The translations under genes were made by a program, and so were the position numbers. Shown here in pieces: positions 1 to 64,000 of a DNA stretch of 64,000 bases. The DNA is from an uncultured Paracoccaceae bacterium (lineage in GTDB: Bacteria > Pseudomonadota > Alphaproteobacteria > Rhodobacterales > Rhodobacteraceae). Under the pieces are notes generated by a model. That model did not search any database. It saw nothing but the letters and a program-made list of their open reading frames with translations, and was not told where the DNA came from. The stretch spans positions 1-64,000 of the forward strand of contig CANMKS010000003.1 in the NCBI GenBank assembly GCA_947498645.1, in the 5' to 3' direction. Positions within the stretch are counted from its first letter, which is position 1. Each line of letters opens with the position of its first letter.

Positions 1-348
1 TTTTGCGAAAAGAGGAGCGTTGATCGCACCCACAGCCTGCTGCAAACTAAGTCATCAGTAAAGGCCTGGGTCATCTTGGTAGAGAGGTTCGTACTTATTC
101 GACAGGACCTTCCATCACAAAGCCGCCGTTTGTCCGCGGCGCAGCATCGGTCGATTTGGGCTCTTTTCAGACATTGGCCCGACGCCCAACCGGTCCGCAT
201 GGGCCCGGCCCTTCGACGGAAGGGGCAAACTCCGCTGGCCTATTCACCACCAAAACGCGCCAGGCACCGATTAACCCTTGAAAAACCGACCTATCAGGCG
301 CATGTAAGCGCCGTCCACAACAGGTGGATGCCAAAGATAGGAGATCAC
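1..348. other. Leader region upstream of infA, no gene supported
   Basis: I see no supported gene here. Open frames on both strands lack a recognisable product and a good ribosome binding site. The region presumably holds the infA promoter, but I could not pick out a convincing -35/-10 pair by eye. Confidence 0.4.
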
Positions 349-567
349 ATGGCCAAGGAAGAACTGCTCGAATTCCCAGGTGTCGTGAAAGAACTTCTGC
401 CAAACGCGACGTTTCGGGTCGAGCTGGAAAACGGCCATGAGATCATCGCGCATACGGCAGGCAAGATGCGCAAGAACCGCATCCGGGTTCTGGCAGGCGA
501 CAAGGTGCAGGTGGAAATGACACCTTATGATCTGACCAAAGGTCGGATTAATTACCGCTTTAAGTAG
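349..567 (+). CDS. infA: Translation initiation factor IF-1
   Basis: A 72-residue protein, exactly the usual length of bacterial IF-1. It is one S1/OB-fold domain that binds the A site of the 30S subunit during initiation. The sequence begins [11 protein letters not shown] and carries the family landmarks [13 protein letters not shown] and GRINYRFK at the C-terminus. The start at 349 is preceded by AGGAGA at 339-344; the frame is open further upstream but that extension is not part of the family. It is followed by maf, a ribonuclease E/G gene, yacG and tRNA-Phe, an order I know from Rhodobacteraceae. A small hairpin at 570-585 (CGAAAC/GTTTCG) sits just after the stop and may modulate read-through into maf. 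Confidence 0.97.
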
Positions 568-651
568 GGCGAAACGGATGTTTCGACCGGCGCAGGAAAG
601 CGATTGCCGCAGGCAATGGCAGCTGCGCCTGTTTGCGTGCCGGGCACTGAC

Positions 652-1257
652 ATGACCACGCTCCCCCCTGATCCATCGCTGAAGCTCGTGCTCGGCTCGG
701 GCTCGCCCCGGCGGTTGGAGCTGTTGGCCCAACTGGGCATCACCCCCAGCGACATTCGCCCCCCAGACATTGACGAAGACGTCCGCAAAGGCGAGCAGCC
801 GCGCGACTACGTCAAACGCATCGCCGCCGAGAAGGCCGCTGCTGTGCCGGCTGGCGCGGATGAGGTGGTCTTGTGCGCGGATACCACTGTGGCACTTGGC
901 CGCCGGATCATGGGCAAGCCTGCGGATGCCGCAGAGGCGGCCCAGTTCCTGTATGCCCTGTCGGGGCGTCGCCATAAGGTGATTACCGCACTGGCCGTCA
1001 AACGCGGCGGACAGGTCTGGACAAAGGATGTGCAAAGCACAGTTGCCTTCAAACAGCTCTCTGATACGGAGGTGAACGCCTATCTGGCCTCTGGTGATTG
1101 GCAGGGCAAGGCGGGTGGCTATGCCATTCAGGGCCCTGCGGGTGCCTTCATTCCCTGGATCAACGGCTCTTATACCGGGATCGTCGGTCTGCCTTTGACC
1201 GAAACAGCCGGCCTTCTGACCGCCGCCGGCGTCGTTTTGTACGGAGAAACCCCATGA
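652..1257 (+). CDS. maf: Maf-like nucleoside triphosphate pyrophosphatase
   Basis: A 201-residue Maf/HAM1-fold enzyme. Family members hydrolyse non-canonical or excess nucleoside triphosphates to monophosphates in the cytoplasm. The N-terminal signature [12 protein letters not shown] (family pattern LxSxSPRRxxLL), the acidic segment CADTTVAL and the C-terminal KAGGYAIQG and GLPLTET motifs are visible. I place the start at ATG 652, which gives the usual length; ATG 616 and TTG 604 in the same frame are alternatives. The stop overlaps the start of the next gene by 4 bp (ATGA), so the two are translationally coupled. The exact substrate (dTTP/UTP or m7GTP type) cannot be told from sequence alone. 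Confidence 0.9.
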
Positions 1258-2288
1258 AAGGCCGCACGATCATTCTGGATCATATCGGCACTGTCGAAGC
1301 CGCCGCCTATCTGGTCGATGGAAAGCTGGACGATATCCTGATTGACCACGCCGATAGCCCGCGCCCCGGCGCGATCTTCCGCGCAATCTGTGACCGGCCC
1401 ATCAAAGGCCAGGGCGGCATGATGCTGCGCCTGCCTGATGGGGAAAGCGCCTTTCTGCGGCAGGGCAAAGGGCTACGCCCCGGTCAGCCGCTTTTGGTGC
1501 AGGTCACCGGCCATTCAGAGGCTGGCAAGGCGGTCCCGGTCACCGACCGTGTTCTGTTCAAAAGCCGCTACGCGATTGTCACACCGGGCAAGCCCGGCCT
1601 GAATATCTCGCGCCAGATCACCGACGAAGATATCCGCGACAATCTGCTGGCCATCGCGCATGAGGTGTTTGACAGCCCGCACGGGCTGATCCTGCGGTCG
1701 TCCTGCGAGGGGGCCGATGAAGGCGAGATTGCCGACGATATTCTGGCGATGCTGTCGCTGGCAGATGCGGTGCTGGCGGATGCCGAAGGAACCGCGCCAG
1801 AGGCGCTGACCGAAGGCGACGGCCCCCATACGCTGGCCTGGCGCGAGTGGACAGCAGCGGCAGATGTGGTCACGGATACGGGCGCCTTTGGGCAGCATGG
1901 CGTCCTCGATCAGCTTGCACAGCTGGGCGGCGCATTGGTGCCGCTGGGCGAAGGCACGATGTATGTCGAACCAACCCGCGCCTTGGTGGCCGTGGATGTG
2001 AACACCGGCAATGACACATCGCCAGCCGCCGCATTAAAGGCCAATCTGGCCGCCGCCCGTGCCCTGCCCCGCGCCCTGCGCCTGCGCGGACTTGCCGGGC
2101 AGATCACCGTTGATTTCGTTTCCATGTCCAAGGCGCACCGCAAGCAGGTGGAACAGTCGTTGCGCGCATCTTTCAGGGCCGACCCGATCGAGACGTCCCT
2201 GGTCGGCTGGACGCCCATGGGACTGTTCGAATTGCAGCGCAAACGCGAACGCCCCCCCTTCCCCCACGCATTGTTGAAGGACATCTGA
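1254..2288 (+). CDS. Ribonuclease E/G family protein
   Basis: A 344-residue protein of the RNase E/G family, shorter than full RNase E and lacking its long C-terminal scaffold. Family members cut single-stranded RNA during rRNA, tRNA and mRNA processing. The metal-binding region is recognisable: [11 protein letters not shown] and, further on, [10 protein letters not shown], with the two aspartates expected in the DNase I-like subdomain. The end [18 protein letters not shown] also matches the family. It is coupled to maf by a 4-bp overlap and to yacG by a TGATG overlap, so the three genes form one operon. It is probably the short RNase G-like member typical of this operon rather than the main degradosome enzyme. 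Confidence 0.9.
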
Positions 2289-2473
2289 TGGCCTGTCCGA
2301 TCTGCAACAAACAGACAGAAAAGGCGTTTCGGCCCTTTTGTTCCAAACGCTGCGCGGACCTTGACCTGGCAAAATGGTTTACGGGCGGATACGCGATTCC
2401 GGCGGATGATCCAGAGGATGCCGACGACCTCGAAAACCAACTCCGGCAGGCAGAAAGCCAGAAACCGCACTAG
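2288..2473 (+). CDS. yacG: Zinc-binding protein YacG (DNA gyrase inhibitor family)
   Basis: A 61-residue zinc protein. E. coli YacG binds GyrB and inhibits DNA gyrase. The Cys4 site is clear: CPIC near the N-terminus and CSKRC about 14 residues later, followed by the family segment DLDLAKWFTGGYAIP and an acidic tail. The ATG overlaps the stop of the upstream ribonuclease gene, so translation is coupled. It is the last protein gene of the infA-maf-rng-yacG set; tRNA-Phe follows about 100 bp downstream. The assignment is firm for family; the gyrase role here is by homology. Confidence 0.93.
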   Translation: MACPICNKQTEKAFRPFCSKRCADLDLAKWFTGGYAIPADDPEDADDLENQLRQAESQKPH

Positions 2474-2569
2474 GCACTTGTTTTTCGCACAGTTCCCTCT
2501 GGACACCCCCACCCCCCACGTCTAAAACGCCGCTACCCAACGACGCGAGCACTGCTTGATCGTTCCGAT

Positions 2570-2644
2570 GCCCGGGTAGCTCAGGGGTAGAGCAGTGGAT
2601 TGAAAATCCTCGTGTCGGTGGTTCGATTCCGCCCCCGGGCACCA
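2570..2644 (+). tRNA. tRNA-Phe (GAA)
   Basis: A 75-nt tRNA with encoded CCA. The acceptor stem GCCCGGG pairs with CCCGGGC, the D arm is GCTCAGGGGTAGAGC, the anticodon loop TTGAAAA gives anticodon GAA, and the T arm contains GTTCGATTC. One T-T mismatch is present in the anticodon stem. The 3' half of tRNA genes is a common attachment site for integrative elements; here an integrase remnant and mobile DNA follow immediately. Confidence 0.96.
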
Positions 2645-2822
2645 TAAAATCAAAGACTTAACTGAATCTGCAATTTCTTAGGCTCGGAATAGGCTCTCGA
2701 ATGGCAGCTAAGGTGCAGACTCAGGCACACAGATTTTTTGGAGTGATCTGTTCATCACTAAATCTGCGTTTCATAGCCCATCCTTTGTTTGGATGGATTG
2801 CCAACACGTCTGTGGCCTGATT

Positions 2823-2948
2823 TCAGAGGGCTGGATCAGCAGCCATCACCGTCTTAGTCGCAGCCACCGGACGTGACTTGAGAGCCAGCTTATGCCCGAT
2901 GATCTTGCCTTTGTTCCAAGCTGATTTCTGGGGTAAATGTTGGCCCAT
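2823..2948 (-). pseudogene. N-terminal remnant of a site-specific integrase
   Basis: Reading the minus strand from ATG 2948 gives a 41-residue peptide containing AWNKGKIIG. This closely matches AWNKGRIIG near the N-terminus of the complete integrase at 21762-22394. After GHK the similarity fades and the frame stops. I read it as the decayed 5' end of a second integrase of the same family, about 180 bp downstream of tRNA-Phe. The rest of the gene is not present nearby. The match is short, so the call rests mainly on this nine-residue motif in the right place near a start codon. Confidence 0.5.
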
Positions 2949-3246
2949 TTCGCTTCTGCTTTTGTATAATTGTACAGGCAAAGCGGATGTTACATCCGGC
3001 AGGGCAACCAGCCAACGCTATTTTTCGCCGTTTTGGATGTTGAAAACGCTTCTGCTTCTAACCAAAAGCGGAAGCGTTTTGAGCGACGTTCAGATTACTG
3101 CTTTGAGACCAACCTGCTCAATAACTTTATTGCAAAGAATGATCACTCCAACTCCGATAGCGCGCGCGGCGTCCGGTATGTTTATGTTGTGGATTGGGTT
3201 TTGTTGTCTGCAGAGATAGAGAAGGCGGCGCAAAAGGCACAATGAT
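2949..3246. other. Interval between integrase remnant and IS element, no gene assigned
   Basis: An open frame runs on the plus strand from 2970 to 3245 (91 codons), with another from 2878 to 3219. Neither has a recognisable domain or a good ribosome binding site, and their compositions look non-coding. They may be remnants of the sequence into which the IS element inserted, which cut at the GAT at 3244-3246. Confidence 0.3.
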
Positions 3247-3306
3247 AGAGGTGGTCCTAGATTTTAGACCAGTTTGCAGCCCGGTTAAGATGGATCAGGG
3301 GTTCAT

Positions 3307-4137
3307 TTAGGCTGCTATTCTCACTGGTTGGTTTTTGCTGGCATAGGCCTCGTCGGGGGTCAACAAGCCGTGCGTTGAGTGGGGGCGTTCGGAGTTATAG
3401 TAATTCAGCCACTTGCCAATCCCGGCGCGCATTTCTGATCCCGTCTCAAAGGCATTTAGATACACGCATTCATATTTCAGCGACCTCCACAGCCGTTCGA
3501 TCATGCGGTTGTCGCGCCATGCGCCTTTCCCGTCCATGCTGATCTTGATCTTTGCGTCGGTCAGCATGTCAATCCACGCGCCACTGGTAAACTGGCTGCC
3601 CTGATCGCTGTTGAAGATGTCCGGCTTGCCATGTTTAGCGAGCGCTTCTTTCAAAGCCTCGACGCAAAAGTCCGCGTCCATACTGTTTGACAGCCGCCAG
3701 GCCAGCACCTTGCGGCTGTGCCAATCCATGATCGCCACAAGCTATAAGAATCCGCGCCGCATTGGGATGTAGGTAATGTCTGCGCACCAAACCTGGTTCG
3801 GGCGATCAATCACCATATTGCGCAACAGGTATGGCCAGATCTTATGCTGTGGATGCTTCTTGCTTGTGTTGGGTTCCTGGTAGATCGGCACCAGCCTCAT
3901 GAGACGCATCAGACGGCGCACACGATGGCGACCACATTGGTGGTTGTTGCGCTTCATATAACGAGCCATTTGGCGCGAACCATACCACGGGGTTTCCAAA
4001 AACTGCTTGTCTATGATCTCCATGAACCGCAGGTTCTCAGCGCTTTCGCCGACCGGCTGATAGTAAAGACGCGACCGCGACAGCTGCAACAGTTCGCACT
4101 GTTTACGAAGGCTTAACCTATGATCCCGGCTCACCAT
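3307..4137 (-). pseudogene. IS3-family transposase OrfB, interrupted by an amber stop
   Basis: The catalytic rve-type integrase part of an IS3 transposase. Its HTH_21-like N-terminus and all three catalytic motifs are present: ADITYIP (first D), NSDQGSQFTS (second D) and RMIERLW (E). The coding sequence is interrupted at about 3739-3741 by TAG between RRGFL and LVAIMDWHSR, where relatives have tyrosine; a single base change explains it. The frame is otherwise intact from 4137 to 3307. It overlaps orfA, and an A6 run near the junction (minus strand around 4137-4143) is a plausible slippage site for making the OrfAB fusion. Without amber suppression the product would lack two of three catalytic residues. 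Confidence 0.85.
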
Positions 4138-4439
4138 TTTTTGCCTCGCGTCCCGAGCAGTTGATGCGAGGCTTCGGCTAAAAAATCCCGTTCCACCACC
4201 AACTGGCCGATCTTCGAGTGCAGCTTGTCGACATCGGCGGCGCTAACCTGTTCTGGGGCCGCACCACGGCGCGTAAATGCCGTCGCCATGTTCTCCATCG
4301 CTGCGCGTTTCCAAGTCCCAATTTGCGTGGGATGCACGCCGTACTTCTTGGACAGCTCCGCCAGCGTCATCTCCTCGCGGATCGCTTCAAGCGCAACCTT
4401 GGCTTTAAACTCAGGCGAATGGTTCTTGCGTTTCTTCAT
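4131..4439 (-). CDS. IS3-family transposase OrfA
   Basis: A 102-residue helix-turn-helix protein starting MKKRKNHSPEFKAKVALEAI, the usual beginning of IS3-family OrfA (HTH_Tnp_1 domain). The segment AELSKKYGVHPTQIGTWK is the DNA-recognising helix-turn-helix, followed by a predicted coiled-coil segment KLHSKIGQLVVERDFL. It binds the terminal inverted repeats and is normally joined to OrfB by programmed frameshifting. Its stop overlaps the orfB start by 7 bp. It lies inside the IS element at 3247-4505. Confidence 0.9.
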   Translation of the reverse strand: MKKRKNHSPEFKAKVALEAIREEMTLAELSKKYGVHPTQIGTWKRAAMENMATAFTRRGAAPEQVSAADVDKLHSKIGQLVVERDFLAEASHQLLGTRGKKW

Positions 4440-4575
4440 CTCGGATCGTCACTTTCATAATGCGATCCACCTTAACCACTGGTCCGAATTTCCGCGACCA
4501 CCTCTGATTGCCAAGGCTGCAGTACCTGAATAATAATGGAATTATTTACAACATTTTTTTAGGAGGGAATAAACT

Positions 4576-5457
4576 ATGACTTGTCCAAATACGTCGGGTT
4601 TTCAAGCCTATCTTGACAACTATACAGTACTGCCAAGTAAACTGACGGTTTCAGGCAGCGTCGAGACCAACGGAGGTGACCATATCCCGCACCTGCGAGT
4701 GAGGGAACCACAAGGAATAAATCCGAAAATCTTGCTCTTGGAGTTGACTATAGAAAGCACAGGGTTACCCGGAACCGACGACGTTGCCTATCGCCCATTG
4801 TCATTTGAAACGCACACTGCGCCTCTGCAGTACGACAGCATCTGTATCTTCTATGGCGTGGAAAAATGCGTCGAAATGGACGTTATTGAAAGAACCGCGG
4901 TGTATGGCTCGGCTACCTATGAGGCGCGCTGGGTACAGCGCAGTAACATTATCAGATTGACCGCCAGTGGAATATTGCCTTGCTATAACTATGACGCAGA
5001 GCTTGTGCAGCGGCCAGAGCGGGTATCTCCACCACAGTGGAATTTGGTGTTTTTAACTGAGCCGGTTTGTTGGAAAGCCCTGAAACCATTCACTATCAAG
5101 ACCGAATTTCCTGGCATTGATGGACAAGAAACCGTCATGGTAATTGATGCAAGTGAAGAAAATGAAATCCCAATCTTGCCAGCATACAATGAAGCCGAGA
5201 GTATGGGGTTGTTAGCGACCGCGAGCGTGAGCGACATGTACTCCGTTCATGCACTTTCAACCGACGATGTAAAAACTAATCCAACTGGTTGTCAGATCGT
5301 TCCGTCGGATTGGCTCGTAGCGGCAATCTATACTCGAGTATTCGGGCCAGCACCCAAATCTGATTGCGATAAGTTTGTGTCTGACAAGTGCTCTGCTGCC
5401 GATAGTAACGACTTGTCCTTGCGAGGCGGCGAAATTCCTTGGCCACTGTTCAAGTAG
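4576..5457 (+). CDS. Uncharacterised 293-residue protein
   Basis: I do not recognise this protein. It has a strong ribosome binding site (AGGAGGG at 4561-4567) ahead of ATG 4576. There is no signal peptide and no membrane segment; the sequence looks beta-rich, with several cysteines (for example CIFYGVEKCVEM and ILPCYNYDAEL) and a proline-rich stretch around residue 150. Base composition is visibly more AT-rich than in the housekeeping block, and it is sandwiched between an IS3 element and an IS5 remnant, so it is probably acquired cargo. It stands alone on its strand and is followed by a perfect 34-bp palindrome that may end its transcript. Confidence 0.7.
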   Translation: MTCPNTSGFQAYLDNYTVLPSKLTVSGSVETNGGDHIPHLRVREPQGINPKILLLELTIESTGLPGTDDVAYRPLSFETHTAPLQYDSICIFYGVEKCVEMDVIERTAVYGSATYEARWVQRSNIIRLTASGILPCYNYDAELVQRPERVSPPQWNLVFLTEPVCWKALKPFTIKTEFPGIDGQETVMVIDASEENEIPILPAYNEAESMGLLATASVSDMYSVHALSTDDVKTNPTGCQIVPSDWLVAAIYTRVFGPAPKSDCDKFVSDKCSAADSNDLSLRGGEIPWPLFK

Positions 5458-5464
5458 TACTGAG

Positions 5465-5498
5465 CGTGCGAGATCGCCGGATCCGGCGATCTCGCACG
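5465..5498. terminator. Perfect 34-bp palindrome, possible terminator of the upstream gene
   Basis: The sequence from CGTGCGAGATCGCCG to its exact complement CGGCGATCTCGCACG forms a perfect 17-bp palindrome with no unpaired loop, starting 7 bp after the stop of the 4576 gene. No U-tract follows, so it is not a classical intrinsic terminator. It could be a strong transcript-end hairpin, or a binding site for a dimeric protein or for an element end. Confidence 0.5.
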
Positions 5499-5577
5499 GC
5501 CTGTTAGGCCAGTCGATCAAACAAAAGTAAATTCCAACAATTGATGAATGAAGCGTCACCTTTCCTAGGCTCCAGAC

Positions 5578-5995
5578 TCATAACCAGAATATGATGGTTG
5601 CGGCGAGAGCGATAGCTGACAAGAAAACCTTGGGGCACCGGTCATAGCGCGTTGAGATGCGTCTCCAATCTTTGAGGCGACCGAACATTCTCTCGATGCG
5701 ATTGCGGCGTTTGTAGCGACGCTTGTCGTATTTGATGGTCTTGCTGCGTGACTTGCGACCAGGAATGCAGGGCGTGATACCCATGTCTATCAAAGCTTCT
5801 CTGAACCAATCAGCGTCATAGCCTCGATCCGCGAGCAGCCATTCAGCATTTGGCAGACTGCTCAACAAGGCCGCGGCCCCAGTATAGTCGCTGACCTGAC
5901 CGGCGGTGAGAAAGAACTGGATTGGGCGACCGCTGGTAGGTGGTAAGCACACCAATTTCCCGCCTGCCCGGTGACACCTCGCCTCACGTGTTGAC
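5578..5995 (-). pseudogene. IS5-family transposase remnant (C-terminal part)
   Basis: The minus strand encodes the C-terminal two thirds of an IS5/IS427-type DDE transposase: GRPIQFFLTAGQVSDYTGA, LLADRGYDADWFREAL, CIPGRKSRSK, RNRIERMFGRLKDWRRI and the end IALAATIIFWL. The final catalytic segment is present, but the first ORF and the beginning of this one are missing; upstream of about 5960 the frame no longer matches the family. I place the boundary approximately. No matching inverted repeat pair was found, so this is a deletion remnant rather than a mobile copy. Confidence 0.8.
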
Positions 5996-6065
5996 AATTG
6001 CGCCGGAAAGATGTGCAGATGAGTCCAAACCCTACCCCTAGAAAAGCAGCTGAGTATCAATCACG

Positions 6066-6470
6066 ATGACCACGCTATCCATCCGGTCTGACGACTATTC
6101 GGTCCAAGTCATTTCAACTGCATCGAAGCGCTTTTTTGTTCGGATCGCCGACCCTCACTTAGTCAAAGACGTAACTATTTTCAGCGATTTCCGGATTGAC
6201 GAAGGCGACGCTGGCATAGCTCTGGAAGCCCTGCAGCTACTTGCAAAACAAGCTCCGGAAATCTACCGCGCCAGGAAATGGGTCGTTTCGGATTTACTGC
6301 CTACGCCAGATCAAAGCGTTTCAGCTGAGCATCCAGAGCTGGTACGGCGTTTTGACGAGCTAAAATCACTCTTCAGGAGTAACTCCGAGGGCACTCGACG
6401 ACTGATGGAGAACGCATACATCGAGCCACGCGCAGATAAGTTTGATGGAGTCTTCCTCTTTGCAGATTAG
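6066..6470 (+). CDS. Uncharacterised 134-residue protein
   Basis: I do not recognise this protein. It begins MTTLSIRSDDYSVQVIS, has no signal peptide or membrane segment, and ends with an acidic/aromatic tail. It starts directly after the IS5 remnant, so its original promoter may have been lost. It lies about 300 bp upstream of the small membrane protein and the STING-like gene, on the same strand, but the gap makes membership of that operon uncertain. It carries none of the GS/DxD nucleotidyltransferase features expected of a CD-NTase. Confidence 0.55.
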   Translation: MTTLSIRSDDYSVQVISTASKRFFVRIADPHLVKDVTIFSDFRIDEGDAGIALEALQLLAKQAPEIYRARKWVVSDLLPTPDQSVSAEHPELVRRFDELKSLFRSNSEGTRRLMENAYIEPRADKFDGVFLFAD

Positions 6471-6770
6471 CCGAAATCGGTATCGAGCGCATTCAAGAAG
6501 ATGTTTGGCATGTAAATCCCTGGAGATGGTTGGATCAAAATTCGCCTGGCAGTTCGGCCCTATGCTGGTAGTGAAGATCACGCCAGGTGGGTGTGCAGGG
6601 CAGGAAAAACACCGTGTGAACTGAACAAGATTGCGAGAGGATTGGATAGTCTATGGCACGTCTTTACGCTGGGTTTCTCTGTTACTTGACCAACAAACAT
6701 TCTCTTGCGAGTCCTAGCAGTTCTATTTCATCATACTGAAAGTTATTCGATTCTTTCGGTTAGTGATTTG
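6471..6770. other. 300-bp gap upstream of the STING-like unit
   Basis: No supported gene. A 60-codon frame at 6442-6624 overlaps the preceding gene out of frame and looks spurious. The gap probably carries the promoter of the downstream pair, but I could not define it. Confidence 0.35.
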
Positions 6771-7166
6771 ATGGCCAATCTAGAAAAGCACCTCGAATTC
6801 ATTTTGTCCGCGATCTCGCGTATGGCACAAAATTCGTTCTTGGCCCGTGGCTGGTGCATTACCCTGACGACAGCACTGCTGGCCGTAGCCTCAAACACCG
6901 ACATCAAGGTTGCGTATGCGTTGGCAGGCGTTCCAATCATCGTGTTTTGGGTTGTCGATGCGTACTATCTCTCTCTGGAACGACGGTACCGACTCCTATA
7001 CGAGCAAATCCGCATGAAGCCTGTTGATGAAATAAACTATGCGATGGACATTCGGCCGTTTGCCAGAGAGCAGAGTATTTTTTCCGCGTTATTTTCCCCT
7101 CTCATCATTTTTATCTATGGCAGCCTGATCAGCCTGATCGGTTTCCTATTCTTTGTACAAGGATAG
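6771..7166 (+). CDS. Small multi-TM protein, probable membrane partner of the STING-like protein
   Basis: A 131-residue protein starting MANLEKHLEFILSAISRMA. An amphipathic N-terminal helix is followed by a hydrophobic hairpin (about residues 25-65, VAYALAGVPIIVFWVVDAYY), a short cytoplasmic segment rich in charged residues, and a C-terminal membrane segment (LIIFIYGSLISLIGFLFF). I recognise the pattern (EKHLEFI..VI.RMA.NSF..KGW) from a widespread family of small membrane proteins of unknown function. A TTG at 6705 would add 22 residues that do not fit the family. Only 3 bp separate it from the next gene, so the two are surely one operon. By analogy with 2TM effectors encoded beside nucleotide sensors it could be a membrane-disrupting or anchoring partner; that is inference. 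Confidence 0.75.
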   Translation: MANLEKHLEFILSAISRMAQNSFLARGWCITLTTALLAVASNTDIKVAYALAGVPIIVFWVVDAYYLSLERRYRLLYEQIRMKPVDEINYAMDIRPFAREQSIFSALFSPLIIFIYGSLISLIGFLFFVQG

Positions 7167-7169
7167 TCC

Positions 7170-8225
7170 ATGAGACCGTTAAAGATATTTGTGGTCGGGC
7201 CACACAACAAGAATAGATACGACGCTATCCGCAACTATGTCATGGCGTTTGCTGCGCGACAGGTGCCGCAGGTTGAAGTAGCTGTTGTAACCCCGACCGA
7301 CAATCCGGCAGCCGACCGGTTCAATGACTGGATCTTTGGTCAGATTGATACCTGCGATCTCCTGATCGCCGATCTGACTGGGTTCAACGCGAACGTCGTG
7401 TACGAAGTTGCATTTGCACATACCCTTGGAACACCTTGCCTTTATTTGCAATTTGGCCAGAGCGCCGCAGAGACACGCAAAACCGAGGACATCAAGCACT
7501 ATTTCAAGTTTAGCTTGATGAACCAGACTGATGAAGACGGCCTCTATGCATATCTCGACCCCAGCTCTCTAGAAGGTGGTCGGGTTGGTGTACTGGACGA
7601 CCACCTTACGCGCTTTTTCAGTGGGAATGCGCTTTCCGGTGAAACCATTTTGTCTGATTATTATGGCTCGTTTCCGGCTGATGCGGAGTTCATGCGGGGT
7701 CTAGCGGATGGCTACTTTCGGAATTTCCTTGGGTTCATCCTTGAAGCCAAGCCGCCCGATGAACACAAAAACATGAAGTTGCGGGTCGTGATACCGGACA
7801 CCTTCGAGGTGAGCGATGGAGAGATCAGCCGCATCAAGGAGATGAACATCGGTACCAACTATACGATCTTTCCCAACGCGGAAAATTCTATGGGGCGCAA
7901 GTTTGGTGTGACAAGGTCCGATCAACACAAAGATGATTTCTTCTTTGATATCCCGACGACCATCCTAACGGTCACATCTTGTTCAAAGTACCAAAAGATC
8001 CAAGATACGAAGTATTTCTCGGAATTAGACCGAGATGCATTGACTGATAAGTTGGCGCGGAAGTTTGTTGAGTCGATTTGGCAGCGCATCCGGGACAATC
8101 GAAGGTCGATCAAGTTTCCGACCAGTCAACTTGAATTCATTTGGTTGAGTGATCTCGTTCCTGACTGGCATCCAACTGAAGCTTTACTCAATGATGTTCC
8201 GTTTGAGAGGCCAACTGGCTTTTAG
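7170..8225 (+). CDS. Fusion of a deoxyribosyltransferase/TIR-like domain with a STING-like domain
   Basis: 351 residues in two parts. Residues 4-95 form a Rossmann-like domain with DLLIADLTGFNANVVYEV (63-80) and a following AHTLGTP, the motif of nucleoside 2-deoxyribosyltransferase-like and TIR-like NAD-cleaving domains; E79 would be the catalytic glutamate. Residues about 170-325 resemble, to my memory, the bacterial STING domain of CBASS TIR-STING proteins: a GYFRNFLGFI helix (cf. GYYNSFI), then LRVVIPDTFEV (cf. VDVVIPETLDD), then FDIPTTILTV (cf. LDIPSTLSTI). STING binds cyclic dinucleotides and switches on the effector by oligomerising. It is 3 bp downstream of the small membrane protein gene. 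No CD-NTase gene is visible nearby, which is odd for CBASS. The N-terminal call is firm; the STING call is moderate. Confidence 0.6.
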   Translation: MRPLKIFVVGPHNKNRYDAIRNYVMAFAARQVPQVEVAVVTPTDNPAADRFNDWIFGQIDTCDLLIADLTGFNANVVYEVAFAHTLGTPCLYLQFGQSAAETRKTEDIKHYFKFSLMNQTDEDGLYAYLDPSSLEGGRVGVLDDHLTRFFSGNALSGETILSDYYGSFPADAEFMRGLADGYFRNFLGFILEAKPPDEHKNMKLRVVIPDTFEVSDGEISRIKEMNIGTNYTIFPNAENSMGRKFGVTRSDQHKDDFFFDIPTTILTVTSCSKYQKIQDTKYFSELDRDALTDKLARKFVESIWQRIRDNRRSIKFPTSQLEFIWLSDLVPDWHPTEALLNDVPFERPTGF

Positions 8226-8468
8226 TCGGACATAAACTTCGCCAACCGGATCCGTTCTTAGGAATACTGGATCAAATGGGGACGGGATCTAGAGCGTGAA
8301 TGAATAGACCTGCTAGATAGAGAGCACAGTTCGTTTGCTGGCAACTTCTTGGCTCGGAGAACAGTGTACCCAGTGGTATGGCAACGACTAATCAGATAGT
8401 GTTTCAACTATATACCCACTGTGTTAAGCTTCTGAGACAATTCACTTGTACCTTTTTGGAGACTGTAC

Positions 8469-9209
8469 GTGTTTCCTTCCCAGTTTACCTCCGCGATCAT
8501 CGCAGTCTTTACTGCGATCATTGGTTTCTACGTAACAACTGTGATCGAAGAAATCCGATCCGGGTCCGCCGTCATTTACAGCGTGGAAAAGAAACATGGT
8601 GAAGCCGTCCTGTTTCTCAAAAATGCATCTCGTGATGGAGCCCTCCAGGATTTGCACGTAGGTATGAGCTGCGCTGATTTCAGCGAACAACGTACTTGTT
8701 TCCCAACACCACCTACCGAGCGCGAGGTTTCAATTACAAAGTTTGCCCCAGTTGCGGGCGAGGTTGCCGCACCCAACTCAACTCCATTGTCGCTGGAGTT
8801 TCGAGCAACGCTTGTCGCAGGAGCAAGTATCAAGGTAACTGTGGCCGCAAACTCAGAGAATAGCTCCGATCTGCTCTTCGTGTATTTCCCGCAGACCAAG
8901 GTCTCATCGTCCACCAACCACGACATAACACTTGTTGACGCCATCATCGGAGCGCTGCAAAGGCCCTCAACCGATGAAGAGACACCCGTCTTTTTGAGGC
9001 GTGGTAGCATTACCGCACTCTTTGTGGAGTATTACTTTTCAATAATGGCGTTAGTCATGATAGTTACATCTATCCTACTTCTGGCGTCGTTGGGTTGGTG
9101 GACTTACGACTCCATATCTCAAGCCTTCAAACCACCGGAGAAACCCGAAAGTGAACCTCAAAAGTTTGTTGTTGATCTCAGCGTTTCTGGGCGGAAGCCC
9201 AGCCTTTAG
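8469..9209 (+). CDS. Two-TM protein with an intervening beta-rich domain, unknown function
   Basis: 246 residues. One membrane segment at the N-terminus (SAIIAVFTAIIGFYVTTVI), a beta-rich region of roughly 150 residues, and one near the C-terminus (ALVMIVTSILLLASLGWW), followed by a charged tail. GGAG at 8457-8460 precedes GTG 8469 at good spacing, which decides the start. Architecture recalls TM-beta-TM sensor or effector proteins, but I recognise no named family. Its 3' end overlaps the next gene by 59 bp. It follows the STING-like gene by 243 bp on the same strand, so it may be a separate unit within the same accessory cluster. Confidence 0.65.
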   Translation: MFPSQFTSAIIAVFTAIIGFYVTTVIEEIRSGSAVIYSVEKKHGEAVLFLKNASRDGALQDLHVGMSCADFSEQRTCFPTPPTEREVSITKFAPVAGEVAAPNSTPLSLEFRATLVAGASIKVTVAANSENSSDLLFVYFPQTKVSSSTNHDITLVDAIIGALQRPSTDEETPVFLRRGSITALFVEYYFSIMALVMIVTSILLLASLGWWTYDSISQAFKPPEKPESEPQKFVVDLSVSGRKPSL

Positions 9210-10047
9210 CGACTCCATCAGAGTAACAATTGTCTTTGGAGCGTTTGAATTCCCCATCCCTGGTGGAGATGTCAAACCTTACAGAAATGGGAGGGAACTC
9301 TCTGGCATCACCCGAACCGAAATGGAAGATGGTAGCTTCGAATTTGATCTTGATGGCTGCGACGACGGGACACTATTCAAAGTAACATTAACTGGCTTTT
9401 ATACTGTCGAGGACGAGTTTCATCCTTGCGAAGCTCCCGAAATGAAAGTCGCAGCCGTGATGACGAGTTTTCAAATGGCCTCGGGAACCGTTCCTGTGAC
9501 ACCATCAGGTGCTTTCACCCTCGACTATACGTCGGTCGCCTACGCGTCATGGATTCAGGACGTTGTGGAGATTGATTCACCAACACTCACCGCAATGGGA
9601 CCTGAAGCAATTGAAAATCAGGCCAAATTGATCGCAGCGATGTCCCAGTACAACTTCGGTGAAGCTACATTCTATGCGAATGAAAATGCAGCGCTTGCAA
9701 GGCAAGGCAACTTTTCATCAACCGCTATTGGATATGCCGCATTAACCTTCGATACTGGGTTTCGGGCAATGGGTATTGATCCTGGCAAGACTGCCGTACC
9801 GCTAGTGGCACTCGATTCAAACCAGAATGGCATCCCAGTCCCCACTCTAGAAGGCATCGACGTCCTCAAAGCATACAACACTGAGTTGGTAGGTTTCTCC
9901 GACACCGATGTTTGGGGATTTGCAACCTCTTCGGCTCTTCGTGCATCAGCACAGCCAATAACTGAGCCATTGATCGAACTTGAGACTTTCGACAAGTTTT
10001 CCGGGCTTGAACTAGATGTGCCCAGCGGTATGTTTGTAGATCGGTAA
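9151..10047 (+). CDS. Secreted protein of unknown function
   Basis: 298 residues with a clear signal peptide (MNLKSLLLISAFLGGSPAFS, cleavage likely before DS) and no other membrane segment, so it is probably periplasmic or exported. No catalytic motif is recognised. The start is GTG 9151, lying inside the previous gene, with GGAG about 10 bp ahead; the long overlap with the 8469 gene implies coupled expression. I would treat the membrane protein and this secreted protein as a pair. Function unknown. Confidence 0.65.
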   Translation: MNLKSLLLISAFLGGSPAFSDSIRVTIVFGAFEFPIPGGDVKPYRNGRELSGITRTEMEDGSFEFDLDGCDDGTLFKVTLTGFYTVEDEFHPCEAPEMKVAAVMTSFQMASGTVPVTPSGAFTLDYTSVAYASWIQDVVEIDSPTLTAMGPEAIENQAKLIAAMSQYNFGEATFYANENAALARQGNFSSTAIGYAALTFDTGFRAMGIDPGKTAVPLVALDSNQNGIPVPTLEGIDVLKAYNTELVGFSDTDVWGFATSSALRASAQPITEPLIELETFDKFSGLELDVPSGMFVDR

Positions 10048-10089
10048 ACGGTTTTTCATGTTGCAGAGGTATTGGTTAGTATGGCGAGA

Positions 10090-10200
10090 ACGGCCCATTG
10101 CCGACCTTGAGCAGGTCTCCGGATGCTGCGGTCGCTGCCCGCATTGCCGACATTCGCTGCAAGCGCATACTTCAGGCTTCTTCGAACTCACACATCGCGG
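10090..10200 (+). repeat. Dispersed intergenic repeat, copy 1 (long form)
   Basis: Begins ACGGCCCATTGCCGACC, contains GATGCTGCGGTCGCTGCC in the hairpin position, CATTGCCGACATTCGCTGC, and a tail (GGCTTCTTCGAACTCACA) shared with the copy at 16.6 kb. It lies between a secreted-protein gene and marR. Confidence 0.7.
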
Positions 10201-10235
10201 ATTGTAGTCTCATCTTCATTGGTTGGCTCGAAACA

Positions 10236-10685
10236 TCACTTGTTCGCCTGGATCGCACTTATTCTAGCACTGATCTGCATAAGTGTTTGAAGCGTTGTGG
10301 AGAGGTCTTCCGATGAAACACTTTCTGTTGTTTCGTCAATAAGAGAGAGAGCGCTGCTTATAAGCGCTCCCCGAATACCTTTCGACTGTTCGGTCGCCTC
10401 AACAACAACAAGCCTGCGATCCCCCGGCGCAGCAATGCGCTCGACAAGACCTTTGGCCACGAGGCGGTCAATTAGTCTGGTGACTGTTGTACGATCCCGT
10501 AGGGTCTTCTCCGCGAGGTTGTTCATCGGTGTAGCACCATCTTCCCAAAGGATCATCAGCATGGCCCATTCCTCGACTGAAATATCAAGGCCGCTTTCCT
10601 TGATCCGTTTCTGCATTTGAGCGCGAATTTGAAAGGCGACACGATTAACCCAGTGATGCAGTTTGGTTTCGTACTCGAAGGTCAT
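10236..10685 (-). CDS. MarR-family transcriptional regulator
   Basis: 149 residues with the MarR winged-helix pattern: N-terminal dimer helix, EEWAMLMILWEDGATPMNNLAEKT, recognition helix RDRTTVTRLIDRLVAKGLVER and wing DRRLVVVEAT. MarR proteins are dimeric repressors released by small ligands. I choose ATG 10685 because AAGG lies 6 bp ahead; ATG 10691 is the alternative. It is divergent from the gene at 10755, and a perfect 17-bp inverted repeat lies between them inside a likely promoter, so it probably represses itself and that gene. Confidence 0.88.
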   Translation of the reverse strand: MTFEYETKLHHWVNRVAFQIRAQMQKRIKESGLDISVEEWAMLMILWEDGATPMNNLAEKTLRDRTTVTRLIDRLVAKGLVERIAAPGDRRLVVVEATEQSKGIRGALISSALSLIDETTESVSSEDLSTTLQTLMQISARISAIQANK

Positions 10686-10693
10686 CAGCATCC

Positions 10694-10722
10694 TTGACTC
10701 TTATGTGTATAATACACATTAT
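10694..10722 (+). promoter_or_regulatory. Candidate promoter with MarR operator
   Basis: TTGACT (10694-10699) and CATTAT (10717-10722) are spaced 17 bp apart, facing the 10755 gene. Between them lies a perfect inverted repeat ATGTGTAT-A-ATACACAT at 10703-10719, the size and shape of MarR operators. Binding there would block the plus-strand promoter, and the marR promoter on the other strand would also lie within reach. Confidence 0.65.
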
Positions 10723-10754
10723 GGCAAATACACTTTATTAATAGGACATTCCCC

Positions 10755-11531
10755 ATGACCCATCAAGGGCAATCGGAATCGCTTGAGGGACTGACCATCG
10801 TCGGTGAAAGAGGACGATTCCCGAGAGTGACTTTAGTTGAGCCGACGAAGTCTGGTTACCTGCTACTTGCTGCAGAAGTCGACCACAGACCACCGTTCAT
10901 GTTTGGCTTGGCAAGCTCAAAGAAACGCTTAGCAAAATCCATCCTCATGTCTGCGGCAGGTGAATTCCAGAACGCACCAGGCGTGAGTGATGCAACGGTC
11001 TTTAAGGCACTATTGTTGCCACCGGGTCGCAAACCCATTCGCAAGGCGGGGCAAGATATTGCACCGGCAAGATTTGACCTGGTGTTCCTACTCGAGTTTG
11101 ACACCCCCGCGAAAGCGGCTGCTCTTAAGGCTTCTCGAACTTGGCAGGATCTCGAAACTAAGATCGAGAAGTTGGCCCGTCGAACGCTAACTGTGGAAGC
11201 AACGAATGCCCGGCGGATTGGGCCAGTTGATCACAGCACGGATGGTGTGTTTCTTTTCAACTTCTTTGTTGCAGATGAATTGGTGCGTAACCTCGACATT
11301 TGGGAATACACAGCAGGTTGGTTCGAGGATCAGACAAGGCTTGATAACTCTACTCTTCTGATCCCGGCCCCAGGTCAGACAGATCATACCGTTATCAATC
11401 ACTGTAGATGGGATAGTCTTTCCGACATCATGCCATCATTGCTGTTCAAGCGCAGCTTTCACACGTTCGTTCTTGCCAATTTTGAAGCCAATGCAACGAC
11501 GGCGATGCCTATCCTATATTCACGTGCATGA
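10755..11531 (+). CDS. Uncharacterised protein divergent from MarR regulator
   Basis: 258 residues, no signal peptide and no membrane segments. I see no catalytic motif I can name; the repeat of similar phrases (FDLVFLLEFDTPAKAAALKAS) suggests an EthD/antibiotic-monooxygenase-like dimeric alpha-beta barrel, but this is weak. It is preceded by a promoter containing a candidate MarR operator, so it is likely induced by the MarR ligand. The assignment as a real gene is supported by the operator, the start position and its length. Confidence 0.65.
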   Translation: MTHQGQSESLEGLTIVGERGRFPRVTLVEPTKSGYLLLAAEVDHRPPFMFGLASSKKRLAKSILMSAAGEFQNAPGVSDATVFKALLLPPGRKPIRKAGQDIAPARFDLVFLLEFDTPAKAAALKASRTWQDLETKIEKLARRTLTVEATNARRIGPVDHSTDGVFLFNFFVADELVRNLDIWEYTAGWFEDQTRLDNSTLLIPAPGQTDHTVINHCRWDSLSDIMPSLLFKRSFHTFVLANFEANATTAMPILYSRA

Positions 11532-11540
11532 GCGATCGCA

Positions 11541-11612
11541 CCGGCCCATTCCTGCCATTGACCGACCGCTCAAGATGCTGCGGTTGCAGCCCGCATAGCG
11601 GACATTGCCCCA
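11541..11612 (+). repeat. Dispersed intergenic repeat, copy 2
   Basis: Head CCGGCCCATTCCTGCC, hairpin GCTGCGGTTGCAGC (11577-11590), then CCGCATAGCGGACATT. It sits in the gap between convergent genes. Confidence 0.8.
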
Positions 11613-11709
11613 TGATCGCAGCATTTCGGCAGGCTAGATGCTTGCATCGCGGGAAATAGCCGCCTTTAGCCACCTACGATCAAATGTCCGGTTTGGCCAT
11701 TTTGTTGGC

Positions 11710-12582
11710 CTACGACGCGCGGGCAAGATGATGTTTGGGCGAACATCCAAACTTACGAGAATAGTCCCGGCTAAACTGGGTCGGGCTTTCGTAGCCTACT
11801 TCGAACCCGGCAAAAGACACGGAAGGAACGCCGCGCTCTAACAAGGTGCGCGCCTCAATCATTCGCAAGTCTTTTTGGTACTGAAGTGGCGTCGTACCCG
11901 TCACCGATTTGAAGTGCTCGTGAAACGAGGATTGGCTCATTCCGGCGACTTGCGCCAAGTCACCAACGACGAGCGGTTCCCGAAACCTCGACCTGATCTG
12001 CTGGATCGACTTGGCAACCCGGCTGGCATGGCTGTCCACTGACAAAAGGTTCCGCAACATGCCACCTATTGGTGACAGCAGAAGGCGATAGTGAATTTCC
12101 TTCAAGATCATCGGACCAAGAACTTGTGCGTCGATGGGCGCATTCATCAGTTCCAAATAGCGCACCATCGGCGCTGTCCACGCAGGATCGGCTTTGCTCG
12201 CTGACAACGATTTGGCGTGATCCTTGTTCGCTGCAGCCTCACCAACTTGTTCGTACAAGCCGCGCAGGATGCTCAAATCCAATGAAAAAATAAGCGCCTG
12301 ATAGGGACGTTCCGTGCTAGCTTGCGTGATTTTGGAGGCCACCGGCAAATCATGACTGACCAGAAGCATGTCGCCCTCGTTCAGCTCGATAAACTGCTGT
12401 CCAACGCTCATTTCTTTCTTTCCCTGTAGGATCAGACAAATGACCGGGTTATAGACGACGGCTTCAAACACAGTGATTTCTGTGCGTTGAAAAACGTGGG
12501 CGGATGGCAGAACTCTGCCAGAAACCTCAGCTTCTCTGGCAGATAGATGTGTTGCTAGGTGTTTTAGTCGCCCCAATGACAT
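11710..12582 (-). CDS. AraC-family regulator with AraC_N-type sensor domain
   Basis: 290 residues. The first half is a cupin-like AraC_N domain (VVYNPVICLILQGKKEM is typical); the second half holds two helix-turn-helix motifs, VGDLAQVAGMSQSSFHEHFK and the C-terminal SFAGFEVGYESPTQFSRDY, ending in KFGCSP. It is divergent from an aldo-keto reductase gene 160 bp away. The arrangement resembles YqhC-type regulators that switch on aldehyde reductases in response to reactive aldehydes; that role is inferred from context. Confidence 0.9.
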   Translation of the reverse strand: MSLGRLKHLATHLSAREAEVSGRVLPSAHVFQRTEITVFEAVVYNPVICLILQGKKEMSVGQQFIELNEGDMLLVSHDLPVASKITQASTERPYQALIFSLDLSILRGLYEQVGEAAANKDHAKSLSASKADPAWTAPMVRYLELMNAPIDAQVLGPMILKEIHYRLLLSPIGGMLRNLLSVDSHASRVAKSIQQIRSRFREPLVVGDLAQVAGMSQSSFHEHFKSVTGTTPLQYQKDLRMIEARTLLERGVPSVSFAGFEVGYESPTQFSRDYSRKFGCSPKHHLARAS

Positions 12583-12742
12583 CGAGAACTCCTTTCTCTA
12601 AGCCGTAACAAACCAGCGCGCCAAAATCACGCATTAACGCCGACTTTCAGAGGAATTGACAAAACTGCCGGAGAATCTGGCAGGACGGACGGCCCTCGTG
12701 TCCATAGCTTCGGATCAAACACAAAGTCGAACGGAGCATCCC

Positions 12743-13651
12743 ATGTCTGACGCACAAACCACTTTCCCGTTGAATACGGAGACCGCCATCCCCGCAGTTG
12801 GGTTTGGCACCTATCTGATCTCGAATGACGACGCCGAAGACGCCATTCATTCTGCAATTGCGGCGGGCTATCGGCATATCGATACGGCATCGGGTTACCG
12901 CAACGAAGAAACCGTCGGTGCCGGCATCAGGAAAGGACTTGAGGTCGAAGAGCTTTCCCGCACTGATCTGTTTGTCACAGCCAAACTATGGCCCGGCAAT
13001 CCAGCCTGGGGCGATGCCCCCAAAACCGGTTCGCAAACAATCGAGGAATGCGATGCAAGCCTGTCGCGACTTGGTTTGGATTATGTGGACTTGTATCTGA
13101 TCCACGCCCCTTACGGTGGCGATATGCGTCTTGAACAGTGGCGGGCGTTGCTCGATCTGCAGGCCAGCGGCAAGGCCCGCTCAATTGGAGTGAGCAACTT
13201 CAACGAGAGCCATCTCGATGAGATCGCAGCAGCCGGATTGCTAATGCCCGATGCCAACCAGATCGAATTGCACCCCTGGTCACAGAAACCGGAACTGCTG
13301 GCCCACATGGCCAGATACGAAATCGCGCCGATTGCCTATAGCAGCCTGGTCCCACTTTCTACCTGGCGCATTGAGCCCGGTCAGGACAGCGCAAAGACCG
13401 ACGAAATGAAGGCAGATGGTGCGGCCTTTCAAGATATGGCTGAGAAATACGGCGTCTCGGAAGCACAACTGCTTCTGCGATGGGGAGTCCAGAATGGCTA
13501 CGCCGTACTGCCCAAAAGCTTGAACCCAGACCGGATGCGCCAGAACCTCGATCTTTTCTCGTTCGCTATCGACGACGCTGACATGGCGCAGATGGCAACG
13601 ATGGATCGCGGCGACGGGGTGGCTTGGGCGTCGGGCGATCCCAGCAAATGA
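12743..13651 (+). CDS. Aldo/keto reductase
   Basis: 302 residues of the AKR TIM-barrel superfamily, NAD(P)H-dependent carbonyl reductases. The catalytic tetrad region is visible: D and Y in HIDTASGYRNEE, K in VTAKLWPGNP and H in YLIHAPYG; IGVSNF and the later LLLRWGVQ-YAVLPKS cofactor region also fit. I use ATG 12743 (GGAG at 12733-12736), giving the usual AKR length; an upstream start at 12656 adds an unrelated 29 residues. Divergent AraC regulator upstream suggests aldehyde-inducible control. Confidence 0.9.
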   Translation: MSDAQTTFPLNTETAIPAVGFGTYLISNDDAEDAIHSAIAAGYRHIDTASGYRNEETVGAGIRKGLEVEELSRTDLFVTAKLWPGNPAWGDAPKTGSQTIEECDASLSRLGLDYVDLYLIHAPYGGDMRLEQWRALLDLQASGKARSIGVSNFNESHLDEIAAAGLLMPDANQIELHPWSQKPELLAHMARYEIAPIAYSSLVPLSTWRIEPGQDSAKTDEMKADGAAFQDMAEKYGVSEAQLLLRWGVQNGYAVLPKSLNPDRMRQNLDLFSFAIDDADMAQMATMDRGDGVAWASGDPSK

Positions 13652-13706
13652 TCGCTGTCGCCAAGTCTCATTCAAACAGTCCAATCTCAAATCCAATGGA
13701 GCAACC

Positions 13707-14273
13707 ATGAAACAGTCTATGTTCATAGCCGCAAGTGTCCTTGCCATCGCCATTTCTACACCGCTTTCAGCCGAAACCGTGTGCGGTGCGACCATGATGC
13801 ACGGCAGCATCGCCCAACTCAGCAACACCCATGCAACCGTGGACACATCCGTACTGATCAACGCCAACCCAGCGAAGGTCTGGGCCACGCTGACCGATTT
13901 CGACGCTATGGCCAGTTGGAGCTCCGGCACCCTTCAAGGGATGACCGGAGAGATCGAAGATGGGGGAAACGTGACGATCACCTTCATCTTTGGCACCACT
14001 GAAGATGGCACGCCCAATGTGATGGAGATACCCCATACGCTCATTTATAAAGAAGGCAGCGTTATGGGTTGGTCGGACCCATTTCCAGAAGATATCGGTG
14101 GCGGCCATGACAACCATCTCTACCGGGTTAAGGCTTGTGGTGATCAAACCTTGTTCGTCCAATCAGACGAAATCGTCGGCAATCGTTACGCGGCCAACTT
14201 CGTGGCTCAATTGCTTCCGATGTACCAAGTGTTCAACGCTGAGTTAAAGGCAGAGGTTGAAGGCCAGTCGTAA
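13707..14273 (+). CDS. Secreted SRPBCC-domain protein
   Basis: 188 residues with an N-terminal signal peptide (MKQSMFIAASVLAIAIS...PLSA) and a START/SRPBCC-type hydrophobic ligand-binding fold: VLINANPAKVWATLTDFDAM is the usual first strand and helix. Such proteins bind lipids or polyketide-like ligands; the ligand here is unknown. The last 142 bp of the gene plus 163 bp downstream are duplicated almost exactly at 41363-41667. It lies just after the aldo-keto reductase on the same strand, 55 bp apart, and could be cotranscribed with it. Confidence 0.8.
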   Translation: MKQSMFIAASVLAIAISTPLSAETVCGATMMHGSIAQLSNTHATVDTSVLINANPAKVWATLTDFDAMASWSSGTLQGMTGEIEDGGNVTITFIFGTTEDGTPNVMEIPHTLIYKEGSVMGWSDPFPEDIGGGHDNHLYRVKACGDQTLFVQSDEIVGNRYAANFVAQLLPMYQVFNAELKAEVEGQS

Positions 14274-14436
14274 GAGTTCTGTGGCGGGTCGCTGTCTGAA
14301 AAGCTTCCCGCCATAATTTGCCGAAGCCGACATTGACAGCATTGCAAAAATCCGGAGGTATGGGCTCACACTCGCCATCCGAGCAGTCGCAGCAACTTAA
14401 AGTGCGCGCTTATGACCGCGACGAGGACGGCCCAAA
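14132..14436 (+). repeat. 305-bp direct repeat, left copy
   Basis: Identical to 41363-41667 except one base (G at 14185, C at 41416). It covers the 3' end of the SRPBCC gene and the first bases (GACGGCCCAAA) of the dispersed repeat that follows. With the right copy it brackets about 27 kb in direct orientation. Confidence 0.95.
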
Positions 14437-14545
14437 GCTGCCGTCCGCCCACTGATCGAGATGCTGCGATCGCAGCCCGCTTTGCTGCCATTCGCTGCAT
14501 GAGCGAAATCTAGGCTTGGACGAATTTGCATTCTGCGGACTCTTC
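14425..14545 (+). repeat. Dispersed intergenic repeat, copy 3 (long form)
   Basis: Head GGACGGCCCAAAG, hairpin GCTGCGATCGCAGC at 14463-14476, CCATTCGCTGCAT and a tail similar to copies 1 and 4 (TAGGCTTGGACGAATTTGCA). The last 11 bases of the 305-bp direct repeat fall in its head. Confidence 0.8.
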
Positions 14546-14729
14546 AGGCCTACGCTGCAAGCGCATCAATGTCCGGTTTGGCGAACCGTTGTAAATCGGT
14601 CGTTTTAGGTAACCTATGTTGATGCAGCCAAAATTCGGAACGCTTCCAGAGCTACTGCATACCGTCATGGCCAAATGCGCAAGTTTCGGGTCGATTTTAT
14701 TGACTGGATTGTATTGAGTTGGTGTTCAA

Positions 14730-15344
14730 ATGCCAATGAACGGATCCATGCTTCAAACCTCTATCGCCCTGATCATCTTTCTATTCCCGCTTGCCTACAG
14801 CCCTGGCCCGGGCAACATGTTTTTTGCTGCCAATGGCGCACGATTTGGCTTTCGCTCAACCGTGCCTTCGAATGTGGGCTATCACCTTGCAACTTGGGTT
14901 GTGACGGCCGCGACTGGCTTTGGCTTCATTGCAGCTTTGGATCGGTTCCCCGGAATCTTCGAGTTTTTGAAAATGGCAGGTTCCCTCTACGTACTTTGGA
15001 TAGCATGGAAAATTTTTACAGCAGGGACATTAAAGGGACACGAGACCGCAAAACCTGCGACGTTTATAGATGGGGTCATTTTGCTTGTTCTTAACCCCAA
15101 AGCATATGTCATTATCGCACTAATGTTCACACAGTTCCTTGCTCAGTCGGAGGGCGGATGGGTTGTCTCGGTAGTTTTGATCTCAACTGTTTTCACCATC
15201 AACAACTTCATATCATTTTCAATCTGGGCGCTGATTGGAGACAAGATCGCAGGGTATTTCAGAACCCCTGAGAGCGCCCGAAAACTCAACATGGTTTTTG
15301 GTATTATTTTGGCCGCAGTCGCTGTTTGGATGCTCCTTTCTTAG
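14730..15344 (+). CDS. LysE-family translocator
   Basis: 204 residues, about six membrane segments, of the LysE/RhtB amino-acid exporter family. The landmark near the N-terminus, PLAYSPGPGNMFFAANG, is the characteristic SPGPxN motif; VLNPKAYVIIALMFTQF is the second conserved region. It probably exports an amino acid or related metabolite across the inner membrane. Starts at ATG 14730 or 14748 are both possible. A glutamine amidotransferase follows on the same strand 54 bp later. Confidence 0.9.
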   Translation: MPMNGSMLQTSIALIIFLFPLAYSPGPGNMFFAANGARFGFRSTVPSNVGYHLATWVVTAATGFGFIAALDRFPGIFEFLKMAGSLYVLWIAWKIFTAGTLKGHETAKPATFIDGVILLVLNPKAYVIIALMFTQFLAQSEGGWVVSVVLISTVFTINNFISFSIWALIGDKIAGYFRTPESARKLNMVFGIILAAVAVWMLLS

Positions 15345-15398
15345 GTCTTTCTATCCGCAGCACTGACTTCGAACGATTCACCGAAACCGAATGACGAA

Positions 15399-16139
15399 AT
15401 GGAGTATTCTTTGAAATTGCTGATATTTCAACACATCGACTGTGAGCATCCGGGGTCTCTTCGTGATCATCTTGAAAACGACGGCGTTGAATGCTTCACG
15501 GTTGAGCTAGATCAAGGTGAGCCAATTCCAGACTTAGAAGCTTTTGATGCACTCTGGGTCATGGGTGGTCCCATGGATATTTGGGATGTTGTAGAACATC
15601 CTTGGCTAATCGAAGAAAAGAGAGCAATCCGAACCTGGGTGCGTGACCTAAAAAGACCCTATCTCGGCATTTGTCTCGGGCATCAACTATTGGCTGACGC
15701 CTTGGGAGGCAAATGTGGGCCACAACATCCGCTGGAAGTGGGTATCCTCGAAATTGAATTCACAGATGAGGGGAAATCAGATCCACTATTCGAAGGGGTA
15801 TCCGCAGTCCAGAAATGCCTTCTGTGGCATGGAGTACAGGTCGCACAAATTCCAGATGATGCCGTTGTTCTAGCGACGTCTCTGGCTTGCCCAGTTCAAG
15901 CCATGCGGGTAGGAGCGAACGCTTGGTCGGTGCAATACCATGTTGAAATAGAGCCCGATACCGTGGGCAATTGGGCTGCAATTCCTGAATATCATAGGGC
16001 GATGATTGATGCACTTGGTGAAGAAGGTGTCGATTCCCTGACTGTGGGCGCAGAGCAGCATATGAGCGAATTTTTGAACAGTACTGGCAAGCTCTACAAA
16101 AACTTCATGCGGTTGGCGAAAGCTAGGCCGGAGGGTTAA
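15399..16139 (+). CDS. Class I glutamine amidotransferase-like protein
   Basis: 246 residues with the GATase1 fold. The nucleophile elbow YLGICLGHQLLADALGG carries the catalytic cysteine, and YHVEIEPDT holds the His-x-Glu pair. Stand-alone members of this family (GMP synthase-like) include gamma-glutamyl hydrolases and uncharacterised amidases; the substrate is unknown. ATG 15399 is taken here, but TTG 15411 with GGAG at 15401-15404 would give the more typical start LKLLIFQHIDCEHPG. Same strand as lysE, so a possible two-gene unit. Confidence 0.88.
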   Translation: MEYSLKLLIFQHIDCEHPGSLRDHLENDGVECFTVELDQGEPIPDLEAFDALWVMGGPMDIWDVVEHPWLIEEKRAIRTWVRDLKRPYLGICLGHQLLADALGGKCGPQHPLEVGILEIEFTDEGKSDPLFEGVSAVQKCLLWHGVQVAQIPDDAVVLATSLACPVQAMRVGANAWSVQYHVEIEPDTVGNWAAIPEYHRAMIDALGEEGVDSLTVGAEQHMSEFLNSTGKLYKNFMRLAKARPEG

Positions 16140-16991
16140 GAATCCAAACCCTCATTCATCGGGATTGTGCAAATTACAGTCACCACTTTGTTCGTCCAAA
16201 ACCATCGTTTCTGGAATATCACCAAACCAATTCGGTTTCCGTTGCCTGTCGGTAGCAAGCAAGCAGTTGGAACTCATGGGGCGATACAAGACAGAATTGG
16301 GGCTGACACCTGTTGCGCGTAAGGACAATGCAGATCAACTGAGCGCGCGTGGGATCCCGACGCGGCGCAGCAGGCAGTGGCATGTCTCGAACGGTTGTAA
16401 GCTGCATAACAGGGGTTGCAGGCACCGCATTAGAGCGACTTCACCGAACAGGCACGATGAGATGAGCGTAAAATCGCTCGGCGTCGATCCAACGGTTTTG
16501 AGGCAATGAATGGGCACGAAGGCTGGGTACAATTGGATTCCTTGCAGACTTCGAAGGCAGCGAAACGTCTTGATTGCAGGTTCCCGGTGCCAAAGGATAT
16601 ACGGCCCATTCCCGACCTTCGGCCTACTTTCAAGATGCTGCGGCCGCAGCCCCCATAGCCGCCATTCGCCGCGATCGCGAACTCTGGGCTTGCTCGGATT
16701 CACACATTGCGGACAGAGCGGTCATCGGTTTTTCGCGCTTCGCTGACGCAGCATTGCTTCGCGCTTGCAGCATGCTCATCGCTGCGTTGCAGATCGCGTC
16801 GCCGATGCGGCCATTTAACTTGGCTCTATGCCGTCAAATTTGACTGCGCTTTCGCTGCGCGGCGTCAGAAATATCGACGCGCGGGAGGACCTGTGAATTC
16901 TCTGTATTCAAGACATTCACCGCTTGTCTGGTTCAAACTATCTGGATCGTGGAACACGGCTTTCGGGTAAGCCGTAGCTATTCTAACACTT
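16140..16991. other. 850-bp intergenic region with one dispersed repeat
   Basis: No supported gene. The short frames on either strand have no recognisable product. It contains dispersed repeat copy 4 (16601-16722); the following 150 bp are rich in short GC-rich inverted motifs (GCTTCGCTG, GCGTTGCAG) reminiscent of further decayed repeat tails. Confidence 0.5.
16601..16722 (+). repeat. Dispersed intergenic repeat, copy 4 (long form)
   Basis: Head ACGGCCCATTCCCGACC, hairpin GCTGCGGCCGCAGC at 16637-16650, CATAGCCGCCATTCGCC, then a tail GGCTTGCTCGGATTCACACA closely like that of copy 1. Confidence 0.8.
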
Positions 16992-17273
16992 CTAGAGATC
17001 GTCAAATTCCGGAACGTTGCCGAGCCTTATAAGGAAGCTTGGCGTTCCAACCTCTCCGCTGTATGGATCCTCACTTACGATGTAGGCGTCGGCACCCGCG
17101 CAGTCTTCGGATAGAGCTTCTCGCTCGGCTCTGTTTTGTGCCTCCGACGCTGTGGAATATTCAAGTTGCTTGGCAATTTTTACGCCAGCAGGTCCATCGC
17201 GCCCAGCCTTCGTTTCGACATATGTCTGGCAGATATAGTGAATTTTCTCTGCGGTCTGCTCTGAGCTTGTCAT
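16992..17273 (-). CDS. Small uncharacterised protein
   Basis: 93 residues, charged, no signal peptide or membrane segment. The order of residues (YVETKAGRDGPAGVKIAKQL, ASEAQNRAEREALSEDCAGADAYIVSED) looks like a soluble alpha-beta protein and is consistent with coding sequence, but I recognise no family. It is followed on the same strand by nothing close; the 17324 gene is upstream of it, 50 bp away, and could be in the same transcript. Confidence 0.55.
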   Translation of the reverse strand: MTSSEQTAEKIHYICQTYVETKAGRDGPAGVKIAKQLEYSTASEAQNRAEREALSEDCAGADAYIVSEDPYSGEVGTPSFLIRLGNVPEFDDL

Positions 17274-17323
17274 AGATTTATCCTTCGAGGGAGCCGGGGG
17301 CGATTGGGAAGTTTGGGAGCGGC

Positions 17324-17542
17324 CTAAGACCGCCGAGTTTTGCGCGTAGCTTTGGCCGTGGTTTCTGGTGGTGTGTTCGCTTCTCGTTCGAGGCGTGCGT
17401 TGCGAAGTCGGGTAATTTTAGCTTGTCGTTCTTCCGCATCTTCATCAACCATCTTCCTGACAATACGCGTCGTCTTGTCCATTGGGGTCTCAGGTTTAGC
17501 GTCATATGCTTTAAACACGTTCTCTTTTGTGAGCTTCGCCAT
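17324..17542 (-). CDS. Small basic protein, conserved in Rhodobacteraceae
   Basis: 72 residues starting MAKLTKENVFKAYDAKPETP, with a central charged helix (VDEDAEERQAKITRLRNARL) and a Lys/Arg/Thr-rich tail. I have seen similar short proteins in roseobacters, without a function. AGGGAA precedes the ATG. No domain can be named. Confidence 0.6.
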   Translation of the reverse strand: MAKLTKENVFKAYDAKPETPMDKTTRIVRKMVDEDAEERQAKITRLRNARLEREANTPPETTAKATRKTRRS

Positions 17543-17594
17543 TTGTCAGTTTCCCTTTTTGTGATTTGAGGTTGGTTCGTCTAGGCGAGGTTTT

Positions 17595-18716
17595 TCAAAC
17601 CAGCATAAGGTGTTCGGACTTGCCCTGGATTTGTCGTGGTTGTTTTGCAGGCAGATCATAGAGTAGTTTCACGTCTATGTCGGGCGCGGCCATTGCATGC
17701 ATCAGTGCCTTATAGTTCATCTGAAACCTCAGTTCGGAACCCGTTTTCAGCGTGCATCGGTTCACCCCAATGACGAGATGATCGCTGGTTGCACCGATCA
17801 ATGTGCTTCCCACAGGTAACGAAAGCCCCGAAATGTCCGTGTCCTGATGCCCTATCGCGAGGATAATGCGCGTGGACATACCACTTGAGGGTGCAATGCG
17901 AAGTCTTGCCAAGGCTGGATCAATCATGGCGATAGGGAAAGGCGCAGGTTTTGCACCCGTCTCAATAACTTCGGCGCAAAGCGTGAAGGCATCCGTGTGC
18001 ATCCCGCCGATCTGGTCGCCGGAAATTGGGTCAACGCCCAGAAGTATGGCCTCCCCCAGTCTTAGGTCGTTGATGCGGCCAGTGGTTCGTTCTCCAAGCG
18101 CCCATGGCAAGTTTGCCGAGTTACCACCGGACACGGTTTTCAGGAGTGGGCCACACACACCCTCAACTTCGTTCGCGAGGTGGCAAAGAGAGGCCATTTG
18201 AGACGCAGTGGGGGCGATCCCGCTCAGACAGGCAAAGTTTGCGCCAATGCCTTTCAGCGCCACCCCTTGCATCGTCATAACTTCCTGCGCAACTTCAGCC
18301 ACGTTCTCGGGGGAAATACCTTCGCGTCCATCGCCCATCTCGCCCATCAGTATGATACCGTGAACCACATCTTTGCGGATGGCGGCAGACGCCAAGGCCG
18401 CAATGACAGCAATCTCTGTGTTATAGCTCGCTTCACATAATTGAACGACCTCATCGGCCTGACTTAACATCGGCGTCCGGATCAAAGTGACTGGGCTTGT
18501 GATACCTGCTTGGCGTAGCCTCTGCACATTATTGATACGCGCATCCGCAAGCGCCACAGCGCCGCCATCCAGCATGGCTTGGGCGATGGCAGGTTGCCCG
18601 CAAACAGCCTTGGTCACGCCTGTGACGCCGATCCCACGTGGGCCCAAACGCCCAACAATTGTCTGCGTGTTGCGCCGTATCTTGCTCAGATCCACTTCTA
18701 TGCGTGGGCAGCTCAT
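17595..18716 (-). CDS. PLP-dependent alanine/ornithine racemase family protein
   Basis: 373 residues. The fold is the alanine-racemase-like TIM barrel (fold III PLP enzymes). The PLP lysine lies near the N-terminus in GVTGVTKAVCG; GGNSANLPWALGE and RLGEAILLG are typical of the alanine/ornithine racemase subfamily (Orr-like). Its start overlaps the stop of the DUF1611 gene by 4 bp (ATGA), so the two are coupled. Given the partner (DgcN-like), a role in interconverting or channelling D-amino acids is likely; the exact amino acid is not deducible. Confidence 0.85.
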   Translation of the reverse strand: MSCPRIEVDLSKIRRNTQTIVGRLGPRGIGVTGVTKAVCGQPAIAQAMLDGGAVALADARINNVQRLRQAGITSPVTLIRTPMLSQADEVVQLCEASYNTEIAVIAALASAAIRKDVVHGIILMGEMGDGREGISPENVAEVAQEVMTMQGVALKGIGANFACLSGIAPTASQMASLCHLANEVEGVCGPLLKTVSGGNSANLPWALGERTTGRINDLRLGEAILLGVDPISGDQIGGMHTDAFTLCAEVIETGAKPAPFPIAMIDPALARLRIAPSSGMSTRIILAIGHQDTDISGLSLPVGSTLIGATSDHLVIGVNRCTLKTGSELRFQMNYKALMHAMAAPDIDVKLLYDLPAKQPRQIQGKSEHLMLV

Positions 18717-19912
18717 ATCGCGGCCATGATTGGCCTTTGCGTCAAACCGGGATATGCGGCGACCACCATCGCAAGCAAATGTGCAGCCGGTCGGGCCAAC
18801 GCATCGGTTACAGGCAACCCGAGCTTCTGCGATTGTGCCGTGATGGTTTCGGAAATTTCGACGTCAGACATCGCCTCGTGATTGAGCGTGACACCGATGA
18901 CCTTTGTATCTGCAAAGGCCTCGATCAGGGCGATCTCACTTGACACTGTGGGCATCGGCATATTGGGAAAGTCGCAGCGATGTGCACGTTTGGGCGCGTG
19001 CTGAAGGATGACAGCATCTGGCTGGCTACCACGCAGGATAAAGGCCGATGTGCAAAACGCGGGGTGGCTTAACGCGCCCTGGCCTTCGATCAAAATGATA
19101 TCGGGTTGTTCGGTTTCAGAGGCCGCAACAATCGCGCCTTCAAGCTCGCCACAACAGAACTGGGGCGGCACGGCATCCATTGCGATACCGTATTTGGCGC
19201 CCTGCATCAGGCCGGTCTGGCCCGTGCCAACAAGCACTGTCTTGATGCCCTTTGCATTCAGTGCCCGGGCCAAAACGGTCGCCGTTGTCCGCTTGCCAAT
19301 GGCGCAATCCGTCCCGAGAACTGCAATGCGCAGAGCTTTGACATCACTGACACTGCCATCGAACAGGCGCATGTCTTTGCTGGGTTTCGGCTTGCGGATG
19401 TCCCGGATCGTGACATTCTGTTCGGATGCGGCGGTGGCTATCTCATGGTCGTCGCTCAGATACTCATGCAGGCCGCTCACGATATTCATGCCAAGCTTGA
19501 TCGCTTGGAGAACAACGCTTCGATCCGCAGGTGAGAGCCGCCCTGTTGAAGGGGCCATCCCATAGATCAACGTATCGGGAAGAGCGGATTCATGGGCAAC
19601 TGCTGTGTCCAGATCACCAAAGATTGGGATTTGGTTTGTTGCATCGTCGAGAACAGATCCGCTGTCTTGTCCGCTATAGGTGCTGTCGATGACAGAAAGG
19701 ATGCGATACGCTTGCGAGTGGCGGACTAGGCCGTTCGCAGTCTTGCCATCGATTTGCGCGAAGTTCCCCTCGCAATAGACGACTGCCGATGGTGGCGCTG
19801 TGACCCGCGTGATTGAGGCCGCATGTTTGGGTTCGCTGTGGGTCATTGGTGGCGCTTGCGCGCCTCTGACGGGACGACGGATGGTGTCGACAGTTTCAGA
19901 TTTGATTTCCAT
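18713..19912 (-). CDS. DUF1611 family protein (DgcN-like N-acetyltransferase)
   Basis: 399 residues, about 50 longer at the N-terminus than usual. The C-terminal P-loop domain has the Walker-like motif AVLGTDCAIGKRTTA and the family segments GTGQTG, EGQGALSHPA and LQHAPKRAH. DUF1611 proteins include DgcN, reported as an acetyl-CoA-dependent N-acetyltransferase of D-glutamate in marine bacteria. Here the usual partner DgcA (an enolase-superfamily epimerase) is absent and a PLP racemase takes its place. AAGGA precedes the ATG at 19912. Function by homology; substrate inferred. Confidence 0.85.
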   Translation of the reverse strand: MEIKSETVDTIRRPVRGAQAPPMTHSEPKHAASITRVTAPPSAVVYCEGNFAQIDGKTANGLVRHSQAYRILSVIDSTYSGQDSGSVLDDATNQIPIFGDLDTAVAHESALPDTLIYGMAPSTGRLSPADRSVVLQAIKLGMNIVSGLHEYLSDDHEIATAASEQNVTIRDIRKPKPSKDMRLFDGSVSDVKALRIAVLGTDCAIGKRTTATVLARALNAKGIKTVLVGTGQTGLMQGAKYGIAMDAVPPQFCCGELEGAIVAASETEQPDIILIEGQGALSHPAFCTSAFILRGSQPDAVILQHAPKRAHRCDFPNMPMPTVSSEIALIEAFADTKVIGVTLNHEAMSDVEISETITAQSQKLGLPVTDALARPAAHLLAMVVAAYPGLTQRPIMAAI

Positions 19913-19995
19913 TGTAGTTCCTTTTTTGGGTCGGCACGAAGGACAGAACTGTCCTCACCTGCGCATTTTAAAGTCCGTGTTGCCGTGCTTTGCGC

Positions 19996-20835
19996 CTAGT
20001 TGTTAAGCACGCAAAGCCCCTTTGATTTTTGGAAGTTCTTGTCGCATTCCCAGCGATTGCCCGATCTGTCCAAATGGGCGTTTTCGGGAACGTCGATCAA
20101 TTCGCAAGTGTCGCCAGAGGCTTCGTATCCACGTTCACACTTCCACCCTGTTCCGTAAGTTGCGTCGTCAAAATAGGCATTTGCAGGGATCACGATGGCC
20201 TCGCACAGACCGTCCCGTTCAAAGAAGCCGCGCTCACATGTCCACGGGGGCCCGTATCCTGATCCATTCAGATAGGCGTTGGCCGGAACCGCAATGGCAG
20301 TACACTGGTCGCCAGTCGCTTCAAACCCGCGTTCGCACGTCCACATGGAGCTATACGAGGCATCTGCTAAGTACGCATTTGCCGGCACCACGATCTCCTG
20401 GCATGTGTCGTCGACCTTGATGTAGCCGCGCAAACAACGCCAACGTTCGCCTGACGGGTCCAAAAACCCACCCTCGGGCACCTCCACTGCAACACATGCA
20501 GCTTCATCGGTGCTGCGAAACCCATGCAGACATTCCCATCCGGACCCGTATGACCGGTTCGTGTCGTATGCGTTTTGCGGCACAACAACAGCGACGCAGG
20601 CATTTTCGTCTAGTCGGAAGCCAATGTTACATTCCCATCCATCACCGTAACTTTTGGCACTGGCATTCTCAGGCATTGGCTGACCGGCGGTTTGTGCAAA
20701 TGCAGGGAGTGCAAGTAGCAAGACAGCGACAATCAAACCTATAAATAGGACCCCGGCTGTTGGTGTTTCCGCAAGGATTTGGGAAGCGATGGAATGCGGA
20801 CGGCGACGTTCTGTCGATCCTGATCTATGATCCAT
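19996..20835 (-). CDS. Exported protein with seven Trp/Cys tandem repeats
   Basis: 279 residues. A basic N-terminus is followed by one hydrophobic segment (VLFIGLIVAVLLLALPAFA) that ends in a signal-peptidase-like AFA, then seven tandem units of 31-34 residues with the pattern W-x-C-x2-G-[FY]-x5-7-C-x3-[VI]-P-x-N-A. Each unit has two cysteines, suggesting one disulfide per repeat in the periplasm. No ligand or function is known to me. ATG 20835 overlaps the stop of the upstream 117-residue gene by 11 bp. A single unit of the same repeat occurs in the small exported protein at 26922-27173. Confidence 0.75.
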   Translation of the reverse strand: MDHRSGSTERRRPHSIASQILAETPTAGVLFIGLIVAVLLLALPAFAQTAGQPMPENASAKSYGDGWECNIGFRLDENACVAVVVPQNAYDTNRSYGSGWECLHGFRSTDEAACVAVEVPEGGFLDPSGERWRCLRGYIKVDDTCQEIVVPANAYLADASYSSMWTCERGFEATGDQCTAIAVPANAYLNGSGYGPPWTCERGFFERDGLCEAIVIPANAYFDDATYGTGWKCERGYEASGDTCELIDVPENAHLDRSGNRWECDKNFQKSKGLCVLNN

Positions 20836-21178
20836 CCAATTCAAGCCCCGCAAGACACGCATTTGCTAGATCCCGGCTTGGGGCATCAGTGCCCGGCAAC
20901 GTGGCCCAGCCTGTTTCCATCATCGCATTGCGCCGCTGAAAGCTTGAGGCCTCCTGAAGTATCGCCAGCTTTGCGGTGCGTTCTGCATCAGCTTCTGAAA
21001 GGTCTAAACAAACCGGCACCATGGCCAAGGTGACTTGCTCTGCGGCAAAGCTATCAGCTATCTCCTGCGCACCGCCTGAAGTTGTCCAACCGCCCCAGGT
21101 GAAGCCAAGAATAGAGACAGCAACTGCGCCAACTAAGGCTCCGTAGACACCGGGTTTCGTCCATTCGGGAAATGTCAT
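20825..21178 (-). CDS. Small single-TM protein, paralogue of the 25865 gene
   Basis: 117 residues with one membrane segment near the N-terminus (YGALVGAVAVSILGFTWGGW) and a soluble part ending in GWATLPGTDAPSRDLANAC. The protein at 25865-26251 is clearly paralogous: PEW.KPG.YGA, FSWGGW, MVPVCLD and GWA..PGTDAP..D.A.ACLA are shared. Unknown function; I know the family from alphaproteobacteria. It is translationally coupled to the repeat protein gene downstream. Confidence 0.75.
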   Translation of the reverse strand: MTFPEWTKPGVYGALVGAVAVSILGFTWGGWTTSGGAQEIADSFAAEQVTLAMVPVCLDLSEADAERTAKLAILQEASSFQRRNAMMETGWATLPGTDAPSRDLANACLAGLELDGS

Positions 21179-21294
21179 TTTCGATCCTCTGACGGAGAAA
21201 GCGCCGCCGCGCTATTTTTGATTACGTTAGTGTTTGCGGTGGCCTGATCCTGCGCCAGAGCCAACTCCAGGTCGCGGTGATCCACTGCGCGCAG

Positions 21295-21486
21295 CTATGA
21301 CTTTCCTGCGTGCCAATTGATCAACAGATACGTCGCAGTCCGTCGGTATGCCGCAAAGCTGTGGCTCTGCATGACTTCATCATCCGCTAAAACTTGATAC
21401 TCGCCCGCAGGCAATTCATCAGTGTATCCAGCGACCACGAACGGGTAAAGGAATGTCACAACTGACGTGGTCGTGCGCGATGACAT
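21295..21486 (-). CDS. Short LPAGxY-family protein, possibly truncated
   Basis: 63 residues starting MSSRTTTSVVTF, with AAGG 6 bp before the ATG. It shares VTF..PF...GY..ELPAGEY.VL and FAAYRRTATYL with the 104-residue protein at 25554-25868, but ends about 30 residues earlier. It precedes the 20825 gene just as its paralogue precedes the 25865 gene, so the two-gene order is duplicated. Function unknown. Confidence 0.6.
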   Translation of the reverse strand: MSSRTTTSVVTFLYPFVVAGYTDELPAGEYQVLADDEVMQSHSFAAYRRTATYLLINWHAGKS

Positions 21487-21761
21487 CGGCAACCTTCCCA
21501 AACATCAGATCCCTAGTACAGGACGTGACAGCTGAATTTTCATGATGGATGATTGTGGTCCGCTCTGGCAGGCTGATGCGCCTATGCCGCAGAGAACCGC
21601 AACTTTCGTATCTCTCACATAGTCCCTTAGCGTGGGAAATACAACGTTGATGACTCAGGCTACATTTCTGAGACCACCCAGGCCCCAAAAGAGGTTAGGG
21701 TTGGCGAGCACAAAGGCACGTTCTGGATTGGCGAACGGCAAGTGCCGTCCGCCAACTTCGT

Positions 21762-22394
21762 TCAGATGTCGATTCTTTCTGCAATGCTTAACGCATCTTC
21801 CAGCTCGACACCTAAATAACGCACGGTGCTATCGACCTTCGTATGGCCAAGCAGAAGTTGCACAGCGCGAAGGTTGCCCGTCTTGCGGTAAATCTCCGCT
21901 GCTTTGGTTCGGCGAAGCGAATGTGTGCCGTATCCGCTGGGTTCCAGACCAATCGCTGTGACCCAGTCTCGCACAAGTCGACCATATTGACGCGTTGATA
22001 TATGCGGACGATCATGAAAGCGGCTCGGGAACATGAAACGGCAACCGATCATCATGGGTGATCGCACCCATGCGATAACGGTATCTCTTGTGTTCTCAGT
22101 AAGTTCGAACTGAACTGGTTTCTTGGTTTTGCTCTGGATCACCGATACCCGCTCACGAACGCGGTCATCTTTGACCAAATCGGTCACGGCGAGTTTGACC
22201 AGATCACAGCCGCGCAGCTTGCTATCAATTGCAACGTTGAACAGCACAAGGTCGCGGAGGTAGCCCGCAAGTTCGAGCCGGGCACGAATGGCCCAGACTT
22301 GCTTCGGCAACAACGGACGCTTCTGACCGATAATTCGCCCTTTGTTCCAGGCTTTGCGTTTTGGGTTTACGGCAGGAAGTTGGACTCTTGGCAT
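21762..22394 (-). CDS. Site-specific tyrosine recombinase/integrase
   Basis: 210 residues of a compact tyrosine recombinase family common in alphaproteobacteria (landmarks AWNKGRIIGQKRPL, DLVLFNVAIDSKLRGCDLV). The catalytic set is visible: R in SKLRGCDL, H-x-x-R in THSLRRTKAAE, H in LLGHTKVDST and Y in TVRYLGVEL. The start at 22394 (MPRVQLPAVN) is chosen because the upstream extension overlaps unrelated sequence. A truncated groES copy lies directly upstream, suggesting insertion or deletion at that gene. An N-terminal remnant of a close relative is at 2823-2948. Confidence 0.9.
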   Translation of the reverse strand: MPRVQLPAVNPKRKAWNKGRIIGQKRPLLPKQVWAIRARLELAGYLRDLVLFNVAIDSKLRGCDLVKLAVTDLVKDDRVRERVSVIQSKTKKPVQFELTENTRDTVIAWVRSPMMIGCRFMFPSRFHDRPHISTRQYGRLVRDWVTAIGLEPSGYGTHSLRRTKAAEIYRKTGNLRAVQLLLGHTKVDSTVRYLGVELEDALSIAERIDI

Positions 22395-22486
22395 TATATG
22401 CCCTCCAATCCTCCCTCCAAACCCAGACATCAGCACCGCGCTGACCGCACGATTGTACAACCTGAGTGAAGGTCTGCAGCCCGAAA

Positions 22487-22666
22487 TCAATTTGTTGTGC
22501 CGTCTCTGCGCATGTATTTGACGGCACTGAGCCCGACCGCGACGATTTCACCTTCTTGTTGTTTCTCTTTTGCGGTGTCGGGGATGATGAGCCCGCCTGA
22601 GGTCTTCGTGTCGCCTTCGATGCGGCGAACGAGAACCCGGTCGTGGAGTGGTGGAGTGAACGACAC
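22487..22666 (-). pseudogene. Truncated groES (Cpn10) copy
   Basis: The minus strand from GTG 22666, preceded by AAGGAG, encodes [18 protein letters not shown] and IIPDTAKEK up to EIVAVG, which is the N-terminal half of GroES. The rest ([11 protein letters not shown]...) is unrelated and stops after 14 residues, just before the integrase. About 43 of roughly 95 residues remain, so this cannot form a heptamer lid. No groEL follows. It is a broken secondary copy, probably cut when the integrase gene arrived. Confidence 0.85.
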
Positions 22667-22862
22667 GTAAGTGCTCCTTCTTCGGATGTCCAAGGGAGCA
22701 TGGCGGTGTTGGGATGTGCTTTAGCACTCGCTGTACCTCAGTGCCAATGTAATTGAAATGATGGCTCAGCAGGGGTTCTACAATAGCGCTTCAAAGAATG
22801 TCTTTTTTGCTTTCCATGAGTACATATCCATGAATGCTCCCACCCTCTGTTGGAGCTTGACG

Positions 22863-23099
22863 TCACAAACGTCGAACAGAGTTACCGCCAGCAATGATCG
22901 CGTTGATCAAGTCTGCGACGGCTCGGTGCCCTTCCGTTTCGGGGTCGGTCCCGACCGCTTTCTCATGTGTCGCTGCGGCGTCGCGAAGAACCCCCACGAT
23001 CTCGTGCTCCGGCAGCAGTCCGCGATCGTTCAAGGCAAGCAGGAGCGCCTCGCATATCGATAGGGCGGCCTGGCCTGCATGTTCGCTCGCCGTGGACAT
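22863..23099 (-). CDS. Small conserved protein of unknown function
   Basis: 78 residues, helical and acidic: ALSICEALLLALNDRGLLPEHEIVGVL and EGHRAVADLINAI. I recognise this pattern from short hypothetical proteins of rhizobia and relatives. AAGGA stands 8 bp ahead of ATG 23099 (23105 is an alternative). It is divergent from the Crp/Fnr gene at 23250 and may share its control region. Confidence 0.7.
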   Translation of the reverse strand: MSTASEHAGQAALSICEALLLALNDRGLLPEHEIVGVLRDAAATHEKAVGTDPETEGHRAVADLINAIIAGGNSVRRL

Positions 23100-23249
23100 G
23101 CTCATGTTCCTTCTAGTGCATACTCAACCGGGGGAAGTTGAAGTTCAGATTGATCCGTACTTCTCGCAGGAACTTCGCTATGCTGGACTGATCCAGAGCA
23201 GTGTCCAGGCCGATTTCCGCTCTTGGGTCACGACACGCCGGGAGGCCCC

Positions 23250-23984
23250 ATGACATCAGTTAAACACAGCCCTCTGACCCGCAAGCTTTCGGCCTTTGTC
23301 GCTTTGTCTGATGTCGAGCTGGCTGTGCTTGAACGAATGCACCAGCGTCGTCGAACCTTCGTCGCGGGGCGCGATATGGTGCATCAGGGCCAGACAGCTC
23401 AGGCTGCCTATATTCTGTCCTCGGGTTGGGTCTGTTCCTACAAGCTACAGGCCGACGGGACGCGGCAGATTGTGGATTTCCAGGTGCCCGGGGATTTCCT
23501 GGGGTTGCGGAGCGTTCTTTTGCGCACCTCGGACCACAGCTTCGAACCCATCGTGGACATTGAGGCTGCCGAAGTGATGACGAGCGACCTTCTGGAAGCG
23601 TTCGCGCAGACCCCACGCCTGGCGACCGCAATTCTCTGGGCGGCGTCAAGGGACGAGGCGATGGTCGTGGAGCATCTCGTTGGGATTGGTCGGCGTGATG
23701 CGGACGCCCGGATGGCGCACTTCCTGCTGGAGCTGGGATCGAGGCTTGCGCTGGTCGGCATGGGCAGCAAGCAAGGGTTCGACTGCCCGCTGACGCAGTA
23801 TCACCTCGCTGATGCGTTGGGGTTAAGCGCCGTTCATGTGAATCGCGTCCTGCGACAGCTTCGCGAGCACGGGCTGGTGACCTTTCGGGACGGTCATGTA
23901 ACGATTCATGATCATGACCGTCTGGTGGACCTTGCCGAATTCGATCCGACCTATCTGGATCAAATCGGACAGCTCCTAAAATAA
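23250..23984 (+). CDS. Crp/Fnr-family transcriptional regulator
   Basis: 244 residues. The N-terminal cyclic-nucleotide-binding-like barrel (VHQGQTAQAAYILSSGWVC, FQVPGDFLGLRSVL) is followed by a C-terminal winged helix (YHLADALGLSAVHVNRVLRQ). There are no FNR-type N-terminal cysteines, so it does not look like an oxygen-sensing Fe-S FNR. GGAGG at 23241-23245 precedes ATG 23250 and decides the start. It opens a cluster of small stress-type genes and probably regulates some of them. A strong hairpin follows the stop. Confidence 0.92.
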   Translation: MTSVKHSPLTRKLSAFVALSDVELAVLERMHQRRRTFVAGRDMVHQGQTAQAAYILSSGWVCSYKLQADGTRQIVDFQVPGDFLGLRSVLLRTSDHSFEPIVDIEAAEVMTSDLLEAFAQTPRLATAILWAASRDEAMVVEHLVGIGRRDADARMAHFLLELGSRLALVGMGSKQGFDCPLTQYHLADALGLSAVHVNRVLRQLREHGLVTFRDGHVTIHDHDRLVDLAEFDPTYLDQIGQLLK

Positions 23985-23986
23985 GA

Positions 23987-24017
23987 GGGCCGCCCTCCCT
24001 TGTTTGGCAGGCGGCCC
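23987..24017 (+). terminator. Hairpin terminator between convergent genes
   Basis: GGGCCGCC (23987-23994) pairs with GGCGGCCC (24010-24017) across a 15-nt loop. It sits 3 bp after the Crp/Fnr stop and 25 bp before the end of the convergent 24043 gene. There is no long U-run, but the position suits a bidirectional transcript end. Confidence 0.7.
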
Positions 24018-24042
24018 CGGTGATCAGGTCAGGCGCCGAAGG

Positions 24043-24231
24043 TCAGGCGAGGGCGTGGGTCGCCGCGTCGAGTTCCTTGTTGGTCTCGGCGTCGTTCTTC
24101 GCCGTGTTTGCCTTCTCAGCTGCTTGGTAATGCTTCAGCGCCGAATCCTTCTTCGGGCCTGAGGGTGCCTTGTCCCAGGCGGCTTTCACTGACTTCATCT
24201 TGTCGGCTGTCTTTGTCTGTTCGGGTGTCAT
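24043..24231 (-). CDS. Small charged protein, conserved in rhizobia and relatives
   Basis: 62 residues, highly helical and rich in Lys, Ala and Asp: MTPEQTKTADKMKSVKAAWD, ALKHYQAAEKANTAKNDAET, LDAATHALA. I know near-identical short proteins from rhizobia without a function. AAAGGA precedes the ATG at 24231, which excludes the longer upstream frame. A motif shared with two other transcription units of the cluster lies about 165 bp upstream (24394-24408). Confidence 0.75.
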   Translation of the reverse strand: MTPEQTKTADKMKSVKAAWDKAPSGPKKDSALKHYQAAEKANTAKNDAETNKELDAATHALA

Positions 24232-24393
24232 TGGGAATGTCCTTTCTGGACGTTCCGAGAAATAAGAAGCGCGCCGACATGCCGACCTTTTGGGGTTCGG
24301 CACGCCCACACGCTTCTCAGGTACTCGGAAAAAATGCCTTACCAAATATACGGCGGGCACATCTCATCTAGCCGATATCAACGCCCCGCCGCA

Positions 24394-24408
24394 CTGACGC
24401 AGGTTAGT
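24394..24408 (-). promoter_or_regulatory. Shared upstream motif, copy 1
   Basis: Minus strand reads ACTAACCTGCGTCAG, upstream of the 24231 gene. Two close variants lie at 25360-25374 (minus) and 25421-25435 (plus), each upstream of another unit of the same cluster. Confidence 0.45.
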
Positions 24409-24445
24409 CCCGGCGCTTGCGGCAGGTCGAATGACACTGTGGCAC

Positions 24446-24859
24446 TCAGGCTACCATGGTTTGCTGGTGGGAGATCCTTAGCCAGGTGCCGTCATCGTCG
24501 AGGTACGTTGAGGCGCAGAGTGCCTTGTAGATCGGTACGCCGGCTTTCTCCGCCGAGACACGGTAGGTGAGAATGGCGATGTCATGACACCGCATCACGC
24601 GCCGTTCGGCCATGACGACGGAGCGCCAGATGGTGCTCTGCTTTAGATGGGTCCAGATCTGGTCGCCCTGGAGGATACCGGGCGGATAAGGGAAGATCAT
24701 GATGGCGTTGTTTGCTGTTGTCGCCCGCGCGTTGTCCGCCCCACTGGTCCAGAAGTGTTCCTCCATTTCCCAGAGAACGCCCTGTTCGCGCGGTGATAAC
24801 GTGCCGGACTTGTGTGCCGCATGTGCCGGTCTCTTCGCGGTCTCGATTGAAACGGTCAT
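24446..24859 (-). CDS. NTF2-like (SnoaL/DUF4440-type) protein
   Basis: 137 residues of the NTF2-like alpha-beta cone fold. The helix EQGVLWEMEEHFWTSGADNA, the loop IMIFPYPPGILQGDQIW and the strands VVMAERRVMRCHDIAILTYRV and GTWLRISHQQT match small DUF4440-type proteins that act as ligand-binding or isomerase domains. The start at 24859 overlaps the stop of the upstream gene by 4 bp (ATGA). Function unknown; likely a stress-related small protein by context. Confidence 0.75.
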   Translation of the reverse strand: MTVSIETAKRPAHAAHKSGTLSPREQGVLWEMEEHFWTSGADNARATTANNAIMIFPYPPGILQGDQIWTHLKQSTIWRSVVMAERRVMRCHDIAILTYRVSAEKAGVPIYKALCASTYLDDDGTWLRISHQQTMVA

Positions 24860-25287
24860 TCGCCTGACCCCGACCCGCCAACCATAAACATCAGAAACAG
24901 AACAACGATGATCACGAGCACGGCCCAGATCGCGCCGCTTTTGCCGGGGCGGCCATCCGCAACGGTCGAGGAAGCTCGTTTCAGGGTACCTGGCGCCGGG
25001 CCATCCGGGAGCAGTTGGCTCAGGTCCCATGCGACCCTGCCGTGATCGCTTGCGAGCGTGGGAACATCCCGAAATCGAGCAAGCCGTGTTCCCAACCGCG
25101 CTTGCGCTGCGTCGCGCCCCAGCGCGACCAGGTCAGCGGTTTCTTTCCATGGATCGAGGCCGAGCCGCGCGAGCGTGGAGAGGACCGTCACGACATATCC
25201 GTTTCGATCCTCGCCAACGGACGCATAGAGAAACCGATCAAACTCGGGTGGGTGCGGGTTGAGTACATTGGGGTCGGCCATTGTCAT
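24856..25287 (-). CDS. Tail-anchored protein of unknown function
   Basis: 143 residues. The N-terminal soluble domain (HPPEFDRFLYASVGEDRNGYV, STLARLGLDPWKETADLVAL) is a pattern I know from rhizobial hypothetical proteins. A single C-terminal membrane segment (IWAVLVIIVVLFLMFMVGG) ends the chain, so it is probably tail-anchored. AAGGA is 5 bp before ATG 25287; ATG 25281 is possible. It is the first gene of a two-gene unit with the NTF2-like protein, and the shared motif at 25360-25374 lies about 75 bp upstream. Confidence 0.75.
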   Translation of the reverse strand: MTMADPNVLNPHPPEFDRFLYASVGEDRNGYVVTVLSTLARLGLDPWKETADLVALGRDAAQARLGTRLARFRDVPTLASDHGRVAWDLSQLLPDGPAPGTLKRASSTVADGRPGKSGAIWAVLVIIVVLFLMFMVGGSGSGE

Positions 25288-25359
25288 TCCATTCCTTGGT
25301 TGCAGGAACGCAGATCGCCCCTGTTTCCCAAAGGATACGCGTGGGTCGGTCTCCCCGCC

Positions 25360-25374
25360 CTTACACAGGTCAGT
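25360..25374 (-). promoter_or_regulatory. Shared upstream motif, copy 2
   Basis: Minus strand reads ACTGACCTGTGTAAG, about 75 bp upstream of the 25287 gene; 13 of 15 positions match copy 3. Confidence 0.4.
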
Positions 25375-25420
25375 GCGCTCGACTGTGCCCGGCGAGTTCG
25401 CAAAGGTTTTGGTGCCAGGG

Positions 25421-25435
25421 ACTAACCTGTGTCAG
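25421..25435 (+). promoter_or_regulatory. Shared upstream motif, copy 3
   Basis: Plus strand reads ACTAACCTGTGTCAG, about 120 bp upstream of the 25554 gene; 14 of 15 positions match copy 1. Copies 2 and 3 lie back to back in the divergent intergenic region. Confidence 0.45.
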
Positions 25436-25553
25436 CGCAAGGTGAACGATCGTGAGCTACACAAGAGGAAAGCGTTCGACAGGTCGGGCCCGGACTCCAA
25501 GGGGCCGTCGGCAGTGATGAGCGACGAATCTGCCAACATCGCGGAGACCAAGT

Positions 25554-25868
25554 ATGACCATGCGGTCGACCAGATCGACGGTGACGTTTGCGAACCCGTT
25601 CACCTTGTCAGGATACCCGGGCGAATTGCCTGCCGGTGACTATGAAGTTCTCGTCGAACAAGAGCTTCTCCAGGGGTTGAGCTTCGAGGCTTACCGTCGG
25701 ACGGCGACCTACCTGACGGTTCGTGGCAGGGGCCGTCATGCGGGACGCTCCGAGTTACGCGCAACATCTGACAGTGATCTGAAAGAGGCGCTGAGCCAGG
25801 ATGCGGCCACAACCGAAACGAACAATCACAGCGATGCGGCGCTTTCCCCGCAGGAGGACTTGAAATGA
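25554..25868 (+). CDS. LPAGxY-family small protein
   Basis: 104 residues. N-terminal beta segment VTFANPFTLSGYPGELPAG, then FEAYRRTATYLTV, then a disordered acidic tail. Relatives are short hypothetical proteins of alphaproteobacteria. The paralogue at 21295-21486 shares the whole first half; the 28358 protein shares only the PF..PG...LPAGEY part. Its stop overlaps the next ATG by 4 bp. Starts at 25554 or 25560 are possible. Confidence 0.7.
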   Translation: MTMRSTRSTVTFANPFTLSGYPGELPAGDYEVLVEQELLQGLSFEAYRRTATYLTVRGRGRHAGRSELRATSDSDLKEALSQDAATTETNNHSDAALSPQEDLK

Positions 25869-26251
25869 ATACTCCCGAATGGCTCAAACCCGGTATCTAT
25901 GGTGCCGTTATCGGCGCTGTCTTCGTCGGCGTCGTCGGGTTTTCGTGGGGCGGCTGGGTAACAGGTGGCACTTCGAATGACCGGGCGATGGCGATGTCCC
26001 GAGACGACGTCGTCGCCTCCATGGTACCGGTTTGCCTCGACATGGCGCGATCCGACCCGGCGCGGGCGGACAAGCTGGCAACGATCCGGGCCGCCTCAAC
26101 CTACCAGCGGCGCGACGCTCTCATGACTGCGGGTTGGGCGACGGTGCCGGGAACCGATGCCCCTGACCGAGACATTGCGCAAGCTTGCCTGGCAGCCCTC
26201 GATGTCGATGGATCACCGGAGCGCGCGGAAAACGCGGTCGATGAAGGATGA
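25865..26251 (+). CDS. Small single-TM protein, paralogue of the 20825 gene
   Basis: 128 residues, one N-terminal membrane segment (YGAVIGAVFVGVVGFSWGGW) and a soluble domain with MVPVCLDMA and GWATVPGTDAPDRD. About half the residues match the 117-residue protein at 20825-21178. GGAGG lies ahead of the ATG, and the gene overlaps both neighbours by 4 bp, so 25554-25865-26248 form one operon. Function unknown. Confidence 0.8.
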   Translation: MNTPEWLKPGIYGAVIGAVFVGVVGFSWGGWVTGGTSNDRAMAMSRDDVVASMVPVCLDMARSDPARADKLATIRAASTYQRRDALMTAGWATVPGTDAPDRDIAQACLAALDVDGSPERAENAVDEG

Positions 26252-26721
26252 ACCGCGCCATGCCAACAGCGTCACCCGAGACAACCGAACTCGAACGGCG
26301 TGTGCTGGCCCACGAACGGGTCCTGCAACCTCTGATCGCCTACATGGCCCGCACGGAGCCGCGGTTCATCGATCATTTGAGAGCACGGTTCGTCGAACCG
26401 ATGAGTATGGCCCGGCACGAACATGACCACCGCGAAACCGACGACTACGCGGAAGAATTCATTCGCGCGGTGATGCTCCTCGGAGAAGTGCGCGCGCCCA
26501 TCGCGAAGGAGCAGGATGTGTCCGACAAGCAGCCCGAGCCGCCGAGACGCAAAGGAGCACAGGAGTCTTCCATGAACCGGCCAAAGCAGCGAGGCAGGGT
26601 TCAGGTACACGAAAGAAACGGCATCTGGGAGGTGCAGGTCGATGGCAAGTTCCGCGGCGACTACCACCAGAAGGAACATGCTCTTGCCGCTGCGGCCTTG
26701 CACAAGTTGTCGCCCCGATGA
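26248..26721 (+). CDS. Protein with C-terminal DUF2188-like domain
   Basis: 157 residues. The N-terminal half is helical and acidic; the C-terminal 45 residues (RVQVHERNGIWEVQVDGKFR ... EHALAAAALHK) look like a DUF2188 domain, a short beta-hairpin-plus-helix unit. No membrane segments. It is coupled to the 25865 gene by a 4-bp overlap and to the next frame by another. A second in-frame ATG before the DUF2188 part (about 26572) could give a short form. Confidence 0.65.
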   Translation: MNRAMPTASPETTELERRVLAHERVLQPLIAYMARTEPRFIDHLRARFVEPMSMARHEHDHRETDDYAEEFIRAVMLLGEVRAPIAKEQDVSDKQPEPPRRKGAQESSMNRPKQRGRVQVHERNGIWEVQVDGKFRGDYHQKEHALAAAALHKLSPR

Positions 26722-26921
26722 CCGGTACCACTCATCCGACAGTTCCGCAGGACTTCTCGATGCAGGTGGCTGAGAACGAAGGCATGCCGCCGGGACCGAA
26801 CTCAAAGGCCTCCTTAACACCGGTTGCACGCACCCGACGGCTGACCGGAACGCTCACACTTGGGCTATCGAAGACACCCGCAGCAACCGGCGGAATCTGG
26901 TCCGCCAAGGAGCAAGTGGCG

Positions 26922-27173
26922 ATGAGACATCCCTTTGCGAGGCTGATCGCGAGGATGGCAGTTATAGCCGGTGTGATAGCGTCTTTCGCCTTCCCTGTGC
27001 TTGCGCAGGATGGCACGGGGCTGATACCGCAGGATGCTCAGGCGCCCAGCTATGGTGACGGTTGCATCGCCATCGATCTGCCGGAGAACGCCTATCTCGA
27101 CCGACCCAGAAACCGGTGGAGTTGCAACCGAGGCTATCGGCTGTCCGATGGCGAGTGTAACTTTGGTCGGTGA
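26922..27173 (+). CDS. Small exported protein with one Trp/Cys repeat unit
   Basis: 83 residues with a signal peptide (MRHPFARLIARMAVIAGVIA ... FAFPVLAQ) and a C-terminal part containing DLPENAYLDRPRNRWSCNRG, the same unit that is repeated seven times in the 19996-20835 protein. AAGGAG at 26907-26912 precedes ATG 26922. The frame stays open upstream to 26718, and that extension carries VAENEGMPPGP, a phrase also found near the end of the 28358 protein; it may be a separate coding segment fused in frame or a longer version of this protein. Confidence 0.6.
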   Translation: MRHPFARLIARMAVIAGVIASFAFPVLAQDGTGLIPQDAQAPSYGDGCIAIDLPENAYLDRPRNRWSCNRGYRLSDGECNFGR

Positions 27174-27204
27174 CGCGGATGTGTCTCGTCGCGGTGCGTC
27201 CGGC

Positions 27205-28011
27205 ATGCGAGTGAGCATCGGGTGCCGTCTGCGCTATAGCTTTCCACAGCAGACGCCCATGATCGCGATGCTGAACGTCCACTACTCGCGCTTCGGCGAC
27301 CTGGAGCGCGCGGACTATCTCGTGACCTCCCCCAGCGTGCCGCTCGAAAGCTACCGGGATGGCTTCGGCAACTGGTGTACGCGCATGCTGGCTCCGGAGG
27401 GCGACTTCACCCTGTCGACAGACGGCATCTTCCGCGATACCGGCCGGTCCGATCCTGTCTTTCCTGATGCGCAGCAGCACGCGGTTCAGGATCTGCCGTT
27501 CGAGAGCCTCGTGTTCCTGCAGGGCAGCCGGTACTGCGATACCGATCTTCTTTCGGAGGAGGCGTGGCGTCTTTTCGAGTCCACGAACCCCGGTTGGTCC
27601 CGCGTCCAGGCGATCTGCGATTTCGTGCACGAACATGTCCGCTTCGACTACATGCAGGCGAAAGCGACGCGCACCGCATCGCAGACGATGGTTGAGCGAC
27701 AGGGCGTCTGCCGCGATTTTGCCCATCTCGCTATCGGTTTGTGTCGCTGCATGAATATTCCGGCACGTTACTGCACCGGATATCTGAGCGACATTGGTGA
27801 GCCTCTCCCGCATCCGCCTGGCGACTTCGCCGCATGGATGGAGGTCTTTCTCGCTGGTGAATGGCACATGTTCGACCCGCGCAACAACAAACCGAGGTTT
27901 GCGAGAATTCTGATCGCGCGCGGCCGCGATGCCGCCGATGTGCCTTTGACCCAGACATTCGGCGACAACACTTTGACGGAATTCAATGTCTGGACCGATG
28001 AATTGGCCTGA
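27205..28011 (+). CDS. Transglutaminase-like cysteine peptidase fold protein (first of two)
   Basis: 268 residues of a bacterial transglutaminase-like family. The nucleophile region ERQGVCRDFAHLAIGLCR holds the catalytic cysteine, and FDPRNN the aspartate. Where canonical members have HAW, this protein has FAAWMEVF, so the catalytic histidine is missing at that position; I believe this is normal for the subfamily (SAWFEVY in relatives). It may use another residue or be non-catalytic. A second, canonical family member is at 29153-30079. ATG 27205 fits family length. Confidence 0.85.
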   Translation: MRVSIGCRLRYSFPQQTPMIAMLNVHYSRFGDLERADYLVTSPSVPLESYRDGFGNWCTRMLAPEGDFTLSTDGIFRDTGRSDPVFPDAQQHAVQDLPFESLVFLQGSRYCDTDLLSEEAWRLFESTNPGWSRVQAICDFVHEHVRFDYMQAKATRTASQTMVERQGVCRDFAHLAIGLCRCMNIPARYCTGYLSDIGEPLPHPPGDFAAWMEVFLAGEWHMFDPRNNKPRFARILIARGRDAADVPLTQTFGDNTLTEFNVWTDELA

Positions 28012-28143
28012 CTGACATTGTTTCCTTCGCGGTGCACCATCGTAAATCGGGTAGCCAGTCCCCATATAGGTAATACCGATGCAAAGTATCCCGGTCCGAC
28101 ACGGACCAGGAATTTAGCCTCGGCCAATCAAAGGATCGATTAC

Positions 28144-28281
28144 ATGTCTTTCAAGGACCTGACCGCCAGGGCTGCGGCCGCGATGAAGCTGAGGCCTGCC
28201 GTAACAGCGAAGACCCCTGCCAAGGCGAACGAGCCCATGGCCGCCGTCAAGGACGCGCAAGCGAAGTCCAAAACATCTTGA
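28144..28281 (+). CDS. Very small basic protein
   Basis: 45 residues: MSFKDLTARAAAAMKLRPAV, then a Lys/Ala/Pro-rich tail. I have seen short proteins beginning MSFKDLTARAAAAMK in rhizobia and Rhodobacteraceae; function unknown. A GC-rich hairpin follows 15 bp after the stop, so it is probably a single-gene transcript. Confidence 0.65.
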   Translation: MSFKDLTARAAAAMKLRPAVTAKTPAKANEPMAAVKDAQAKSKTS

Positions 28282-28296
28282 GACGCACACAAGCTA

Positions 28297-28322
28297 CGCG
28301 CCCCATTCTTAAAGGGGGCGCG
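28297..28322 (+). terminator. Hairpin after the 45-residue gene
   Basis: CGCGCCCC (28297-28304) pairs with GGGGCGCG (28315-28322) around a 10-nt loop. No U-run follows. It may end the upstream transcript before the 28358 gene. Confidence 0.55.
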
Positions 28323-28357
28323 GGCCACCCGCAGCAGCAACATGGAGGATCACGTCG

Positions 28358-28891
28358 ATGGAAGATCTGACGAGCAAGACCGTCGCTGTTTTCGCCCGAC
28401 CGTTCACTGTACCCGGCTTCAACGAGACGCTCCCGGCGGGAGAGTACGAGATCGAGACGGAGTTGGTTTCACCCCCGGATCAAGAGGATCCAGCAGCCTG
28501 GAAGGCCTCCGTCCTGGTGAAGCTTCATCCCCGGATATCGCATCCCGGGCTTGCGCGGGCCCTGACCGTTTCCCTTGCCGACCTCGACCACGCACGCGCC
28601 AGAGATAAGCTGACGGGCAAGGCGTTGTCCGACCTCTTTCTCGAGGAAATGCTGGCAGATCCTATGGTGCGCCTCGTGATGGAGGCCGACGGGGTCTCTG
28701 CAGCACATATGCGGCATCTCTATTCTGGGCACCAAACGCCCCAATCTGACAGGGATGTCTTGGACTCGAAGCCGGCGCACCAAGGAGCACGCGAGAATGC
28801 CGCAATCCAGGCTGCCGAAAACGAAGGCATGCCCTCGCGACCGGAAACGTCGCCAGCCTCGCGGACGTGCCTCGTAGCAGAACAGATATGA
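28358..28891 (+). CDS. LPAGxY-type N-terminal domain protein
   Basis: 177 residues. The first 30 residues (VAVFARPFTVPGFNETLPAG) resemble the N-terminus of the 25554 and 21295 proteins; the middle (ARDKLTGKALSDLFLEEMLA) is helical. The C-terminal tail contains AAENEGMPSRPE, which recurs in the 26718-26922 reading frame. GGAGG 9 bp ahead supports ATG 28358. Its stop overlaps the next start (ATGA). Function unknown. Confidence 0.65.
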   Translation: MEDLTSKTVAVFARPFTVPGFNETLPAGEYEIETELVSPPDQEDPAAWKASVLVKLHPRISHPGLARALTVSLADLDHARARDKLTGKALSDLFLEEMLADPMVRLVMEADGVSAAHMRHLYSGHQTPQSDRDVLDSKPAHQGARENAAIQAAENEGMPSRPETSPASRTCLVAEQI

Positions 28892-29100
28892 CGGCGAACA
28901 AGGCCATGGCCGAGGTGGCAGCGCCGGACATCGCGCCCGATAGGGCCTTGGGCGACATACCTCGAAAACGTCCTTGCCTGAGATGCGATGTTGTCTTCTG
29001 GAGCGAAGGGTTCGGAGAGCGGATCTGTCGGCGCTGCAAGGGATTGAACGCCTGGCGAAACGCTGTGCCCGATAGCTCCGGGTCATCGCGCCGCCGCTGA
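28888..29100 (+). CDS. Small zinc-ribbon protein
   Basis: 70 residues. The core KRPCLRCDVVFWSEGFGERI followed by CRRCKG is a Cys4 zinc ribbon (CxxC-x15-CxxC). Short proteins of this type are common in alphaproteobacteria; they are thought to bind nucleic acid or partner proteins, but no function is known to me. ATG 28888 overlaps the stop of the 28358 gene, indicating translational coupling; a start at 28867 is less likely. Confidence 0.75.
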   Translation: MTANKAMAEVAAPDIAPDRALGDIPRKRPCLRCDVVFWSEGFGERICRRCKGLNAWRNAVPDSSGSSRRR

Positions 29101-29152
29101 TCCGCATCGACATGCTTGCAGTCTTGCTTGAATCACACTGGACCCCCAAATT

Positions 29153-30079
29153 TTGGCCTGCCTCGACATCCTTCACACTACGACCTACCGATACCATCAG
29201 GCGGTCTCTCTCGGACCGCACAGGCTAATGCTGCGTCCACGCGAAACGCGTGAGTTGCGTCTCTTCTCGCACGATCTGTCCATTACGCCGATGGCAGCCG
29301 TTACCTGGGCGCATGATGTGGCCGGCAACGCCATCGCCACCGCCATCTTTGACGGTCCGACAGATCATCTGGTGATCGAAAGCCGCGCCGGCGTGGAACT
29401 GACCGCGCCAGTCTGGCCGGTCTTTGCCATCGCGGCCTCGGCCGCCCAATACCCCTTTGTTTACGCCGCCGACGAATGGACGGACCTGGGTGCGTTGACG
29501 GTGCCGCAATACGATGACGTCGATGGCCGACTTGCCAGATGGATCGAGGGCTTTGTCATGGCGCGCCCGACCGACACGCTGTCTCTTCTGAAGGACATCA
29601 GCAATGGCGTATTCAAGCAGACTTCCTACCAGAGCCGCGACGACGAAGGCACTCAGACGCCGATCGAGACCCTCGACCGGGGATGGGGTTCGTGCCGCGA
29701 TTTCGCTGTCTTACTTGCAGAAGCAGCCCGCAAGCTTGCACTTGGGTCGCGCATCGTCTCCGGCTACCTGTCCGATCCAGAAGACAGCCTTATCGGGTCC
29801 GCAGGTACTGGGTCTACCCATGCCTGGGTCGAGATATACCTGCCCGGCGCAGGGTGGATCGCCTTCGACCCCACAAACCGGAGCGTCGGGTCGCAGAACC
29901 TTGTGCCGGTGGCAGTCGGCCGTGACATTCACCAGGTCGTGCCGATCTCTGGCAGTTTTTCAGGAGGTCGGTGCGCCCTTAGTAATCTTTCGGTCGAAGT
30001 CTCGGTTCGCACCAGAAATCACGAGATCGCGAAGCTATCGGAGGACCGGACCAATCCGTTAGCTTGTCCAGGACTCTAG
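29153..30079 (+). CDS. Transglutaminase-like protein (canonical catalytic triad)
   Basis: 308 residues with an N-terminal beta-domain ([20 protein letters not shown]) and a transglutaminase core. The triad is complete: C in [13 protein letters not shown] in [12 protein letters not shown] and D in AFDPTN. Such bacterial proteins are likely peptidases or amidases rather than cross-linkers. The only reasonable in-frame start is TTG 29153, with no clear ribosome binding site; a stop lies at 29129. Together with the 27205 gene it forms a pair of family members inside the small-protein cluster. Confidence 0.85.
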
Positions 30080-30486
30080 GTGCCCGGGGCGTGCATTTCG
30101 CGGGCATGCAGTTCTGAAGGTCAGCAAGGCGTCGCCGAGGAGGCCTTTACGTAGCTCTTGCCAAATGGCGGCTTCGTCTAAGCGAACTGTGAATCTGACG
30201 CCCGATTCTTGCTGCGAACCGCGCCAATGGCCTTTTCTCACGCTGCTTAGCGGCATGGAGGTTTCGCTCATGTCGCATTTTTCGCGCTGCGTGCGCGCGC
30301 AGCATGAAATCGCAGTGACCGGGTTGGGCTCAATGCGGTCATCGGATGCAATCCTGCATCTGGGCAACGCCAGCTTCGCTCAGCGTCCTGGACGGCCCAA
30401 ACCGGTCACTCAACCATGTATTGGATTGCTGCAGTCGCAGCCCGCTTTCCGGACATTCGCTGCAAGCCGGCAGTGAAAGGTGTCCC
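30080..30486. other. Intergenic region with dispersed repeat copy 5
   Basis: No supported gene in about 400 bp between two converging genes. Its right part is dispersed repeat copy 5 (30391-30475). The left part is moderately GC-rich without visible structure. Confidence 0.45.
30391..30475 (+). repeat. Dispersed intergenic repeat, copy 5
   Basis: Head GACGGCCCAAACCGG, hairpin GCTGCAGTCGCAGC at 30428-30441, then CCGCTTTCCGGACATTCGC and TGCAAGC. Confidence 0.85.
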
Positions 30487-31377
30487 TTAGTTCAATAGTT
30501 GAGGCACCTGCGCGGCATTGCTCCATTGCCGGGGCGACTGGCCGTACATCCGTTTGAACTCACGGCTGAATTGAGAGGAGCTTTGATAACCCACGTCCCA
30601 GGCTGCTTCCGACACGGTCTTCCCTTCGGCGATCTTCATCGCGGCGTGGTTCAGCCGCATGGATTTCACGAACTGTATCGGGGACATGGTCGTCGCTTCC
30701 TTAAAGCGCCGATGGAAGACCGCCCGACTCATACCGACGTGGTCGGCCATGTCGTCGATGGTGACCTGTTCGTTCAGGTGGTTCGAGAGATAATCGATGG
30801 TGCGCGCGATTTCGTTGCCAACGCCAAAAGCCCGTCTTGCCGCGGCCCCGGCCTCACCCCTGAGCACTGCATAATATAATTCGCGCAGTCGCCCCTGTCC
30901 GAGCGCCTCCAGATCAACTGGATTATCGAGCAACTCAAGGAGCCGTAACAAAGCCTGCGTGAAGCCCGTATCCCAAGCCGCCAATGCCAAAGCCGATGGC
31001 ACGCCATCCCGCGATTGTCTGTTGCCACCGGCGGCGGTCTCGATCTCCATGGTGAGCTCGCGCATCATCCGTGGCTCCAGCGCAATCATGACGCCGAGCA
31101 GAGGATTATCCGTGGAAGCTAATGGCGTGCCTGCCTCTACCGGCAAAGTCATCGGGCAGAGCAGGTATTTGTCGCTGTCATAGACGTGGTGCTCACCGTC
31201 CAGAACAGCTTCCTTGGTCCCACTGAGAATTGCCACAACCGTAGGCTCGTAGACCGCAGGCACGCAGGGCATGGCCTCGGTCACCCGGAATAGCTGGACG
31301 CCTTTCAACGCGGTATCGACAAGGCCTGCCTCTGGCAGACGGCGCTCGATAAGGTTTTTGATCTGATCTTTGCTCAT
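30487..31377 (-). CDS. AraC-family regulator with AraC_N domain
   Basis: About 296 residues. The AraC_N sensor (YEPTVVAILSGTKEAVLDG) is followed by two helix-turn-helix motifs: VTIDDMADHVGMSRAVFHRR and VSEAAWDVGYQSSSQFSREF, ending at RMYGQSPRQW. It is divergent from an SDR gene. Start taken at ATG 31377; the frame is open to 31434. The regulator-reductase arrangement parallels 11710/12743 and suggests aldehyde- or quinone-type induction, by inference only. Confidence 0.88.
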   Translation of the reverse strand: MSKDQIKNLIERRLPEAGLVDTALKGVQLFRVTEAMPCVPAVYEPTVVAILSGTKEAVLDGEHHVYDSDKYLLCPMTLPVEAGTPLASTDNPLLGVMIALEPRMMRELTMEIETAAGGNRQSRDGVPSALALAAWDTGFTQALLRLLELLDNPVDLEALGQGRLRELYYAVLRGEAGAAARRAFGVGNEIARTIDYLSNHLNEQVTIDDMADHVGMSRAVFHRRFKEATTMSPIQFVKSMRLNHAAMKIAEGKTVSEAAWDVGYQSSSQFSREFKRMYGQSPRQWSNAAQVPQLLN

Positions 31378-31538
31378 GCACTCTAGCTGGCAGAGGAGTT
31401 TCATCTTTGCAATGAGGTTGAGACGATTGGGCAAGTAATCGAGAGGATATTGCCTGTTTTCGCGCCCAGCCAGGTTCTATCTGTGCCTTCAAGCATCACC
31501 ACCTCAAACCGCCAGTTTAGACTGGCAGGAGACGAAAA

Positions 31539-32492
31539 ATGGCGGATACGACATTCGGACCCAAAGGCTGGACACCCGAGCGCCTCGGCGACCAGTCAGG
31601 CAAGACCTACATCATCACCGGCGCGAACGCTGGCGCAGGCTTTCAGGCCGCGCGCATCCTTCTCAAGAAGAACGCCAAGGTCGTGATGCTGAACCGCTCG
31701 GCCGAGAAATCCGAAGCTGCAATCGCGGACCTGAAACAGGAGTTTGGCGCGAGCGCCGATGTGAACTTCATCCCCATGGACCTGTCCGTTTTGGACAGCG
31801 TGCGCGAGGCTGCCGAAGAAGTTCTGAAGGCGGTGCCCCGCATCGACGCGCTGATCAACAACGCGGCCATCGCTCAGGTACCAACGCGCAAGCTGACTGT
31901 CGATGGGTTCGAAAGCCAGCTTGGCACCAACCACTACGGGCATTTTCTGCTCAATGGTCTGCTCTTTGATCGTATTGCGGAAAGCAAGGGTCGGATCGTC
32001 GTGGTCGCGAGCCTCGGCTACAACATGGGTCTCAAGACCATCAAGTTCGACGATATGAATTGGGATGATGGCTACGGCGCGAACACTGCCTATTCGCAAA
32101 GCAAGCTGGCGCAGATGATGTTTGCCTATGAATTGCAGGACCGGCTGGCTGCAGCAGGGCGCAAAGATGTCGAGGTTTACGTTTGTCATCCGGGCTCGTC
32201 GGCTACATCGCTGATCTCCACCAGCGGCAGCCGCACGATGCGTTTCATCTGGTGGCTGATGACCAAGACGCCGATGGTCCAGACTGCGGAACAAGGCTCA
32301 TACCCCGAGGTCATGTGTGCAACCGAAGAGGCTCTGACTGAGCAACGCGCCCTCTACGGTCCGACGGGCCGCATGGAAGCGGTCGGCCCGGTCGGCAAGG
32401 GTACACTGAACGCCCACGCCCATGACAAAGCTGTCATGACAAGGCTTTGGAATGAGTCTGAAAAAGCTGTCGGATTCGAGTGGAAACTCTGA
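31539..32492 (+). CDS. Short-chain dehydrogenase/reductase
   Basis: 317 residues of the SDR superfamily (retinol dehydrogenase-like). The cofactor motif TGANAGAGF (TGxxxGxG), the NNA motif (ALINNAA) and the catalytic S-Y-K set (VVASLGYN, AYSQSK) are present. NAD(P)-dependent oxidoreduction of an alcohol or carbonyl is expected; the substrate is unknown. It is 104+ bp from the divergent AraC regulator. The dispersed repeat copy 6 follows its stop. Confidence 0.9.
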   Translation: MADTTFGPKGWTPERLGDQSGKTYIITGANAGAGFQAARILLKKNAKVVMLNRSAEKSEAAIADLKQEFGASADVNFIPMDLSVLDSVREAAEEVLKAVPRIDALINNAAIAQVPTRKLTVDGFESQLGTNHYGHFLLNGLLFDRIAESKGRIVVVASLGYNMGLKTIKFDDMNWDDGYGANTAYSQSKLAQMMFAYELQDRLAAAGRKDVEVYVCHPGSSATSLISTSGSRTMRFIWWLMTKTPMVQTAEQGSYPEVMCATEEALTEQRALYGPTGRMEAVGPVGKGTLNAHAHDKAVMTRLWNESEKAVGFEWKL

Positions 32493-32596
32493 TCCCATTG
32501 CCACGGTCACCGGCACCGGCAAGGCAAATGCACACCGGTTGAGCCTAGAGGATGCGGCAATGAAATTGCAGCGAGCAGTAAGGGTCGCTCTTCGAA

Positions 32597-32675
32597 GCGG
32601 CCCCTTCCGGACCTTCGACCTCTCTACAAGATGCTGCGGTTGCAGCCCGCATTGCGGACATTCGCAGTCGCGCAA
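32597..32675 (+). repeat. Dispersed intergenic repeat, copy 6
   Basis: Head GCGGCCCCTTCCGGACC, hairpin GCTGCGGTTGCAGC at 32633-32646, then CCGCATTGCGGACATTCGC. Confidence 0.85.
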
Positions 32676-32806
32676 ATTCTGTGTGGGAAAGGCCAAAAAT
32701 GAGACGCCGAAGAGTGGATTGTGCACGCATAAACTGCCAAAATAGGGTTGATGCTTACCTAAACGTGTGTAACGGTTGGATCTATTATATTAATCGGAAA
32801 ATTAAA

Positions 32807-33460
32807 ATGGATACAATCGGCCCGTCCGAAGTTGCTTTCGGAATTGATAACGCCGTGGTGTTTATCCGAATGGCAGAGCGTGTGCTTCTGACTCTATTTT
32901 TTGTCGTCACGGCGACCGTAATTATGGTCGCTTACCGAAAGAAAATACAAAATATAGACTTGAACGTTGGTACTGAAGCAGGATCAGTGAAAACCACAAC
33001 ATCGATCGTCATGCCGGTGTTCATCTTGCTGACGATTATTTTGTTCACTTATGTCGTCTTGATGAGTCCGATCAGAATCGAGTCAACGACGCAGGGAAAT
33101 CCGCAAGTAGATCCACCAACGCCAGGGCCGCAGATCGAAGAAAACATCACTTTGTTCGTAGGGTATGGATCGGGACAGGCAGCGCAGCAGAGGCTGGCTC
33201 GAGATTTGCTGCGGGTTGTAAGGGCATCTTCAAGCTTGCGTGCCGCAACAGACGCATTACCCGAGGCGCAGCGTGGTGCTTTTAATGGCGCCGTCGACGA
33301 TTTGGGTCAGAGCGCGGGCCGCTTGCAAAACATGCTGTTTGCAATAATGAGCGAACGCTTTCCAAGTAGCGAAGACTGCTATCCAAACGTGTTGACCAGT
33401 TTCGGACCCTCGCCCGCGTCGAATTGTGATGAAGTGAATACCTTTTTGTTTTTTGAATAG
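32807..33460 (+). CDS. Two-TM protein upstream of a secreted metallopeptidase
   Basis: 217 residues. Two membrane segments near residues 20-45 (VLLTLFFVVTATVIMVAY) and 67-90 (VMPVFILLTIILFTYVVL) are followed by a C-terminal extracytoplasmic or cytoplasmic domain of about 110 residues with two cysteines near the end. I do not recognise the family. ATG 32807 is chosen since the upstream extension runs into the dispersed repeat. The metallopeptidase gene starts 15 bp after its stop, so the two are probably cotranscribed. Confidence 0.65.
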   Translation: MDTIGPSEVAFGIDNAVVFIRMAERVLLTLFFVVTATVIMVAYRKKIQNIDLNVGTEAGSVKTTTSIVMPVFILLTIILFTYVVLMSPIRIESTTQGNPQVDPPTPGPQIEENITLFVGYGSGQAAQQRLARDLLRVVRASSSLRAATDALPEAQRGAFNGAVDDLGQSAGRLQNMLFAIMSERFPSSEDCYPNVLTSFGPSPASNCDEVNTFLFFE

Positions 33461-33475
33461 ACTGGGAGAGGCTTA

Positions 33476-34678
33476 ATGATCCGCATCTTACTGATTGCGT
33501 TCCTTGCCGTAGCTTGGGCTCCTGCCACCGCGCAGACCGTAACCGGACCCGACCGACCAGCCACTTTCATAGTTCGCGAATTGGTACAGAACATCATCGT
33601 GCCAGCTGTTGCATTGCGGCCCCCACAAGAACGCGCCGTCCTTCGACAAGTAGAGATACGCGTCGAGCAGGGGGGGCCATTTCCGGGCCCTCGAGCTGGA
33701 GTATCAAACGGTAAGCGACTGATTTTGCTGCCGGACATTTTCGTTCTGCAACTACAAGGTCATGTCGAGGCGACGGTTTACGCAGAAGTTTCAAATCAAC
33801 CACATTTCGCCGAATGGTGGCTTGACTATACACTTTGGAGGTCTCCCATCTTTGGTAGAATTTCGGATGGCCCCTTTTACCGAGGCACTGCGCCGAAACG
33901 CCCACTCTTGTTCGCCGGGATGACCGAAAATCAGGCAGATGCATTCGTTACACAGTACCGGGCAACAATCTTGGGGATGTTCAACGCTGCGTTGACAGAC
34001 ATTTTGCTGCACGAACTTGGGCATCATGCCATCGATCGTTGGTATGATTCCGATCGAACGCCTCCAACTGAAGCGAGGGCGATTGAACGAGAGGCAGACG
34101 CTTGGGCGACGTCAGCTCATGAGGACCTTGTTAATGCGTATCCAAACGCCGGAGGCTACGATATGCGCAATGTCGCGGGGCGGCTTTTTGCGATCGAATT
34201 CGTCTATGGCCTGACGCGTTGGCGGTCAACTGCACAAGTTGGGTCAGGGGCGACCCACCCGCCCTTTGTCAGCCGGGTTTCTTCGGCTGCGTCAGTTTCA
34301 GGGTGCGCAGGAATTGACGCAGTTATCGCCGGGTTTTGCGAGTCGATTGGTGAGCGTGTGGAAGCAATGGCTTCGCAAGCAAACGCCGAAGCGAGCTACC
34401 GTGCGCGAGCTGAAGAAGGGGAGAGTTTTGCTGCCTATCGACTGGGCCAGATTCTTTTGTCGCGCGGGGACTACGAAAATGCCTGTGCAATTATGATAGA
34501 AGCAGGCGGGCGGCGGGCTGAACACTATAATGGTTGGTGTTTTGAATTTTCATACTCAGGAACATCATTGCCAGACGCAACGCGAGAGCAATTGGCCACT
34601 AAGGCGTACGAAATCGGTGCCGAGGCCGGATGGGCGGACTCTATCTGGGGATTGAGACGTCTTGGGGCAATTCCTTAG
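33476..34678 (+). CDS. Secreted zinc metallopeptidase-like protein
   Basis: 400 residues with a signal peptide (MIRILLIAFLAVAWAPATAQ). A gluzincin-type site LLHELGHHAIDRW (HExxH) is followed about 30 residues later by EREADAWATSAHE, which supplies the third zinc ligand. The C-terminal part (AEASYRARAEEGESFAAYRL ... GDYENACAIMIEAG) resembles Sel1/TPR-like helical repeats that often bind partner proteins. Probably a periplasmic protease of unknown target. It follows a two-TM protein at 15 bp. Confidence 0.75.
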   Translation: MIRILLIAFLAVAWAPATAQTVTGPDRPATFIVRELVQNIIVPAVALRPPQERAVLRQVEIRVEQGGPFPGPRAGVSNGKRLILLPDIFVLQLQGHVEATVYAEVSNQPHFAEWWLDYTLWRSPIFGRISDGPFYRGTAPKRPLLFAGMTENQADAFVTQYRATILGMFNAALTDILLHELGHHAIDRWYDSDRTPPTEARAIEREADAWATSAHEDLVNAYPNAGGYDMRNVAGRLFAIEFVYGLTRWRSTAQVGSGATHPPFVSRVSSAASVSGCAGIDAVIAGFCESIGERVEAMASQANAEASYRARAEEGESFAAYRLGQILLSRGDYENACAIMIEAGGRRAEHYNGWCFEFSYSGTSLPDATREQLATKAYEIGAEAGWADSIWGLRRLGAIP

Positions 34679-34745
34679 CGGCCCAAAGGAGACATTGACC
34701 GTCACCATTGGCGCTGCGGTGCCGCAAATGGGCTCCGCAGCTTGT
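34678..34745 (+). repeat. Dispersed repeat, weak copy
   Basis: Starts GCGGCCCAAAGGAGACATTGA and contains GCGCTGCGGTGCCGCA, but the rest is diverged. It sits between convergent genes, like other copies. Confidence 0.4.
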
Positions 34746-34775
34746 GGTCTGCCGCGAAGCCCAATGCTCACTTAT

Positions 34776-35930
34776 TTAGTCGCCGCCGTTGCTACGGAGA
34801 ACGACTCCATGCTCTTCGTAGGCATCGAGCATCATCTGAACATACTCGCTTGTGCTCGTCGTGACGTGTCCCAATCCTGGCCAGGTGAAGGGAAACGTCA
34901 TGCAAGTCACTTCTAAATCCAAGCTCACACCGAGCTTGTCTGCAACCGCAATCGCGGCTTCAGGGTCCTTGTCTTCAGGCCAAAGGTCCATGTCGAAAGT
35001 GATCCAAGCGCCGAATTCATCATCGACACTGATCTCCGCCTGCAAGGCACCGAGACGCTCCCCTGGCGTGTTCGCATCTTCAAGTAGGGCGACGCGAAGT
35101 AGCAAAGAAATGCTCTGGTCATCGAGCCGCAGCGTTGGTCGAGAGTCTACCACTTCGGCCGTGGGTTCTGGCCGCTTCCTATCCTTGGTGCATTCAATGG
35201 CGGTCGGTTTCTCATCGCTGCCTTCCAGCCACCACGGAGAGGTGAAAATATCCAGAGGTGACGCATTGCACCTCGGACAATGCCACAAATTCTCGGCGAT
35301 CTGAGCTCCGGTCATTTTACCGTCGCAATGAAGGCAAAACCACTCTGCTGCGCTATCGCCATGAATAGGATGCACTACTTCGCCTTTGGCGTTGGGCTTA
35401 GTGGAACGGCGTGGCCAATCCGAAGCAATCCCAGCACGGGCCTTCACTGCCTGTGTCTCGGCAACTTCAAGCGCCTTATCTACAAAACCGCGATCATTGG
35501 CTGGGCTGGTCTCTTTATGCGTTGTTTCAACCTCGACTACCGGCTGCGAGAAATCTGCCTCGCCGATGAGGACGCGCCACCCCTCGCCTTCCATGCGAAT
35601 GTCACCGGAGAATTCAAAAACCTGATACGCATGGCCGTCGATCTCACCGACCTTGATCGGCTCCCCAACTGGCCGCGACATACTCTGTTCAATGAATTGC
35701 GGCCTCCCCCCAAGAGAAGGAAAGTACTCTCGGACAAAATCGTCTACCTTTGCGAGGTCGTCCTCGCTTGGCATCCAGCCTTGGCCGGCCTTGACAGTAA
35801 GTGCCTTCCAATGCGGAAAGCTCAGCTCAGCAGCAATCGCATCGAGAGCGTCGCGGTGATTCGAACGCGTTGCATGTGCAAAGCGCTTTGCCAACAGTTT
35901 CAATTGGTCGATTTCATTCTTGTTAGTCAT
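34776..35930 (-). CDS. Uncharacterised protein with internal zinc ribbon
   Basis: 384 residues. The first 45 residues (LLAKRFAHATRSNHRDALDA ... ELSFPHWKAL) match a short helical module I know from the N-terminus of plasmid and island proteins (glyoxalase-related family). A Cys4 ribbon follows in the middle (CLHCDG ... CPRC). The C-terminal domain is acidic and alpha-beta. No catalytic motif is recognised. It stands alone on the minus strand, convergent with the metallopeptidase gene. Confidence 0.65.
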   Translation of the reverse strand: MTNKNEIDQLKLLAKRFAHATRSNHRDALDAIAAELSFPHWKALTVKAGQGWMPSEDDLAKVDDFVREYFPSLGGRPQFIEQSMSRPVGEPIKVGEIDGHAYQVFEFSGDIRMEGEGWRVLIGEADFSQPVVEVETTHKETSPANDRGFVDKALEVAETQAVKARAGIASDWPRRSTKPNAKGEVVHPIHGDSAAEWFCLHCDGKMTGAQIAENLWHCPRCNASPLDIFTSPWWLEGSDEKPTAIECTKDRKRPEPTAEVVDSRPTLRLDDQSISLLLRVALLEDANTPGERLGALQAEISVDDEFGAWITFDMDLWPEDKDPEAAIAVADKLGVSLDLEVTCMTFPFTWPGLGHVTTSTSEYVQMMLDAYEEHGVVLRSNGGD

Positions 35931-36319
35931 GGTTCAGTTCCCAAATTGGGATCCGACTAGGTGCCCGCTACTAACCAGATCCCGCAATTGGTCTGGGTGC
36001 TCATTCAATAATGAAGTGCTGCGTAGCTTTGCGTGGCGGGCACACCGGCATGCACTGAATGCCACAGTGATGTTGCCTGAGATTTTATCACTCGTCAACC
36101 GGCCCAAACCAACCCTTCGCCAGTTCCTCAGTCGCTGCAGTTCAGCTTCCCCAGAGCGGACGTTGAAGAGTTGTGCAGCAGCCAACAGCCGGAATGGCTG
36201 CAAGTCGAGACAAACAACGTGTTCAAGTTATCACCCTTCGTTAGAAACAATCGCTCAGGGACTGGCGGAATGAAAAAAACCCGCCTAGATTGTAAGAATG
36301 TGTTTTGCGAGGTGGTTTT
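35931..36319. other. Intergenic region with a weak dispersed repeat copy
   Basis: No supported gene in about 390 bp. At 36099-36170 a diverged repeat copy reads CCGGCCCAAACCAACCCTTC and later CAGAGCGGACGTTGAAG. The right part is AT-rich and likely contains the promoter for the methyltransferase-like gene. Confidence 0.4.
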
Positions 36320-37156
36320 TTGAAATCCCAAGTTGACTTGAGAGAAGCTATTAATGCTATTTCAGACGTAATTCAGAATCGCCCTCGACCACTACGAGAG
36401 TTTGATCAAATTCATATGAAGGCCGGTGACATGGTCTTGCAGAGTGAAATTGTATCAAATTGGGCGGACGGCAAGAGGCTTGCATTTATTGGTGACGGAG
36501 ACGCAATCAGTGTTTGTGTGGCCTACTTGAAGCATCGAGGAATAGTGGACTATGGCCCATCGAAGATCACTGTTTTCGATTTCGATGAGAGGGTAGTTAA
36601 GGCAGTAAAGCGGTTTGCAGATAAGGAGCGCCTGGAGAATTTGGATGCTCAACTCTATAATTGCTTGGATAGTTTTCCAGATACTTCAAAATTCGACTGT
36701 TTCTATACGAACCCTCCATGGGGAGCATCCAATAATGGCGAAAGCGTGAATATTTTTGTTCAACGAGGTGTAGAGGCAGTAGCTTACGAAGGGGATGGTA
36801 TGATTGTTATCGCTGACGATGATGAGTTGGCTTGGCCAAAGCAAGTGCTGTCAAGTGTTCAAAAATATGCTTTAGAGCGAAACTTTTTTGTGTCGCGCAT
36901 GATGCCGAAACTCCATCAGTACCATTTAGACGACAATCCAGAACTATTTTCTTGCAACCTAGTTGTAAGCTCGGTTCCTGGCGCCGAAGTACCAAAACAT
37001 CAGAGTGAGGCTATCACCGATGTGACTAGACTTGAGAACTTTTACGGAAGGTCGAACTCTCCTAGGGTTCGGTATGTGCGGGAGCGAAAGCGGGTCGATT
37101 ACGGCCGAGCTCATGACGATGAATATGAATATGAACTTTTGGAGAAGATGCCATGA
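36320..37156 (+). CDS. BpsA/DUF43-like methyltransferase-fold protein
   Basis: 278 residues with a Rossmann (class I SAM-type) fold. FIGDGDAISVCVAYL is the nucleotide-binding motif I, TVFDFDERVVKAVK motif II, and FYTNPPWGASNNGES the motif IV with NPPW, as in amino-methyltransferases and in BpsA-type aminopropyltransferases, which the overall pattern resembles most. A helical N-terminus precedes it. Substrate could be polyamine, nucleic acid or protein. The start is probably TTG 36320 with GAGGTGG at 36309-36315; TTG 36305 is possible. The composition is AT-rich. The stop overlaps the next gene by 4 bp. Island cargo near an integrase. Confidence 0.7.
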   Translation: MKSQVDLREAINAISDVIQNRPRPLREFDQIHMKAGDMVLQSEIVSNWADGKRLAFIGDGDAISVCVAYLKHRGIVDYGPSKITVFDFDERVVKAVKRFADKERLENLDAQLYNCLDSFPDTSKFDCFYTNPPWGASNNGESVNIFVQRGVEAVAYEGDGMIVIADDDELAWPKQVLSSVQKYALERNFFVSRMMPKLHQYHLDDNPELFSCNLVVSSVPGAEVPKHQSEAITDVTRLENFYGRSNSPRVRYVRERKRVDYGRAHDDEYEYELLEKMP

Positions 37157-37734
37157 CAAAGATCATCCGGCCCGGATCGGGCGTCCTTTTCATGAAAGTT
37201 GGCACACACGCAAAAGAGGGCCTCGCTGACATAATCAGCCGCAAGTCGAAGGAAATCGAGGACGCCGGTTTCTCTCTCTGGGGGTATGGCGGCAATACTT
37301 GTCACCCACGTACCATGGTCCAGCCGTTTGCTGAAGTCTTCGAACAGCAAGGTAAAGCTATTCACCTGGTGATGGAGGAAATGAACTCGCGACACTTCGC
37401 GGAACAAGTTAGAGCTGAAGAGTACTCTTCAGACGGCATAGTCTGGGAAAAAATCCCTGATGAGATCAATGTTTTAGGTTCGCGCTTTGCGCTGGTACTT
37501 AAGTCGCTTTCAACTGAAGAACACACACTACCCCTCAATCAAACCCGTGTTCCGGTTGGCCCAAATGCTGGCCGGCTTGGCAGCAGATACATTAGGGGGC
37601 AGGTCGATAAGGCTTGTTTAGAGATACTCGAGCAACCTGAGTTGTCCAATGAAGAAGATATCAAGGACGTAGACATAAATTTGGTCGCAGAGATGGGAAA
37701 GCCCTATGCTGTTTTCTTAAGGAACAGTAGCTAA
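37153..37734 (+). CDS. Uncharacterised partner of the methyltransferase-like gene
   Basis: 193 residues, soluble. The N-terminal half (GVLFMKVGTHAKEGLADIIS, SLWGYGGNTCHPRTMVQPFA) is strikingly conserved-looking, and I recall relatives next to similar methyltransferase-like genes, without a known function. C-terminal half is acidic. ATG 37153 overlaps the upstream stop (ATGA), so the two proteins are made together and probably act together. It converges with the PIN-domain gene, overlapping it by 18 bp at the 3' ends. Confidence 0.65.
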   Translation: MTKIIRPGSGVLFMKVGTHAKEGLADIISRKSKEIEDAGFSLWGYGGNTCHPRTMVQPFAEVFEQQGKAIHLVMEEMNSRHFAEQVRAEEYSSDGIVWEKIPDEINVLGSRFALVLKSLSTEEHTLPLNQTRVPVGPNAGRLGSRYIRGQVDKACLEILEQPELSNEEDIKDVDINLVAEMGKPYAVFLRNSS

Positions 37735-38391
37735 AAGACTTGTGCCGCCAGTAAGAACTCTTGGTGCTGACTTTCTCAAATGGTAGATATAGCTGTTTAG
37801 GGCCTCAATAACGTTAGCTTCACCTTGGCAACAGCTATTGCATGAAAAACAAATTGCGACAGCCTTGTCTGCGACAGCGTTAGCGCATACCCTCGCTCGC
37901 AATTCTTGAAACTCCATCTGATGGAGAATGGACATCATAAACTGCTCAAAGCACACCAAGAATTTTTCTGGGATATTCATATGGTCAGAAAGAAGTTCGA
38001 TTGCAGATATTGCACGTTTGTCGCCGGTAACTAAGAGTCCTTGGTCTCTCGATATTCTCGCCGCTAATAATTGGCTTTCGCCGGCATCGAGTTCAACATT
38101 ATTGCTAATTGCAAGTTGCTCCAATGAGGCGGCAATTTGAAGTTCTGCGTCACTTAGATCTAGCTCAATAAAACTGTCAAGCAGCGCTCCCAGTTCGAAT
38201 TTCACCTTGTTTTGTTCGGTAAACGCACGCTTTGTTGCTAACAATTGCAGCAGAACATATTTTGCTGAACTCAAGATTTGGCAATCCAAAGTTTTGCTAT
38301 CAAATACGGCCTTAGCCGGACCAGACAGAGAGAATGCAGCCGCCTTAAGTAGAAGATCGTTGTCTAGGAGGACGAGACTTCGCTCAGTCAT
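37717..38391 (-). CDS. PIN-like nuclease domain protein (toxin-like)
   Basis: 224 residues. PIN-domain acidic residues are recognisable: LLDNDLLL near the N-terminus, DAGESQLLAARI in the middle and LVTGDKRAI after it, the D-E-D pattern of metal-dependent RNases. A helical C-terminal extension with three clustered cysteines (CFSCNSCC) follows. The start at 38391 overlaps the stop of the ImmA/IrrE gene by 8 bp, so the metallopeptidase is made first. Together they look like a toxin-antitoxin-type or defence pair. Confidence 0.7.
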   Translation of the reverse strand: MTERSLVLLDNDLLLKAAAFSLSGPAKAVFDSKTLDCQILSSAKYVLLQLLATKRAFTEQNKVKFELGALLDSFIELDLSDAELQIAASLEQLAISNNVELDAGESQLLAARISRDQGLLVTGDKRAISAIELLSDHMNIPEKFLVCFEQFMMSILHQMEFQELRARVCANAVADKAVAICFSCNSCCQGEANVIEALNSYIYHLRKSAPRVLTGGTSLLATVP

Positions 38392-39370
38392 CCTGAAGTA
38401 CATTCATCAGGTATGACCATGAATCAGAGGAGATGCGTTCCTCTTCGAGTTGCTTAAGAGCCAACCCATTTACAAACGACCATACATCTCGTTGCCTATC
38501 ATAGATATGGTTTAGAGCCGCCATGGCTAAAGGCCATTTCCCGGTTCGATGTGCCAAACAAAGTGCTAACGTGCCCGGCTCAATACCTCTCGGGGGCCCT
38601 GCCTCAAGCACTGCTGCTGCAAGGCTCCGAGCGCTAAAGTCGTCAATGCTGGTCGTTATTCTTGGCTCACTGCTTCCTGTAAGGAGCTCCAAAGCATAGG
38701 CGTCTGCAGCTATTTCGTCAGGGTCATTCACAATCTTGCCGTGGTCATCCATATCGACAATCGCTGGCGAACCAGCAAAGTGGCCAAGCGCAATATGTCC
38801 AAGTTCGTGGGCCAAAGTAAATGCTATAGGTGCCGGAAACTTCGAATCTTTTCCGAGCAAGATAGCGAACCGACCACCGTCCTGTACAACCATCGCATGC
38901 ATGTACTTTGCTGCCAGGGGAAATACGCGAAGGTGTACGACAGGAATCCCTAAGCTCCAACAATACGACAATAGACTCGGTAGGTCTACGAATGAACGGC
39001 TTGAAAGAATTGCTGATCTAACCTCCGATGCGGGACAAGCACCGAAGTCAGGGTTTCTAGGTGTTGCACGAATAAGCAGGCGCCCAATAGAAATTCCAAA
39101 TGAAGTGAGTATTGAACGTTCGATGTCGCCATCATGTCCGAGGCTCTTGAAGCGAGCTTCATCATGCCAAACAAACTCAACGCGATCACCCAAAAGCGGT
39201 TCTGGTGCCACACCTAGCCTTCGCGAAAGCGCAAACCTCAAATCAGCTTGAGCCGAACGATCATCGCTAGCGTCGTCCGTCCACCAAGTTGGCCATGCCG
39301 CCTTAATTGCAGCATCACTGAGACCGGAATCTCGGAGGCGTTTAAAGAGCTTTTTTGTGTCGTGATCCAC
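38384..39370 (-). CDS. ImmA/IrrE-family metallopeptidase
   Basis: 328 residues. An N-terminal helical region (LFKRLRDSGLSDAAIKAAWP, DLRFALSRRLGV) is followed by a COG2856/ImmA-type zinc protease with LAHELGHIALGH and DEIAADAYALELL supplying the third ligand. Such proteases cleave a repressor or antitoxin, or act as antitoxins themselves, in phage, ICE and toxin-antitoxin systems. It is translationally coupled to the PIN-domain gene. Pairing of COG2856 proteins with PIN-like toxins has been predicted before by comparative genomics. Confidence 0.85.
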   Translation of the reverse strand: MDHDTKKLFKRLRDSGLSDAAIKAAWPTWWTDDASDDRSAQADLRFALSRRLGVAPEPLLGDRVEFVWHDEARFKSLGHDGDIERSILTSFGISIGRLLIRATPRNPDFGACPASEVRSAILSSRSFVDLPSLLSYCWSLGIPVVHLRVFPLAAKYMHAMVVQDGGRFAILLGKDSKFPAPIAFTLAHELGHIALGHFAGSPAIVDMDDHGKIVNDPDEIAADAYALELLTGSSEPRITTSIDDFSARSLAAAVLEAGPPRGIEPGTLALCLAHRTGKWPLAMAALNHIYDRQRDVWSFVNGLALKQLEEERISSDSWSYLMNVLQDD

Positions 39371-39418
39371 CTTGAAACCAAATTTAGCCTACGCCAGGAT
39401 GATTAACGGGAATATCTG

Positions 39419-40189
39419 CTAGAACGCCAACGTTTTTTGCGCATTATCCTCAGAGAAATCTACTGTGGGGCCTTGGCGCAACCGAGTGACTAGCTCTGAC
39501 CAATCCTCCAAGCTGTCAGAGGCGAACCTGTTACACTCCTCAATTTCATCTTGATCGAGCCGTCTTGGATCGGAAAGCTTAACCCAGAAACTTCCAGTCA
39601 GGTTCGCTGTCATGTCCTCATAATAGCCTTCTGGCTCAGTCCTATTTGCAACCATTTGCAGAAGCGCTGTTACCTGGCTGTTCCCAACCTGTCCGGCAGT
39701 CGGCGTACAATTTCGATAGTTGGAAGGAATAAATGGTTTTCCTGCACCAAGTCTTAAAGAGCTCTCAGAATGACACATGAGCGCATAATGGACCTTTTTG
39801 GGTTTGCCATGATGGCTCCCACGACTTGTGACTAGTGTATTGTCTGGTAGGGGCCGTTCTGCTCCAACCATATCAATATAGGTCCTCCACACAAACGTTT
39901 GAGAAGGTGCGGTATCGACCTCTTTGGGTTTGGATTTCATCTTTGAGAACACGACTTTGATAGTCTCTTTGGTGGCCGAAATTGACCTTGTAGCTTGTGC
40001 AGGAGGGTTTCCAACGCCCCAGAAGAACAGCCCACCATTACCTTCACGTTCCAAGTTTTTGCGATGTACGATTTTAGCTAAAGGCTGTCCTGCTTCAGTT
40101 TGCATACGAGTCCAACAAAGTAGGATTTGATCGGCCATAGGGCTTTGCCCCATTTGGTCTTTGAGCTCTCTGTCTTGACGGTTGTTCAT
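39419..40189 (-). CDS. Uncharacterised island protein
   Basis: 256 residues, soluble. The phrase LEREGNGGLFFWGVGNPP near the N-terminus and the later segments ALMCHSESSL and NYRNCTPTAGQVGNSQVTALL are distinctive; I recall relatives in mobile islands but no function. Start taken at ATG 40189 (MNNRQDREL). The gene lies just upstream of the ImmA gene on the same strand with a 48-bp gap, so these three genes may be one transcript. Confidence 0.65.
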   Translation of the reverse strand: MNNRQDRELKDQMGQSPMADQILLCWTRMQTEAGQPLAKIVHRKNLEREGNGGLFFWGVGNPPAQATRSISATKETIKVVFSKMKSKPKEVDTAPSQTFVWRTYIDMVGAERPLPDNTLVTSRGSHHGKPKKVHYALMCHSESSLRLGAGKPFIPSNYRNCTPTAGQVGNSQVTALLQMVANRTEPEGYYEDMTANLTGSFWVKLSDPRRLDQDEIEECNRFASDSLEDWSELVTRLRQGPTVDFSEDNAQKTLAF

Positions 40190-40477
40190 AGAATCCCCCT
40201 GTCCCACGCCCGTTCTATACAACGAGTATGACTTGGCCGTCACGGAACATATTGAGGCTTGGTGAATGCAGGCAGGCAACCTCTCAGTTTCCCCGCTTAC
40301 CATAAGCAAGCATGAGCTGCGAACAGGAGTCCTATTGGTATTCATACAAGCGCGTGGATGTCCGCTCTTTTGAGCCTCAATTAACGGATTTTGCAGTAGC
40401 AGCGAACGACTGCTATCCGCCCCTTGATCGGGTGGCCAGGTTTGCAACCCCAGCCACCCAGCTCCCTTTCAGGAGTG

Positions 40478-40666
40478 TCAGTTCAGCACTTCGCGTTGTG
40501 CCAGACGTTGTTCAAGCCACTCCAGCACTTCACTCTCAACCCAACCCACGCGGTTCGGGCCTAGCTGAACCCGCTTGGGGAATAGTCCTGCCTTCTCCAG
40601 ACGTGCAATGTGTTGCGGCGAGTACAAGACCAACTCCTTGACCTGGCGTTTTGAAAGTATCCTCAT
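40478..40666 (-). CDS. AlpA-family helix-turn-helix protein
   Basis: 62 residues, a MerR-like small winged helix of the AlpA/excisionase type: RILSKRQVKELVLYSPQHIA, then LFPKRVQLGPNRVGW and EVLEWLEQRLAQRE. AlpA proteins sit next to integrases in P4-like islands and act as excisionase or integrase activator. AGGAGA precedes ATG 40666. The truncated integrase lies 74 bp upstream on the same strand. Confidence 0.88.
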   Translation of the reverse strand: MRILSKRQVKELVLYSPQHIARLEKAGLFPKRVQLGPNRVGWVESEVLEWLEQRLAQREVLN

Positions 40667-40739
40667 CACGATCTCTCCTAAATAGAAGAGCATCGCGATG
40701 CTCGGGTTTCGACAAGTTCCCCGAGGAGCTTTCAGCGTA

Positions 40740-41362
40740 TCAGTCAGAGATCAACTTGGCGAGATATTCGTCATAAGCCGTGACTGCTTTGCGCATTTCT
40801 TCCAGGTAGGTGTGACGATTATAGACCGCCGCTACACCGCTGATCGTTCCTGAAACATGGTTCAGCAGCTTTTCGGTGACATGGATTGGCGTTCCAATTC
40901 GTGCATGGGTCGTCGCGAACGTCCGCCTTAAATCGTGCAGCGTGTACGCTAAGACGCCTTCTAGTTCCTGATCAAACCGTTCTTTGGCCTTTCCCCATCC
41001 GTTGAAAACGGTGGCCTTCTCATGACTTGATGGAAACAGATACCGGTTGATGCGCGGAATGCTTGCTAGCGTCTTCGCCAACCCCTCCCCTACAGGGATG
41101 CTGTGGGTGCGGTTATTCTTCACCAGATCAGCAGGCAGGACCAAGACGTTGTCCGTATCATCAATAAAGCTCCACTCTAGATTCGCGACTTCGCCACGTC
41201 GCATCCCTGTTCGTATCAACACCTCAACGATCCTACCGAAGGGAAATGGCGAAGCCATAGCATGCCGCATGATTGTCTTGAGTTCCTGATCGCTCAGCAC
41301 GCGCTCGCGGGCCTTGGCCGGTTTGAACCCTCTGACCCCCTGCAATGGATTAGCATCCAGAT
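40740..41362 (-). pseudogene. Tyrosine integrase, 5'-truncated
   Basis: About 207 residues of the catalytic domain of a P4-type integrase: R in RTGMRRGEVANLEW, H-x-x-R in LHDLRRTFAT, H in LLNHVSG and Y in VYNRHTYLEEM, so all catalytic residues remain. The N-terminal arm-binding and core-binding domains (about 200 residues) are missing: upstream of 41362 the sequence switches abruptly to the 305-bp duplicated segment. A short start inside that segment (MDEQGLITTS) could still allow translation, but arm-site binding would be lost. Confidence 0.88.
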
Positions 41363-41667
41363 GGCTTGTGGTGATCAAACCTTGTTCGTCCAATCAGACG
41401 AAATCGTCGGCAATCCTTACGCGGCCAACTTCGTGGCTCAATTGCTTCCGATGTACCAAGTGTTCAACGCTGAGTTAAAGGCAGAGGTTGAAGGCCAGTC
41501 GTAAGAGTTCTGTGGCGGGTCGCTGTCTGAAAAGCTTCCCGCCATAATTTGCCGAAGCCGACATTGACAGCATTGCAAAAATCCGGAGGTATGGGCTCAC
41601 ACTCGCCATCCGAGCAGTCGCAGCAACTTAAAGTGCGCGCTTATGACCGCGACGAGGACGGCCCAAA
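41363..41667 (+). repeat. 305-bp direct repeat, right copy
   Basis: Matches 14132-14436 with one mismatch. Its left edge is the point where the integrase is cut; its right edge is inside the head (GACGGCCCAAA) of a dispersed repeat that differs from the one next to the left copy. It carries the last 47 codons of the SRPBCC gene without the rest. Confidence 0.95.
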
Positions 41668-41725
41668 CCGGACCTTCACCTTGCAGTCAGGCGCCGCAGC
41701 GCAGCTTCACCAGAGCGGACTTTGG
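41657..41725 (+). repeat. Dispersed repeat, diverged copy
   Basis: Head GACGGCCCAAACCGGACCTT, then GCGCCGCAGCGCAGC in the hairpin region and CCAGAGCGGACTTTGGC. It lies between the right direct repeat and tetR. Confidence 0.55.
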
Positions 41726-41740
41726 CTACGATTGCATTAT

Positions 41741-42352
41741 CTAAGTGCTAGCGAACAAGAGCTTTAAGTAGGTGCGGAATAGCATAATTTGCTCCGATGC
41801 GTTGTTGTGCTCTCGCAAAGCCCGTTGCAGAACAAGGCCCCCTTCTACAACTCCTGACACCATGTCACCAAGCGCATCCATATTGACGGGTTCTCTTGGT
41901 TCATAGACCTTTGCAATGTCTTCGAACATCCCACGGAACCTCTTCCGCCATCCAAGGATAGCTTGCCTGTTCAAGTCACGCACGCCTTCATCAAAGAGCC
42001 GATCTTGATATGCGGTTGAAGCGATGACGCAACCAGGATGACCTGTTGGCATTTCTTCCAACATCTCCGCCAGCAGCTTCAATCCGATCAGCATACAGTG
42101 CAAAGGGTCGTCATTCAGTTCGCGCGCTCGTGCAAAAAGATCATCATAGAGGGCGTTTTCGGATTCAATGTAGCGTTCCAGCATGGCGCGTGCCAATGCG
42201 TTTTTGTCTTTGAAATGATAAAAGAAGCCGCCGCGAGAAATATCCGCTCCGGCTACGATCTCTTCGATAGAGGTTGCTTCAAACCCCTTTTCCAAGACCG
42301 CTGCCTCGGCGATGTCGAGGATTCGGCTTCGCGTATCCACTTTCTGTTCCAT
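41741..42352 (-). CDS. TetR-family transcriptional regulator
   Basis: 203 residues. The N-terminal helix-turn-helix is typical: RSRILDIAEAAVLEKGFEAT, SIEEIVAGADISRGGFFYHF. The C-terminal ligand domain resembles the TetR_C_6-type group. Start at ATG 42352 (a start 9 bp earlier is possible). It is divergent from the homocysteine methyltransferase-family gene at 42540, with a candidate operator between them, so it likely represses that module. Confidence 0.92.
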   Translation of the reverse strand: MEQKVDTRSRILDIAEAAVLEKGFEATSIEEIVAGADISRGGFFYHFKDKNALARAMLERYIESENALYDDLFARARELNDDPLHCMLIGLKLLAEMLEEMPTGHPGCVIASTAYQDRLFDEGVRDLNRQAILGWRKRFRGMFEDIAKVYEPREPVNMDALGDMVSGVVEGGLVLQRALREHNNASEQIMLFRTYLKLLFAST

Positions 42353-42375
42353 TGAACCCACCCTGACTGTACTAC

Positions 42376-42390
42376 GAGTCCAGTTGACTC
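42376..42390. promoter_or_regulatory. Candidate TetR operator
   Basis: GAGTCCAGTTGACTC is an imperfect 15-bp palindrome (5-bp perfect arms) 24 bp upstream of the tetR start, in the divergent promoter region. Size and position fit a TetR-family operator. Confidence 0.4.
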
Positions 42391-42539
42391 AGTATTCTTA
42401 GCCCAGCCTCAATCTCAGTACAGCTTTCGCTCAAGAAAATAACGTAAAAACCCAGTTCAGACAACTGTACCACGCGACAACTATCTGCCGAACCCATCGC
42501 GGGATAGTCCATTTGCATCAACTGCAAAGGACAGCTTCG

Positions 42540-43484
42540 ATGCGCATTCAGGAATTGACCACTACACGGCGTTTCTTTCTTTCTGATGGAGGGCTTGAGA
42601 CATATATGATCTTTGATAAGGGGTATGAGCTTCCCTGTTTTTCGGCGGCAGTACTGCTTGATTGCGAACCCGGACGGCGTGACCTGACAGAGTACTTTGA
42701 GCGCTTTATCGAGATCGCTCGCCAGACGAACAGAGGCTTTATTCTTGATGCACCAACATGGCGTGCTGGAACAGCGTGGGCTGGACCGTTGGGGCAAACC
42801 GTGCTGGAGGTCATTGAAACCAACACGCGCGCTGTCGCCTTTGTATCTAACATCCGCGAACAGCATGAAACGGAAGGCTTTCCAATTCTCATCAACGGTT
42901 TGGTTGGCCCTGCAGGGGATGCCTATGCCCCGGATGCAATGCTGGCCCCGCAAGACGCCCTACTGATCCACGCACCTCAAATCCACGCCCTGGGCCGTGC
43001 CGGTGTCGACATGATCAGTGCAATGACCCTGACCCATGTTGGTGAGGCGATCGGCATCGTGCAGGCCGCCAAGGAAATCGACGTTCCAGTCGTTATTGCG
43101 TTCACATTGGAAACCGACGGTTGCCTACCATCCGGCCAACCGCTCGGCGATGCTATTGCCGAAGTGGATGCGGCCACAGGCAATGGCCCTATTTACTACA
43201 TGATCAATTGCGCCCATCCGGATCACTTCCGCGATGTGCTTGACACGAATGCGGCGTGGACCTCGCGGATTGGTGGCATCAGATCAAATGCATCGCGGAT
43301 GAGCCATGCCGAATTGGATGAAGCCGAGGAACTGGATGCTGGCGATCCGTTTGAACTTGGCCAGCTAAGTAGCGAGCTTCTGACATTTCTCCCAAACATA
43401 CGCGTCATTGGTGGCTGCTGTGGCACCGATCACCGTCATGTCGGCTGTATCGCTGGGCACGACCACGCCCGGCCTGCGGCTTAA
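42540..43484 (+). CDS. Homocysteine S-methyltransferase-family protein (module 1)
   Basis: 314 residues of the Pfam S-methyl_trans family (BHMT/MmuM-like zinc enzymes, TIM barrel). The zinc ligands are visible: C in YYMINCAHPDHF and the pair in VIGGCCGTDHRH. Family members move a methyl group from S-methylmethionine, betaine or another donor to homocysteine. The N-terminus SDGGLETYMIFDKGYELP is typical. ATG 42540 fits family length. About half of its residues match the 51164 protein. The last residues (GCIAGHDHARPAA) differ from the usual helix, which may reflect a frameshift near the 3' end. The substrate is not predictable. Confidence 0.85.
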   Translation: MRIQELTTTRRFFLSDGGLETYMIFDKGYELPCFSAAVLLDCEPGRRDLTEYFERFIEIARQTNRGFILDAPTWRAGTAWAGPLGQTVLEVIETNTRAVAFVSNIREQHETEGFPILINGLVGPAGDAYAPDAMLAPQDALLIHAPQIHALGRAGVDMISAMTLTHVGEAIGIVQAAKEIDVPVVIAFTLETDGCLPSGQPLGDAIAEVDAATGNGPIYYMINCAHPDHFRDVLDTNAAWTSRIGGIRSNASRMSHAELDEAEELDAGDPFELGQLSSELLTFLPNIRVIGGCCGTDHRHVGCIAGHDHARPAA

Positions 43485-43525
43485 TCTCGAAAGCCAAAAT
43501 CACTTACTTTGAAAGGACTACACAG

Positions 43526-44209
43526 ATGCTAAAAACACTTATCACTTCCTCCGCTTTCGCTTTGTCGCTGAGCAGTTTCGCGATGGCCGATGCGCCGATG
43601 GCCTTTGATGTTGCGGAAGACCACACGCGCATTTTCATGGAAGACAACCCGCTTCATGAAAACGGCATGCCAGCGCATGGCAATGCCTTCGTCAGCCAAG
43701 GATACATTTATCCCGCTGGCACCCTTGAGGCGGATACAGCGGGCGTCTTGGAAGACGGCAGCCCGGCTTTTCCAGATCTCGTCTTGGGTACGTGGACCTG
43801 TGACGGTTACTTCGTGGGCGAAGGTGCAAATGCGAAGACGGGCGTATGGGTCATCAGCCGTCAGGTTTTTGCCTTTGAAGATGGCGACACAATTATCACG
43901 CAAGGCACCGAAATCGTGGATATCGGAGTTGAAAACCAACGCCCTGTTACCGGCGCAACCGGAGACTACGCGGATTACTCCGGCGCTATGGCGCAAACAC
44001 TCATGGGCTTCAGCGAACTGATGTCGGTAAACGTATCGTTTCGGTTGACGTCAGCTCAGATTGATGAGGCCAATGCAGCTCCGGCGTCCAGCCTCAAAAA
44101 TGTGGCTCTTTCGGGAACACATTACGGGCCGTTTCCACTGAACCAAGCCAGCCATCTTGGTTCTGTGGCTGGACTGCCTGTCGGCCCATCAGACCGCCCC
44201 GCATCCTAA
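43526..44209 (+). CDS. Secreted barrel-like protein (module 1)
   Basis: 227 residues with a signal peptide (MLKTLITSSAFALSLSSFAM) and a beta-barrel-like domain resembling allene-oxide-cyclase/dirigent-type barrels: DGSPAFPDLVLGTWTCDGYF, GDTIITQGTE and TGATGDYADYSGAM. A paralogue, about half identical in the core, is at 53511-54095. It follows the methyltransferase gene by 41 bp and is probably cotranscribed. Function unknown; periplasmic location inferred. Confidence 0.75.
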   Translation: MLKTLITSSAFALSLSSFAMADAPMAFDVAEDHTRIFMEDNPLHENGMPAHGNAFVSQGYIYPAGTLEADTAGVLEDGSPAFPDLVLGTWTCDGYFVGEGANAKTGVWVISRQVFAFEDGDTIITQGTEIVDIGVENQRPVTGATGDYADYSGAMAQTLMGFSELMSVNVSFRLTSAQIDEANAAPASSLKNVALSGTHYGPFPLNQASHLGSVAGLPVGPSDRPAS

Positions 44210-44291
44210 TCTGACCTCGCATTGGCTGGCGATGTTAGTTCGTTTGGCCAATGCAATTTCATGATCCCAAAGAACACTAAGGAGCGATTCA

Positions 44292-44885
44292 TTGAATACG
44301 CACTCTTTACCGACCATACGTTCAGCATCCGCATGCGACGCTGAACCTCTTGCTAAGCTCATCGACATTGCGGGCGAAGGCATTCCCAGTTGGTTTTGGG
44401 CCCAGCAATGCTCTGAAGACCAACAACCTTTAGAATTTGGCCTTGAACGCGCAATGCGTCCAACGGGCGGGTTTTCTTTTGCAAATGCGCTACTAGCCGA
44501 ACGCGGCGATCAACCCCTTGGCATGGTATTGAGCTATGCAATTGATACCGCCCCCGAGGATGATCCAGCTGACCTTCCTGCACCATTTGCACCATTTGTT
44601 ACTCTAGAGCAGCTTTCAGTCGGTACGTGGTACGTCAATGCTCTTGCTGTATTCCCCGGCTGCCGAAATCAAGGTCTTGGGTCCAAACTTCTGGCTTCGG
44701 CTGAAATGCTTGCGCGGGAAAACAACGCAGATGCCGTAAGCATTCAAGTATTTGGTCAAAACACCGATGCGGTTCGTCTGTATCGCCGGCGCGGCTATGA
44801 GTTTGCTGCAAGTGCGCCCGTGCGCCTGCATCCGTGCCAACCATACTATACCGGTGAAGTGCAGCTGCTGATCAAACGGCTTTAG
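44292..44885 (+). CDS. GNAT-family N-acetyltransferase
   Basis: 197 residues. The acetyl-CoA-binding motif A is CRNQGLGSKLLASAE (R-x-x-G-x-G), preceded by the strand TWYVNALAVFP, and motif B DAVRLYRRRGYEF follows. The substrate is unknown. AGGAG at 44279-44283 stands at good distance from TTG 44292, which I take as start. It follows the secreted-protein gene and precedes ridA on the same strand. Confidence 0.85.
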   Translation: MNTHSLPTIRSASACDAEPLAKLIDIAGEGIPSWFWAQQCSEDQQPLEFGLERAMRPTGGFSFANALLAERGDQPLGMVLSYAIDTAPEDDPADLPAPFAPFVTLEQLSVGTWYVNALAVFPGCRNQGLGSKLLASAEMLARENNADAVSIQVFGQNTDAVRLYRRRGYEFAASAPVRLHPCQPYYTGEVQLLIKRL

Positions 44886-44981
44886 AATTGAAGCGCCGTA
44901 GAACCGTAAATTTTCCTGAGGGACACGGTTACCATTATGGGACCCCACCGACACCTACGACCCGACTCAAAGGAGCGGATC

Positions 44982-45401
44982 ATGCACATACCTGTAAACC
45001 CTGCTGGAATTTCTAAACCTGCAAGCCACTATAACCACGCATTCTACATCGAACCGGGTGCTGCGTGGATGACCGTTTCAGGCCAATTGGGCGAACGTCC
45101 GGACGGCAGTTGCCCCGAAAGCGTTGCTGAACAGTCGAAACTGGCTTGGAAGAACGCTCTCGCTATCCTTGCCGAGAGGGGATTTGGCAAAAAGAATGTA
45201 GTAAAAATCACAAGCTACATTGTCGGCGAAGAAAACATCGATAGCTATGTGCAAATTCACCAAAATGTCGTTGGTGAGCATATGCCACCTTGGACTTTGG
45301 TGGTTGTCCCCGCCCTTGGTCGCCCGCACTATAAGATTGAAGTGGATGTGACTGCTGCGGGGATCGGTAGTTCTGGGATTACGGGTCAGCAATGGAAGTA
45401 A
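44982..45401 (+). CDS. RidA/YjgF-family protein
   Basis: 139 residues of the RidA fold, a trimeric enamine/imine deaminase or related activity. The hydrophobic core segments (WMTVSGQLGERPDG, AWKNALAILAERGFGKKNVV) and the C-terminal region ALGRPHYKIEVDVTAAG fit the family. The arginine that binds substrate carboxylate in true RidA is not at its usual place, so it may be one of the divergent Rid subfamilies. AGGAG precedes ATG 44982. Confidence 0.85.
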   Translation: MHIPVNPAGISKPASHYNHAFYIEPGAAWMTVSGQLGERPDGSCPESVAEQSKLAWKNALAILAERGFGKKNVVKITSYIVGEENIDSYVQIHQNVVGEHMPPWTLVVVPALGRPHYKIEVDVTAAGIGSSGITGQQWK

Positions 45402-45736
45402 AGTATTTCTTGTGTAAGTTAGGCATCATATTTCATTGATGCCATCAGTGATGAACTTTCTGACGCATCAGAACCTTGGTTGACACTGCAGCGACAATCA
45501 AAGGGCTCATGGCAGACACCGGCGGTGGTATAGCATCCGGGCTGCCCTACCCGTAGCTTCGGATCTTGCGGCCCATTCCTGCCGTTGAGCCCTCTCAGTG
45601 ATTTCTGCAGTCGCAGCCCGCATAGTGGTCATTCGCTGCAACTGCAAATTCGAGCCACCAGCGAACTGCTAAAGTGCGGGACAAAGTGTGATTTCGCTGC
45701 GTGTGCACGAATGACCGCTTTGTGAAGGGCTAGACG
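45402..45736. other. Intergenic region with dispersed repeat copy 7
   Basis: No supported gene between convergent ridA and the GlxA-type regulator. Contains dispersed repeat copy 7 at 45569-45645; otherwise I see nothing. Confidence 0.5.
45569..45645 (+). repeat. Dispersed intergenic repeat, copy 7
   Basis: Head GCGGCCCATTCCTGCCG, hairpin CTGCAGTCGCAG at 45605-45616, then CCCGCATAGTGGTCATTCGC and TGCAA. Confidence 0.85.
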
Positions 45737-46774
45737 TCATTCTGCTGCAATAGGTTTGGCAATCTGGGAGATGCGCTGGAATTTCTTTCGATAGGCTGCC
45801 GGTGAAAGGCCGACGCCTCGTTTAAATACCCGACGGAATGAAGCAGGGTCTTCGTAACCAACTGAAGCGCCAACATCGTCTATGGAATGCACATCTGTTT
45901 CGAGCATTTGCTTTGCCTCTTCGATCCGGAGCGCCTGCACATAATCTATGGGCGCAAAGCCGGTTGCCGTCCGGAACCGTCGAGAAAACGTGCGAGAGTT
46001 CAGGCCGGATCGCGCAACCATCTGTTCGACCGGCTTGGTGACAGCGTAATTGTCAGCGATCCAAACCTGGCAGTCGGAGATTTGCGCATCCGAGACTTCC
46101 ATTGGGCGGGTCATGACCGAATAAGGCGACCGTCCGTCAGAGTGGCCGCTGATCAGAAAGACTTTCGCTGTTTCGATCGCCTGCCGGTATCCGCAGAACC
46201 GGGCGATCAGGTAGATCGCCAAATCATGCCACGCGGTGACCCCACCGACCGTTACAATGCGGTCTGCTTCGGCCTTCAGACACATTATGGACTCACTGCA
46301 AAAGGCGACTTCCGGAAAATGGCGTTGAAACATATCACGGTACGCCCAATGGGCTGTCGCTTCCTTCCCGTCCAATAATCCCGCTTCCGCAAGAAGGAGC
46401 GATCCGGAACAGACTGAAGTGAGCATGGCGCCGTTGGCGTGCATCTTTCGCAACCAAGCACTTTCCCGGGGGTATCGGCCCTTGGGCACATCGTAGATCG
46501 ACGTATACATGTCGCAAACGACAACGGCATCAGGCGTCGCCTTATTGTCTGCCGACATATGAGGCTCAACCGGAATATTTCCGATACAGTGGAATGGCTT
46601 TCCATCCGCCGACGCAATCGTGATGTCCAACAACTCGTCACCCGGTGATCCGGGTATCATGTCACAGCGAACTGCACCTACGGATTGCAAGATATCAAAC
46701 AACCCATAGAGAACCGACGCTGATGATTCTGGGGCGGCGAGCAGCACGATCTGAGGCTTTGCAGGTTGGGTCAT
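45737..46774 (-). CDS. GlxA-type AraC regulator with DJ-1/PfpI domain
   Basis: 345 residues. The N-terminal DJ-1/PfpI-like sensor domain has ALLTSVCSGSLLLAEAGLLD, with a cysteine at the nucleophile position; the C-terminal AraC domain has two helix-turn-helix motifs (VEQMVARSGLNSRTFSRRF, IDDVGASVGYEDPASFRRVF). AAGGAGCAGTC before ATG 46774 decides the start. It is divergent from the FAD oxidoreductase gene, which it likely controls. Confidence 0.9.
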   Translation of the reverse strand: MTQPAKPQIVLLAAPESSASVLYGLFDILQSVGAVRCDMIPGSPGDELLDITIASADGKPFHCIGNIPVEPHMSADNKATPDAVVVCDMYTSIYDVPKGRYPRESAWLRKMHANGAMLTSVCSGSLLLAEAGLLDGKEATAHWAYRDMFQRHFPEVAFCSESIMCLKAEADRIVTVGGVTAWHDLAIYLIARFCGYRQAIETAKVFLISGHSDGRSPYSVMTRPMEVSDAQISDCQVWIADNYAVTKPVEQMVARSGLNSRTFSRRFRTATGFAPIDYVQALRIEEAKQMLETDVHSIDDVGASVGYEDPASFRRVFKRGVGLSPAAYRKKFQRISQIAKPIAAE

Positions 46775-46920
46775 GACTGCTCCTTGTCCAATTCGGCACG
46801 GTATTGGCAAATTTGCCATGGCCGTGTGTCCAGTATGCCTCGTACATGGCCTCAATGCCACACTGCTGGATTTGCGTGTTGGGATAGCGTGACCGCGAAT
46901 TTGGAACAAGGATGCCCACA

Positions 46921-48315
46921 ATGGATGATTTCACAAACACGCTAGATACGCTTTCAGACGAATTTAGTGGCGAGATGATCGGCCCGGAAGACGCCCGGTT
47001 TGATGCGGCGCGCGGTGTATGGAATGCGATGATAGATCGCCGCCCTGCGCTGATTGCTCGGTGCAAAACAGTTGGCGACGTACAGATTGCGGTCAGGCTC
47101 GCGGTTGATCGTGACCTGCCGATTGCGATCCGCGGCGGCGGGCACAATGTTGCGGGTCATGCGGTCTGTGATGGCGGCGTGATGATCGACCTTTCGCTCA
47201 TGCGCGGCGTGTCGGTTGATGCTTCGGCACGGGTGGCAAAGGTGCAGGGCGGCGCGCTCTGGCGCGATGTTGACTCTGCCACTCAGGTTCATGGGCTGGC
47301 GACGCCAGGCGGGCTGATCTCCGATACTGGTGTCGCCGGATTGACGCTTTCGGGTGGCATAGGTTGGCTGCGGGCCAAGCATGGTTTGGCAATCGACAGT
47401 CTTTTGGCGGCCGACGTTGTCACTGCTGACGGGTCGCTGATCCACACAAGCGCAAAGAAAAACCCCGAACTGCTTTGGGCCCTGCAAGGTGGAGGCGGCA
47501 ATTTTGGTGTCGTGGTCGGGTTCGAATTTGCGCTTCACCCTATTGGTCCGGAAGTCATGTTCGCAGCCCCAATCTACCTGGTCGAAGACGGTCCCGAGCC
47601 TATTCGAGCGTGGCGCGACTTTCTTGCCAAACACGGTGATAGAGTTGGATCTCTTTGTGAGTTTTCCACCGCAGGCGGCGAGGATTTCCCCGAGGTACAT
47701 TGGGGTAAGCGGGTCTTCACGCTGGCATGCGTGTACAACGGTGACGCCGCTGAAGGTGAAACGCTTCTTCAGCCCCTTCGCGAGCTCGGCGAAATGTCGA
47801 CCGATTTCTCCGGGCGAATGAACTACTGCGACGTGCAACAGCTATTCGATACTCTCATGCCCGCCGGAGACTTTCGCTGTTATTGGAAAGCCCGCTATCT
47901 GACTGACCTGACAGATGAGATGATTGATTTGGCTATGGCCAACGCATTGGCAGCGCCTTCAGATAATTCGCTGTCTTCACTTTGGAATTTTGGCGGAGCA
48001 ACCGCGAAAGTAGCGATCGATGCCACTGCCTTTGGCGACAGGTCGATGGGATGGATGTATTCACTCGATGGCGTCTGGACCGACCCTGATGACGATGATG
48101 CAAACATCGCATGGTCACGCGAGGGCTGGTCCAATTGCGACCGATTTGGCCACCATGGGCGTGCCTACCTGAATTTTCCGGGACATGGTGAAGACAGCGC
48201 GGCTCTAACGCGAGCAACTTTCGGTGCGAACTATCACCGGCTTGTCGAGATAAAAACCAAGTACGATCCGCAGAACCGCTTCCGCTTCAATCAGAATATC
48301 GCGCCAACGGTTTAG
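46921..48315 (+). CDS. FAD-binding oxidoreductase with BBE domain
   Basis: 464 residues of the berberine-bridge-enzyme/6-hydroxynicotine-oxidase family. The N-terminal FAD-binding PCMH domain has IRGGGHNVAGHAV, whose histidine usually carries covalent FAD, and DTGVAGLTLSGGIGWL; the C-terminal BBE element is YDPQNRFRFNQNI. It oxidises alcohol or amine substrates with O2. AAGGA at 46908-46912 fits ATG 46921; ATG 46912 is less likely. Divergent from the GlxA-type regulator. Confidence 0.9.
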   Translation: MDDFTNTLDTLSDEFSGEMIGPEDARFDAARGVWNAMIDRRPALIARCKTVGDVQIAVRLAVDRDLPIAIRGGGHNVAGHAVCDGGVMIDLSLMRGVSVDASARVAKVQGGALWRDVDSATQVHGLATPGGLISDTGVAGLTLSGGIGWLRAKHGLAIDSLLAADVVTADGSLIHTSAKKNPELLWALQGGGGNFGVVVGFEFALHPIGPEVMFAAPIYLVEDGPEPIRAWRDFLAKHGDRVGSLCEFSTAGGEDFPEVHWGKRVFTLACVYNGDAAEGETLLQPLRELGEMSTDFSGRMNYCDVQQLFDTLMPAGDFRCYWKARYLTDLTDEMIDLAMANALAAPSDNSLSSLWNFGGATAKVAIDATAFGDRSMGWMYSLDGVWTDPDDDDANIAWSREGWSNCDRFGHHGRAYLNFPGHGEDSAALTRATFGANYHRLVEIKTKYDPQNRFRFNQNIAPTV

Positions 48316-48399
48316 GAGCTGTGCATATTGACTTCAATGAAACGCATCCGCTGAGGTTGGTTTAGTATTGGAAAAAATCAACTCCGCAACGAGGAAACT

Positions 48400-49278
48400 G
48401 TGGCAAGCAACATGACAAAAGCACGAGCAACAATAATGGGATTTGGTGCTGTGCTGATGTGGGCGCTGCTTGCGCTTCTCACGGTTAAGACAGTGCCAAT
48501 TCCACCGTTTCAACTGACCTTCATGTCATTTGCTGTCGGTGGCGTACTTGGCCTTTGCTGGGATATCATCATGGGCGAGGTCAATTCACTCAGGGGAGTG
48601 AGTTGGAAGATCTATGCCTTTGGGACAGCTGGGTTATTTGGCTATCATTTCTTCTACTTTTCGGCTTTGCGCCTCGCCCCGGCCGCAGAAGCAGGGCTCA
48701 TTGCTTATCTTTGGCCTCTCCTGATCGTATTGCTGTCGGGCCTTCTGCCCGGCGAGCGTCTCAGATCAGGGCACATTATTGGCGGTCTGATTGGTTTTGC
48801 TGGGGCCGCTGTCATTGTAACGCAAGGCGAGTCACGCTTCGAGGCGAGTGCAGGACTGGGATACGGGTTAGCTCTTTTGTGTGCCGTCACGTGGTCAGGC
48901 TACTCGGTCATGTCTCGCAGGCAGGGTCAAACGCCGACATCAAGCGTCGCGGTATTCTGCCTGGCAACATCTCTCTTGTCTGGCATCGCCCATATTGGTC
49001 TGGAGACGACAATTTGGCCAGTTGAGATAGCCGCCTGGCTTGCCGTTGTTGGTTTAGGCATCGGTCCAGTTGGACTGGCATTTTTCGTATGGGATGTGGG
49101 TGTGAAACAGGGCGATCTTCAATTGTTGGGTGTCGTATCCTACGCCGCCCCATTGCTTTCGACATTTGTGCTCGTGATCGCCGGTATCGCCGACATGACC
49201 TGGGCCTTGCTTGTGGCAAGTGTGCTTATTTCACTAGGGGCTGTCTTGGCAGTTCGCGCAAGCCGAACATACGCCTAA
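48400..49278 (+). CDS. EamA/DMT-family transporter
   Basis: 292 residues, about ten membrane segments in two EamA halves. Features: RLAPAAEAGLIAYLWPLLIV and GVKQGDLQLLGVVSYAAPLL in the conserved fifth helix of each half, as in YddG-like aromatic amino-acid exporters. It likely exports amino acids or other small metabolites. GAGGA at 48391 before GTG 48400 supports this start; ATG 48412 is an alternative. Same strand as the FAD oxidoreductase, 84 bp apart, possibly the same unit. Confidence 0.88.
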   Translation: MASNMTKARATIMGFGAVLMWALLALLTVKTVPIPPFQLTFMSFAVGGVLGLCWDIIMGEVNSLRGVSWKIYAFGTAGLFGYHFFYFSALRLAPAAEAGLIAYLWPLLIVLLSGLLPGERLRSGHIIGGLIGFAGAAVIVTQGESRFEASAGLGYGLALLCAVTWSGYSVMSRRQGQTPTSSVAVFCLATSLLSGIAHIGLETTIWPVEIAAWLAVVGLGIGPVGLAFFVWDVGVKQGDLQLLGVVSYAAPLLSTFVLVIAGIADMTWALLVASVLISLGAVLAVRASRTYA

Positions 49279-49424
49279 CGGATATCATCCTGTTTCAGGC
49301 GTTGGGAATGGTCTAAGGTTCTTGATGCCATTTCATCGCAAATGGCACCCCGGCACAGCTGTTTCCGGTTAGCCCCCAAAATCGTCTCCGGAAGATGTTA
49401 TTGTACTGAGTAGGTCCATCCAGC

Positions 49425-51044
49425 CTATATCCCGTGTTTCGCCAAAAAGGCCGTGGTTTCTGCGACGCAACGCGTCCAAGCTGGCTCATGACCAAGCAGT
49501 ATGTGGTTCTTACTTTCCAGAGGAACAAATTCTGCGCCGGGAATGGCGATGGCAAGTTCACGCCCCTGATCGATGGAAATCCGCTGATCCTCGCGGGCGT
49601 GGAAAACTATTGTCGGCGCACTTACTTTCGCAAGACTTTGACGCACATCGATGTGCCCGAACGCTTCCTGGAAACGAACGGCGTTATCAGGAGAGGTTGT
49701 CTGGCGTTGAAACTCGTCAAACCATTCCAGATCTTCTGGATTTGAATCAGGCATGAACGTTTGCGAAAAGATATGCCTATAAGCTGGGTTTGAGGTCCCC
49801 CAGCCGTGTTGCGTGAGCGTCAATACCGCTTCACGACGCGCTTGTTCTTCGGCACTTGCACCAATGCGCCATCCGGTCGCATATCCACCAATAAGGATCA
49901 GCCCTGAAACCCGTTCGGGATGGCGCACGGCATACTCGATCGAAACCGCGCATCCTTGCGAGATCCCCAAAAGAGGAAACCGTTCAAGTCCAAGTGCATC
50001 GACGACCGTTTCCAAATCACGGACGAAGTCCTCAAAGCCGATGTCATTCACGTTCCAATCTGAAAGGCCGTTGCCGCGCTCGTCATAACGTACAAAGGTC
50101 CGTTCGTTCGCACAGGCCGCGAAAGTAGGGCCCCAGATCGGGCTGTCCCAATCAAGCTCAAGGTGATTTAACCAATTGGCTGCTTTGACCAGCGGCGGAC
50201 CCTCACCGACCGTAGCATAGGCAATTCGCGCACCGTCACGAGCCCGACAGAACCCGATTTTCTGCTTGCGCAACATGCGGCGCGGGGTGGTTTCAGCGGG
50301 ACGTTCTACCAGAAGGCCCTCGTCTGAAAGGTCTTGCGTGTCAGGCAGAAGCGATCCCAACGCTGGCAATCCTGCCTCCTTTGCGGACTCATGAAAACTC
50401 GCTTCGCACGCGCGAGCTTCGTCAAGCCGCCCGGACATGGCTAGGGCCTTGATCAAGCTGCGCGCAGCTTCCTCTTCAACAGGTGTCTCTTCCTGCCACC
50501 GCCGGGCCCAAACAATACGTTCCTCTTGGGAGATATCTGGATGAAGGGCCAGGCGCCGCAGAACATTGAGGTGCATTAAGCGTACGTTTTGGCGCTCTGA
50601 GATCATCCAGTGTTGGAAGATTTCAGTTCCCGCACTTTCCAATCCCTCAAGAAACGGCTGTTCAAACAATTCTGCCATGTGCCGCAATTCGGGTGGTGGA
50701 ATGAAAGGCGGGTCATCATTCAATCTTACCCAGATATGTCGCAGTTCAACGTGCAAATCGTCTAGCGCCAAGGTGACCCGTTCCCGATCAGCGATGATGC
50801 GTCGGATACCATCCTTATCTACAACTTTGCGTATTTTGCTCAACGCCCAGCGAAGAGATGCACGCGGATCGTCAGGCAGGTCCCAAAACAACTCACAAAG
50901 GCGTTCGCGGCGGATGGGTCGTCCTGTCGCTGCCAGATAACCCAGTAGCGCACGCGCCTTTCGCGACGCCGGTAATGCGATCTCACCCGCATCGGCAGAT
51001 ACCGTCACTTCACCCAAAAGAGCCATGTACAAAGTTGGGCTCAT
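49425..51044 (-). CDS. SARP-type regulator fused to an alpha/beta hydrolase
   Basis: 539 residues. The first 240 are a SARP-like activator: winged helix LPASRKARALLGYLAATGRP with a following BTAD-type helical repeat domain. The rest is an alpha/beta hydrolase with nucleophile elbow LLGISQGCAVS, an aspartate in HAREDQRIS and the histidine in SKNHILLGH. Fusions of this kind may sense a hydrolysable ligand. It is divergent from the module 2 methyltransferase gene at 51164 and likely regulates it. The start could also be ATG 51026. Confidence 0.88.
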   Translation of the reverse strand: MSPTLYMALLGEVTVSADAGEIALPASRKARALLGYLAATGRPIRRERLCELFWDLPDDPRASLRWALSKIRKVVDKDGIRRIIADRERVTLALDDLHVELRHIWVRLNDDPPFIPPPELRHMAELFEQPFLEGLESAGTEIFQHWMISERQNVRLMHLNVLRRLALHPDISQEERIVWARRWQEETPVEEEAARSLIKALAMSGRLDEARACEASFHESAKEAGLPALGSLLPDTQDLSDEGLLVERPAETTPRRMLRKQKIGFCRARDGARIAYATVGEGPPLVKAANWLNHLELDWDSPIWGPTFAACANERTFVRYDERGNGLSDWNVNDIGFEDFVRDLETVVDALGLERFPLLGISQGCAVSIEYAVRHPERVSGLILIGGYATGWRIGASAEEQARREAVLTLTQHGWGTSNPAYRHIFSQTFMPDSNPEDLEWFDEFQRQTTSPDNAVRFQEAFGHIDVRQSLAKVSAPTIVFHAREDQRISIDQGRELAIAIPGAEFVPLESKNHILLGHEPAWTRCVAETTAFLAKHGI

Positions 51045-51163
51045 TTTCCCTCAAAAAATAAAATACATCGAAATATCTACTCAATTTCAACGCTCGCTAC
51101 AACGCTGGTGCAAACGGTCAGCCGTCAAAACGATCCCAAACGATACAGATTGGAGATCACAAA

Positions 51164-52108
51164 ATGACAACGACCGTAAGCCAAAAACTGCCCCACCAGA
51201 CCAATCAGAAATTCGTGACAGATGCTGGTTTCGAAACATCGATGTTGTTCCACAAGGGCTATGACATGCCCCATTTCGCCTTCTTCCCGATGCTGCGCAC
51301 CGAAGATGGCCGCGCTGCCATGCGGGAATATATCGCGCCGTTCATGGAGACGGCACGTCAACACGATGCCGGTTTCATCCTCGACACCAACACGTGGCGG
51401 TCCAGCCCAGACTGGCTGGACTTGCTTGGCTACGCCAAGCGAGATCACGTCGAGGTTAACCGAGAGGCCGTGGCGTTTGCCCAAGGGCTTCGCCGGGAAT
51501 TTGGTGGCGGTGCAGACGTCATTGTCAATGGTGTGATCGGCCCGCGCGGCGATGGCTATGACCCGTCAAGTATCATGACCGCAACCGAGGCTGAAGACTA
51601 CCACGCCTTTCAGGTCGGCATTTTTGCCGACAATGGCGTGGATATGGTATCCGCGCTCACCATGACCAACACCCCGGAAGCGATTGGAATTGCGCGTGCG
51701 GCTGGGGATCGTGGTCTGCCCGGTGCGATCAGCTTTACATTGGAAACTGATGGGCGTCTGCCCACTGGCGAGACGCTGGCGCATGCCATCGCACAGGTCG
51801 ACGCAAGCTGTTCCCGCAAGCCCGCCTATTACATGATCAATTGCGCGCACCCGGACCATTTCACCGGCATGTTGCAGCAGGGCGGAGATTGGGTGTACCG
51901 CATCCAGGGGTTGCGTTGCAATGCGTCGCGCATGTCCCATGCGGAACTCGACTGTTGCGAAGAACTGGATGACGGCAACCCAGGCGAACTTGCACGGCAG
52001 TATTCGGAAATCACGCGTTTCTTGCCCAAGCTGAACGTCTTCGGCGGTTGTTGCGGGACCGATCATCGGCACGTCGCAAAGATCTGCGACGCCCTGCATA
52101 CCGACTAA
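51164..52108 (+). CDS. Homocysteine S-methyltransferase-family protein (module 2)
   Basis: 314 residues, paralogue of the 42540 protein. Zinc ligands: C in YYMINCAHPDHF and the CC pair in FGGCCGTDHRHV. The C-terminal helix (AKICDALHTD) is intact here, unlike in module 1. GGAG precedes ATG 51164. Downstream on the same strand come a small DUF1127-like protein, an MddA-like methyltransferase, another DUF1127 protein and a secreted barrel-like protein, suggesting one operon concerned with methylated sulfur or amine compounds. The substrate is inferred only. Confidence 0.87.
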   Translation: MTTTVSQKLPHQTNQKFVTDAGFETSMLFHKGYDMPHFAFFPMLRTEDGRAAMREYIAPFMETARQHDAGFILDTNTWRSSPDWLDLLGYAKRDHVEVNREAVAFAQGLRREFGGGADVIVNGVIGPRGDGYDPSSIMTATEAEDYHAFQVGIFADNGVDMVSALTMTNTPEAIGIARAAGDRGLPGAISFTLETDGRLPTGETLAHAIAQVDASCSRKPAYYMINCAHPDHFTGMLQQGGDWVYRIQGLRCNASRMSHAELDCCEELDDGNPGELARQYSEITRFLPKLNVFGGCCGTDHRHVAKICDALHTD

Positions 52109-52124
52109 TCGAAGGAGAAACGCA

Positions 52125-52295
52125 ATGACCCATTTGTTTAGTGCCACGCTCCGCCGAATTCATGGAAGCTGGACCGCCCGCAACAATTTTAGGGCGCTCA
52201 CCAGGTATTTGGATGCCCAAGCTTTGACCGAGCTGGGTTTTCCACCTGCGCAACCGAAATTCAATCTGCGCGATTGGCTTTTACCGAAACCTTAG
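52125..52295 (+). CDS. Very small DUF1127-like protein
   Basis: 56 residues: MTHLFSATLRRIHGSWTARN and ALTRYLDAQALTELGFPPAQ, then FNLRDWLLPKP. The middle resembles the DUF1127 pattern (short Arg-rich helix plus LxxLxDxxLxxIG). AAGGAG before the ATG, 16 bp after the methyltransferase stop, strongly supports a real gene too short for many annotation cut-offs. DUF1127 proteins in alphaproteobacteria are small, sometimes RNA-binding, regulators. Confidence 0.65.
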   Translation: MTHLFSATLRRIHGSWTARNNFRALTRYLDAQALTELGFPPAQPKFNLRDWLLPKP

Positions 52296-52332
52296 AGCCA
52301 AACTACTGAAATTATTAAGAAAGGAGCGCAAT

Positions 52333-53082
52333 ATGTTCCGCATCCTTATCATGGCCTACGCCATCGTGTCTTATGTCGCCTTCCTAGCCGTCTTTCTTTG
52401 GCTTGTGGCATTTCTGCTCGATGTCGGTTCGATCCGAACCGCAAATGCCGACACACCTCTGCCTCAAGCAGCCGCGATCAACATCCTTCTGATCTCGCTT
52501 TTCGGCTTTGTGCACAGCGTGATGGCGCGTCCCGCGTTCAAACGGCAATGGACAAAGATCGTTCCAGGATCTGCGGAGCGCGCCACCTATGTGCTGCAAT
52601 CCTCGGCGCTGTTGGCGGTGATCATGCTGTTCTGGCAATCGATCCCGCATGTGATCTGGAGCGCCGATGGCCTTGCCGAAGTCGTGTTGCTGTCCGGTTT
52701 CGTCTCCGGGTTGGTGCTGATCGTCATCTCGACTTTCGCACTCGACCATTTCGAATTCACCGGATTGCGACAGGCCTGGAGCAATTTGAATTGCACCTCC
52801 GTCTCCGCTGCACGATTTCGCACGCCATTGCCCTACAGGATTGTGCGTCATCCATTGCAGCTGGGGATCCTGCTCGCCGTCTTTTCGGTGCCCGAGATGA
52901 CCGGCGGGGGTCTGCTCTTTGCTTGCGTCATGCTCGCCTACATCCTGATCGGCCTGCAATTCGAAGAACGCGCGCTGCTTCGCGAATTTGGCGATGACTA
53001 CGCAGCCTACCGCCTCCGCGTGCCGATGCTAGTGCCGCGCCTGCCCACAGCTTCGAAGCACAACGCGAGACTACGCGACTGA
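52333..53082 (+). CDS. mddA: MddA-like methanethiol S-methyltransferase
   Basis: 249 residues, about six membrane segments, of the NnrU/isoprenylcysteine-methyltransferase superfamily. The features FGFVHSVMARPAFKRQWTK, PGSAERATYVLQSS, DHFEFTGLRQAWS and PYRIVRHPLQLGILLAV match what I remember of MddA, which makes dimethyl sulfide from methanethiol and SAM. AGGAG precedes ATG 52333. Its position between a homocysteine methyltransferase-family gene and a barrel-like protein supports a sulfur-methyl role. Other members of the superfamily with different substrates cannot be excluded. Confidence 0.75.
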   Translation: MFRILIMAYAIVSYVAFLAVFLWLVAFLLDVGSIRTANADTPLPQAAAINILLISLFGFVHSVMARPAFKRQWTKIVPGSAERATYVLQSSALLAVIMLFWQSIPHVIWSADGLAEVVLLSGFVSGLVLIVISTFALDHFEFTGLRQAWSNLNCTSVSAARFRTPLPYRIVRHPLQLGILLAVFSVPEMTGGGLLFACVMLAYILIGLQFEERALLREFGDDYAAYRLRVPMLVPRLPTASKHNARLRD

Positions 53083-53135
53083 CTAGCTCAATCCCGGGGG
53101 CATCGCTGGGCCCGCCACATATCAAAGGACCAACC

Positions 53136-53339
53136 ATGGAACTGACATTGAATTCACGCTGCAACGCGCCCTCCGGCTTTCTGGTGGTCTTGCGCCGCTG
53201 GGCTGGAAGTTTCCGGGCCCATCGACAGCACCGACGAGCCATCAGGAGTATCTCCGAACTTCCCGATCACCTTCTGCGCGACATCGGACACGAAAAGCTG
53301 ATCACGCCACGGTGCAGTCCAGGCGTCTTCGGCTACTAA
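53136..53339 (+). CDS. DUF1127 protein
   Basis: 67 residues with the DUF1127 signature RRAIRSISELPDHLLRDIGH, preceded by an Arg-rich helix. Such small proteins occur widely in alphaproteobacteria; some affect phosphate, carbon or RNA turnover. The upstream sequence has a modest ribosome binding site. It lies between mddA and the AAACCC repeat. Confidence 0.7.
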   Translation: MELTLNSRCNAPSGFLVVLRRWAGSFRAHRQHRRAIRSISELPDHLLRDIGHEKLITPRCSPGVFGY

Positions 53340-53428
53340 CCGGCTCTCCGGAGCGACATTTACAAAGAATACCGGCCCGCACCCCACGCGGACCGACACG
53401 GAGCGACGTGCCAAAACGACACAACCGC

Positions 53429-53486
53429 AAACCCAAACCCAAACCCAAACCCAAACCCAAACCCAAACCCAAACCCAAACCCAAAC
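53429..53486 (+). repeat. AAACCC hexanucleotide tandem array
   Basis: Perfect tandem AAACCC, 58 bp or 9.67 copies, 25 bp upstream of the barrel-like protein start at 53511. It lies in the untranslated leader or in the promoter region. Slippage could change spacing in 6-bp steps. Confidence 0.97.
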
Positions 53487-53510
53487 TTGAATCGAAAAAA
53501 GGAATACCCA

Positions 53511-54095
53511 ATGCAACCCCTCAAATTCATTCTGGCCGCAGCGCTGGCCTCGACTGCATTCTCTGCGCAAGCGGACGGCATGCTGACGTCTTTTGACGTG
53601 GCCGAAGATCTCAGCCGCTTTACCTTCGCCGAAGCCCCGGTGTTCGACGACGGAATGCCTGCCTACGGCAATCCCTTCATCACTCAGGGATACGTCTATC
53701 CCGCCGGTACGTTAAATGGCGGCGTTGAAGGCACCTTGGCTGACGGCAGTCCGGCCTTTCCCGACAAGGTGATCGGCATCTGGACCTGCGACGGTTACCT
53801 GGTAGGCGATGGCATGCGCACTGAAACCGGCACAATCGTCATCACACGCCAGATCATCCAGTTCAATGACGGTGATCTTTTGATCACTCATGGTCCCGAA
53901 CTGGCAGATGTTGATGTCTCGGTCACGCGTGCTGTCACTGGCGGCACGGGCGATTATGCAAACGCACCGGCGGAGATCAGACAAGTGATGCTTGGCATGA
54001 CGGACGGCTACGGCGTGCGCCTGCAGATCGAACTGGGACAGCAGCAGGATGCGTACCTGTCGCAAGACGTCAGCGAAACCGCTGGCCGCCTGTGA
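53511..54095 (+). CDS. Secreted barrel-like protein (module 2)
   Basis: 194 residues with a signal peptide (MQPLKFILAAALASTAFSAQ) and the same barrel-like domain as the 43526 protein: DGMPAYGNPFITQGYVYPAG, DGSPAFPDKVIGIWTCDGYL and TGGTGDYANAP. AAGGA before ATG 53511 decides the start. The AAACCC array lies in its leader, which is odd and may affect expression. Function unknown. Confidence 0.75.
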   Translation: MQPLKFILAAALASTAFSAQADGMLTSFDVAEDLSRFTFAEAPVFDDGMPAYGNPFITQGYVYPAGTLNGGVEGTLADGSPAFPDKVIGIWTCDGYLVGDGMRTETGTIVITRQIIQFNDGDLLITHGPELADVDVSVTRAVTGGTGDYANAPAEIRQVMLGMTDGYGVRLQIELGQQQDAYLSQDVSETAGRL

Positions 54096-54228
54096 CCATC
54101 GCCCCCTGGGCACCCATTGATCATTCCGTCGGCGCGCATGTGCCCGCCGACGGTGAACATCACCTTAGCAATCACCTTGGCGCTGCCGAAAAAACACCGG
54201 CGTCGCATCGTTTTGACCGGATATTACT

Positions 54229-55635
54229 ATGACCTCCCTCGTTACCGAGTCGTCACTCACCGCCGCCACGCGCAACGCCAACTTTTCCGAAGCGCGATCG
54301 CTCCTGCGGCTCGCTGCTCCGATCGCAGCCATCGCGCTGGTCTCGATGGGGATGAGCGTCACTGACGCGGCTATGGTCGCGCTCCTGTTCGGTGCCGACG
54401 CATTGGCAGCCGTCGCAGTGGGTAGCGATCTTTACTCGATCCTCTATTATTTCGGGGTTGGTATCATCAGCGGTCTCGCCCCATTCTACACCGCCGCGGT
54501 CGTGCGCGCAGACGCAGATGCTCAGATTCGCTTGCAACGGATCGGCAAGGTTTGCGTCATGCTGATCGCGGCGCTTCTCGTGCCGATTGTCTGGAGCTCT
54601 CCGGACTGGTTGCGTCCCATGGGGATCGAACCCGCGCTCCTTGAGCATGGCCGGGGCTATACTCAGGCGATGGCGGTGACCCTCGTTCCAATGTTGGGGG
54701 TGGTGCTCTACCGGACAATGCTGACTGCTGCAGAAAGACCGCGTGTTTTTCTTTGCGTCACGCTTGCGATGCTGCCCTTGAACGCGGCATTCAACTATTT
54801 CCTGATGATGGGCGCTGGTCCGATGCCCGGGCTTGGCGTTGCAGGCGCAGGCGTTTCCTCTCTTCTAGTGGCAACGGCCATCCTTGTCGTGCTGGCGATC
54901 ATTGGCCGGGTCAAGACAAGGACGTCGAACCCCATCCAGTTCGATTGGAGCGAGCTATTCGCAGTTGTGCGGGTGGGGCTGCCAATTGGCATCACAGCCG
55001 TTGCCGAGGTCGGCGTTTACCTTGGCGCTACAATATATGCTGCCACGCTCGGAGCCGCCGATGCCGCTGCGCATGTTCTGGTGCTGCGGGTCGCAGGCGT
55101 GGCTTATGCAATTCCGATGGCGCTGCTTCAAGCCTCGATGGTGCGCATGGCGCGGGCCGAAACGCTGGCTGATCCCGCACTGCAACACGCGGTCACCCGG
55201 TCCAGCATTTTTCTGGGTCTGGGGAGTGGATTTCTGCTGTTTGCAGGTTTGGCTGCGGTGGCCGATCCGCTTTCGACGGCGTTTCTCGGCGCAGATCAAA
55301 TCGGCGCAGCCGCCGGTCTTGCTGCAGGGCTTCTGCTTTTGCTCGGTGTTATCGAGTTGTTCGAAAGCCCCTGTCTTGCGGCGGCTGGCATTCTGCGCGG
55401 GCGCAAAGACACCCGCGCGCCCATGTTGTTCACCATCGCCGGAAACTGGGTCATCGGTGCGCCCTTGGGCATCTATCTTTGTGAGTTTCAGCAGATGGGG
55501 ATCACCGGCGTCTGGACCGGTTTGTTGGTTGGAATGGCTGTGACAACGCTGCTGACCCTGGCACGACTCGTCCAAACGGTAGCGCGCCCGCAAATGCCTA
55601 TGCCACGCTTTTCTCGAATGCGGAGGGCGGCGTGA
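54229..55635 (+). CDS. MATE-family efflux transporter
   Basis: 468 residues with twelve predicted membrane segments in the two-lobe MATE arrangement; ARSLLRLAAPIAAIALVSMG and the second-lobe start GLPIGITAVAEVGVYL are typical. MATE proteins export organic cations, drugs or metabolites using Na+ or H+. It lies 134 bp after the module 2 secreted protein on the same strand. Substrate unknown. Confidence 0.9.
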   Translation: MTSLVTESSLTAATRNANFSEARSLLRLAAPIAAIALVSMGMSVTDAAMVALLFGADALAAVAVGSDLYSILYYFGVGIISGLAPFYTAAVVRADADAQIRLQRIGKVCVMLIAALLVPIVWSSPDWLRPMGIEPALLEHGRGYTQAMAVTLVPMLGVVLYRTMLTAAERPRVFLCVTLAMLPLNAAFNYFLMMGAGPMPGLGVAGAGVSSLLVATAILVVLAIIGRVKTRTSNPIQFDWSELFAVVRVGLPIGITAVAEVGVYLGATIYAATLGAADAAAHVLVLRVAGVAYAIPMALLQASMVRMARAETLADPALQHAVTRSSIFLGLGSGFLLFAGLAAVADPLSTAFLGADQIGAAAGLAAGLLLLLGVIELFESPCLAAAGILRGRKDTRAPMLFTIAGNWVIGAPLGIYLCEFQQMGITGVWTGLLVGMAVTTLLTLARLVQTVARPQMPMPRFSRMRRAA

Positions 55636-55713
55636 CCTTTGCTAGCCGCTAACGTGCACACCCCACACGGCGAATTCCAGCATCAAGCGCTGAGCCAAGA
55701 AGGAGACAACTAA

Positions 55714-56202
55714 ATGCTGATTACACACAGCACATTCATTGCCAGTCCCATCCAACAGGTCTGGAAGACAACAACAGATATCAACAGTTGGACTGACTGG
55801 GCCCCAACCGTGCAAACTGCACATCGCATTGACAAATTGGGTTTTGGTGTTGGCAGTCAAGCCATCATCAAACAGCCGATGCAATCCAGAACAGTCTGGA
55901 CCGTGACAGAGATCACTGATGGCCAGTTCTTTGCGTGGGAAACCTCTGGCAAAGCCTTTCGCATGCGGGCAACCCATCGGCTGGCCAGTTACGACAACGG
56001 GACCAACTGCACCCTGACAGTCAAGCTGGTCGGGCCCGTTGCGATAATTTGCGCGGTCTTTCTCGCCCCGCTGATCTGGCTTGCTCTGATGCAAGAGAAC
56101 CGCGGGCTAAAGCGCTGGTGCGAGACGGTTCGGCGGCCAAATCCAACCACGACAACTCACCCTCCTCATACCACCGTCTGCGACGCAAAAGCAGACCTCT
56201 GA
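55714..56202 (+). CDS. SRPBCC-domain protein with C-terminal membrane segment
   Basis: 162 residues. The START-like domain (STFIASPIQQVWKTTTDINS, WTDWAPTV, GSQAIIKQP) is followed by one membrane segment (VAIICAVFLAPLIWLALM) and a basic, threonine/proline-rich tail. Such proteins bind hydrophobic ligands at the membrane. AAGGAG precedes ATG 55714. It is followed by two small membrane protein genes in the same direction. Confidence 0.8.
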   Translation: MLITHSTFIASPIQQVWKTTTDINSWTDWAPTVQTAHRIDKLGFGVGSQAIIKQPMQSRTVWTVTEITDGQFFAWETSGKAFRMRATHRLASYDNGTNCTLTVKLVGPVAIICAVFLAPLIWLALMQENRGLKRWCETVRRPNPTTTTHPPHTTVCDAKADL

Positions 56203-56230
56203 AACTGCCAACCCTTTAAAGGACAGACCG

Positions 56231-56635
56231 ATGAGACTTGACGGACGTCGCATACTTCGATGGCATGCCACCTTTCTTATGATACTTACCCCGATCCTAA
56301 CCTGCGCCACCTACTTTGGCGGGTTTACGGGCTTCGGTCCTTATGGCGGACTTGCCGGAAACGATATGGCCATCGTGGGCCTTGTTCAGGCCTACCCATT
56401 GATGGGGCTTGTCGCGGTTTCCATGTGGATGGGTTCGCGCGGCTCAGCCGCAAAGCGCTACAGCGTGCTTGCAATAGCCGCGCACTGCGTTCCGTTTTCG
56501 GCACTGCTGATGCTTTGGGGGCCAATCATGGACAGCCCGATCGCTTCTGCTATTCCACTAAGCTTTCTGATACATGGCGGTGGCGTTGCAGCCGAACTGG
56601 TGTCGATGAAACTTGGTTACGGGACAAAGACCTAG
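56231..56635 (+). CDS. Four-TM membrane protein of unknown function
   Basis: 134 residues, about four membrane segments (FLMILTPILTCATYF, AIVGLVQAYPLMGLVAVSMW, YSVLAIAAHCVPFSALLMLW, SAIPLSFLIHGGGVAAEL). Conserved histidines sit near the N-terminus and in the last helix. I recognise no family. It is followed directly by the DUF6653-like gene (1 bp gap), so the two are cotranscribed. Confidence 0.7.
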   Translation: MRLDGRRILRWHATFLMILTPILTCATYFGGFTGFGPYGGLAGNDMAIVGLVQAYPLMGLVAVSMWMGSRGSAAKRYSVLAIAAHCVPFSALLMLWGPIMDSPIASAIPLSFLIHGGGVAAELVSMKLGYGTKT

Positions 56636-56636
56636 A

Positions 56637-57125
56637 ATGGACATCGCTAGAATATCAGAACGCCTCATGGGCATGGACGATGCCACCTGGGAGCGCCACG
56701 CAAACCCGTGGAGCGGTTGGTCACGCATCACGATCCTCCCGCTTCTGTGCTTGGCTATCATGTCGCGTGTCTGGGTGGGGTGGGGAGCACTGTGGCCCGT
56801 GCTTGCTGTCGTGATTTGGACATGGGCCAATCCGCGCCTGTTTGGTCCACCGGCTCATCACAACGCCTGGATGACAAAAGCGGTGTTAGGCGAGCGTATA
56901 TGGCTGGCTCGCAATTCACACCCAATCCCGGCCCGCCACCTGCGGGTCGCAAAGTTCTTGACCTACACCGCTGGCATCGGTGCAATCGTGCTTGTTTATG
57001 GCCTGTGGGAGATCAAGGTCGGTTGGATCACAACGGGCCTCACGCTAACCATGGGAGCAAAGCTCTGGTTTCTTGACCGCATGGTGTGGTTGCACGCTGA
57101 TATTGGCGATACGTTCGCGCCTTGA
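56637..57125 (+). CDS. DUF6653-like membrane protein
   Basis: 162 residues. The segment WERHANPWSGWSRITILPLL and the later WANPRLFGPPAHHNAWMTKA and GERIWLARNS match, to my memory, the DUF6653 family of small membrane proteins. Two or three membrane segments. The ATG lies one base after the stop of the previous gene, with the last bases of that gene as leader. Function unknown. Confidence 0.75.
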   Translation: MDIARISERLMGMDDATWERHANPWSGWSRITILPLLCLAIMSRVWVGWGALWPVLAVVIWTWANPRLFGPPAHHNAWMTKAVLGERIWLARNSHPIPARHLRVAKFLTYTAGIGAIVLVYGLWEIKVGWITTGLTLTMGAKLWFLDRMVWLHADIGDTFAP

Positions 57126-57529
57126 GAATTCATAGTAACCCGCTGGCATTGAGGATCCTCGGGTGTCGGGAGATTGGAAGCAGACCTTCGCCGCGATACA
57201 GTATGCCGACACTATGGGCTCCAAGCCGCCGTTCGATCAGTTGCAGCATCTTGCCGCCACGCCAGCTTTGCTCAGATGAAACGGCCCAAACCGGACATTC
57301 ACTCATAGGACAGTATGCTGCGGCGCCGCCCGTTGAACCGGACATTCACTGCAGCCGCTAAATCTGCAGATTGGCGAGTTACTATGCTTCCAGCCATATA
57401 TTTCGCCAGTTTGCTCTGATGCGGCCTCAGTCATCGTCTAGAGGGACGGTTTTGAACTTAGATTTGACATGAATCGGTGCGATTCATTGAAGAGTTGAGC
57501 GGTGTAGGAGAGCACGTCAGCCCGCCAAG
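57126..57529. other. Intergenic region with dispersed repeat copy 8
   Basis: No supported gene. Dispersed repeat copy 8 occupies 57280-57360. The remaining 170 bp probably carry the promoter of the ABC exporter genes. Confidence 0.45.
57280..57360 (+). repeat. Dispersed intergenic repeat, copy 8
   Basis: Head ACGGCCCAAACCGGACATTC, hairpin region GCTGCGGCGCCGCC, then GAACCGGACATTCACTGCAGC. Confidence 0.75.
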
Positions 57530-58318
57530 ATGTCGGCAAAACGGAACGTGTTGGACAAAGAGCAGATGATTACAGTCACGAACTTCAGCAAGCAATACAA
57601 AGGCTTCACGGCGGTGAAGGACCTTAGTTTTTCGGTCGAACCAGGCCAAATCCTTGGATTGCTCGGGCCGAATGGGGCAGGTAAGACAACGACCCTGCGT
57701 ACATTGTGCGGGATTATCCCGCCCAGCTCGGGGAGTTTGTCGGTTGCTGGCCATAACGTTGTTCAATCGCCAATCGCAGCCAAAGCCAACCTGGGCTATA
57801 TTCCTGACGATCCACGACTTTTTGACACGATGACGGTTTGGGAACACCTCGCTTTTACTGCGGCGGCTTACAAACTCGCGGACTTCGAAAAGGATGCTGA
57901 AGCGCTTCTTGCGTCATTCGAACTTACCCACAAGCGCAACACGGTCGTCCATGACTTGTCGCGTGGTATGCGCCAGAAGGTGGCAATCGCCTGCGCTTTT
58001 CTGCACAACCCCAAAGTGATCTTGTTCGATGAACCCCTGACAGGGCTCGATCCCCAAGGTATCCGGAGGATTCAGCAGGCAATCCGCGAACGTGCCCAGG
58101 CAGGTGCATCCATCATTATCAGCTCGCACCTTTTGAGTCTGTTCGAGAACCTTTGTACGCACATCATGGTGCTAAACCTTGGAGAGTGCCGCCGGTTTGG
58201 CACGATGGAAGACCTCCTAAGCGAGGTCGGCACGACGGATAGCACGTCAGCCCTTGAAGAAGTGTATTTCGCAATCACACAGGCTTCAGACGATACGGCT
58301 GACAAGGTGGCCGTCTGA
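57530..58318 (+). CDS. ABC transporter ATP-binding protein
   Basis: 262 residues. Walker A GPNGAGKTTT, signature LSRGMRQKV, Walker B VILFDEP and H-loop SSHL are all present. The domain type (ABC-2-like exporter) and adjacent permease gene indicate an exporter. ATG 57566 (MITVTNFSKQYK) would give the usual length; ATG 57530 adds 12 residues. The permease gene follows after 3 bp. Confidence 0.9.
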   Translation: MSAKRNVLDKEQMITVTNFSKQYKGFTAVKDLSFSVEPGQILGLLGPNGAGKTTTLRTLCGIIPPSSGSLSVAGHNVVQSPIAAKANLGYIPDDPRLFDTMTVWEHLAFTAAAYKLADFEKDAEALLASFELTHKRNTVVHDLSRGMRQKVAIACAFLHNPKVILFDEPLTGLDPQGIRRIQQAIRERAQAGASIIISSHLLSLFENLCTHIMVLNLGECRRFGTMEDLLSEVGTTDSTSALEEVYFAITQASDDTADKVAV

Positions 58319-58321
58319 ACC

Positions 58322-59950
58322 ATGAATTCTGCACTGACCCAACTTCTTATTTTGCGACTGCGAGGCGGCCTGCGCGAACGCCTGCTTCAGTTGGCAAGCG
58401 TGCGTGGCCTGATGTTTACTCTCGCCTTCGGAGGGATCGTTTGGTTCATCATCGCGTCCAACGGCGCTCCAGACTCTGGCCTATTGGGAACTGAGACTTT
58501 GGACTGGCAGGCGATGAACACGCAGATCATCACGTTCATGCCGCTTAGCCTGCTCGGGTTGTCGCTCCTCACCGTCTTTATGACGACCGGTCCTACGTTT
58601 CATTTTTCGTCGAATGAGGTCAATTTTCTCTTTACTGGGCCTTTCCGCAGAAGGGATCTAATCCTCTACAAATTCTGCGCCTATCTCGCCGGGGTCATAT
58701 TGACGAGCTTGTTCGTCACGCTCATGGCACCCGCGCAAGCAGGATCGCCTCTATTCGTGTTTATCGCCACGCTCCTTACGCTTGTGTTCGTACAGTTGAA
58801 CAGTGCCGTCATCGGAATGGCTGGGTACGCGATCGAGGGTCATTGGCTCGCGAAGATACGATGGCCCGCGACTGCGCTATCTGGCGCCATTGCTGTAGGA
58901 GCCGTGCTATACGCATGGGCCACGCCCGACTACGGTATTCTCGGCATGCTGTCTGGGTTTCGACACTCATGGATCGGGGCCATCATCTTGTTCCCTTACG
59001 TTGTGTTCGCCGAACTCTATGTGGCTGAAACCATCTCACAGCTGACCCTCTGGGCCCTTGTTGCGGTTGTCATCAATGCGGCGTTGTTGCGTGCTGCTGT
59101 CTTGCTTGACGCACGCACGATTGACCGCGCACTAGCGGAAAACGCCCGCATGAGCAGCCGATGGGAGCGCATCAAAGAAGGCGGATCTTTCTTTGCGACA
59201 CAGCAGACCGAGTTGCGTTCGATACAGCGTGCACCAATGCTTGGCGGCCTTGGGCCAATCGCCTGGCGACAGACCCTCAATGCATTACGCAATTCGTTCA
59301 AGATTTTCATCATATTTGCCGGTCTCGCCGCCTGTATTGCTCCGGTTTCTTTGGCGGTCGGTGCGCCACTGACCGATCCAGAGACAGTGATGGTTGTCTA
59401 TGTCTTATTCGCATTCATCATACCCCGCAATCTGGTCTGTGACTTTCGCGGTGACTTAAGCCGGATGGAAATCTACAAAACACTGCCAATCGCGCCCTGG
59501 CGCATTTGCGCAGGCCAACTCGTGGTTCAAGTGTTTCTGGCCTACGCTATTGCTTTGACAATGATCGGCAGCACACTGGTCTTTGAGACTGGGGTGACGT
59601 CACAAGTTGCGCTGATATTGGCTGCGTTTGCGCTTCCGTTGACGTTTCTCATTTATGCGACTGAGAACACGGTACATCTTCTGTTCCCGACCAAGCTGAT
59701 GGGGATGGGGCGGGCGGATTTTGAATTTCTTGGTCGCGCAATTATCGAGTTTATCGCGAAGACGATTTTCACTCTTACTGCTATGGCGGCATCAGGTGCT
59801 GTAGGGCTGTTCGCATTCAACACAGTGGGAACCACGCTGGTTTTGTCTGGATTAGCCAGCTGGCTAACACTGACGTTTATTGGACTTCTGACATTGGTCG
59901 CACTGCAATATGCTTTCCTGCGCTTTGCGGTCGCTGAAACCATAGACTGA
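58322..59950 (+). CDS. ABC exporter permease
   Basis: 542 residues with about twelve membrane segments, of the putative ABC exporter type. The segment NEVNFLFTGPFRRRDLILYK near residue 100 and YKTLPIAPWRICAGQLVVQV are characteristic. It forms an exporter with the ATP-binding protein encoded 3 bp upstream. Substrate unknown; these systems are sometimes linked to envelope stress or drug export. Confidence 0.85.
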   Translation: MNSALTQLLILRLRGGLRERLLQLASVRGLMFTLAFGGIVWFIIASNGAPDSGLLGTETLDWQAMNTQIITFMPLSLLGLSLLTVFMTTGPTFHFSSNEVNFLFTGPFRRRDLILYKFCAYLAGVILTSLFVTLMAPAQAGSPLFVFIATLLTLVFVQLNSAVIGMAGYAIEGHWLAKIRWPATALSGAIAVGAVLYAWATPDYGILGMLSGFRHSWIGAIILFPYVVFAELYVAETISQLTLWALVAVVINAALLRAAVLLDARTIDRALAENARMSSRWERIKEGGSFFATQQTELRSIQRAPMLGGLGPIAWRQTLNALRNSFKIFIIFAGLAACIAPVSLAVGAPLTDPETVMVVYVLFAFIIPRNLVCDFRGDLSRMEIYKTLPIAPWRICAGQLVVQVFLAYAIALTMIGSTLVFETGVTSQVALILAAFALPLTFLIYATENTVHLLFPTKLMGMGRADFEFLGRAIIEFIAKTIFTLTAMAASGAVGLFAFNTVGTTLVLSGLASWLTLTFIGLLTLVALQYAFLRFAVAETID

Positions 59951-59972
59951 GTGTCCGTGACTAACAGAGGAA

Positions 59973-60045
59973 CACGGCCCATAGCCGCCATTCATCAGGT
60001 CAGACTACTCCGCAATGCAGCTTCGCCAAGCGGAATTTCGTCGCG
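59973..60045 (+). repeat. Dispersed repeat, diverged copy
   Basis: Head ACGGCCCATAGCCGCCATTC, then GCAATGCAGCTTCGCCAAGCG. Lies in the gap between convergent ABC permease and ugpC; recognisable but diverged in the hairpin. Confidence 0.5.
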
Positions 60046-60216
60046 AGCTCAAAATCCGGCGATGGTCGAAAATACGGTCTACTGGACAAAGCTACGTCTC
60101 GATGTTCCTACCAAGGAGCTTGTAAGCTACACGTTCAGAACCAGTGTCATGAAAACAAGCGCGGTGCATCTGTCGCGCAAAAGTTGACGTTTGAAAACAG
60201 GGTGAAAATCATCTTG

Positions 60217-61272
60217 CTAGCTTGTGCGACGTAAACCCGTCTCAATATCAAAAAGATGCGACTTCATGGGTTGGATGGAAAACTGCATTGCGTTCTGCTC
60301 TCCGCTCAGAACATGGACACCCGGCAAACTGGCCGTGAAGCTGTCGTTTGTGCCTAGGAGCTCACAATGAAGCAATGTGTTTGCGCCAAGCGGTTCTGCC
60401 AATTTGGCGTTCACGTGGATTGGGCCAGTTTCGTCAGCGATCAAATGCTCGGGGCGTATCCCGAATTTGACCGGGCCGTCGGGGCCTTCGGCCTGCACGA
60501 TGCGTTGATCGCCCAAAACGACCCATCCATCTTTGATCTCAGTTTCAATGACATTCATTGCCGGACTTCCGATGAACTGTGCTGCAAACAAGGTTCGTGG
60601 GGTTTCATAAACCTCTAGCGGGGTCCCGATTTGTTCAGCGATGCCCCCGTTCATGACAATCATCCGATCAGCCATCGTCATCGCCTCTACCTGGTCATGG
60701 GTAACGTACAGCGCTGTGATCCCCAATTTTGATTGAAGCTCTTTGATCTCAAGGCGCATTTGAACGCGCAGCTTAGCATCGAGGTTTGAAAGAGGTTCAT
60801 CAAAGAGAAAGACAGCCGGTTCGCGCACAATTGCGCGCCCCATTGCAACGCGTTGCCGCTGGCCGCCAGACAACTCGCGGGGTTTGCGGTCCAGCAGCGG
60901 CTCAAGTTGCAGCAGTTTGGCGGCCTCAAGCACCTTGGCGTCAATCTGATCTTTCGGCAGTTTGGCGATCTTCAGGCCGTAGCCCATATTCTGGCGGACC
61001 GACATATGCGGATAGAGTGCGTAGTTTTGAAACACCATCGCAATATCGCGGTCCATGGGTTCTTTGTCGTTGGCGCGATTGCCACCGATCAGAACATCAC
61101 CGGCCGTCACAGTTTCAAGTCCAGCAACCATCCGCAGTAGCGTGGATTTGCCACACCCGGACGGGCCAACAATAACGATGAACTCACCATCGGCGATGTC
61201 GGTCGTGATGCCATGGATGACATCCGTTGGCCCAAAGCTCTTCTTGATATCGTTGAGGGATACTGTCGCCAT
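60217..61272 (-). CDS. ugpC: UgpC-like ABC importer ATP-binding protein
   Basis: 351 residues, CUT1/MalK-type ATPase. Walker A GPSGCGKSTLL, signature ELSGGQRQRV, Walker B AVFLFDEPLSNLDAKLR and the C-terminal TOBE-like regulatory domain (IGIRPEHL-type region KFGIRPEHLIADE) are present. It powers a solute-binding-protein-dependent importer; the whole set looks like UgpBAEC for sn-glycerol 3-phosphate and related phosphodiesters. It is the last gene of the minus-strand operon, 2 bp after ugpE. Confidence 0.87.
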   Translation of the reverse strand: MATVSLNDIKKSFGPTDVIHGITTDIADGEFIVIVGPSGCGKSTLLRMVAGLETVTAGDVLIGGNRANDKEPMDRDIAMVFQNYALYPHMSVRQNMGYGLKIAKLPKDQIDAKVLEAAKLLQLEPLLDRKPRELSGGQRQRVAMGRAIVREPAVFLFDEPLSNLDAKLRVQMRLEIKELQSKLGITALYVTHDQVEAMTMADRMIVMNGGIAEQIGTPLEVYETPRTLFAAQFIGSPAMNVIETEIKDGWVVLGDQRIVQAEGPDGPVKFGIRPEHLIADETGPIHVNAKLAEPLGANTLLHCELLGTNDSFTASLPGVHVLSGEQNAMQFSIQPMKSHLFDIETGLRRTS

Positions 61273-61274
61273 GT

Positions 61275-62132
61275 TTATTTCTCGCTATCCACAAGGCCGC
61301 GTATGAACAGCCGTTGCATACCCACGACGACGATCACGGGCGGGATCATTGCCAAGATGGATGTCGCCATGATGGTGGGCCAATGGGCGAAGTCATCGCC
61401 GCTTGGGAACATCTGTTTGATACCCATGACGATCGTATTCATTTCCGGATCGGTGGTGATCAAAAGCGGCCAGAGGTATTGGTTCCAACCGTAAATAAAT
61501 AGGATGACAAAGAGTGCTGCGATATTCGTCCGGCTCATCGGCACGACGATATCCCAAAAGAACCGCATCGGGCGTGCGCCGTCGACGCGGGCGGCCTCGG
61601 CCAGTTCATCTGGGATGGTGAGGAAGAACTGGCGGAACAAGAAGGTTGCTGTAGCAGATGCGATCAAGGGAAAGATCAAACCAGAGTAGGAGTTCAGCAT
61701 CCCAAAGCCAGCAACAACTTCGTAGGTTGGCACAATCCGTACTTCGACGGGCAACATCAGCGTTAGGAAAATCAGCCAGAAAAACAGGTTTCGGCCGGGG
61801 AACTTGAAGTAAACAATCGCAAAGGCCGAAAGAAGCGAGATGATGATTTTCCCGACTGCAATACCGATTGCCATGATCAGACTGTTCAAAAGCATGGTTC
61901 CGACAGGCACGTTGATCCCTGAAAACAGCGCGTTCTTATAGTTGTTCCACAGCTGATCGCCCGGCCAGACAGGCATGGGCGGTCGAATAATATCGGCCTG
62001 CGTGACGGTAGAGGCCACAAAGGCCAACCAAATCGGAAAGAAGATCACCAACACGCCAAGGATCATGAACACATGCGTCAGCCACAGACCCGACCCGCGC
62101 TTTTCCACCATGCCATGAGTCTCACGGGCCAT
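61275..62132 (-). CDS. ugpE: UgpE-like ABC permease
   Basis: 285 residues, six membrane segments, with the CUT1 permease EAA loop ([20 protein letters not shown]). The N-terminal phrase [20 protein letters not shown] matches UgpE. Start overlaps the ugpA stop by one base (TGATG). Pairs with UgpA to form the membrane channel. Confidence 0.87.
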
Positions 62133-63013
62133 CAGTAGTGCACCCGCTTTTCAATGAACTTGAATTGCAGGACGGTCAGCAGGCCGACCACAACCAACAG
62201 TATCACAGATTGCGCCGAGGATGAGCCGAGGTCCTGGCTAACGAACCCGTCCGAGTAGACCTTATAGACAAGAATGGTCGTCGTCTGTTGCGGCCCACCG
62301 GCAGTGATCGTGTGGATCACGCCAAAGGTTTCAAAGAATGAATAGACGATGTTGACAACCAGCAAAAAGAAGGTAGTGGGCGACAAGAGCGGTAGCACAA
62401 TCGTCCAGAAGCGTCGCCAGAAATGGGCACCATCAATTGCGGCTGCCTCGATTACTGATTTCGGCACTGCCTGCAAAGCCGCAAAGAAGAACAGGAAGTT
62501 GTAGCTGATCCGCCCCCAAGCTGAGGCAACGACGACAAGACCCATCGCTTCACCTCCGTTCAGTACATGGTTCCAGTCATAGCCTAGTTGGCCCAAATAC
62601 CAGGACACCACTCCGACGCGGGTGTTGAACATGAACAGCCAAAGCACCCCAGCAACGGCAGGCGCCACGGCATACGGCCAAATCAGCAAGGTGCGATAGA
62701 CGCCGGAGCCTTTGATCAAACGATCTGCGATGACGGCGAGAAACAGAGCCGGGATCATCGAGCAAAGCGTGACCAATATCGAGAAGACCGCAGTGGTTAC
62801 AAAAGACGCGCGATAAAACCGATCTGAAAGAAGAAATTCGAAATTCCCCAAGCCCACATACTGCATAGAGAGGCCGAATGGATCAGGGATGAACAGCGAT
62901 TGCCAAATCGCTTGGCCGGCGGGATAAAAAAAGAAGACAGCCGAGATCACGACTTGCGGCGCAATCAGCAGCGCCGGCAACAGCCAGCCTTTGAACTTCA
63001 CTCGTTTTTCCAT
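62132..63013 (-). CDS. ugpA: UgpA-like ABC permease
   Basis: 293 residues, six membrane segments; the EAA loop is [20 protein letters not shown]. The N-terminal [20 protein letters not shown] is characteristic of UgpA. It follows ugpB with a 51-bp gap that holds a hairpin, which would lower its expression relative to ugpB. Confidence 0.87.
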
Positions 63014-63029
63014 GCACCCAACCGGCGAA

Positions 63030-63055
63030 AAAGGCGGACCGCTTGGCCCGCCTTT
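63030..63055 (-). terminator. Attenuator-like hairpin between ugpB and ugpA
   Basis: On the minus strand AAAGGCGG pairs with CCGCCTTT across a 10-nt loop and is followed by TT, an intrinsic terminator-like structure in the ugpB-ugpA gap. It would give more binding protein than permease, as is common in such operons. Confidence 0.65.
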
Positions 63056-63064
63056 CCGTTTGCC

Positions 63065-64000
63065 TTAGCCGTTCGCAGCTTCGAACCGGCGCAAAAGCGC
63101 GTCACCGCGTTCTTTCGCACTGTCCATTGCTTCTTGTGCGGTCTTATCGCCTGCCCAAATAGCCTCTAGCTCTTCATCAATGATCCCGCGGATCTGATCG
63201 AAAGAACCAAGGCGCAAGCCTTTGGAGTTTGCCGTTGGCTCATTCGCAGTCATCTGGATCACAGCGATATCGGTGCCCGGATTTTCTTCATAGAAACCAG
63301 CAGCACGGGTCGCTTCTCCGGCCTCTGCCGTAATCGGCAGATAGCCCGTGTCCTGGTGCCATTGCGCCTGCACGTCGCTGGACGACAGGAATGCAAGGAA
63401 TTCGCCAACACCTGCGTATTCTGCGTCTTCATGGCCTTCCATTACCCAAAGCGATGCACCACCAATGATCGTGTTTTGCGGGCCGTTTCCAACGCCTTCC
63501 CAATATGGCAGGGCACGAACGTCGAAATCAAACTCAGCTTCAGCCTTGATCCCGGCATAACCAGCAGAGCTTTCGGTGAAAAGCGCACATTCGCCCGAGC
63601 GGAAGTTTGCACCACCTTCATTGCGACGGCCAGTATAGATGAATTTGCCGTCCTGCGCCCATTCGCCCATGGCTGTCAGGTGCGCAACCTGCGCTTCACC
63701 GTTCAGCATCAACTCTGTGTCCAATCCGGCAAATCCATTATCTTGGCTTGCAAACGGGACATCATGATAGGCCGAGAAATTCTCAAGGTGAATCCAGCTT
63801 TGCCATGCTGTGACCAACGGGCATTCGGAACCGCCAGCCTGCAATGCGGTCAGCGTCTCACCCACGTTTTGCCACGTGGAAAGGTCAGTATCCGGATCAA
63901 CACCTGCCGCTTCAAACGCATCGCGGTTTACCCACAAAACTGGAGTCGATGAGTTGAATGGCAGTGAAAGCATGTCGCCGTCAGTGGTGGTATAATAGCC
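63065..64000 (-). CDS. ugpB: UgpB-like substrate-binding protein, partial
   Basis: C-terminal 311 residues; the gene runs off the right edge of the window, so the signal peptide is missing. MLSLPFNSSTPVLWVNRDAF, GESAGYAGI-type segment and the closing RRFEAANG match UgpB, the periplasmic glycerol-3-phosphate-binding protein. It is the first gene of the operon on the minus strand. Any Pho box would lie beyond the window. Confidence 0.87.
   Translation of the reverse strand, partial: GYYTTTDGDMLSLPFNSSTPVLWVNRDAFEAAGVDPDTDLSTWQNVGETLTALQAGGSECPLVTAWQSWIHLENFSAYHDVPFASQDNGFAGLDTELMLNGEAQVAHLTAMGEWAQDGKFIYTGRRNEGGANFRSGECALFTESSAGYAGIKAEAEFDFDVRALPYWEGVGNGPQNTIIGGASLWVMEGHEDAEYAGVGEFLAFLSSSDVQAQWHQDTGYLPITAEAGEATRAAGFYEENPGTDIAVIQMTANEPTANSKGLRLGSFDQIRGIIDEELEAIWAGDKTAQEAMDSAKERGDALLRRFEAANG

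Follow-up and report, generated by a model that had tools for sequence, protein, structure and literature searches.

Three adjacent genes on the forward strand of a 64,000-nucleotide stretch of DNA (the window, meaning the entire stretch analysed), taken from a Paracoccaceae genome of 3.38 Mb (99.99% complete), may together form a STING-based anti-phage unit that works without a cyclase of its own, in which a dinucleotide would switch on an NDT (nucleoside deoxyribosyltransferase)-type enzyme and so lead to membrane damage, a reading to which we give slightly under even chances. In order, these genes encode a protein of 134 aa, here called X, whose family has no name and is found in the company of STING genes (6066..6470), a small predicted membrane protein of the PDC-M50A family (6771..7166; 131 aa from ATG, or 153 aa if read from TTG 6705), and an NDT-like/STING fusion protein of 351 aa (7170..8225). 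The known setting of bacterial STING is CBASS, in which the ligand is produced by a CD-NTase encoded next to it. An earlier note on this DNA had described a tight two-gene unit with a 3-bp gap: both ORFs are present and three bases (7167-7169) separate the membrane-gene stop from the fusion-gene start, so that the pair is real but incomplete, since the gene for X belongs to it too. Its proposal of a STING-based immune unit with a membrane subunit likewise holds for the domains, the partner and the absent linked cyclase, while immunity itself is what we infer.

The C-terminal part of the fusion (STING domain, residues 172-329, 7683..8156, forward strand) is predicted to have the STING fold. Residues 176-302 match prok_STING (PF20300) at 41.7 bits against a cut-off of 27.1, and the segments GYFRNFLGFI, LRVVIPDTFEV and FDIPTTILTV, from which bacterial STING had been suspected, align in order with PDB 6wt4. 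The PF20300 cut-off is passed by four of six relatives scanned (P0003 and P0030 stay below it, at 26.9 and 24.0 bits), and the fusions of loci L041 (24.7 bits) and L043 (20.3 bits) also fall below. For the whole-length AlphaFold2 model (mean pLDDT 82.4), the best Foldseek matches are the TIR-STING filament structures 7un8 and 9lmq, so the structural comparison returned STING and no unrelated fold. The suspected NDT-like N-terminal domain (residues 1-150, 7170..7619, forward strand) is supported by its modelled fold, that of the nucleoside deoxyribosyltransferase/DrHyd superfamily (NDT/DNPH1), although its match to Nuc_deoxyrib_tr (PF05014) reaches 18 bits, under the cut-off of 28.8. D68 and E79 are invariant in all 29 alignment rows and are likened to D62/E88 of NDT and D80 of DNPH1 by motif reading rather than alignment, with the latter residues taken from structure titles. 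In conflict systems, members of the DrHyd superfamily serve as NADases or as ADP-ribosyl cyclases, according to the accessible part of PMC9503650.

The fusion itself is not new, as STING-deoxyribohydrolase fusions are mentioned, citing earlier work, in the accessible part of PMC10732462; going by that brief mention the domain pairing is the same, while the mention is silent on a membrane partner and on X. As in the TIR-STING proteins of CBASS (Cap12; SfSTING, ElSTING), a C-terminal STING domain stands behind a Rossmann-type nucleotide-processing domain, and the lid arginine is conserved. Unlike in those proteins, the NDT/DNPH1 fold replaces the TIR domain, no CD-NTase is recognised alongside, and a separate membrane protein and X are added.

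The small protein matches PADLOC PDC-M50A (PDLC04686) with an E-value of 3.4e-38, and its hydropathy profile has three hydrophobic stretches, roughly at residues 22-40 (a marginal one, mean 1.46), 43-64 and 103-130, which bears out the membrane partner first suspected and makes a membrane effector likely, judging by sequence. The homologue neighbourhoods, whose survey had been proposed as a check, repeat the pairing: the M50A and NDT-STING genes are kept together in all five close-family loci (the window, Ruegeria L001, Gemmobacter L002, Heliomarina L003 and the IMG/VR contig L012), with the membrane gene in each case ending at most three bases from the NDT-STING start or overlapping it. Beyond these, M50A has other company. 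A survey that combined a draw of 194 relatives with one of 398 genomes from across the phylum located M50A genes in 12 genomes besides that of the window, and a gene scoring as ThsB-type TIR and/or PDC-M50B adjoins them in 10 of the 12 (including L053, with a weak ThsB-type score of 37 bits, and L054, with a strong TIR one gene away and a weak one between); L010 and L011, whose M50A match is weak, have no such neighbour. The STING fusion thus occupies the position usually held by a Thoeris-type TIR. The same substitution sets the window apart from PADLOC PDC-M50 (M50A plus M50B): its membrane protein clearly belongs to M50A, but NDT-STING takes the place of M50B, a ThsB-like TIR, and the fusion has no match to the M50B model PDLC04688, only a weak one to a TIR effector (E 0.024). 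As for Thoeris (ThsB/ThsA), the membrane family is usually found next to ThsB-type TIRs, whereas the five window proteins scanned have no ThsB or ThsA match and a STING domain is present. PDC systems are described as candidates, with validation pending for most, in the accessible part of PMC12988326. In a same-family genome (L056/L057), a PDC-M50A gene that is broken in two adjoins one for a ThsB-like TIR (PDC-M50B, E 4.5e-61).

Across all ten NDT-STING loci examined, the fusion has a neighbouring gene whose product is a membrane protein or looks like one: M50A in five, TrkA_N in L041 and L073, DUF4231 in L075, 8xMP in L043 and a hydrophobic ORF in L044, the label "membrane" being a reading of the sequence for L041, L073 and L044. 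Two of these loci are divergent. In L043 (5728-7235, 20.3 bits, near a tRNA-Lys gene), the upstream protein of 148 aa matches Pfam 8xMP at 70.4 bits. In L044 (1147-3588, 35.9 bits, at a contig edge), the NDT-STING gene is followed by the hydrophobic ORF and a RyR-like protein whose domain match is close to the cut-off (26.7 vs 27.4 bits); phage RyR-domain proteins act on ADP-ribose-type signals (accessible part of PMC13232231).

X recurs with these genes in varying positions. In L001, L002, L003 and L012 a gene of 132-140 aa lies downstream of NDT-STING, while in the window X is placed 300 bases upstream of the membrane gene and no X-type gene follows position 8225. Neither the window X nor those of L001-L003 match Pfam or PADLOC; a profile search for X gathered 54 proteins, including the queries' own, and profile A4 has a single match in the window genome at E <= 0.001, at 6072-6461 (E 6.6e-5; 10 of 19 first-look candidates scored), with an hhalign probability of 93.7. 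By BLASTP the window X is clearly homologous to the X proteins of L073 (36% over 132 aa, E 8.5e-25) and L075 (34%, E 1.3e-23), both encoded at NDT-STING loci, and since its start aligns with that of the L075 protein it looks complete despite the IS remnant nearby. It is closest to the X type of the TrkA- and DUF4231-linked NDT-STINGs, whereas the M50A-linked kin carry another type; the locus in the window thus seems to be of mixed make-up. No X turned up in L043 (13 kb), in L044 (a 6-kb contig) or within about 1.5 kb at most on each side of the 12 other M50A loci, and it occurs without STING in G1063, G1087 (weak, E 5e-4) and G256. In L042 (7978-11722), X lies one ORF from a protein read as NDT-like (no Pfam match) and a DUF4231/SLATT membrane protein, possibly a STING-free relative of the system. 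The L012 set (IMGVR_UViG_2835780464_000002), which has the other type of X, is located close to one end of a contig of 45.7 kb classed as viral, and so may be carried by a prophage or belong to flanking host DNA. A literature search mainly of papers open without subscription turned up no paper on PDC-M50 and no recognised description of an X-like STING partner.

How might these parts work together? The STING dimer would close on binding a cyclic dinucleotide, probably c-di-GMP, supplied by the six GGDEF proteins of the chromosome or by some unlinked source, and the closed dimer would switch on the N-terminal enzyme domain. This domain may then act on NAD+ or a nucleotide, perhaps yielding an ADP-ribose-type signal as Thoeris ThsB does, and its activity would trigger the membrane protein, so that the cell membrane is damaged or depolarised; X would stand in for a dedicated CD-NTase by setting off or restraining the STING protein. 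Thoeris ThsB signals activate their effector, and several types are cyclic ADP-ribose isomers (accessible parts of PMC11204291 and PMC13232231). An intermediate of this kind between NDT-STING and M50A is favoured because M50A elsewhere adjoins signal-making ThsB-type TIRs.

A broader, more tentative reading, possible though on the doubtful side, is that STING and X make up the core of a distinct class of nucleotide-based bacterial immunity. In it X, which is compact and has a fold lacking a clear solved relative, would take the role of the CD-NTase in triggering or gating STING, and the membrane effectors would be exchangeable (PDC-M50A, TrkA-type, DUF4231/SLATT-type, or a fused TM segment). 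Rather unlikely, but to be taken seriously, is that NDT-STING is the whole effector, forming filaments and destroying NAD+ or nucleotides, with the membrane protein merely anchoring or tuning it. The TIR-STING filaments retrieved by Foldseek and the invariant catalytic-type residues speak for this, as does c-di-GMP-activated ElSTING, which degrades NAD+ according to the accessible part of PMC12421889; the constant presence of a membrane or membrane-like gene beside NDT-STING, in ten loci of ten, argues against it.

The unit proposed at the outset depends on a ligand, and c-di-GMP is a plausible one. In ElSTING the c-di-GMP contacts are R230, F232 and F169 (accessible part of PMC12421889), R230 lying within GRSF and F169 within GYYENF. 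At the corresponding places most family members show GR-x-L/F (242-245) and GY-x-RNF (181-186). Of the 29 rows, 28 have Arg at R243, in a register that is a motif reading, the HMM alignment to ElSTING being offset there; the F186 position is Phe in 24 rows of 29, Tyr in 3 and Leu in 2, and D260 is conserved in all 29. At position 245, the place of ElSTING F232, Phe is found in 8 of 29 rows, Leu in 15 and Gln in 4, and since it is mostly not Phe the ligand may differ from c-di-GMP.

A dedicated source of ligand is not apparent. The earlier remark that no CD-NTase is visible stands genome-wide within the reach of the SMODS and AGS_C models: neither matches anywhere in the window genome (the SMODS control matched 3 of 14), and a DncV-like model is silent both there and in its controls. 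Among the eight window proteins scanned (two being readings of one gene) there is no Pfam nucleotidyltransferase match, so that a CD-NTase in the operon, the mark of CBASS, was not found. SMODS matches occur in three of 12 distinct STING or X genomes (G211, G987, G1063), always on other contigs; in this set G484 and G892 are seemingly one, and G497 and G342 are 89% and 62% complete. The plasmid record W01 and the viral record G1119 have no SMODS match. GGDEF proteins, in contrast, number six on the window chromosome and were found in all eight rows searched (seven distinct genomes), where ordinary c-di-GMP as ligand would put the hosts at risk of constant activation. In L036 (6531-7076), a MASE1-like membrane protein (22.9 bits, below cut-off) lies upstream of a Roseivivax STING gene. 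MASE1 occurs in sensor proteins, including diguanylate cyclases.

GGDEF proteins without a SMODS cyclase would also suit an inverted logic, decidedly unlikely in our view, in which standing c-di-GMP holds STING off and a phage draining the pool releases it. Panoptes offers a precedent (accessible part of PMC12657218), and Panoptes (OptS/OptE) also combines a dinucleotide sensor with a membrane effector, although its sensor is S-2TM-beta rather than STING and it has its own synthase, by the same source; SfSTING (PMC9402430) and ElSTING (PMC12421889) are moreover dinucleotide-activated, as far as the accessible parts of these papers go.

The surroundings bear on what remains. A tRNA-Phe gene (2570-2644) lies about 3.4 kb before X, followed by an IS3-type element (3307-4439) whose second gene is split and, on the reverse strand, an IS5-type remnant with a truncated-looking transposase (5578-6060), both upstream of X and with family names read from their proteins; a stretch similar to these remnants occurs in L001 (10792-10950). 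The window ORFs 4576-5457 (293 aa), 8469-9209 (246 aa) and 9151-10047 (298 aa) have no Pfam or NCBIfam match at E <= 1. A tRNA lies near STING or X genes in four of nine stretches scanned (window, L003, L042, L043), which fits insertion hot spots. That the genes form a non-immune, c-di-GMP-responsive housekeeping or stress regulator would accord with GGDEF proteins as the sole recognised dinucleotide source; it is highly unlikely given the patchy distribution (of 394 family genomes, two, G000 and G484, match the profile over its full length), the tRNA and IS remnants nearby, the varying X and membrane partners, and the place of PDC-M50A among defence-candidate families. The suggestion that the adjacent IS elements removed the CD-NTase of a CBASS operon, prompted by the remnants upstream of X, is largely refuted and keeps very little probability, as the same genes occur with no SMODS match in the L001, L002 and L003 genomes and in the viral L012 record, and as both X and the membrane gene keep open reading frames and are conserved.

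If the unit of X, PDC-M50A and NDT-STING is immune, bacterial STING defence would have forms beyond the known one. As M50A neighbours Thoeris-type TIRs elsewhere and STING here, the unit joins two lines of nucleotide immunity. How is a STING unit that is conserved, but has no cyclase recognised beside it, activated in GGDEF-bearing hosts, and how does it avoid false alarms? For such control of STING, X is a concrete candidate.
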